Part shown: piece after piece, positions 1-64,000 of the stretch
How the letters are laid out: the number at the start of each line of letters is the position of its first letter
Position numbering within the stretch: the first letter of the stretch is position 1
DNA from: Ianthella basta
Lineage: Eukaryota; Porifera; Demospongiae; Verongiida; Ianthellidae
Direction of reading: 5' to 3'
DNA length: 64,000 nt
Assembly (NCBI GenBank): GCA_964019415.1
Contig: OZ025890.1
Span: 5,956,632-6,020,631, forward strand
Program-made: the position numbers and the translations under genes
The notes under the pieces: generated by a model
Databases searched by the model: none
What the model was told of the DNA's origin: nothing
Seen by the model: only the letters and a program-made list of their open reading frames with translations

Positions 1-112
1 CCGTCACACAACCCATGCGAATAGTACTGTCCTCAGCCCGTTGGATGGGGGAGGGGTCCATTGGGAATGTGAAGTACTTCATCTTATAGTGCATGTACCT
101 GAAGCAGGGGTG

Positions 113-225
113 GGGGCGGGGCTTGAAGGCAATGGGGGTGGGGCTTGAAGACTATGGGGGTGGGGCTTGAGGGCTATGGGGGTGGGGCTTGAGGGCTATG
201 GGGGTGGGGCTTGAGGGCTATGGCT
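113..225. repeat. G-rich 22-bp minisatellite
   Basis: About five tandem copies of a unit that reads gggggtggggcttgagggct plus two bases. It lies left of the last visible ZDHHC exon, so it is probably in a downstream intron or the 3' region of that gene. No coding frame is supported. Confidence 0.85.
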
Positions 226-488
226 ACACAGTGCATGTACACAGTACACAGTGCGCTCAAACTGAAGGAGCAAGATGAGGGCATGCTAATGATATGCCAG
301 CTATCAAACACACTGAGTTGGACCCATCACGCACAGCCAGTGGAGGGATAGGGATGCCATTCTGTCCCACCTGTGTGTGCAAACCCTCTTGTGGTCACTC
401 ATCTGTCAGTGAGGGCCTAGCGTTATGAGGTGGTCACTCATCTGTCAGCGAGGGCCTAGCGTTATGAGGTGGGATGGAAGGCACTTAC

Positions 489-812
489 CTGGAGTACTTG
501 GGAGCGCAGAGGACGGCTAAGCAGTTGCGGAGACAGCCTTGGTCATAAGGATTGTAGCCTCCTCGGAACTTGCCAGTCACCTGTGGAGACAACCACGGTA
601 CATCACATACACAGTGGTTGCCATGGTGAAGGGGCGTGGCTTACATGTTCATTTGTGGTCCTCCCACAGCTGACCAGTCCCACATGGAACCCTGCCAGCC
701 CACACACCAGTATCAGTACGGGGAGGACCACCACCATCAGGATGCATCTGGCAAGTGATGGTCAAGGAGAAATACTGGAAGAGGAACAACATGTGACCCT
801 CCACACAGCGCA

Positions 813-863
<51 letters not shown>

Positions 864-2134
864 ACACACAGACAGACATGGGTGCTGGCAACGTTGCAGA
901 TACTCCACAATGATGTTGACAGGCTGCTGGTACCGAAGAACAATGGAGACGATGCCCCAAGCATATCCTGTGACTATGAATAACGTTAAGGAGTTGACAA
1001 ACACGAAGAAGTACTTGTAGTTTCTCTTCCCCACACAGTTGTCCACCCAGGGACAGTGGTGGTCAAACCTCTGGGGGGGGGGGGGGGGGGGGGGGAGCAG
1101 AGTAACATACAGCACATGGTGCTGGTTTCCATCAGATACCTGTCCCCTCAGTCCCCTCCCCCTGGTCCCTAGGCCCTCCTCCTCTCTCCAGCTCACCTCC
1201 ACACAGTTGTCACAGATGCTGCAGTGAGAGCAGCGTGGAGGGCGGTAGAAGCGGCACGTGTCACACCACTTCATCCGCATGCTAGCTCCATTGATGTCCA
1301 CCATCTTGTACAGTGGCTGCCGATAGTCATCTTCATCATCTGTGGACTCTGCAGTGGACAATGGAGGAGGGAACAATATCTACACACGCCCTCTTCACAC
1401 ACCCCTCCACACACGCCCGTGCACACACGCCCTTCCACACACGCCCCTCCACACATGCCTCTCCACACACGCCCCTCCACACACACGCCCCTCCACACAC
1501 ACCCTCCACACACACCCTTCCACACACGCCCCTCCACACACGCCCCTCCACACACACGCCCCTCCACACACACCCTTCCACACACGCCCCTCCACACACG
1601 CCCCTCCACACACGCCCCTCCACACACGCCCCTCCACACACGCCCCTCCACAGACACATATTTAGACTATGGAACTAAACAAAGAATGACAACAAATCTG
1701 ACACTGGTTGATGTGCTGGTGGGCGTGTCTCAACCAGACTCACCACGTGGGTATATTCCTGGGTCAACGAAAGAGGCCAGGAAGAACGTGGAGCAGACCA
1801 GAATGAAGAGGAGGCCCTCTGTCACTGTGGCAAACACTGGGACTACCAGCAGGACTCCTCGGTTCAGGAGGGCCTCAAAGATGTTGCGTATCCTGTGGTG
1901 GTGGGCATGATGACATGATATGAGGAATGGTGGACAAGATCACCTCATCGCTGTGTGTGCGTGCGTGTGTGTGTGTGTGTGTGTATGTGCTTGTGTGTGT
2001 GTGCTTGTGTGTGTGTGTGTGCTTGTGTGCATGTGTGTGTGTGAGACATACGGGAATGCAAAGAAGAGTACGCCAGCTGAGATGAGAGCCACACATGCAC
2101 ATATAAAGGGCAGCTGCTTCGCAGAGCACTTCAT
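489..2134 (-). CDS. ZDHHC5/8-type protein S-acyltransferase (partial, runs off left edge)
   Basis: This is a membrane palmitoyltransferase that moves palmitate from its own DHHC cysteine to cysteines of target proteins. Exons on the minus strand are 2134-2052, 1892-1744, 1348-1197, 1070-904, 747-645 and 580-489; all junctions keep phase. Visible motifs are a first membrane helix ([10 protein letters not shown]), a second helix followed by DPGIYPR, the acidic linker before PLYKMV, the zinc-binding [15 protein letters not shown], the catalytic [11 protein letters not shown], a third helix after KYFF, a fourth helix leading to GRTTNE (the TTxE motif), and [11 protein letters not shown]. The PLYK..MKWC stretch and FRGG..NP favour the ZDHHC5/8 branch. 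The C-terminal tail lies outside the window. The start is uncertain: 2134 is the first usable ATG, but an upstream exon ending near 2534 would splice in frame and extend the N terminus. It is divergent from MKS1. Confidence 0.93.
813..872. repeat. (CA)n microsatellite in a ZDHHC intron
   Basis: Nearly pure CA dinucleotide tract in the intron between the exons at 904-1070 and 645-747. Confidence 0.95.
1380..1653. repeat. Minisatellite in a ZDHHC intron
   Basis: About 17 copies of a degenerate 14-18 bp unit around cacacacgcccctcca fill most of the intron between the exons at 1197-1348 and 1744-1892. Long open frames over it in four frames are artefacts of the repeat. Confidence 0.9.
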
Positions 2135-2286
2135 TGCCACAAAGCTCACAGCGTCTAGTGGATTGCAGTATAACAGGGAGCAGAGGGTCTGGGGATGGGA
2201 GGGGGGAGGCAACGAAAGTGGGTGAGGAGGTATGGAAGTGAGATTATATACAAAAGCCACTATAGATTGAATACATTGCAGGATAC

Positions 2287-2344
<58 letters not shown>

Positions 2345-2347
2345 CAC

Positions 2348-2437
<90 letters not shown>

Positions 2438-2695
2438 CCAGACACAACAGCGAACGCACACTGGTACTAGTGTACAAAGAGAAACTTAATTTCCCTTAAC
2501 TGTACCTCGTCGTCGCTGGCCTCACCTGGGGTCGACGGGAAGTCGTTGATGCGCCCGGTCACAGCGCAAGGAATGCCGGTCACGGCAGGTGTTTCGCAAC
2601 ATTCGGGGAGTCTATGTAGGGTCTAGAGTGACCCTTGGGGTGGGGGGTGGAGTTGTCAATCGCCGCCCCACGCCCCACGGACGTGGCGCGCCATT
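2135..2695. promoter_or_regulatory. Divergent intergenic region between ZDHHC and MKS1
   Basis: The two genes are transcribed away from each other across about 560 bp, so both promoters must lie here or in the adjoining 5' ends. The region holds the CA tract at 2285-2436 and a more GC-rich stretch at 2500-2690. No TATA box or other core element is clear. A candidate ZDHHC 5' exon ends near 2534. Confidence 0.5.
2285..2436. repeat. (CA)n microsatellite near the ZDHHC 5' end
   Basis: About 75 CA units with two short interruptions. A related GT tract lies at 1955-2045 in the next intron. Confidence 0.95.
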
Positions 2696-5345
2696 ATGGA
2701 GAAGAAGGCCGCTGCCTACAGGACGACGGACCCACTGGACAACTTCCTCCTCAGGTTCGCGCTAATAGCTGGGGTGCGCTCTACGCGGGAGGTAGGGGTA
2801 GACTAAGACCAGCCGGTGAGTGGAGCCGCTGCCTCTTCCACAGAGTTCGCCTGAGACGAGTGTCCGGTCGCGAGCAGCAGACTGAGCAGAGCGAGGGTGA
2901 GCGCATGACAGCTTTGGGCGGGCTGCGTGGCTTGGATCGTGCTGAAGGTTGCCATAGGTTACCGGAGTGCCACCGAAGGCTGCACATTGACAATTTGTAG
3001 AGATAGGAACAGCTCTAGATCAGTTACTGCAAATAGGGACTGTTCCCTTCGGTCTCCCGTGTAGAGGTGCAGGTGTTCCGTTGGCAGCAGAAGTTCTTTA
3101 GTTGTGTGAGTGCTGGCCGGGCCGTACTGCGCGCGGCTGAGCTGTCCCTAGCTCTCTCTCTCTCTCCTGCAGAAGGAGGAAGAGCAGTACTTGCAGCCCC
3201 GGCCCTCCCTCTCCCCCTTGGAGCAGCGCTACCACCGCCTGCTCTCAGACCAGCTCAGGTATGTGTGGCGCAGTGCGGGGGCGGGACCATGCTACACCCT
3301 TGCCCCTCCTCCAGGGCTAACAATGATCGCAGACCAAACTCACGCTTATTCTCATACACTGAGGAAGATGTACCCAGTGGGCGTGTCCCAGAGGATCTGG
3401 CACCTCTGACCACGGCTGTGTCAGAGAGAGTGACTAATGCAGTCCGGCTCCGATCAGGTGTGAGGAGGAGGCACGTTGCTAGGTGAATGTGCATGCATGC
3501 ATGTGTGTTGTGTGTGTATGTGGGTGCATGTGTGTGCATGTGTGTGTATGTGTGTGCATGTGTGTGTATGTGTGTGCATGTGTGTGTATGTGTGTGCATG
3601 TGTGTGTATGTGTGTGTATGTGTGTGTATGTGTGTGTGTATGTGTGTGCATGTGTGTTGTGTGTGTATGTGTGTGTATGTGTGTGCATGTATATGATCTC
3701 AGGCTCTGTGTATATGGTGTATTGTGTGTACAGGGGTGGTCCTGTAGTGGAGCGGCCAACGGTGGACCAGCAGGCACAGAGTCGGGTGTTGTCCCCACCC
3801 CCCCACACCATGCTTGTAATGGCCGACCTAGGGGGAGGGGGGTGGGGTGGAGATGAGCATGTGCTCTGTCAAGTGAAGGTGTGTAGGGTGTGGCCTTCAC
3901 CTGAGCTTGGTTTCAATGGGGCACTCATCTTGTTTGTAGGCGGGGCCTGGGGGCGTGGTCAGTCTTTCTCCGGACCTGTCTGAAGGGCTGAAGTGGTACC
4001 ATGTGGAGAGTGCCGGTGGGGGTGAGTGTGTGGGGCCCTCTGTGGGGAGTGCCGGTGGGGGTGAGTGTGTGGGGCCCTCTGTGGGGAGTGCCGGTGGGGG
4101 TGAGTGTGTGGGGCCCTCTGTGGGGAGTGCCGGTGGGGGTGAGTGTGTGGGGCCCTCTGTGGGGAGTGCCGGTGGGGGTGAGTGTGTGGGGCCCTCTGTG
4201 GGGAGTGCCGGTGGGGGTGAGTGTGTGGGGCCCTCTGTGGGGAGTGCCGGTGGGGGTGAGTGTGTGGGGCCCTCTGTGGAGAGTGCCGGTGGGGGTGAGT
4301 GGGGGGCCCTCTGTGGAGAGTGCTGGTGGGGGTGAGTGTGTGGGGCCCTCTGTGGGGAGTGCCGGTGGGGGTGTGTGGGGGCCCTCTGTGGAGAGTGCCG
4401 GTGGGGGTGAGTGTGTGGGGCCCTCTGTGGGGAGTGCCGGTGGGGGTGAGTGTGTGGGGCCCTCTGTGGGGAGTGCCGGTGGGGGTGAGTGTGTGGGGCC
4501 CTCTGTGGGGAGTGCCGGTGGGGGTGTGTGGGGGGCCCTCTGTGGGGAGTGCCGGTGGGGGTGAGTGTGTGGGGCCCTCTGTGGGGAGTGCCGGTGGGGG
4601 TGAGTGTGTGGGGCCCTCTGTGGAGAGTGCCAGTGGGGGTGAGTGTGTGGGGCCCTCTGTGGGGAGTGCCGGTGACATGGCACATGAGTTTATTGCTTTT
4701 CCTAGAGTTGTTTGAGTACCGACTGGAGCACGCCTCGACTGACATAACAGGGTGAGCCCCAGTGCCTTCAACTGGCCTCTGTCCAGTGTTCTATGCTATT
4801 CCACCCTACTCCCCTTAGCGAGGAACAGTGTCGGGAGGAGCGGATCGTGGCAGAGCTGAGCAAGCAGAGGACAGAGCACCTGAAGAGACGTGCAGGTAGC
4901 TCGTTTGAGGATCCAGTGAGTGGGTGGGTGGAAAACAGTTGACATCTGATTCTCTGCTCCTCATATTGTTGTTGCTGTTTCTGCAGCCTCTGGAAGGGAC
5001 TGTGAGGGTGCAGGTGGTAGGGGAGCTGGGTGAGTGTGAGGGTGCAGGTGGTAGGGGAGCTGGGTGAGTGTGAGGGTGCAGGTGTTAGGGGAGCTGGGTG
5101 AGTGTGAGGGTGCAGGTGGTAGGGGAGCTGGGTGAGTGTGAGGGTGCAGGTGGTAGGGGAGCTGGGTGAGTGTGAGGGTGCAGGTGGTAGGGGAGCTGGG
5201 TGAGTGTGAGGGTGCAGGTGGTAGGGGAGCTGGGTGAGTGTGAGGGTGCAGTGCTCCTCATTCCCCACTCCAGTGTCGGGCCATTCCTTCTCCTATGATG
5301 ACCTGTATGTGTCAGTGCACCTGGACCTTCCTGAAGGTGCGTGTG

Positions 5346-5416
<71 letters not shown>

Positions 5417-6494
5417 ATGTGTGTGTGTGTGTGTGCGTGTGTGTGTGCGCACGCTGTGTCAGTGCATGCTTTTAATGAGTGGCAGTGTATGTGTGCTTCA
5501 CTGTGCTATGAAGGGGGTGTGTGCACCTCATCTGAGGAGGAGGGGCTCACAACATTGTCCCAGATCTGCAGGACCAAGTCATCCTACTTGGTGAGTGACC
5601 TCCCAGCACGCACCTGACTGTGCCTGTCGGCAGTGGTTGTAGCTGGTCTCCTCCCACTCCACAGGAGGACGTGGCACACTTCTGCCTCCCCCTGGAGTAC
5701 CAGCTGGAGCTCCCAGTGAAGAGTGGAGGTGTGCAACACATAGCTAACGGCGTGGAGCCTGCACTGACCCCCTCCCTCCTCCTCCTATGCTCCGTTCAGT
5801 GCCGTGCTCTCCTGTGCTGTACTTTGAGGTGGCCTCCCTGGACTCGTGGGACAGGCATCGTGTGGAGGGCTATGGGCAGTGGCAGCTGCCCTCCACGCCA
5901 GGTTAGTGGGCAGCGAGCACAGCGTATGCCAACTCCACAGAGCACTTGATGATTATGGTGGGTCTCACTTGGGTCCCAGGGTGTTATGATGTTACCGTGG
6001 AGACGTGGCGCCCCGTGGGGCAGACCCTGATTGATGAGCTCAGACGTCTCTTCATTGGAGGTGGGCCACAACTGGAGGATGTGGCCTCCGCTGGAGTGAG
6101 GGCAGAAACAGCGGGCCCTACCCCTGCTGGAAGATATGGTTTGCAGACACAGTCCAGTGGGTCACTTCGACTCCGTGTGAGTGTGCTCCATCACAGCAGG
6201 TGAGCTGGCAACCCAGCTGCCTCACTGGGCAGCAGACCACCCGGCCTGTGCAGTGCAGCTTTGAGTGGCTCCATGTGTGTTCCACTGCTGCAGTGCCATT
6301 CTGCGGAGGAACTGGCACAAGTTGCCACAAGCGATACCGAGGGCTACCCTTCTGTCTACCGAAGCGACTCTGGGTAGGGTGAGGCCTGGGAGCAGTGGGT
6401 GGGGCAAGTGAGCGAGGTCCTTCCATTGCTCTGGCTGTGTGTCCCTCCTGCAGACTTGTACCGGAGGGTGAAGGCACGACTGAAGGACAGCTAA
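2696..6494 (+). CDS. MKS1: MKS1 homologue, B9-domain transition-zone protein
   Basis: MKS1 is part of the MKS/B9 complex (with B9D1 and B9D2) at the ciliary transition zone. Seventeen exons join without a frame break to give 486 aa (human form about 559): 2696-2754, 2844-2896, 3065-3105, 3173-3258, 3315-3482, 3734-3878, 3940-4015, 4706-4751, 4819-4915, 4987-5029, 5274-5336, 5514-5590, 5665-5728, 5800-5901, 5980-6199, 6294-6373, 6454-6494. The N terminus ([11 protein letters not shown]) matches the family's YRSRDPVRNL region; [20 protein letters not shown] and EHVLCQVK follow. The B9 (C2-like) domain runs from VRVQVVGEL through [37 protein letters not shown] and ETWRPVG to LRRLFIGG. Two introns carry minisatellites built from their own 5' splice sites. 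The gene ends 187 bp before the first BICDL ATG-led segment. Confidence 0.96.
3485..3696. repeat. GT-rich microsatellite in MKS1 intron 5
   Basis: Imperfect (GT)n with interspersed gtatgt and gcatgt. It starts two bases after the exon ending at 3482, so the splice donor gtgaat opens the tract. Confidence 0.93.
4016..4675. repeat. 39-bp minisatellite in MKS1 intron 7, copying the 5' splice site
   Basis: About 17 copies of a 39-bp unit start exactly at the donor of the exon ending at 4015. Each unit ends with a near copy of the last 13 exon bases (gtggggagtgccg against gtggagagtgccg), followed by the donor-like gtgggggtgag. A few units lack the inner gtgt or carry exon-like gagagtg. Confidence 0.95.
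5030..5258. repeat. 34-bp minisatellite in MKS1 intron 10, copying exon end and donor
   Basis: About seven tandem 34-bp units. Each repeats the last 28 bases of the exon ending at 5029 (from gtgagggtgcagg to gagctgg) followed by the donor gtgagt. The first exon-donor boundary gives the reading that fits the family; using a later copy would shift the frame and reach a stop. Confidence 0.94.
5342..5449. repeat. (GT)n microsatellite in MKS1 intron 11
   Basis: GT tract beginning five bases after the donor gtgcgt of the exon ending at 5336. Confidence 0.95.
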
Positions 6495-6828
6495 GCAGGC
6501 TGTCAAGGCAGGCCCCACTGCCCAGTGGACAGAACATTTTAGGGGGAGTACAGGGCCTGTGTGCTGTGCGCGCTTTCACCTCAGTGATGCAATGAGTTCT
6601 GTGTAGACAAGCGAATTCCCAAATGCGTTCGTGCGGGGAACCCCCGACCTTTGTCCCAGTTTTGTCACATTTGCTCCGAAATGAGCTCGCTAATTAGCGA
6701 GAGCTCGTCATCCTTCCTCCAACGACAGTTCCGTTTCCAAGTACAGGTGAGCGCGCCGCGGGTGCTAAGAAATGCTGTAAATGTGCAGCCTACAAGGAAG
6801 TGAGGAAACTGAACGGGCAAGGCACGCC

Positions 6829-7544
6829 ATGTCTCGAGAGCTACAAGACATGTCGCCCTCTGGTCTTCTGCCGGACGGTGAAACGGACACTGAAGAACAG
6901 CTTCGTCTTGCAGGCCAATTTGGAAATGCTCTGTTAGAAGAGAACGAAGAGCTTCGGCAGGAGATACGGCGATTACGGGACAGAGTTCATGATAGTGATC
7001 AGGTGAGCGGTCCACGACTTGTACGAGGCGAACAGTAAGCGCACACTGCCGAGCGCTGCTTTCGCCTACAGTTGCGTACTGCAGCACCCAATGACTTCCC
7101 TTCGCCGCACCGTGCAGCTTTACCAGGACCTCCGTCGCTCACATGGCTTGGAATTGGCGCAGGCCCGCTGTTCATTCGACTCTGAATCGTTCGAGCTGCA
7201 GGAGCAGCTAGGCGCAGTGCGCCAACAGCTGCTGACCTGCGAACGAAGCCGGAGGGAGAAGGAGCTGCGCTGTGCACAGAAGGAGGAGGCGGTTGTGAGC
7301 CTGGAAGCTAGGGTCCGGTCACTGGAGGAGGAGATCGAGAGAGTAAGTGTCCGTCTGACGTGTGTAGCGTGCGTACAGTAAATTATTCATGCAAACTTCT
7401 TGGTGTGCCTGTCTGTAGAGTGCTTGTGGTTCTGCTGTCGCTCAGAACAGTGAGCTCCGCTCTCCCAGTCGGGAGGGCGGTGGAGCTGTGGTGGCCACAG
7501 ACACTTCATGGTGGAGCCAGCAGGAATCCCATCTGAAGGAACAG

Positions 7545-7642
<98 letters not shown>

Positions 7643-8538
7643 TGGTCATTACAGTACATTGTATTAAATGTGGGTTGGCTGCTCAACCATGAATGGGACA
7701 CCTCATAATTAATCGTCACTTTTGTCAATGTCTCTGTTTCCTTGTGTGGCCAGATTGCCTCCCTGACTGAAGCCCAATGCCGCCAGAGTGCAAGAGTGGC
7801 AGACCTGTGCCGTGACAAGGACAAGCTACTGTGCACCGTGGAGGCCCTTGAGGACCAGTTGGCTGAGGCCCTGGACCGGGTGGAGAAGCAAGAGGAGGAG
7901 GTGGGGGAGCTGACGCAGGAACTTGAGGAGGCTCACCGAACCCTTGATGACCTCAGGCAGGAGGTGGAGCAGCAGGTGGGCTGGTGGGCTGTACTTGCTC
8001 AAGGCCATGCCGTGACTCTTCCTCCCCCAACCCCTTGTTGTGTAGGGTACTTTCAGTCCCTTCTCCACAAACACTTCCATTCATGAGGAGCTGGTACAGG
8101 TAGCAGACGTGCTATCCACCTCACCTGGTGCGGTGGGGACCCTTCACCTTGGTTACCAGGAGGGGGGTGGGGCCTGCCTGCACTGTGAACAGCTGGAGGA
8201 GGAACTGGAGCGGACCAAGCACGAATGTACCAGGCTGTCCAACCAGGTCCTTCTGCTTGTGCAGCAGAAGCTGAGCCTCTCACAGCAGGTGGAGGCGTGG
8301 GAGGTAGGCTAGGGCCGACTGTGCACACACTGTGGTAGGCAGGTAGAGACACTGCTGTCCCCCCCCCCCCCCCCCGCAGATGGATGTTGAAACGATGGTG
8401 GAGGGAAATATTAACAAGCAGCTGCAGCACGACCAGAGGAAAAGTGTCCGACGAGAGCAACCTTCACTCACTACTAACACAATGCACAATTCCTCACAGA
8501 AATCATGGGCCGGCATGCTGAGAAGTGCATTTTCTTGA
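6829..8538 (+). CDS. BICDL1: BICD-family-like cargo adaptor (BICDL/BICDR)
   Basis: BICDR proteins are coiled-coil adaptors that join dynein-dynactin to Rab-bearing vesicles. Exons 6829-7002, 7118-7342, 7419-7544, 7754-7975, 8046-8303 and 8380-8538 join in phase to give 387 aa. Seen in order: LAGQFGNALLEENEELRQ, in the place of the CC1 box that binds dynein light intermediate chain; long coiled coil through exons 3 and 5; and the C-terminal cargo-binding coil LSNQVLLLVQQKLSLSQQ followed by VEAWE, which closely matches human BICDL1. The intron after 7544 starts with gcaagt (GC-AG). The 5' end is unclear. An ATG-led open segment at 6681-6746 ends at a good donor (gtgagc), but splicing to 6789 puts it out of frame and gives a 26-codon upstream ORF, so I start at the first in-frame ATG after that acceptor. 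A start at 6781 in unspliced RNA is possible. Confidence 0.9.
7546..7640. repeat. (GT)n microsatellite in a BICDL intron
   Basis: About 47 GT units that start inside the GC-type donor gcaagt of the exon ending at 7544. Confidence 0.95.
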
Positions 8539-8689
8539 AATATACCCTCTGTTGACCACACATGTGGACACCTTTCTACAATAGTTAAAGTTATGAACAA
8601 ATGAATTTATACTAATAGACACATTATAATGTTTGAAAAAACAATAGACACAGAAAGAATTCCCAAAACATCTTGCGTGCAGGCTAGGC

Positions 8690-15984
<7,295 letters not shown>

Positions 15985-16182
15985 CACTACTACCCTCGGC
16001 TGGGACAAAGTTCAAGAGGCACTCTGAAAGTCCGGAAACTGGAAACCGACTGCGGGATGAGCTAAGTATTACGACATTACTCAATGCCATATAAGGAAGA
16101 ACTAAGGATCGTGAATATCATTAGGCTCACCGCATCATTGCGCAATAGGAGTAAATATGGCGGCGTAACGCTAAGTAGGCAA
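15985..16182. promoter_or_regulatory. Divergent promoter region RAB35/BLTP2
   Basis: Only about 200 bp separate the two divergent start codons, so a shared bidirectional promoter is likely. It includes atggcggcgtaa (16156), a short ATG-led peptide upstream of the BLTP2 start. No TATA box is seen. Confidence 0.5.
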
Positions 16183-29256
<13,074 letters not shown>

Positions 29257-29731
29257 TGCATGAACTGTTGTACATATACCCATCATTGTCAGAAGGGGTG
29301 GGGAGGGGGAGGGGCTCTCTCAGCCTACTTAGTCTTCTGTACATGCGGTTTGTTAATTAATATTATGACTTGCTAGATCACTGGTGGACTGTATATATAC
29401 ATGTGAACAGATCTGACTGCAGTGCACTGTCGACTGCAGCCAGAGCATGTCGTGAGCTCTGCACATGTCCTGTACTGCTGTGGATCCAGAGCATGCAGTG
29501 TCCACAAAGGACTTGGCTTGTATGGTGCTTGTACATGCGCACGTCCACAGTGTAAAGGTTCACAAACTAACTCTATAATATTATATTTGCTGGCATGCAT
29601 TCCATTCCATACACGGCCCGTCGGCCGGAGATGTGCATAATTAATTGTTGCGACCCCACCCCTTTTCTATGTTGCATGGCAGCTGGGCGCTGGGTGGAAG
29701 CGAGCCAGACTGCGGAGGACAGTGCGAGTGG

Positions 29732-32700
29732 ATGGCTATGAGCAGCAAGCAGTTCACCCTTCTAGTGGGGAAAGAGCCCAACTCGCCTCTGGGCATCAAG
29801 GTAGCCCCAATACCTCGCGTGCATATGCCGCAGGAGCAGTGGGCGCGCAGCTCTTACCGGCACTCTCGCTACCTTCTTCCCTCCGCAGCTCAAGACATCC
29901 AAAACTCTCCCCGCCAAATGCAGGGTGGCGGAAGTGTTTCCCTCCAGCGCTGCGGACGTGGCCGGCGTGAGGACGGGCGACCTAGTCCTTCGGGTTGACG
30001 AGCAGGAGACGCGACTGCTGTCCAAAGAGGGAGTGGGCGCCCTTCTGCGGCAGAGTGCCACCAAGGGTCAGGTGTGCCTGACGCTGGTGCGATCGGTCGA
30101 GGGCGTCCCTCAGGATCCGTCAGCATCCAATAACATCGAGGAGGATGCGAGGAATTCGAAGTCAGTCCACTTCGAAGGGACAGGATTGTCTCCTGCGGTC
30201 GTCAGTCCTGTCTGCCCACCCAGGCGGCCGCCGCCTGTCAGCATCGCTAACTACGAAACCGGGCAGAAGTACACCGACTCCCTCTTTGCCAAGGCAGCCG
30301 TGGTGTGTGACCCGTGCATGATAGCCGCACTCAGAACCCCCTTTAAGCACTGCTGCATTTCATGCGCGTTCCCTCTCGCTCTAGATCAACGCCTCTGGTT
30401 GTACTGAGCGGAGGTGCATCGGGTCACAGATGTTACCCAAGAGGCGGGACCTCAAGGTGCCGTATACTCTGGCAGAGAAGAAAGAGAGGGCCAGGGACTT
30501 TCTTCGGCAGTATTACGAGTTTAAAGGGTGAGTGTCATGTGGGTGTGTTGGAGGAGCACTGGGGGAGGCTGTGGTTTGTATCATGCCTTCATTCAGTGAT
30601 AATGGCTCAGAGCACGACGAGCGAGTTGCTGCCGTGATGTCTGAGATTGACAGACGAGGCTCATATGACCTGACTTTCAAGGAACTGAGTTTTGGCTGCC
30701 GCATGGCTTGGCGAAATGCTCCTCGCTGCATGAACCGCATTCAGTGGCGCAAGCTGGTTGTATTTGACCAACGTGATGTGCAGACAGCGGAGGAGATGTT
30801 TGCGGCAATGGTACGTCACATTCGCTTCTGTACCAACCCTGAGAACCCAGGAGTCCTGAGGTGGGTTCTGTGCATGTATCGATCAGCATGCAGCTGGATT
30901 GACAGACACCTGAAGCACAAGGCATGTACGGTTGTCAATGTGTGGGTGTGGTTCTCCTCTTGGCCTCGACAGGTCAGCTATCACTGTCTTCCCTGAAGCT
31001 GTAGATGCAGACCATGAGTACCGAATCTGGAATACACAATTCATCCGCTATGCTGGCTATCGTGTGCCTGATGGGTCTGTTCTGGGTGACCCGGCTACTG
31101 TGGACTTCACTGAGGTTTGCACGGAACTGGGCTGGGAGCCTCCCAAGGAGCGGTCCCCATTTGATGTCCTACCACTAGTGCTGCAGGCCAATGGGGGTAG
31201 CCCGCAGGTGTTTGAGCTGGAGCCAAAGGATGTCTTGGAGGTCTGCCTCACCCACCCCAAGTAAGTGTGGCAGGGGCTAAGACAGGGTTGATGTGACCCA
31301 CGCACTGAGTATTCCTGTCTGTGTGTCAGGTACCCTGAGTTTGACCAGCTCAACTTGAAGTGGTATGCTGTTCCTGGTGTGAGCTGCCTCATGCTGGAGA
31401 TTGGAGGGCTTCGATTCACTGCCGCTCCTTTCAGTGGGTGGTACCTTGTGACTGAGATTGGAGCCAGAGATCTGGGGGACCCCATGCGGTACAACCTGTT
31501 GGAGGTGGGACTGGGGACATTGCTATATGCATCCTTGACACGAAGGAGCATGCGCTCACATGTAGTGGACACTGTCAGTGCATGTGTGGGTACAGAGTTG
31601 TGGCCTTGCTCCTGTGGTACAGAAAATGGCTCACATTATGAAGTTGGATACACGACAGGACCAACTCTGGAAGGACAAGGCCATGGTTGAGCTGAATGCC
31701 GCAGTTCTGCACAGCTTTAATGTGAGTCACTCTGGCTGCTTATGCAACCTGTCTGCCCTGTTGTGTGACACTGGTGCCCTGGTGACTGTCTTGCAGAGCC
31801 AAGGTGTGACCATCCTGGACCACCATACCGGTTCAGAGGCCTTTTTGAGGTTCATGGAGCAAGAGGTAATGTAGGCTGTGCGGTGCAGTGGCCTTGTGTG
31901 AGGACTGTGTCATGGCTGCCCTTGGTGTTTGCAGTACCGTGAGCGAGGTGGCTGTCCAGCTGACTGGGTGTGGATTGTGCCTCCAACTTCCGGTTCTGCC
32001 ACACCTGTGTTCCACCAGGTGCGTTGGGAGTAGGAGCTACTAAATGGTTTGAATACAAGTTGAATGATGTGTACTGTTACTGCCTTCAGGAGATGCTCAT
32101 GTACCACCTGAGCCCCTCCTTTGAGTACCAAAGTGATCCATGGATCAAGTGGCATCAGGCCAAGCAACCTCGTACCACTGGAAGGGGGACTCCCAAAGAG
32201 CGCTTTATTAAAGTTGCAAGGTGCGTAGTTCTGGGGCTGTGTATGTGAAGAGGTGGTGAGTAGCAATGTCAGTAGCAAAGTGTGTGTACTGCTGCAGGTG
32301 GGCTGCTCGACTGAATCGTCTGATGCTGGAGCAGATGAAAAAGCGTCGACATTGCACCATACTGTATGCAACTGAGACAGGACACTCTGAGACATATGCC
32401 AAGATGCTGTTGAAACTCTTTGGGCACGCCTTCAAGTGTGATGTAAGGTCACTAGTGTGCATGGTGTGTGTGCGCAGTGTGTGTATAGTACGTGTATGTG
32501 AAGATGTGCATCCTTGCATGCTTGTTTGTTAACTTGTTTGTCCTTGGATGCCGTAATGATTCATGTAGCTATACTGCATGGACTCGTACCCAATGAGCAA
32601 GCTTGAGGAAGAAGAGTTAGTGCTGGTGGTGACCAGCACCTTTGGCAGTGGGGAGCCACCCAGCAATGGAGAAGAGTTTGCACAGAAACTAGTTAGCATG

Positions 32701-35700
32701 CGTGCTCCAAAGTTTCCAGTGCATCATGGCAGGATCAGTGTTGTGTTGAATTCCTCGTGGGGAGCAGCCAACAAGGAACACACAATGCCCCTGAGTACCA
32801 TCAAGTTAGTGAAAGTAGCATAGTGGGCAGGATCGGACAACAGTGGTCACTTTGTGGCGGTGTAGTATGCGGTTGTTTGTGCATGCTTGGCTGCTTGCTA
32901 ATGATCCGTCTGCACTAACTGTATTCGGTCTTGTAGGTTTGCTGTGTTTGGATTGGGCTCGCGAGCTTACCCCGACACCTTTTGTGCTTTTGCTCACACT
33001 GTGGACAAATTGTTTGATGAGTTGGGCGGGGAGCGGATTTTCTCCTTGGGTGAGGGTGATGAGCTATGTGGGCAGGAAGAGTCATTCCGGGACTGGGCCA
33101 CAAAGTGCTATGAGGTGAGATGGTTGTCACATGCTCAGACACATGTCATGTGCAAGGTCAGCCATCATCACTTGTGCAACTGAGTATTCTATCAACCGAG
33201 TACTCCATGTTGCTGTTGCCATCATTTGGATTGCTGGTGTCCATGATATTGGCATTAATGGAGTACCCCTAGAAGGTGGTCATAGTGTGAACTCCTTTGT
33301 GTTGTGTGCCTGCGTAGCACAGGCTCCAATGTATGGTGCATATGTACATTTGCCTCTAAACTGGAACCCCATTCATTTGTATTCCCAGGCTGCCTGCAAG
33401 TACTACAACCTGGAATTAAATCTCCAAGAAGGGGACAACTTACTGGTGGTCCACAAGTGGGGCAAAAACAAGACTCGTTTGAGAAAGGTTGAACCCAGAC
33501 GTACCCGTATGGATGTGGTGAGCTTTCTGAAGCAGCTCCACAATCGCCCCAATCTCCTGTCAGCCTGTCTTGTGGAGCGGACCGAGCTGCAGGCACAGCA
33601 CTCACTGTGAGCTGCCGCATCCCAAATGTTTTACACTTGTATGGCTGCATGGCCAATTTAGGGATGAGTGTGTATACCAGATTTGTATGTCCTCCGCAAC
33701 CACAGTCGCTCCACTATCAAGCTGTGTTTGGATGTGCGAGGATGCTCTGAGCAGTTCCAACCAGGTGACCACCTTTCGGTGTTTCCTGAGAATAGTGTAC
33801 ACCTCGTGTGCCAGTTGTTGGAGCATGTGGACTTCACTGACATTGGCCCTGATGATCCTGTTATTTTGGAGTTCAACAAGGGTGGTGAGGGAGGCAATGA
33901 GTGGCAGGTGGAGAGACGGTTCTGCCAGGAGATTACGGTGCGTGATGCATTGACTAAGTACTTGGATATCACCACCCCTCCCAGCCCAGAGCTGCTAAAG
34001 CTGCTGGCCATGCAGGCAGCCCGATCTGAGGACCGTCTGGACCTGGAGACACTGGGACAAGGCGAAATGGAGTATGAAGAGTGGAAATACAACTATTACC
34101 CAAACCTAGTGGATGTCATTCACTGGTTTCATTCACTGCATGGACGGATTGACCCGGCATTTCTACTGAGCCAGTTGCCTCTCCTCCAGTCGGTGAGTGC
34201 ATGGCTTTTGAACTGGTTCTGGAACTGGCTAGAGCCATTAAAACTGGGCTCTGAACCATGCAGATGTCAATGTGAATGGGCTAAGTTGGTGGATTGTGGC
34301 AACCATGCAAAGAGGGGGTTAACTAAAGTGTGGTATATACGTTGTATAATCTTTGAGCATGTGCCGTCCTTGCAGCGTTACTATTCCATTTCCTCGTCAC
34401 CTAACTTACATCCTGGTGAGGTGCACCTTACGGTGGCAGTGGTGGAGTACCATGTGAAGCCTATTCCAGGTCACAGCAGTGCAGTACAGCAGCTTAGCAC
34501 ATCCTGGGAGGAGAAGGGAGGAGCAAAGCACTTTGGGGTGTGTTCCAACTGGCTGAAGAAGATTGAGCTAGGGACTGTTGTGCCCTGCTTCTTCAGGAAG
34601 TGAGTGAGCATGAATGAGCTGCAGTTTTGGTTATGTCACTTCATGTATGGTGACAAGCGGTCATGAGGTACATACTGGCTCTTGACAATGCAGGGCAACC
34701 AGCTTCCACATGCCTGCAGACCCAAAGGTGCCCATTATCATGGTAGGACCAGGCACAGGAGTGGCACCCTTCCGCTCATTCTGGGAGGAACGCCTTTTCC
34801 AAATTGAATCCAAGAGGCTAAGTCGGGCACATTTGGCACACCACAACATACGGCAGAAACCTGATGCGAACCCATTGCTACGGACTGCATCTGAGAGGGT
34901 CCTGATGTTTAGTGGGAGCCAGGCCATTCCCTCAGCTCGTGTGACTCTAGGTCCAGGAGGACAGCCAAAACCAGTGGGACTGCAGGAGAAAGGCTCTGCT
35001 ACTGCTGCTCCTATTCAGAGAGGTCGTGCCTTATCAGATGCCAGCAAGCATGGTGAAGTAGTGTCCCAGATAATGTCTACTGTAACAAGTAGCTTTGGTC
35101 CAATGTACCTATTCTTTGGCTGTCGCCAGTCCACAGTGGACCAAATCTACCGAGGTGATGTGATGAGGGCAAAGCTGTGTGGGGCACTTGATGAGTGCTA
35201 TGTAGCACTGTCAAGGGAGCCAGGGAAGCCAAAGGTACATGCATGCATGCAGAGACCATGCATATGCTGTCTTGTTGTAAATGGCATTAGCTGTTGTTGC
35301 CAAGGCAACAAACAGACTGGTAATCCTGAGGTTTAACTGGATGTGAATTGCAGACTATGGCAGTATTACCTCTTGAAATGTTAATTTGCATGAAGTGTTT
35401 GATTGAGCTGTGGTATTGTAGAGCTCCTTCATGTGAGGTTGTTTCTGTAAAGAGCATGAGGAGTCTTTTACTGTAGAAAAAATGTAAATGACGTGTTTGT
35501 AACCCTGCCTGGAACACAAGTATTGGAGCATTGGAGAGTTCCTTCATTATTGGCCTAGTCGGTATTTGGTTTGATTCTCTTTTGCCACGGGTAATGAAGT
35601 GAACCAGTTGCAGCCCACGGAGTGCATGGACAATTACATGCTCTACCTTAAGTTTGTGGGTGGAATGAATAACCGAATAGTCGAATATTCTTTTGGTAGC

Positions 35701-38316
35701 CTAATATTCGAAGGATAATTTTATTTGTTTGAATATTGGTGACACGTAATGATGTCATAAAAATGGCCGCCAACCAGATAAAACTCTTTTTGCTCCTGAA
35801 TCAGTCGATATCTACGGAACAAAACACCTCCTATCTTCTATGGATTACGCAGAGACTGCAGAAAGGTACTTTCTGTCGGGTTAAATTCACCCGTTCTGCT
35901 CTTCATCCGACTTTCTACTCCCATTTACGGTAGTCACTCCACAGAAGATGGCCATATTTGGTAATCACTTCTGGTGGAACGAATATTTGAATATTTGTTC
36001 ATTGGAAGCAATGAATAGTCGTTCGACCCTTAAGTTGTATTAAATCTTGACAGATGTGTATTGTGTTGTGTTTGGTGTTGTCATGCAGGAGTATGTGCAG
36101 CACAAGCTCAAGGAGAATGCTGATATGCTTGTCAAGCTGTTGCTCGAAGGTGCCCATTTTTATGTGTGTGGAGATGCATCAATGGCACGTGATGTTTCAC
36201 ACACTGTTTTGAATATTCTGAGCAACTACGCTGCTATGACGGAACAGGAGGCCCGTAACTTTATGGATGCTATGAAGGAGAATGGGCTGTACCATGAGGA
36301 CATCTTTGGGGTGACCCTGAGGACAGCAGAAGTCACAGACAGATACAGAAATGCTGCTAGAAGGTGTGTGCATGCTTGGTAACAGATTCAAGAAGGTTAC
36401 ATTAGTATGTTAAGACTGTCTGAATGCTTTAATTTGAATTTGAATTTGTAGAGGCTCATAGCTGCATTGTAAGTTTAATTGGGAATTAAACTGAACAATA
36501 CAGCAGCTTGCAAGGGTGAGGTGGTCACAGGACGTTTTGGTTTATTAGCCTTCGTCAACTGCTTACAGGGTGACCCTTATACCTTACCTTGTAAGCAGTT
36601 GACTTTCATTTGCCATTGGCATGAGCAGTGGACCACACTATTGGTTAGGTTTGTGTAGCAGAATACTGTCTTTAAATGTTCCATCCACTAAATTTTGTTG
36701 AGCCTTGTTACGCTAAAATGTATGTGTACATGTTGCTTACATAACGCTTATACCCGTTGCTGCCTTTGTCTAAGGAATTAACCTTGATCTCTGCAGGACC
36801 TGGAATGTGCTGCTTAGCAAAAAGTCAGCTTCTGCTGATATGGATGAAGTGAGTGCTCCAGTGGTACGTAGCTACTGATTACAAGAGACCATCTGTCTTT
36901 GAACTTCGTCTTGTGAGCTGTGAGGTGCAGAACTATTCTTTCTGATTATTTGTTGTTCTTGTAACACCATGCCTTTGCAAGGGATGAAAGGTTTGAGACT
37001 TTCTAGCAGTAAATCAGACACAGGGTGTTTCCACTGCCATGGCTGTCAAGGTAATGATAACCTAGATGCCCATGCTCTCACAGCCAGAAACATCCTCTGT
37101 CTGACATTTGCTGTGGCCGTAGTTCAGAAGTTTGTTTTTGCAATGCTTGTCATATATAGCAGTCTCTACTACATCAGTAAAGATATTCAGTGGTTTAGGA
37201 ATACCAAGTGTGGAGCACTTTGGAGACTGAAACAATTGCAAATTTAGCAAGGAGTATGGAGCAACTCTGTGAAGAGCCATGCTAGAGGAAGCATTGCCTT
37301 GTTAATAAGTACCCCTGAGTATAAGGCGATAGTCACACTACATTAGAAATGATGCTGGTGGTATAGTCATGTTTCGCTGGTCCCACTATACGGTATGTGA
37401 CATGGATAACTTACATTGTTCCGAGTTTTGTGGTGGTCCATAGCAGGTAGCTGCAGAGAGCCCCACGGTAAGGTGCAGATGTTCCGTACAGACCCAGCGG
37501 AAGTTCCGCCGAATTATATTAAAAGAAAATGGTGATAGCTAATCAGTTACGTAACTTGCGCTCTGCGATCACTGTTAAGCAGCCACCGTCCTGATGGGAG
37601 AAAGATTGACTTAGTTCACTGAAGAACTGGACCAATTTGTTCACGAACTGTTTCATTTCATTGTGTACTGTGCTCGCAGTGAATCTTCCAACAGGATTGT
37701 AACCCACAGTGACAGCGTTGCACTTCATTGTTGGCAGCCATGGCTGCTTACAGTAGCATTGGCTGCCAACTACTTAAATTAAGATGTCCCAATTTCCAAT
37801 TCGTCCAATTTGTCCCAATTCCCTCCCAATCGTATCACGTATCGCCGGCTTAACATGGTCTAATACTGCGACGACTTCTTTTCACCGTACCAAATGGAAG
37901 CAACTGAACTCGGGGAAGCGATCAAAGGTACCGCTTAGCGTTCCATCATATCCACTTCATTCACAATCGTAAATCTGCACTGCAAACTGGTAATTGCCAC
38001 GCTGACATTGCGGATTGTTCCCTGGCTAGCCGTGGTCAGCCAGTGCAGAGCTTCCACCTGATACCCTGCACACATGTTTATGTTTATGATAAAGAGTTAT
38101 GTGTGCTCTGCAGCAGATGGTAACTGATGTTGTGCAAGATAGTTTCCCTCTACTGTCTTTAATGTCTCTTTATAGGAAGTGGAGCCAGGTTGCACACAGG
38201 AGCAATTGGGTGTGACCAAGAGAGTTCACAAACTTTCGCGTCTCCCCACGGTCACTCTTCTCGTGAATCTGGATGGCCCAGGAGTTGTTGATGGCTCAGC
38301 AGATTTTCCTCAGTGA
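29732..38316 (+). CDS. NOS: Nitric oxide synthase with N-terminal PDZ domain
   Basis: NOS makes nitric oxide and citrulline from arginine, oxygen and NADPH, as a haem/biopterin dimer driven by calmodulin. Twenty exons join in phase to about 1,410 aa: 29732-29800, 29889-30302, 30385-30527, 30597-30860, 30973-31260, 31330-31504, 31623-31721, 31797-31865, 31935-32018, 32090-32220, 32298-32442, 32569-32804, 32937-33114, 33389-33606, 33706-34192, 34376-34599, 34694-35234, 36089-36363, 36797-36848, 38176-38316. Seen: PDZ (PLGIK loop, then [19 protein letters not shown]); zinc cysteines GCTERRC; haem cysteine WRNAPRC; biopterin and dimer region WIVPPTSG; calmodulin helix [22 protein letters not shown] sites YATETG and [13 protein letters not shown] site [14 protein letters not shown] sites [13 protein letters not shown] and FGCRQST; tail [12 protein letters not shown]. 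About 98 residues sit between the last two NADPH motifs. The last exon is less sure; reading through instead would stop near 36876. An earlier in-frame ATG (29669) also exists. Confidence 0.95.
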
Positions 38317-39218
38317 GTTAATCCATTGGTGCCGAATGACACGTTTAGGTGCCATTGCCAAGGAGGCTTGAAAACATTGTTTTCTCACAAAACGTACTTC
38401 ATGGCATGTGCATCAATGGAAAGCTGTCTCGCAACAAGTCTGTATTGCCTCCCAGTTGTGCAAGCTCTGTACAAGCAACTTCTTGTTTCAAGCAAATTGC
38501 ATTATTTCTATCTAGTCTGTACTTGAATGTGTGCAGTTTCTTGCTTTGATGAAAGCAGGACATTCAATTCCTGTGGTATTGTGTCAAACAACACAACTTT
38601 ATTGTCACAGTTAATGACTGTGAAAAGGTCAGACAGTACATACATGTGGCATCTTGCCCACTTACGCAACGCCTTCCTGTAAAGAATCTACATTAGGTAC
38701 TAGAAGACTGTCAACCATCCTTGACTGCATCTACCAACGAAATGCTCCTCTTACATTGTTGTTTGGGAGGCAAAACATATGGGCTGTAGATTTTTGGGGC
38801 TGTAGCATCAACCTAACCCTAACCCAACCCCAGGACCTCTCTGGGTGACAGATTTTGTCAATGCAATTGTGTGCTCAAGCATGTGGTGTACTTCGGCACA
38901 AAGTCGTAGCCTGCTTGCTGGTGACGGTAAATTCCATGGCAATAAAGAACACACAGTATAACATCTGCTTCTGGTTAGGATTAAGTATGCTTCAACCTAA
39001 ATGGATTACATAGTAGGTTAACATTACCCTGACCCTACATGCTTATTTGCTCTAGGATTCCACTTCCATCAGGACGCAAAATATCTCAGCCGGCACCCAG
39101 CCAGCAGCGCATGCGTAAGGCACTTTAACTGGTCCCAGGATTAAAGATACTCAACTCAGTGACAGTGATACGTAGGACTCACTGAAGACTGCATGCGATT
39201 GACATGATGCTGTTGTAT
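38317..39218. other. Intergenic, 3' flank of NOS
   Basis: About 0.9 kb without a recognisable gene. An AATAAA at 38941-38946 could serve NOS polyadenylation if the 3' UTR is about 0.6 kb long. Two short ORFs near 38326-38549 resemble nothing known to me. Confidence 0.5.
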
Positions 39219-39379
39219 CCATTGTAGCTTGGTGCACACTAGCCAAAGTTAACAGTTTTTTGGACGTTTCATTCAGTTGGTTTCTTTTAGCCATTCACTG
39301 ATGAAGGTGACTGCAATGCCACCGAATTAAACATTTGAACAATTGTTAGCTTTGACTAGTGTGCACCGAGCCACAATGG
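39219..39379. repeat. 161-bp palindromic MITE-like element
   Basis: The left end ccattgtagcttggtgcaca and the reverse complement of the right end ccattgtggctcggtgcaca agree over about 36 bp with a few mismatches. The centre contains a second short hairpin (ggtgactgcaatgccacc). The small size, terminal inverted repeats and lack of coding suggest a non-autonomous DNA element. Confidence 0.7.
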
Positions 39380-40267
39380 ACAATTTTCCTAGCAATGCAG
39401 GCCTCTAGAAATGATGCTGTTATATGCTGTTAAATCTTATTTTAAGGTTGACTATCCTAACACTAACATGAATATTCAAATTGTTCTTTGAATATTTGGC
39501 TACTGAAGGATTATTAATTTTGTTCCGTCCTTAAATAATGAGCATGATTTCTTCTGATACTGTTACATGGACCTGTGCATTGTTGGGGAAGCAATTCACA
39601 TGCCTGTACGTATTCAGAGCTAGCTACCTACATGCACAAACGCACACGCACACACAGGCACAGTGCCATGTGGGACAATCTGATTATACTATATGAATCT
39701 TTGCAAACTTAGCTTGTGTGTGTGTTTGTGGTGTGTGTGTGTACATGTGTACATGAGTGTGTATAGGAGTGCCCCATTCAGTGGGATTACGTGCTACTTC
39801 AGGTCTAGAGCCAGTTATTGTAGCACTAAGGAGGTGCATTACATTGTTGGAGCAAGCCTGAGCAAGCTGAATGAGTTGTAGCTACAGTGCATGAAACAGC
39901 CCACGGGCATGAGTGTTAAAGAGCTGGCTGGAGAGGCTGCAAGATGAGTGTTAACAGATTTGTAAGAGCTAGGGAGGGGAGAGGACACGGGTGGGGCACA
40001 CAAGGGTGATTAAATGTATGTAGGTCAGGAGTTAGGAGTTTCTTGAGAGCAAGACATACATGATGGGGAACGCAGTTACTCTAGGTACATGGGAGGAGTA
40101 GGAGATACAACAGATGGGGGAAGGAGTGAGAAGGGCCATGGGAGTAAGTAGGAAGTGGGAGCTACGAATGGACAGGAAGCTGACTGAGCAGGATGCTGTG
40201 GACATTGAGCAGGGGTGGCAGGGCTAACTAGTTACTGAAGCTGGAGGGAGAGAAGTCACCAGTCTTC
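39380..40267. other. Intergenic, no gene seen
   Basis: A short imperfect CA/GT stretch at 39640-39760 and purine-rich sequence at 39960-40260. No conserved coding frame or RNA gene was recognised. Confidence 0.5.
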
Positions 40268-41045
40268 ATCCCTTGGTCTCCACTGGTCTACGCTGGTCTC
40301 CACTGGTCTCCGCTAGTGTCCACTGGTCTCCGCTGGTCTCCCTTGGTCTCCACTGGTCTCCGCTGGTCTCCCTTGGTCTCCGCTGGTCTCAGTTGGTGTC
40401 CCTTGGTCTCCACTGGTCTCCGCTGGTCACCGTTGGTCTCTGCTGGTCTCCGCTGGTCTCACTTGGTCTCCAGTGGTCTCCATTGGTCTCCGCTGGTCTC
40501 CTCTGGTCTCCACTGGTCTCCGCTGGTCTCCCTTTGTGTCCACTGGTCTCCACTGGTCTCCACTGGTCTCCCTTGGTCTCCACTGGTTTCCGCTGGTCTC
40601 CGCTGGTCACCCTTGGTCTCTGCTGGTCTCCGCTGGTCTCACTTGGTCTCCGCTGGTCTCCACTGGTCTCCGCTGGTTACCTTTGGTCTCCACTGGTCTC
40701 CGCTGGTCTCTGCTGGTCTCTGCTGGTCTCCGCTGGTCTCCCTTGGTCTCCACTGGTCTCCGGTGGTCACCCTTGATATCCGCTAGTCTCCGCTGGTCTC
40801 CAATGGTCACCACTGGTCTCCGCTGGTCTCCACTGGTCTACGCTGGTCTCCCATGGTCTCCGCTGGTTTCCCTTGGTCTCCGCTGGTCTCAGTTGGTCTC
40901 CGCTGGTCTCAGTTGGTCTCCGCTGGTCTCTGCTGGTCTCAGTTGGTCTCCTTTGGTCTCCACTGGTCTCCGCTGGTCTCCGCTGGTCTCCACTGGTCTA
41001 CGCTGGTCTCCCATGGTCTCCGCTGGTTTCCCTTGGTCTCCGCTG
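40268..41045. repeat. 10-bp minisatellite (tggtctccNc), about 78 copies
   Basis: Units alternate tggtctccac and tggtctccgc with variants (ccttggtctc, agttggtctc, tggtcacc), suggesting higher-order blocks. It is open in all frames on both strands because of the repeat. Confidence 0.95.
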
Positions 41046-41730
41046 TATGGGGTCCAGTGCATCCTGTATGGGGTACAGTGCATGTTGTTAGGGGTTCAGA
41101 GCATCTTGTAGGAGGTCCAGTGCATCCTGTAGGGGGTCCAGTGCATCTTATAGGGGGTCCAGTGCATGTTGTAGAGGGTCCAGTGCATTTTGTATGGGGT
41201 CCAGTGCATCTTGTATGGGGTACAGTGCATCCCATAGAGGTGTCAAGTGCATCCTATTAGGGTCCAATGGATGATGTAGGGGGTCCAGTGTATATTTTAG
41301 GTTGTCCATTGCATCCTATATGTGGTGCAGTGCATTATATAGTGGGTCCAGTTTATCATGCAGTGATTTCAAGTACAATCTTACTTTTCCATGTGTCCGC
41401 AGTTGAAAAACCAATCTATTAGAGAATTTGGGTTTCAGTGCATCTTGTAGGGGGTCCAGTGCATCTTGTAGGGGATCCAGTGCATGTTGTAGGGGGTCCA
41501 GTGCATCCTGTATGGGTCCAGTTCATCTTGTATGGGGTACAGTGCGTCCCATAGAGGTGTCGAGTGCATCCTATTAGTTGTCCAGTGGATCATGTAGGGG
41601 GTCCAGTGTATATTTCAGGGTGTCCATTGCATTCTGTATGTGGTCCAGTGCATTATGGGTCTAGTTCATGATGTAGTGATTTTGAGTACGATCTTACTTT
41701 TCCATGTGTCCGCAGTTAAAAAAAACAATC
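41046..41730. repeat. 20-bp minisatellite within an approximately 310-bp duplicated block
   Basis: The unit is ggtccagtgcatcttgtagg with many variants. A larger block ending in tttccatgtgtccgcagtt occurs twice (ending near 41405 and 41718), so the array has a higher-order duplication. Confidence 0.88.
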
Positions 41731-42139
41731 CATTAGAGAGTTATGTTGTGAAAACTACATTCCATCTTTGCAGTGAAAGCTTTCGCACACAATAACTTGC
41801 GATAGAAAACGCGTATCAAAAGTGGACACATGCTATATTTGGAAAACATCTTTACCTTAATACCACTACTTTTGTTGTGAAACATAAGGCTCTTCTGAGG
41901 TGCCACATGGTAATTTACTAAAGAAACCCATTTTGCCTCCTTTAACAGCCAGTCACATGACGCGCTGGTGACTTCCTGTCTCAGTGGGCAGGCATAACCA
42001 TTCTTCACAGAAATGACGACCGCGGGATACTTAACTTACCATGATGTCTTGCGCCGCGCGTGGCCTACATCATCTTCCATATATATGTGAAATAGACTCC
42101 TGCTTACCTGCTCTGGTATCTAAGTTGTCTCTTTGCCTC

Positions 42140-42352
42140 CACGCCTTTGAGGCCATACAGGTAGCACTGGATGCCCTATAGGTAGCACTGGAGGCCCTAC
42201 AGGTAGCACTGGAGGCGCTCTAGGTAGCATTGGAGGCCCTACAGGTGGCATTGGAGGCCCTCTAGGTAGCACTGGAGGCCCTACAGGTGGTACTGGAGGC
42301 CCTCTAGGTCGCACTGGAGGCCCTATTGGTATGCACTGGAGGCTATATAGGT
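42140..42352. repeat. 20-bp minisatellite (ggccctacaggtagcactgg)
   Basis: About ten degenerate copies alternate bases such as ctacaggtagcactgga and ctctaggtagcactgga. No gene context is visible. Confidence 0.9.
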
Positions 42353-42546
42353 TCTTCATCTAGGAAGCTGTCACTAAAATATTTGTTGTACACATGTGAA
42401 GTACTATAATGCAGCTACAGTTTCATGTATAGCTTGCTTTGTTCTGGTCTAAACTCTAGGAGAAAAAGAGAGAATATATATGAAGGTCAAAAACTGGCTG
42501 TGTGAAGCCACATTGTTTACATAGATGCCATAACCACATGCAAGTA

Positions 42547-43300
42547 GTCTCGTACCCAGACCGTTTTCTCCCATCCATTTTTATATTATGACGTAATCGG
42601 TCGGGGAGAAAGGGTCTGGCACATTTCCTCTACGGTAGTTCTTCCACCCACGCAACCACAGACATGCAATTAATCATACACCCGCGCGAGGTAGTAAGCG
42701 TCAGGCCGGGGAGCAGAAATGCGAAGAAACCGTTGTGTTCTCACGTAGGAGCACTTGATATGTTTCCAAGGAGAGTTCCCTGCCAAAGGAAAGGCAGAAT
42801 CCAGCGTTTGAAGCAGGTTGAGAGTGCAGAAGTCACCCATGGCATCAGAAACAGTTTGACGCTTCTCTTACTGCGGACGATGCTTCTCTTATTGCGGACG
42901 AAAGCGGAGAATAAGCTTGTCAGAGGACCTATAGGTATTACAACATGGGCCACCGATGGCTAAACAGCGAAGACAACCTGTGAAGATGGCCGTGTTATCG
43001 TGGGTACTGAGTAAAAAGCATTTTTCTTGCCAGATGGCCGAAATCGCCTACACTGGCTTGGAAATAAAGTTAAAATAGCCTAGTCTGTGAGGTTAATCAC
43101 CGCCCGCAATGCTGTAGTTTTTCGGTTCTCCGCCGTTCTGACAGTCCAGCGAGCTTTACATCGGCAATTAACATGCCTCACTGTGTCCGTACATTCCAGG
43201 TCATTAACGAGTTCTCACATAGGTTATGTGCCAGACCCCTTCCCTGCACATGACGTCACGATTAAATGGCCAGCGGACGGGTGGGGTCTGGGTACGAAAC
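42547..43300. mobile_element. 754-bp non-autonomous element with terminal inverted repeats
   Basis: The left end gtctcgtacccagacc (42547-42562) is mirrored by ggtctgggtacgaaac (43285-43300). Homology continues inward about 75 bp on each side, with shared tgacgt and a gggtctggcac boundary. The interior has two ORFs of 99 and 117 codons that resemble no known protein. Transposase is absent, so it would depend on an enzyme supplied elsewhere. Confidence 0.65.
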
Positions 43301-43439
43301 TAACATGCGAGTGCTGGGAACCCTCAAAGAACTCATGGACTTGGGAGGGCATAGGTATTGACTCACATATTGACATTGAACATTGTTTGTTACTGTATAT
43401 TCATTTTGTAAAACATCTTAATTATTTGACTAAATTTTA

Positions 43440-45340
43440 GTAGTTTATTGCTTCACTAATTCATTCCATTAATGAATCATTTTATTCCAATAATAATTAT
43501 TTTTAATCATTATTTAAATGTAAATTAAATTTTACATTAAGTTCATTTATTAAAAAAGTTTTAGTGAGCAAAATAATTTTGAAGTATGAAAAAGTTTGTG
43601 CTAAATACTTTTAAGTGTAAAAAATGTATATATAAATTGAAATGTAAAAACATTTTGGCGTAGCATAATTTTTGTGTATGAAAACATTTATTGTGAATTA
43701 AACAGTTTTGGATTAGAATAAAAATTGGTAGTAAAAACAATTTCAGCGTAAAAAATTTTAATGTGCAAAAAACGTATAAATGATTCGTGTAAAATTTAAA
43801 CGTTTTAGGTCTTGAAAGTGTTTTAGTGCCTAATTAAATTGTGGTGCATTAAAAACTTTCTGGCATAAAAATAGTTTTATAAAAACCTTTAGTGTGCTAA
43901 ATAAAGCATTTTTGGTGATTTGAAAAATGTTTGGTGCCTTAAAAATGTTAAAGGTAAAAACTAATGTATCAAATGAACATTTTGTGTTTAAAATGCTTGA
44001 TGCAACGAAATATTTTGATGAAAACATATTTGGTGTAAAAATTGTGAAGAAAATGCATGAATTTTAGAGAACAATAACTTTTTAATAATTTTTTGCTGAT
44101 TTTAAAATATGAGTGGAATTATGAATAAAAATATAAATAATAGTAATAACAGTAATGATACTGGCTTGATGTGCATTCAAATACAGACTGCATGATATAT
44201 GTTATACCGAGGGCATATAAGCCATTTGAATACATTCACCTGATATCCACTCGGGGTGATTATGCGTTTGAATGGGTTGACTCAGTATTCACCATGCACA
44301 TACTTGCCCACAGCAGAATGTCCATTCATAAATGATTCCTATGCTAGCATTGGCAGTGTGTGGTCATGTGCACTTCAAAATTAAAGTCTAGGAAATATAC
44401 ATTTCTACGGCTCAACAATGAAAAAGAATTGACGTGACAGGTGCTAAAAATCTGGTTGTGTACATATATGTACATGCTTGTGTATGTACAAGTGTATAAG
44501 AATTCTTAAACATAAAATAAGATTGGAAATCATGTTTAAAAATACAATAAATAGAGAATAAAAAATTAGAAGAAAACATTTTTGAGCATACAAAAAATTT
44601 GGACAAGAAAATTATTACAGAGTACACATTACACATTATTACAGATACACAAATTTAGAGGCAGAAGAACATGAAGATACAAAGTTTTAGAAACAAAACT
44701 TGAATGAAAAAATTTGGAAATACAAAGAACATTTTAAGAAAAATGTACAAAGCATGTTTGGAAATATAAGAAATTTCAACTAAAAATTAATTTTATGAAA
44801 ATCCAAAAAATGGAGACAAAACAATTACTGGCATATCAATAGATGTAAAAGTAAAGTAATTCAGATGAAGAAAAATTGTAAATACAAAAATGATACTCAA
44901 ACATTTTGGGAATACAAAAAATGAACCTACAAAGAAATTGGTCATGCTAAGATTATTAAAAATGCAACATTTTACATGTAGAAGTACATGCTTGGAGATA
45001 CATAAAATTATAAAAACTTAAAAGAAAAAAATTTGGAAATGCAAAACGAATACATTGAAGATGCAAAAATTTAGAGACAAAACGTATGAAAATTTGGGCT
45101 ATTTAGATTTAACTAAAAATTTAGCAAAAATGCTATTGAGAATGCAAAGAATTTTGATGAAAACATTTTTGCAGCATCAAAAAATTTTAAGATGCAAAAT
45201 AATTTAGATGTATGGAATGTTTTAAATACAAAAAAAGAGAAACATAAGAACTTTGCAAATATAAAAAATTGAACACACAAAAATTGGGCATGTTAAAAGA
45301 TTTTAAAGATACAACAATTTAATTTCCCTAACTAAATCCG
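43440..45340. other. AT-rich island with degenerate aaaattt-type repeats
   Basis: About 1.9 kb of strongly AT-rich sequence in a window that is otherwise more balanced. It consists of degenerate 20-30-bp motifs such as aaaacatttttggtg and aaatacaaaaaatttgg. No gene or RNA is seen. Confidence 0.7.
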
Positions 45341-45879
45341 CTGCAAAGTGACATGGATAAATGTAACTTCTCTCCCTACCCCAAATAGTTGTGCACCTTA
45401 TAACTGTTCCCAGGAGCATCTGACTGTAAGCACTCACATGGAAAAGTTAGATCTTTTTCTTGACTTTCGAAATCAACCTTCACCATGTGTCAGCACCACA
45501 AGCTCACTTGCCATACGAAGATTTGCTGAGAAGACTCATTGCCAGCTTCACGGGCAGCCATTGTCACATGACTTTCCTGTGATATCCTGTTAAAATGTCA
45601 TAACACTTGGAGTGGAGCTTTGGGAAATGACTGCGTAACCGTCTTAAAACTGCGCGCTAATGTCTAGCTGCCAGCAAGAACGATTAGCTTCGTGATTGAA
45701 GCAGATTTGTGCGACGAGTCCAGCGTTACTGTACAATTTGTCTTGCGAATCACGCACACATCACACGCCGTCACATGCGTAACCACGGTAACGTCAAAGA
45801 ATGTGATAAAACCGCACGGTTTACACTAAGATAAACTACTTTGTTTACATATGCCATGTCCCACATTCGTGTAGAGAGA

Positions 45880-46215
45880 AGTGTGCATCCTGTATGGGGT
45901 GCAGAGAACCTTGTAGGGGGTCCAGTGCATTTTAAAGGGGACCCAGTGCAATCTGTATGGTGTCCAGTGCATCTTGTAAGGGGTCCAGTGCATCTTGTTG
46001 GGGGTACAGTGCATGTTGTGGGGGTCCAGTGCATATTGTGGGTGGTCCAGTTCATCCAACATGGGGTTCAGTGCATCCTGTATGGGGTCCAGTGTATCCT
46101 GTAGGGTGGTAAAGTGCATTATTTGGGGGGTCTAGTGCACTAAGAACTTCAGTGCATCCTGTACGGGTCCAGTGCATCTTGAGGAGGGTCAAGTGCATCT
46201 TTTAAGGGGTCCAGC
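45880..46215. repeat. Second locus of the 20-bp ggtccagtgcat repeat
   Basis: Units such as ggtccagtgcatcttgtaag match the array at 41046-41730, 4.5 kb away, so the same minisatellite family occupies two sites either side of the AT-rich island. Confidence 0.88.
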
Positions 46216-47014
46216 GCTTTCTGATTACAAACAATTTAGAGATAATATGTTTAGAAAAAATGTTGGAGAAATAAAATTTAAAACAAAAGGTTTTAGACAT
46301 GCTGAAGAAATTTAGATATACTGAAGAATTATAAAAGATACAAATTTGAAAACAAATTTGAAGATTTAAAAAATTGTAATCAAATAATGTAAAAATTAAA
46401 TCTTTTAAAGACAAAATTTTTAAAAAAATTTTAATATAAAAAAATTTTTAATAAAGAAAAAATTCAAAAAAAATAATTTGACGATATTGAAATTTAGAGC
46501 ACTTAATAAATTTAAAACAGAAACATTATTGAGAAAGCAAAAATTTGGACATGTAAAAATTCTTTAGACTAAATAGTTTTGAGATAAAATATGTTAGGAG
46601 AAACAAAAAGTTGAGGCATTGAAAATTAAAAAATTAAATACAAAAATTTGGACTTACGAAAATTTTACACATGCAAGTAGATCTTACAGATACAAAAAAT
46701 TTGTAGATACAAAAACATGTCTGGAGATACAAAAACCTTTAGTGATAGAAATAATATGAAACAAAAATTTGGGCAGAAAAGAAACTTTGTACATAGGGTT
46801 ACATAGTGGCCCCAAAGCTCTATGGGTCTGATATGGGTATCAATGGATAGCCCTTCAAAAAATGACCTCTAGGGAACGTAAGTCTGGTAGGCAGAGTTAC
46901 ACTAGTTTTTGAGATAATGGCCTTTGAAAATTTTCCAAGCATGATGTTGGTAGGAAGCGATGTCATTAGAGATATTGAAAGTAAGTAGTCATGGTTATGA
47001 GTTGGGGTTAGTGG
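46216..47014. other. AT-rich degenerate repeats, no gene
   Basis: This continues the aaaaattt-type sequence of 43440-45340 up to about 46800, then about 200 bp of unremarkable sequence leading to the TTAGGG block. Confidence 0.6.
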
Positions 47015-47076
47015 TCAGGGTTAAGGGTCAGGGTTAGGGTTAGGGTTAGGGCCAGGGTTAGGGTTAGGGTTAGGGC
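47015..47076 (+). repeat. Interstitial telomere-like (TTAGGG)n block
   Basis: Degenerate ttaggg/ccaggg units on the plus strand (for example gggttagggttagggttagg). A further short copy lies at 47701-47714. Confidence 0.85.
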
Positions 47077-47079
47077 CAT

Positions 47080-47370
47080 CGTTAGTGGCCCATTTCGGGC
47101 CACCGGAGGCCGTTTTGGGCCACCGTTTTGTCGAAATGGGCCACTCTGCTGCAATTTTGGGCCACTGGGCGGATTTCTGGGCCACCCTAGACAATTTTGG
47201 GTCACTTTGGTTCATTTCAAAATGTGCCACTTTTGAGATTCTGGGCCACCAAAATGTGCCACTTTCTATTTATTGGGCCACCTTTCATTCCACTTTTGGG
47301 CCACTCTTCCTGGCAAAATGGGTCACCACTGTGGATATTCCGGGCCTCTGAGGTCCGTGGGCTCTGGGCC
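47080..47370. repeat. Dispersed gggccac-rich repeat
   Basis: More than ten occurrences of gggccac or its variants spaced 15-30 bp apart. It is related in sequence to the gggccaaagtggccca core of the 115-bp satellite at 48.1-49.2 kb and may be a decayed relative. Confidence 0.7.
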
Positions 47371-48079
47371 ACATTTTGGTTATGGTGCTTTTGATACTTT
47401 TGCTCTTAACAGGCTGCCAAATTCGCCCCTGTTCCTTTTTCGGTAGCTAGGACTGCTTTGTTGCTTTGAGTTTTGTTTTGCAGTGAGCGGCCACGCACCT
47501 TTGCGCAGTTCAACGTGGGACTCTTGGGGATTTTGCTGAATGTGGTTTTGTCCTTGCTTTACCATTACTTGTAGAAGTGAGTCCTCTTTAGTGAACTTGA
47601 CATGTACATTTGCTCTTTTTCCCATTGTTCCAGGTGGTATCCAAGTAGGGAACCTTGGCCGCAACTTTGTGTCGCATGCCTAAGCACATAATGCACATAT
47701 TAGGGTTAGGGTTAGGATGAAACAATGATGACCCAAACCAAAATGCTACAGAGTAGTCTATCACAATATCGGTTGTAAACACAGCATCAATATATACACT
47801 CCTGCAATTGCATGTATTTCCAAGAATCTTCATTGTTTTAGTGTTTCAGTAGTCCAGAAGCGAACTTTTCTAGCAAATTTTAGAATTCTATGTCAAACAT
47901 GTAAAATTTATTTCCCAGAACTGAAAAATAAAATTGGGCCCAAAATAGGCCAAAGTGGCCCAGTGGCCCATTTTTTCCTGAAAGCAGTAGAAAAAATATT
48001 TTTGTGGAATGGATACCTACTACCTTCCTAGTTACTATTTCTGTGAGTGAAAAAATCCCTAGTTCAAGAAGGAAAGAAT
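47371..48079. other. Unique-looking sequence with no gene
   Basis: About 0.7 kb between the gggccac repeats and the satellite. It contains a 14-bp TTAGGG remnant at 47701 and minus-strand ORFs of 81-94 codons without recognisable similarity. Confidence 0.45.
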
Positions 48080-49260
48080 GGGCCACTTTGGGAGTGGCCC
48101 AAAAGGCGGCCCATTTTTGGAAACCCTGCAATTTTATCCAAAATGGTAAATCTGCATCAGACATGTTGTTAGGAATCCCCTGGGGTAAAAAAGGAAAATG
48201 GGCCAGTTTGGCCTAAAAGCAATGGGCCAAAGTGGCCCATTTTCTTCTTTTACCCCAAGGGCCTCCCAACATCATGTCTGATGCAGATTTACCATTTGGG
48301 GTTAAATTGCAGGGTTTCCAAAAATGGGCCACCCTTTTGGGCCAAAGTGGCCCATTTTCCTTTTTTACCCCAAGGGCCTCCCAACATCATGTCTGATGCA
48401 GATTTACCATTTGGGGTAAAATTGCAGGGTTTCCAAAAATGGGCCACTCTTTTGGGCCAAAGTGGCCCATTTTCCTTTTTTACCCCAAGGGTCTCCCAAC
48501 AACATGTCTGATGCAGATTTACCATTTGGGGTAAAATTGCAGGGTTTCCAAAAATGGGCCACCCTTTTGGGCCAAAGTGACCCATTTTCCTTTTTTACCC
48601 CAAGGGCCTCCCAACATCATGTCTGATGCAGATTTACCATTTGGGGTTAAATTACAGAGTTTCCAAAAATGGGCCATCCTTTTGGGCCAAAGTGACCCAT
48701 TTTCCTTTTTTACCCCAAGGGCCTCCCAACATCATGTCTGATGCAGATTTACCATTTGGGGTTAAATTACAGAGTTTCCAAAAATGGGCCATCCTTTTGG
48801 GCCAAAGTGGCCCATTTTCCTTTTTTACCCCAAGGGCCTCCCAACATCATGTCTGATGCAGAATTAGCATTTGGGGTTAAATTGCAGGGTTTCCAAAAAT
48901 GGGCCACCCTTTTGGGCCAAAGTGGCCCATTTTCCTTTTTTACCCCAAGGGCCTCCAAACAACATGTCTGATGCAGATTTACCATTTGGGGTTAAATTGC
49001 AGGGTTTCCAAAAATGGGCCACCCTTTTGGGCCAAAGTGACCCATTTTCCTTTTTTACCCCAAGGGCCTCCCAACATCATGTCTGATGCAGAATTACCAT
49101 TTGGGGTAAAATTGCAGGGTTTCCAAAAATGGGCCACCCTTTTGGGCCACTTTGGCCCAAAAAATGGCCCATTTTTTTAAAACCCTGATTTCTACCCAAA
49201 ACGGTAAAAATGCATCAGATGTGTGATTGGGACAACCCTGGAGCAAAAATAAAAAATGGG
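48080..49260. repeat. 115-bp satellite, eight direct copies flanked by inverted copies
   Basis: The anchor taccccaag recurs at 48251, 48366, 48481, 48596, 48711, 48826, 48941 and 49056, a strict 115-bp period. The unit includes gggccaaagtggcccatttt. A divergent unit in opposite orientation lies on each side (48080-48240 and 49150-49260). ORFs of 70-98 codons here are repeat artefacts. Confidence 0.94.
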
Positions 49261-49825
49261 CCACTGTGGCCCAAATAGAGGCAAAATTCTTTAATAATAA
49301 CCTAGGACTTGTCAAAACACTTGCAAAGCATCAAGGAACCAGTCTGGATGCGTTTGGTAAAAGAAAAAAATGGGCCACTTTTGGACAAAATTTAACCCCA
49401 AAATTTTAAATCTGTCTGAAAAGTGTAAAAGTGTATTCAAATAGCACTTCTGAACACTTTTTGAATGGTGGCCCATTTTTGAGAAAATTTTGCCCCACAC
49501 AAAATACTGCGGGGAATTGTAAATTTTTTACAGGGGACATCAACTTACCTTGACGAAGCAATTCCCAAAAGATGGGGATCCCTAGTCCAAAGTGGACAAA
49601 ATGGGCCGTTGCGGCCCAAAATTCCACCAGCGAGTGGCCCAAAATTTTTATTGCTAATAAGCATTAGACGCGAGCTTAGAATCATTTTGAGAGGGGTCAA
49701 AAAATTTTGGGAACCCCAAACCCCAACCCCGCGCAGAAAATTTTTTTGCCAAAATGTTCAGGTCGCCGTCCCGAGTCTAGATTCCAAAACCCCAATAACC
49801 CCAAAACCAGGGTCACTCCATGGCC

Positions 49826-49861
49826 AGGGTTAGGGTTAGGGTTAGGGTTAGGGTTAGGGTT
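49826..49861 (+). repeat. Interstitial telomere-like (TTAGGG)6
   Basis: Six uninterrupted agggtt units on the plus strand, the purest telomeric block here apart from 58723-58766. Confidence 0.95.
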
Positions 49862-50597
49862 CTATCTTCAGCGCGGAAGGCGTGCGTTGTAGACTTGTCT
49901 GAGCTCGCTTGTAGTAGACATTGAGGCCTCATGTGCCCTGAAACGTCGCTGTAGACTCGCCACAGTCCTTTTATGCTGCAATTCCACGTATTGTATGCAC
50001 AGCAAGCATTCTATGCTAGCCTTAGCTCTCTAGAAATGACCATGGAGGCCTCCTGTCCCTAGAAACGGCGCTGTAGACTCGCCGTAGACCTTTCTGCTAA
50101 GGTGCAGTTGGGGTATAGTCAGAATCAGGCGCCATGGACGCGCTTTAGCCCTATGAAACATAGCATATCTGCGTAGGAATGCACTTATGGCCCACCATCA
50201 AGTCCTCTTGTGCCTACAGTACGTTTTGCCCGATAGGTTTGGTTGTACGGAAATCATTTACATATGTGTTGTCTTGTGCACATGCAGCCAAAGAGCCACA
50301 GCCTTAGCGTCGGTCATAGGTGAGTCTCCCCCAGCACGCACTACGTAGTGACTATGTACATGTGTAGTAGTTAGGTGTTGTGTGGCGTTAGACCAGCTGC
50401 TCCTCAGTGACAATTTAGGTCCCAAATTTGCTACCTAGTCTCTATTCTATGCCGTCGTTCTATTGCGCATAATTGGGTGCCATCGTGAAGTTAGGTGTCG
50501 TGGATGGATCGCTACACATGCTTACCGTCATGATTACAAATTGCTAATGCAACAGGTACAGTCGTTGATAGTGGGTGATAGCAAATTTTAAACAGAG
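49862..50597. other. Intergenic, short duplicated segment
   Basis: An approximately 60-bp segment (tgaggcctcatgtgccctg to the gctgtagactcgcc motif) near 49920 recurs in diverged form near 50045. No gene was recognised before the minus-strand stop at 50598. Confidence 0.5.
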
Positions 50598-53500
50598 TCA
50601 TGTAAGTGGGTGTTTGTGTAGGTGAATTTCTGTTGGGGTGGATAGGAGTTGATAGGTGTTCTCTGTGGCTTTGTACTGGAAATCTACGGGATATACCCAC
50701 TGATCCACAGTGGCTTTCCGTATATCCCCGAGTTTGCAGTGGTATCTGTTACCTCCAACGTGGTTGAGTGGCAAATACCTGAGCGTCGTCTTGGCTTTGT
50801 CAATCCGCATGACTTTGCCCACGTCAACTTTTGGCTTCACTGCGGTGGAGTCTGGCAGCACGATTGCGACAATGTCTCCTAGATCAGGTCCTTCGTTGTC
50901 ACTGTCACTGTCGCTGTCAGTTGGTGGCTCTCTGGTGGATGGCCCGGCCGAGTCCTCAGTGGTGGTGGTTGCCGAGGACAGGGCCTTCTCAAGTAGGCCT
51001 CCGGTGTACTTCCTGCCCTTCTTTTCCCTGTCCACCTGTGTGCGTCTGTCGTAATGCTCTTTTTGCTGCATATTCACGAGTGGATAGGGATTCACGTTAA
51101 AGTTGGTAGGCATAGGTTCATGGGTGGACATATGTTTGTGCATGCTGGTTGCAATGGAGTGAGTAGGGTTTGAATGCACATGTCAGTGCTTGCTCACCGC
51201 TCGCCTGCTGTGCCGCATGGCTGTGGCCATAGACTCCTTTTCTGCTTCTGAAAGGTTTGACTTCTCACAGTGGGTAACGAAAATGGATCTCAGCAAAGTG
51301 GGGCCAATCTTTTTCGCAATGTGGCGTTCAAAGATTCCCTCAATGTAGGCAGTCCACGAACTGGCACTGTATGGTGCTCCCCTATCGTTCTGTACCAAAG
51401 AAAGAATTGAGTTAGAGAACGACAACTGCACTGTGATGGTGATAGCGGTGATTCCGGTGGTGGTGTATACATGCATAGGTGTACCATATATATAGTTATA
51501 TGTATGTCTTGTACTCACTAAGAAGAGGGCAGTGGTCTGTTGTCCTGCTCCCAGCAGGACCTCCCTGTGGTGACTTAGGTGTATCACAAGGTGACTCAAT
51601 AGCTGACTGTCATCGTCCAGGGGGAGGAAGTGGTCCCCGTAACTCTTGTGAGTCTTGTAATCGGCCAATAGAAGGTAGGCTTGCCTGCCATCCGTAGTGA
51701 TGTAGAGGCAGTTTGGCCTCGCTTGGTCCACCACTGGCATAGGTAGTTTGTCGTGGATGGCCACGTGTAACGTTTGGAACTCCTTTGCACGGCCAGGTGG
51801 GAGGGCGGTGTAGAAGAGCATGGCCAGTAGTTTCTGAGACTCCTGGGCCTTTATGCGGGGGCGGGTTGCTCCTTCAAAGAGACCCTTCTGCTCTTTGACT
51901 GCGGCCAGAATGTCATCCCTGCATAGAGAAGGGAGGAGGGTAGGGGAGGGTGGCATGGACGCCGTGGAGTAGGTATATGTAAGGCTTTGAGTTGCTCCAA
52001 TGCAAGTCTTTGGTATAGCTTTGACACTTAGCCCACCACTGAAAGTTGTCAAATCCCCCTCAGACTCACCATTCGGCCCACTTCTGCTGTGCTTGCAATG
52101 CTTGCCAGCTTCGGCATGCTGTAGAGGAGACGACCTGCCTACGGCACTGCTCCCCGAGTCTGCCCACGTTTATGTAGTGCTCCTGCTCGCTGTACTCCTT
52201 TCCATCCTTTATGTAGAGGTAGCGTAGGCCATACCTCAGGTTTTCGAGGTATCGTGAAATGGTGATGCCCTGGAGAGGCTTTTCTTTCAGGGTTAACACG
52301 AACCCCTCAATCATTTCAGCGTCCAAGAGGCACTCAAGGGCGGGGCTGGTCTGCTGTTCTTCTTTTACGTATGCAAAGAAGACTAAGTGTGTGCAAGGGA
52401 AAGGGATTAGCGGGTGAGGGGGTCTCAATTGTACGGTGTGTAGACAGACATGATGTGTGATCTACGTACGTAGTGTGGAGCCTGTGGCATAGTCTGTGTG
52501 CGTGGGGATGGGTGGGTAACAAGTGGCAGGTACACTGACTTACGTAGATGGTGCAGCTGTACTCTCTCCCATGTGATTGATGCAATGGGGTCCCGGCCCC
52601 TCTGTAGGCTGACCGGGTCCGTGAAAAAGCACCTCATTTTGTCCATTTTCTCGCGTAGTGCCTCATGCTCTGGAGCATGGATATCGAGGTAGCTCCTCGT
52701 GCGTCCTCCTTTATTGGAGGCAGTCCCTTGATGCCGTCGTTTGGCTGGTGGCTGGTAGTCGCTACCACCATCACTGTCACTGCTGCGTAAGAGAGAAGCC
52801 GCATATGTAATGCATTTATGCCGCCAATTCACTTGTATGTATGTATGTATGTATGTATGGCTATGAAATTTCTGTTGCAATGTAAACAGTGTGAGGGAGG
52901 TGGGCATGCAGTGTTTCTCTTAAGATGGATGGGTTGGTGTGTGTGAGACCTTGTTGGGGTGGATTGGTGTGTTGTGGCCGTCTCAGTGGGTGGGTGTTCT
53001 GTCCCGGTCTCCGTGGGTGGGTGTTCTGTCCCGGTCTCCGTGGGTGGGTGTTCTGTCCCGGTCTCAGTGGGTGGGTGTTCTGTCCCGGTCTCAGTGGGTG
53101 GGTGTTCTGTCCCGGTCTCAGTGGGTGGGTGTTCTGTCCCGGTCTCAGTGGGCGAGTGCTCTGTGGACGCCTTGGTGGGTGGGTTCTCGGTGGCCATCTC
53201 AGTGGGTTGGTGCTCCGTGGCCGTCTCTGTGGGTGGGTGCTCGGTCCCAGTATCAATGGGTTGGTGCTCCGTGGGCACTTCAGTGGGCGGGTGCTCTGTC
53301 CCCGTCTCGGTGGAGAGGGGGCGAGTCTCGGTAGGCTGGAGCTCTGTGCCAGTCTCAGCGGGGTAGGGCTGTTGGTGAGCCTCAGTGGGGTGGGGAAGGG
53401 TCTCAGGGGTGTGGAGTTGTGGGGGAGTCTCTGTGGGGTGCTCATGGATGGATGCACCTCCTTGTCTGCCTGTGGGAAGGTAGGTATAGGTAGGTAGGTA

Positions 53501-53860
53501 GATGGCTTGGTACTGAAGGTATCAGTGATTACTACTTTGGTAGGTAGGTAGGTAGGTAGGTAGATGGCTTGGTACTGAAGGTATCAGTGATTGCTACTTT
53601 GGTAGGTAGGTAGGTAGGTAGGTAGGTAGGTAGGTAGGTAGGTAGGTAGGTAGGTAGGTAGGTATATTAGGTAGGTACGTACGTACGTACATAGGTGGCT
53701 TGGTATTGAAGGTATCAGTGATTGAAACTGTTAGGGATTAAGGTTAGCCGGCCATTGTGGTGTTGTAGGGACTGCTCATACCTCTTTGTGAGCCCTGTGC
53801 CGCCAGGGCAAAAGCCGATTTCCACAGAAGTTTCCAAAAGAGGTCCTCTTCGCCCGCCAT
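50598..53860 (-). CDS. Tyrosine recombinase (Crypton-like), seven exons, intact
   Basis: Seven minus-strand exons join in phase to give 736 aa: 53860-53782, 53469-52950, 52782-52544, 52382-52070, 51918-51519, 51389-51198, 51065-50598. Order: a short N-terminal segment (MAGEEDLFWKLLWKSAFALA); a threonine/proline linker with nine-residue repeats (TETGTEHPP); an acidic stretch SDSDGGSDY; a helical core-binding-like domain (SYLDIHAPEHEALREKMDKM, then ISRYLENLRYGLRYLY); and a tyrosine-recombinase catalytic domain. Candidate catalytic residues are Arg in LPPGRAKEF, Lys in DYKTHKSYGD, Arg in TLLRSIFVTH, His in MRHSRRA and Tyr in KEHYDRR, the last supplied by exon 7. The usual His of the HxxR box is Thr here. 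A C-terminal domain (GDIVAIVLPDSTAV, then VYPVDF) is unfamiliar. Family placement is inference; it may be a transposon gene or a domesticated one. A truncated paralogue lies at 58791-60634. Confidence 0.82.
52978..53300 (-). repeat. 27-bp coding repeat in the recombinase linker
   Basis: About six near-perfect and several diverged 27-bp units encode TETGTEHPP within exon 2 of the recombinase gene. On the plus strand the unit reads tgggtgggtgttctgtcccg followed by gtctcag. Confidence 0.9.
53480..53700. repeat. (GGTA)n microsatellite with a duplicated flank in recombinase intron 1
   Basis: Three GGTA tracts are separated by copies of ggcttggtactgaaggtatc, so a segment of about 70 bp has been duplicated together with the microsatellite. 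Confidence 0.92.
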
Positions 53861-54320
53861 TGTCAACTTGCGCTTCTTTCTCTTTGGACTAATGCACTGG
53901 CTGTATGGGCGCCTCCTTTTGTGGGCTAGCCTAGACCCCGCCCACAAAATGGTCCCATCTGCATTCCTGGTTGCGACCACAACAACACAACAAACAGCTC
54001 CACTGTTGCGACCACAAATCACAACAAACAGCTCCACTGAGCAAATAACAAACTGATTAATTCCTGGCCTAATGTCCCCCAGGTTGGGCGATGTCATTGC
54101 GTTGTCCCTCCCACAAGATGGCCCCTTGTACGTGCATGCCCTTTGCCATGCATGCCTGTGGTGGGTCGGTGGTGGGTTAGGAATTTAGTTGTTTTTCATT
54201 CGAATCACACTGATTCCAGCTTACAAATGACAATACAAATAGTGGTTAAGCGTTCCTGTGTGTTTCTCCTATAGCCAAATTATTATGGTGCTCCTTATTT
54301 ATTTATTTATTTATATGAAT
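53861..54320. other. Upstream region of the recombinase gene
   Basis: About 460 bp between the recombinase start and the ribozyme array. It contains a short direct repeat (gctccactg near 53997 and 54030) and the sequence gggactaattt-like tail before (TTTA)n at 54297-54313. No gene is seen; the recombinase promoter should lie here. Confidence 0.45.
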
Positions 54321-54328
54321 TTGCTTGA

Positions 54329-54398
54329 GCAAGCACTGCACTGATGAGCCCCAGAAGGGCGAAACGGCTTCACTATTGAAGCCGTCTGCAGTTATTGC
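54329..54398 (+). ncRNA. Hammerhead ribozyme, type I, copy 1
   Basis: Core CTGATGA (54341-54347), stem II GCCC/GGGC, GAAA (54361-54364), stem III CGGCTTCA/TGAAGCCG with loop CTAT, then T and C, with predicted cleavage after C54386. Stem I pairs ACTGCA (54335-54340) with TGCAGT (54387-54392) and resumes as GCAA/TTGC beyond a 2x2 internal loop. All invariant core bases are present. Confidence 0.95.
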
Positions 54399-54478
54399 AT
54401 TGTGTGCGTGTATGTGTGGGTGGGTAGGTGTGGGCGGGTGCTCCAGCGGCGAGTGCGTGTGACTGTGAATTTGCTTGA

Positions 54479-54548
54479 GCAAGCACTGCACTGATGAGCC
54501 CCAGAAGGGCGAAACGGCTTCACTATTGAAGCCGTCTGCAGTTTTTGC
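54479..54548 (+). ncRNA. Hammerhead ribozyme, type I, copy 2
   Basis: Identical core and stems to copy 1, with predicted cleavage after C54536. The stem I internal loop is GC opposite TT instead of TA. Confidence 0.95.
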
Positions 54549-54628
54549 ATTGTGTGCGTGTATGTGTGGGTGGGTAGGTGTGGGCGGGTGCTCCAGCGGC
54601 GAGTGCGTGTGACTGTGAATTTGCTTGA

Positions 54629-54698
54629 GCAAGCACTGCACTGATGAGCCCCAGAAGGGCGAAACGGCTTCACTATTGAAGCCGTCTGCAGTTTTTGC
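54629..54698 (+). ncRNA. Hammerhead ribozyme, type I, copy 3
   Basis: Same sequence as copy 2, with predicted cleavage after C54686. The following spacer differs from the earlier ones by single bases (taggtgtggg; ccagtggc). Confidence 0.95.
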
Positions 54699-54778
54699 AT
54701 TGTGTGCGTGTAGGTGTGGGTGGGTAGGTGTGGGCGGGTGCTCCAGTGGCGAGTGCGTGTGACTGTGAATTTGCTTGA

Positions 54779-54833
54779 GCAAGCACTGCACTGATGAGCC
54801 CCAGAAGGGCGAAACGGCTTCACTATTGAAGCC
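54779..54833 (+). ncRNA. Hammerhead ribozyme copy 4, truncated
   Basis: The core, stem II and the 5' side of stem III are intact, but the copy breaks off after gaagcc at 54833. The cleavage triplet and the 3' strand of stem I are missing, so it cannot fold alone. A 20-bp minisatellite follows at once. Confidence 0.9.
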
Positions 54834-55197
54834 CTAATCTTGCCACATCTTGCCTCATCTTGCTATTTCTTGCCTCATCTTTGCAATATCTTGCCTCATC
54901 TTGCTATATCTTGCCTCATCTTGCCTCATCTTGCTTTATCTTGCTATATCTTGCCTCATCTTGCTATTTCTTGCCTCATCTTGCAATATCTTGACTCATC
55001 TTGCTATTTCTTGCCTCATCTGGCCTCATCTTGCTTAATCTTGCTATATCTTGCCTCGTCTTGCCTCATCTTGCTATTTCTTTCCTCATCTTGCAATATC
55101 TTGACTCATTTTGCCTCATTTGCCTCATCTTGCTTAATCTTGCTATATCTTGCCTCATCTTACCTAATCTTGCCACATCTTGCCTCATCTTGCTTGT
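54834..55197. repeat. Minisatellite (tcttgcctcatcttgctat-like) interrupting the ribozyme array
   Basis: About 18 copies of a 10/20-bp unit mixing atcttgcctc, atcttgctat and atcttgcaat. It begins inside stem III of ribozyme copy 4 and ends just before copy 5. Confidence 0.93.
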
Positions 55198-55227
55198 GCG
55201 TGTGACTGTGCATGCGTGTGACTGTGA

Positions 55228-55302
55228 ATTGGCTTGAGCACTGCACTGATGAGCCCCAGAAGGGCGAAACGGCTTCATTATTGAAGCCGTCTGCAGTTAC
55301 AG
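55228..55302 (+). ncRNA. Hammerhead ribozyme, type I, copy 5
   Basis: Core CTGATGA (55246-55252), GAAA, stem III CGGCTTCA/TGAAGCCG with loop TTAT, and predicted cleavage after C55291. Stem I pairs ACTGCA (55240-55245) with TGCAGT (55292-55297). The upstream stretch gtgtgactgtgaatt matches the end of the 150-bp unit. Confidence 0.93.
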
Positions 55303-55350
55303 CATTGTTTGCATGTATGTGTGGGTGGGTGGGTAGGTGTGGGCAAGAGT

Positions 55351-55973
55351 GAATGCATGCATGACTGCATACCAAGGCCATCAAGTATCAACTGCATGCA
55401 TGTGCATGTTCTCCACTTGCCTTATGACCACCTTCGGCCATATTGCATGCAAGATAAAATTATTATTATGATAGTGCGCGTGTGGTTGCGTATATGCTAT
55501 GTAAGGTGGCCTCGCATTGCTGCCAGCACGAGCCTTTGCAGACAAGGGAGCACCAGCATGTCGGAAGGGTAGAGGCAAGTGCCAGGAGTGTGGCCACTCC
55601 GCCAGATGACCTCCCCCTGGAGTGTAATGCGAACGAACGCCTCGTAACGATGACCTCGTCGTATGGGCGCCGTCAAATCGTCATCAAAACCGTCAAAACA
55701 CACAAAAAATAAGAGACAACTATCACACACGACTGCTAATCTAACCCCGAAGCCCTGTTCAAACCGCTGTCGGCGAGCTAGAGCCCTAACGCCCGATTTT
55801 CAGCCTGGACACGGGTCCAGGACAGAATGGGAGCGAAAACCGACATCACCGACGACAGATCTGCTGTTGAACCATCCAGACGCGCACAGAACACTGGAAA
55901 ACACACACGCATACCCACGCCTGGAAAACACACACGCATACCCACGCCCGACTCTTTTTTAAGACTGCCGCGA
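55351..55973. other. No recognised gene; short direct repeat
   Basis: A 76-codon plus-strand ORF at 55482-55712 and a 77-codon minus-strand ORF over the same bases resemble nothing I know. A 24-bp direct repeat around acacacgcatacccacgcc occurs at about 55897 and 55926. Confidence 0.45.
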
Positions 55974-56822
55974 CATGGGTGCAGCACCCATGTGACCCTT
56001 GACCCCGCTATACCTTATGTACAGGGACAAGGCAGACAGCCTTGTGCTGCACGGCGATGAAGCAGCCCAAGCGCCTAAACATCACACACCAAGACTGATC
56101 TCCTATGGCTATCCAATGAAGCTAATTTCGTGCAGAAGCCTTTCTGCGTTTACCGGGCAGGCGACGCCGATTTTGCAGAAGACGGGGGCTGCAGCCATTT
56201 ATGCGATTGCGCAATCCGGGAGCTGCAACAAAATACTATTCGACCGAGCAGCGCTTTTCCAAAGGTATGCAGCAAGCCGTATGTGCATAACATTAAATAT
56301 TACTGGTGAACACTCTCCTGTCCACCAGAGTCATGTGCTGTTGAATGTGAATGTGCATGTGCAAGCAAATATGCCGTGTTCAGTTTAATATATGGTAATA
56401 ATATATAGTATTATCCCTATCCTTTTTAATTTGTGCAGTGCTGCATTGGACCATGTGGTGTCCTAGTACCTATGGGTACGGTGCACTTAAATATTTATTG
56501 ATATTGATATTTATTGATATGCAAGCTACATTAATTACTCAAGCTGTTATATTAGATCAATTGCACTAATCAACAGGGACTCCTGCAGCTCATGCAAATA
56601 CCTCAGGTTAATATAGACCATTAGTGCAACAAATAATTAAATGATTTAAAGGGTTACACCAATTGCAAGAAGGTGCAGTGCGGTTGTGTGCATGCAATGA
56701 ATGGTGCAAGTCTCAATTAAATGTGTTCTATGACTCTCTTTGCTTCTCCATCACGTAGGACAATAAAACGGTTCCAGTCAGCTGCAGACCTGCAGATAAT
56801 GTCGGAGAGAGCTACAATACTA

Positions 56823-57118
<296 letters not shown>

Positions 57119-57129
57119 CACACACTCGC

Positions 57130-58265
57130 TCACAGACTGACTCGCTGACTCACTCACTCACGTGTGCAACATACCACACTTATACTCACGGATACAGTGC
57201 CTTTGCATTAGCAGTCCCTAACTGGATGGTTGTAATCGGTATGAGTAATCGATAATCGAGCTAGCGACTCTTTATGGCAGCTACAAGTCTAGTTCAAGCA
57301 GTGACAATGGGAACTAGGAAGAATGGCTAAAGCTCTCAACAGAACGACATCACTAGCTTGACTATCAGTTACCAATAGCTGATTTCAACCATTCAGTCAG
57401 GACAACCGGCCCTACTGTACACATACATTCACACACAATAGCTATACCTCGCTCAAGTGTGTGATGCCTATGTGACATCTCCTACACGCATACCCATATA
57501 TATGTATGTATGCACGTATGTATTGTATGTATGTAAGTATGCGCCATTTTAACATTGGTTTGGAAGTTGGAATTTGATCAAGAAGATGGCCGTCTCATCT
57601 CCTAGGCCAGGGTGAGCTCGTCGGTTTGCTCGCTGAAGCCCACCCTGCGAGCAACTAGGGACGCTATCAAGCTTCGAGGGAGTCACGGTGAGTCTGCGAT
57701 CGGCGTGCGTGCGTGTTGGGTGATACTAAGCTTCATCTGTGGCCTGATTGCTGCTAGGACTCCACCCCCTTGGAGACCTTTAGCTCTATTTTTCTTTACT
57801 GTTACATGCTGATCGTCGAGCTATACGTCCAATGCGTTTCTAGTAGTCTGCAAGTCATGCTCGACCAAATTGGACTGGATTGAAGCTTCGCGTGTGGACC
57901 ATGTTTGCGGGATCGTCGCACGCTGAGCCTATAGAATTGAGTCGTTCCTTGGTGGTGATGACATCTCAGATGTTGGTAGATGTTATATTCGTCGTCGTTG
58001 TTGAGATAGAATCGAGTCGCGCTGTACTGCAGTCGCTCAAACTTCGCCTTCTTTCAGCCAGCTCAGCATTTTCCAAGTATTAATTTATATGGGTTAGGTG
58101 GGCAGAAGCAGCATTAAGCTGCGTATTGTCTTGAATTTCTGCAAGTGCCGAGAGATCATTGCTAGCAATCTCTCTGAGCGGTGACGACGTTTCACAATTT
58201 ACCGTCGATGTGCAGGATGTCGACAAAGTTGCTGATTTTGCCCCTCCCCCCAATGCTTAAGGATG
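57130..58265. other. No recognised gene
   Basis: Interior of the inverted-repeat element after the second CA tract. Short ORFs (57612-57812, 57880-58083) and an ATG at 57587 followed by a stop after nine codons show no supported coding pattern. Confidence 0.45.
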
Positions 58266-58591
58266 GAGGGTCAAAGTTCGCATGGGTGCTGCACCCATGC
58301 TATCTTTAATACATTGCGTGACGTCACAGCCCAGGGGGCGGTGCTAAGGCACACGTGCTTAATTACCAAGACGACGAAGAAAATGGCCTCCGAGAAGCTG
58401 GTGCACGCTGCGTTTTTTTTTCCTGGCGCTCTGGAGGGTTTCCCAGGCATCGTGTCTTCGCTAAAGTAAGTGTGTACGCGCGCGCATGTTATGCTTTAGC
58501 GTGTAATGTTAGGGTTTGGTGGGTTAGGCGCTTTTCTCAAAGGGTTGTAGATAGTTTGGGGTTGCTGAACACGGGATAGCAAAGGGTCACG

Positions 58592-58766
58592 TTAGGGTTA
58601 GGGTTAGGATCAAGGGGTAGATAAAGGTTCAACACGGGTAAAGGTTTAACTAAAGGTTCCACAGTGGTAAAGGTTCAGCTAAAGATTCTCGATGGATGAA
58701 GGTTTGGCAAGCACGACCACAAGGTTAGGGTTAGGGTTAGGGTTAGGGTTAGGGTTAGGGTTAGGG
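58592..58766 (+). repeat. Interstitial telomere-like blocks next to the truncated recombinase
   Basis: A short ttaggg run at 58592-58607 and seven pure ttaggg units at 58723-58766. The second block ends 24 bp from the last exon of the truncated recombinase copy, inside what would be its next intron. Confidence 0.94.
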
Positions 58767-58790
58767 AGTGAAACGTTGACAGTTACTCAC

Positions 58791-60634
58791 CATTCAATCC
58801 ACTTGTTCTTTGCCTCCAGAGCTTGCCAGCTCTGCTGAGCTGTCGAATGCGCAGTTTGCTTGCGGAACTTTTCCCGCAGCCTGGCCAGAGTGATGTAAAG
58901 TTCCTCCTGCTTGTAGTTCTTAATGTGATCTTTGCAGTAGAGGTAGCGTAGGCCGTATTGGAGGTGGTCCACGTACTGGGCTATGGTGCTGCCTAGTATC
59001 CCTTTCTTCACTAGAGACTGGACAAACTGTTGGATCATCTCTTCACTCCTCAGACAGTCTAGTGTTGGTGTCTTGCCCAGGGTGTCTTTAACATAGGCCA
59101 GGAACACTGGAGGTGGACAGGCAGATGGGCATCAGTGAGCACCCACCCTAAGTTCTATCTGACAGTCATGATTCCCATTACAACAACTCCACGGCAAGGC
59201 ATTGTTAATTAAGAGTCAAGTATAATTACTGACAAATGAAAATCATTGCAGCCACACCCTCTCCCCATATGGAGGTGACTCACACAGAATGTGGAGGGAG
59301 ACCTTGTTCCATGTCACGAGACTGATGGCATCGCCCTCCCTCCGCAGACTGACAGGATCCACGTAGAAGCTTCTCATCTGCTCCATCCGACTCTCTAGGG
59401 CCGGGTACTGATGGACGTTCAGGTAGTTCCTTGCCCGTCCCCCCTTGTCTCGCCGCGGCATCTTAGGTGCTGGCTCATAGTCGTCGTCATCACTGTCTGA
59501 GGAGGGGCAGGGGGGAGAGGGCGAGTGTGTTGGTGGGCTAACTGGATCCAGTCTCGGTGGGTTAACTGGGTCCTGTCTTGCTGGGCTAACTGGATCCAGT
59601 CTCGGTGGGTTAACTGGGTCCTGTGTTGGTGGGCTAACTGGATCCTGTCTTGGTGGGTTAACTGGATCCTGTCTTGGTGGGATAGCTGGATCCAGTCTTG
59701 GTGGGTTAACTGGATCCTGTGTTGGTGGGCTAGCTGGATCCAGTCTCTGCGGGTTAACTGGATCCTGTGTTGGTGGGCTAGCTGGATCCAGTCTTTGCGG
59801 GTTAACTGGATCCTGTGTTGGTGGGATAGCTGGATCCTGCCTTGGTGGGCCAACTGGATCCTGTCTTAGTGGGCTGTCTGGATCCTGTCTGATTGGGTTA
59901 ACTGGATCCTGTGTTAGTGGGATAGCTGGATCCAGTCTTGGTGGGTTAACTGGATCCTGTCTTGGTGGGCTATCTGGATCCTGTCTTATTGTGTTAACTG
60001 GATCCTGTGTTGGTGGGCCAACTGGATCCTGTCTTGGTGGGATAGCTGGCTCCAGTGTTGGTGGGTTAACTGGATCCAGTGTTGGTGGGTTAACTGGATC
60101 CAGTGTTGGTGGGTTAACTGGATCCCGTCTTGGTGGGCTATCCGGTTCCTGTCTTGGTGGGACAGCTGGATCCTGTGTTGGTGGGCTATCCGGCTCCTGT
60201 CTTGGTGGGACAGCTGGATCCTGTGTTGGTGGGTTAGCTGGATCCTGTCCTGGTGGGATAACTGGCTCCGGTGTTGGTAGGATGGCAGTAGAGGCAACAC
60301 CTATTAGATGGATAGCAGTTTTGTAGTGAGTACCGCCGGCATGTGAATGATTGGTAGTGCAGTTGTCATGCCACCAACACTAGATCCAGTTAACCCAGTC
60401 AGCAAGCTGTCAAGAACTTTGTGAGGCATGGTTGGATTACCATTTACCTTTGGAGTGTTCTGCTGAGCTTTCTTCTGCATCCTTGCTCTGCTGTCTGCCA
60501 GGAGGACCTCCCTGTGCCCTGGTGGCTAAAGCAAAAGCAGCCCTCAACACCAGCTGCATCATTTCCTCTGGAGACTGGGCGTTGGACATGGTTGCCTTTG
60601 TCCTGGGTCTTAGACATGGATGTAGCACCTCCAC
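58791..60634 (-). pseudogene. Truncated paralogue of the tyrosine recombinase
   Basis: Three minus-strand exons (60634-60448, 60300-59284, 59106-58791) match the first four exons of the gene at 50598-53860, in the same order and with the same intron phases. Seen: exon 1 with VLRAAFALATRAQ (against KSAFALAAQ); a proline linker of 24-bp repeats (QDPVNPPR type) in place of TETGTEHPP; SDSDDDDYEPAPK; NYLNVHQYPALESRMEQMRS; and IAQYVDHLQYGLRYLY ending KNKWIEW. The linker and core segment are fused into one exon here. Nothing like the catalytic exons is found downstream; the sequence runs into TTAGGG repeats. No stop codon was noticed in the surviving exons, so recent loss or an unseen distant 3' part remains possible. 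Confidence 0.8.
59540..60290 (-). repeat. 24-bp coding repeat in the truncated recombinase linker
   Basis: About 31 units of 24 bp encode variants of QDPVNPPR/LDPASPPT on the minus strand. The plus-strand unit is ttaactggatcctgtcttgg plus tggg. Variation is concentrated at a few positions. Confidence 0.92.
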
Positions 60635-60779
60635 TTGCAGCCCCTTTTATAGCTGGGCCCTTGCCCCTCCCACAAGATGGCCCCTGCATGCCATGCTAGC
60701 CTTTGATGTCTGTGCCTGCAAGTGTGTGCCCTATCCACAGGCACCATATAAGGTTAGGGAAAGTGTCAACATATAGGTA

Positions 60780-61103
<324 letters not shown>

Positions 61104-61178
61104 CAGGGTACACTGCACTGATGAGACCCAAACAGGTCGAAACTATGGCATACTCATGCCATAGTCTGCAGTTCCCTG
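61104..61178 (+). ncRNA. Hammerhead ribozyme, type I, solitary copy
   Basis: Stem I ACTGCA (61112-61117), core CTGATGA (61118-61124), stem II GACC/GGTC, GAAA (61139-61142), stem III CTATGGCAT/ATGCCATAG with loop ACTC, then T and C, with cleavage expected after C61166, and TGCAGT (61167-61172). An outer CAGGG/CCCTG pair (61104-61108 with 61174-61178) extends stem I past an internal loop. Stem sequences differ from the array copies while pairing is kept. Confidence 0.94.
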
Positions 61179-61455
61179 CAATTGATGCCATATTTGAGCT
61201 TGGCGATTGTGCTTGTGCTTGTCTGATGCATTTGTGTGTGTGTGTGTGCGTGTGTGTGTGCACCTGTGAGTGTGTGTGCATGTCTCAGCGGTCTCTGTTC
61301 TCCTCATGCAGGATGCAAGATGTTCACCGAAGACCGTAGCCGTACACAATTGACACTGAGATGGGCCCTGAAGAGGCTCACCTTAATCCTCCCCAAGGGA
61401 GTGATAAGGTGGCGGGTGTGCGTTCACCGCGCAAGATGCATGCATCCAAGACATG

Positions 61456-62330
61456 CATCCATCATGCATGGAGTGATCCCTCTGGGCATGTGGGATGCAT
61501 GTGTCATGACATTGCACATGAGCCCATGTGTCCTCATGCATCATGCACATGGATCATGCCATGCACGTAGGGACATATTGGGGGTATATAGATGTAGATA
61601 CAGATGGGTGACGATCCCCTAAAACTCACCACCCCCTCACTCCTCGTGCATCCATCATGCATGGAGTGATCCCTCTGGGCATGTGGGATGCATGTGTCAT
61701 GACATTGCACATGAGCCCATGTGTCCTCATGCATCATGCACATGGATCATGCCATGCACGTAGGGACATATTGGGGGTATATAGATGTAGATACAGATGG
61801 GTGACAATCCCCTAAAACTCACCACCCCCTCACTCCTCGTGCATCCATCATGCATGGAGTGATCCCTCTGGGCATGTGGGATGCATGTGTCATGACATTG
61901 CACATGAGCCCATGTGTCCTCATGCATCATGCACATGGATCATGCCATGCACGTAGGGACATATTGGGGGTATGTAGATGTAGATACAGATGGGTGACGA
62001 TCCCCTAAAACTCACCACCCCCTCACTCCTCGTGCATCCATCATGCATGGAGTGATCCCTCTGGGCATGTGGGATGCATGTGTCATGACATTGCACATGA
62101 GCCCATGTGTCCTCATGCATCATGCACATGGATCATGCCATGCACGTAGGGACATATTGGGGGTATATAGATGTAGATACAGATGGGTGACAATCCCCTA
62201 AAACTCACCACCCCCTCTCTCCTCATGCACCCATCATGCACAAATGGATCCCTCTGGGCATGTGGGATGCATGTGTCATGACGTTGCACATGACCCATGC
62301 GTCATTGGGCGTAAATGGGCTGCAAATCTG
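61456..62330. repeat. 193-bp tandem satellite, about 4.5 copies
   Basis: The anchor catccatcatgcatggagtg recurs at 61456, 61649, 61842 and 62035, with a diverged fifth copy at about 62228. Copies are almost identical. Repeated 69-codon minus-strand ORFs are the same repeat seen in one frame. Confidence 0.95.
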
Positions 62331-62372
62331 CAGTTGAGGCTTGTGGGCGGGGCTAAGGTTAGGGACCTCTAT

Positions 62373-62707
62373 AATTCGGCCGGGGATGGCGGCAGGTTGG
62401 AGTTTTTGAAATATGCGCTGGAGCACGCAATGTCAAGTGTACCATACAAATTTTGCCTATTCAGATCCGACTTTGCCTGTACACTTTTGAAGGCCAAAAA
62501 TGCACCCTTACGCACATGAAGATAGGGGCTGCTACAAGCAGAACCTGGAGCAGTCCATCTTCCCATACATAAGGGTGCATTTTTGGCCTTCAAAAGTGTA
62601 CAAGCAAAGGCGGATCTGAATAGGCCAAATTTGCATGGTACACTTGACATTGCGTGCTCCAGCGCATATTTCAAAAAATCCAACCTGCCGCAATCCCCGG
62701 CCAAATT
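62373..62707. repeat. Long hairpin (foldback/MITE-like) with 147-149-bp arms
   Basis: The arm 62373-62521 is nearly the exact reverse complement of 62559-62707, with a 37-bp spacer. The ends read aattcggccgggg and its mirror ccccggccaaatt. Arms share tttgaaatatgcgctggagc and gaaggccaaaaatgcaccct. Any transcript would form a long, nearly perfect double-stranded stem. Confidence 0.93.
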
Positions 62708-64000
62708 ACTAATGCATCTCCAAGTGGAGGGGTAAGCAGGACATTGTATACTGGGAGGGGCTAGCAGGACAGGCTGGTACATTGCAATGTACATGTATTC
62801 CCAAGGTCATGCATGGGATCCATCGCATCGAAGATGCGTGATGACACATGGGGTCATGTGCAATGTCATGACACGTGTATCCATCATGCCCAGAGGGATT
62901 CATCTGTGCATGATGGATGCATCAGGAGTGATGGCCGGGTCTTGGTGAGGGGACTTGCCCTGGGGACCTACATGCAGCCATCCCTATTTCCACTTGCATT
63001 GCATGGTCCAATGGCTGGACGTGTCAAGATGCATGGCGAAAGGGCGTGGGGGTGGGTGGAGTTATAGTTGGGCTAGTTGTGCAAGAGCTGATATGTACTG
63101 CTGCTGGAGGACTTTCTAAAATTTTATATATTCTTTCACACATTTGCGCCCGGCCCACTTCAGAACAACCGCCGCCAGTTGGTTTGCATGGGGCATTGTC
63201 TCTGTCACCTGCTTACAGACTGGATGCAGGAAGGCAGACAGTGTCTAATGTTCATGTGTGATAGAATGCTAATGAGAAGCTCTAGATGGGGTGCCAATTA
63301 GCTAGCTAGGAATGCAATTAGATGGCTGTCCACATGAGCTATTCATGGGGTCCAACAGTGGCATTTGAACATACAGCATGGCAGTGCTGTCTATGTGGGA
63401 ACAACTGCCGCAAGTTTGTTTGGGGCATTGTCTTTGTCACCTGCTTGAAGACTGTATGCAGCTAATTAGAAGAAGGTGGACAGCATCGGGAAGGCATCAT
63501 GGCACATCTGACAATGTACCATTTCATGATACATCCATCCATCATGCATGGATGGATCCATCAATGCATCCCACATGCCCAGAGGGATCCATCTGTGCAT
63601 GTGGGATGCATCAGAAGTGATGACTGGAGGTTTGTGAGGGGGGTTTCCCCCGGCACCTGCTTACAGCCTATAAGCAGTGTATATACATGCATTGCCTTAA
63701 TATACATTTGTCACCCCAAGGTCATGGGATCCATCGCATCCAAGATGCATGATGACGCATGGGGTCAAGCACAGTGTCATGACATGGGCTTAGGGGAAGG
63801 GTATGCATGCAATCAGACATGCCCATGTACATAATTCTTCCTTGCATGGCATGCTCATGTGCATTCTCATGCATTGACTTCAATGCATGGAGCATGCACA
63901 TGGGCATGGACCAAACTCATTGTGGATGCATTCCATCGCATCCACCCATGTGCAATCATGTTGGGCATGCATCCATCATTCACAGATGGATCCATCCGCG
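62708..64000. repeat. Atgcatcc-rich degenerate repeats
   Basis: Segments recur in diverged form: gggatccatcgcatc at 62815 and 63727, and a block around ggcattgtctttgtcacctg at about 63190 and 63425. The run is related to the 193-bp satellite by its catgcat and gatccatc motifs. No gene is seen. Confidence 0.7.

Follow-up and report, generated by a model that had tools for sequence, protein, structure and literature searches.

A tandem array of type I hammerhead ribozymes in a telomere-inserted element encoding a putative tyrosine recombinase in Ianthella basta

The window, i.e. the whole 64,000-nucleotide stretch of Ianthella basta DNA analysed here, covers 5.96–6.02 Mb of a 6.05-Mb contig in a genome of 209 Mb and 96 contigs. 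It contains an 8865-bp telomere-inserted element, designated unit a (49860..58724), both ends of which abut TTAGGG, and a fragment of a diverged second element, unit b (58767..61760), with its left side broken by TTAGGG repeats and its right edge approximate. Unit a holds a 150-bp monomer array on the plus strand (54316..54833) and a putative tyrosine recombinase gene, YR-a, on the minus strand (50598..52782), with exons at 52782–52544, 52382–52070, 51918–51519, 51389–51198 and 51065–50598. Early exons of a diverged putative recombinase gene, YR-b, were located in unit b on the minus strand (59104–58790) by tblastn, with 50% identity over 105 aa.

The array was delimited by Tandem Repeats Finder (period 150, 3.5 copies, 99% matches), in agreement with the sequence-only reading, which had placed a 150-bp tandem array at 54321..54833. 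The structural scan located in it three complete hammerheads, A1 (54335..54392), A2 (54485..54542) and A3 (54635..54692), identical across their 58 bases, and a fourth, A4 (54785..54833), broken in the 3' arm of stem III, all on the plus strand, so that the earlier count of three complete and one truncated type I hammerheads was borne out. Three complete hammerheads were added to those of the array: A5 (55240..55297, plus strand) and B (56914..56990, minus strand) in unit a, and C (61105..61181, plus strand) within the span of the unit b fragment. All invariant bases of the type I core, CUGANGA ... GAA A ... UH, are present between three stems in the complete array copies, with a stem I of 6 bp (ACTGCA/TGCAGT), a stem II of 4 bp with a CAGAA loop and a stem III of 9 bp in the fold; the full core and the paired stems reported from the letters alone therefore hold for A1 to A3. 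Both the internal loop of stem I and loop II are present. By its sequence, this is a type I hammerhead array. Cleavage is predicted directly 3' of GTC at 54386, 54536 and 54686 (54386/54387, 54536/54537 and 54686/54687), and at 55291/55292 in A5; if A1, A2, A3 and A5 are all cut, the predicted products between these sites are two 150-nt pieces and one 605-nt piece. The minimum-free-energy fold is the hammerhead in all six complete copies (z between -2.8 and -4.6; -3.3, -3.7, -3.7 and -2.8 for A1, A2, A3 and A5, respectively), whereas the hammerhead was not recovered as the minimum-free-energy fold of the truncated A4 (z -1.3). A minisatellite with a 10-bp unit, (CCTCATCTTG)n, occupies window positions 54833–55193 and starts exactly at the breakpoint of A4; the distance from this minisatellite region to A5 varies among units.

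The core pattern had 12 matches in the window, 7 of them of the hammerhead type (six complete and one truncated), and shuffled sequences gave 2.7 ± 1.8. In the 209-Mb genome, the stricter pattern TGCACTGANGAN{9,16}GAAAC had 505 matches versus 1 for the reversed pattern, used as control. The occurrence of the hammerhead array exceeds chance. The expectation of the sequence-only reading that an Rfam covariance model, RF00163 in particular, would recognise the array did not hold, as no Rfam family reached its gathering score in the window; taken literally, this is an outcome that the reading had named as refuting it. The best sub-threshold rows for the array were RF02275 (Hammerhead_HH9, 29.4 bits with a cut-off of 52) and RF03152 (RAGATH-1, 31.1 bits with a cut-off of 56.3); these families have the same core as the array, yet all the matches are far below the family cut-offs. 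RF00163 was absent from the listed sub-threshold rows, which omit lower-scoring rows of the same clan. The HH9 consensus has an inner stem I CUGCA/UGCAG and an A-rich loop II, as in hammerheads of kinds B and C. The remaining rows obtained at lax thresholds were mostly microRNA models, many of them on CA/TG or palindromic repeats.

Since no Rfam model reached threshold, we trained a covariance model, R1, on six sequences, all of kinds B and C, leaving out the array kind, A. R1 found the four complete copies of kind A in the window (A1, A2, A3 and A5) at 44.7–45.8 bits (E 8e-12 to 2e-11), its scores for hammerheads B and C being given by construction, as these are training members. It also scored 49.6 bits on a fourth hammerhead kind, D, from contig C74. 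Two array copies elsewhere had lower scores: one with changed bases (L045, 39.9 bits) and one at a contig edge (L042, 37.4 bits). Covariation was scored for 32 matches (23 distinct sequences) in an alignment that was fitted to the hammerhead structure: 98.0% of the cells were paired, two-sided changes occurred in 16 of 23 stem pairs (105 cells), and the covariation score was 0.507, compared with a mean of 0.164 for shuffled alignments and at most 0.072 for slid structures. Because the dispersed members were selected by the core pattern, inner stem I provides no independent test, and stems II and III are the better covariation evidence.

The left end of unit a is TTCTATC, preceded by TTAGGG, and the right end is CACAAGG, followed by TTAGGG. 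In the fetched loci with exact end motifs, TTAGGG abuts every left end (18 of 18) and every right end (17 of 17), and all insertions are in one register, equivalent to GGG^TTA. Units occur in tandem clusters, nine of the 18 left ends being unit-to-unit junctions with a single common TTAGGG. Further copies lie on the contig of the window, C23, where two units in tandem, followed by the beginning of a third, occur closer to the contig end; these distal units are 98.4% identical to unit a of the window and 99.96% identical to each other. On contig C2, the stretch between a unit and the contig start consists of 755 bp of telomere repeats. Since the sense strand of the array is the TTAGGG strand, an array RNA would run in the same sense as telomere-ward transcripts. 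A 115-bp tandem repeat with a TGGGCCAAAGTGGCCCA palindrome (window positions 48223–49149) precedes, by about 0.7 kb, the TTAGGG stretch with which the left end of unit a is in contact.

The YR-a exons are separated by four GT-AG introns of 129–161 bp, and the spliced frame is open for 536 residues, with the gene start not included. By eye, it shows what we take to be the layout of a tyrosine recombinase, with R (PPGRAKEF), K (DYKTHK), R (LLRSIFVTH), H (MRHS) and Y (EHYDRR). Pfam gave a weak match of the spliced protein to a SAM-like integrase domain (Phage_int_SAM_5, E 0.17) and none to a Crypton or integrase catalytic domain. PDB sequence searches with the recombinase returned chance rows only, protein searches yielded 14 relatives in one case and 13 in another, all without names, and AlphaFold, run on the main exon with 15 sequences, gave no usable model (pLDDT 35.8). 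The main exon has at least 123 matches in the genome; among those listed, 42 span the entire 328-residue query, 39 of them free of stops, and 36 more are the diverged YR-b, with 62–64% identity over at least 240 residues. These features suggest that unit a encodes a putative tyrosine recombinase. In six-frame Pfam scans of unit a (49845–58732), no reverse transcriptase domain was found, nor the combination of reverse transcriptase and RNase H expected of an element like the trypanosomatid TATE; the only row was DUF3622, with an E value of 0.058, below the cut-off. Over this 8.9-kb element, to which the scan was limited, the result agrees with the sequence-only reading, which had seen no reverse transcriptase in the window. 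Since the recombinase also went unrecognised, the reach of such scans is limited and a diverged reverse transcriptase could be missed.

Along contig C67, hammerhead C and YR-b occur seven times each, 2.60 kb from one another and on opposite strands, and successive hammerhead C/YR-b copies are 7.6–7.95 kb apart. The B region of unit a and the C region of unit b are homologous, in opposite orientations. We considered that the hammerhead might be a position-conserved part of the recombinase elements, but this is weakened, as the counterpart in unit a of kind C of unit b is kind B, inverted, and not kind A. Because B and C are the same module inverted, the hammerhead module relocates, actively or passively, separately from the recombinase element, and descent alone does not make hammerheads a fixed component of such elements. 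Adjoining the unit b fragment, a tandem pair of 3.8 kb (100% identity over 3798 bp) extends from window position 61760 into L031.

In animals, hammerheads have been described in retrozymes, Penelope-type retroelements and Terminons. The sequence-only reading had called the array retrozyme-like, a description that stands for the type I hammerheads in tandem 150-bp monomers but not for independent spread. The exact 30-base core of kind A has 247 matches in the genome and a 35-base core has 253 when up to 3 mismatches are allowed; there is therefore no large cloud of decayed kind A copies. The 100 of the 247 core matches that were listed form 24 clusters, 22 with three to five cores and two single. 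All 22 multi-copy clusters lie in a unit a-type element: 21 have a YR-a exon on the opposite strand at a distance of 2.4–3.5 kb, and the remaining one, L045, matches the unit a element over 5 kb. Tandem copies were not found as separate dispersed insertions among these 22 clusters, and the single copy L054 has element flanks on either side, with a deletion. The copy number of the array differs by whole 150-bp steps at one place in the element, as would result from DNA-level duplication and exchange within an element that is itself copied, and not from independent insertion at scattered sites, which marks a retrozyme. Across 57 full monomers from the fetched loci, variation is seen at 2 of the 60 ribozyme sites and at 9 of the 90 spacer sites; this low variation may reflect recent copying instead of selection.

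In metazoan non-LTR retrozymes, as described in the available parts of the reports, a type I hammerhead lies in tandem repeats of 150–450 bp (Cervera and de la Pena 2020, PMC7229834), and the GC content of animal retrozymes is below 45% or below 50% (PMC7229834, PMC7761336). Compared with these descriptions, the Ianthella array has the same ribozyme type and a monomer size within the range, but it is fixed in a telomere element, is GC-rich (56%) and has no dispersed arrays among the listed places. A metazoan retrozyme would imply that a 150-nt RNA is excised, circularised, reverse-transcribed by the enzyme of another element and returned to the genome as a tandem; the copy in unit a would stem from one such event and have hitch-hiked afterwards. 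Such a course would suit the monomer size, the finding of hammerhead modules in differing contexts and a genome rich in reverse transcriptases (3653 first-look RVT_1 candidates, with all 150 of those scored above the cut-off). We nevertheless consider it unlikely in view of the confinement of the 22 listed clusters to one place in one element, the GC content of the monomer, its unremarkable fold as a whole (no better than shuffled sequences, z -0.66) and the scarcity of decayed copies. Judged from these sequences, spread of the array as its own retrozyme is not supported. Since hammerhead modules occur in varied contexts and orientations, the first array copy may have had a retrozyme origin, and at the RNA level the array should, by analogy, work like a retrozyme array.

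Up to 247 of the 505 pattern matches are of kind A, and the rest are of other kinds. Kinds B and C add more copies at chromosome ends, and 80 of 100 listed pattern places are outside the A/B clusters, most of them deep within contigs C1–C3. R1 matched all nine small loci retrieved around such places, L051 to L059, at 25–66 bits; among these, L054 is the kind A single copy and L052 and L053 are the two ends of one region. Among these 80 places outside the A/B clusters, opposite-strand neighbours no more than 1.8 kb apart (0.4–1.8 kb) were convergent in five of five cases, two of these pairs being copies of one element (the L051 family), and two opposite-strand neighbours at 2.0–2.3 kb, in one duplicated cluster, were divergent. 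A rule of convergent orientation is tentative, the numbers being too small for a firm claim. L051 (C1:2375200–2376050) is part of a repeat of at least 850 bp that has four full-length copies in the genome (90–100%) and contains two different convergent hammerheads. At either end, two regions of approximately 7.25 kb (C3:1037707–1044987 and C2:8352637–8359917) carry one and the same hammerhead core, facing inward; in the C3 region the flanks at both ends agree, resembling an element with long terminal inverted repeats. Genome searches with L056 and L057 gave matches that often stop at the ribozyme edges. L057 and L058 have a downstream flank in common (z 7.0) but not an upstream flank (z 1.8), so that longer, diverged elements with a hammerhead on the 5' side fit as well as stand-alone elements of 66–81 bp.

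Several known elements share parts of this arrangement. The trypanosomatid element TATE, classed in the available part of its description as a tyrosine recombinase retroelement, occurs in tandem clusters that share one insertion position, GGG^TTA, within the telomere hexamer (PMC6681497). Unit a resembles TATE in insertion register and in tandem clustering, and perhaps in its enzyme, the tyrosine recombinase being putative here; it may be regarded as TATE-like in target, but it differs from this retroelement in that no reverse transcriptase was found. The word "hammerhead" is absent from the main text of the TATE paper (PMC6681497). Endogenous nimaviruses of crustaceans have telomere-specific tyrosine recombinases (PMC10871703); according to the passages available, these and unit a, likened here by description only, both tie a tyrosine recombinase (putative in the latter) to telomere-repeat insertion in an animal, whereas nimaviruses, unlike unit a, are large DNA viruses. 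The passages on nimavirus recombinases in that paper do not mention ribozymes (PMC10871703). Cryptons, as presented in the part of the paper available (PMC3212892), are likewise DNA elements the recognised enzyme of which is a tyrosine recombinase (putative in unit a), but the Pfam Crypton/integrase catalytic domain was not matched by YR-a; neither TTAGGG nor "hammerhead" occurs in the main text of the Crypton paper (PMC3212892). Among the open-access papers searched, judged by titles and the starts of abstracts and with most subscription papers outside the set, none was found to report hammerheads in a telomere-bounded putative tyrosine recombinase element. In Ianthella, hammerheads are present in such an element, in which no reverse transcriptase was detected, as well as at many other places in the genome.

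The reading we prefer, with a probability of roughly two in three, is that a type I hammerhead module, duplicated in tandem, forms the array and lies in an 8.9-kb mobile element that is inserted in TTAGGG repeats at GGG^TTA and encodes a putative tyrosine recombinase. It is proposed that i) the array would be copied along with the element, through recombinase-mediated insertion of a circle or exchange between chromosome ends, ii) its copy number would shift through unequal exchange at the DNA level, iii) when the telomere-ward, UUAGGG-bearing strand is transcribed, A1, A2, A3 and A5 would each cut themselves, releasing two 150-nt RNAs and one 605-nt RNA and leaving a new downstream 5' end, and iv) hammerhead B would act likewise on read-through RNA from the opposite strand. 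Long read-through transcripts of tandem units would probably be severed as a result. The sequences establish the anatomy of the ribozymes, their covariation, the element ends and how the copies are distributed; from these features we infer recombinase activity, transcription, cleavage and its effect. The array makes it possible to test whether ribozymes cut telomere-ward transcripts.

Three further explanations were weighed against this duplicated module in a telomere-inserted element. A telomere-targeted recombinase element might cut the transcripts of its tandem copies once per unit on both strands, through array A and hammerhead B, in a viroid-like manner; perhaps, after closure, the unit-length RNA would be copied into DNA by a reverse transcriptase acting in trans and put back at TTAGGG by the recombinase. 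Short elements with inward-pointing hammerhead ends would exist in addition. We regard this more elaborate cycle as distinctly improbable. It is very improbable that the array is a relic satellite, with neither transcript nor function, in which the motif was kept merely by very recent copying of subtelomeric units: the 98.4–99.96% identity of the units and the retention of the truncated fourth copy as such in other units would agree with this, but compensatory changes between hammerhead kinds preserve stem pairing, and the core is kept in four kinds at telomere ends and in the fetched dispersed kinds, the latter having been found by that core. We give hardly any credence to a Terminon-like or other Penelope-type retroelement with hammerheads serving telomere attachment since, although hammerheads, a telomere location with telomere repeats, head-to-tail arrays and telomere-truncated copies are all described for the Terminons of bdelloid rotifers in the available part of that report (PMC6431247), no reverse transcriptase domain was found in the six frames of unit a by Pfam, the ribozymes lie at least 1.7 kb from the element ends (the nearest at 1734 bp) and not beside telomere repeats, and their stems are full, compared with the minimal ones described for Penelope-type elements and Terminons in the part of the source available (PMC7761336).

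Arrays of telomere-type elements were also seen 220–300 kb inside long contigs (C4:218000–299000; C3:13106000–13145000; C8:8406000–8432000). On C4, two sets of elements face each other, with YR on the minus and then on the plus strand, resembling two joined chromosome ends, as if by a fusion or an assembly join. The introns, the TTAGGG ends and a nitric oxide synthase domain indicate an animal genome: elsewhere in the window, positions 30532–35336 contain pieces of a nitric oxide synthase gene, of which 30532–30996 matched Pfam NO_synthase (E 6e-29) and the rest was recognised by eye.
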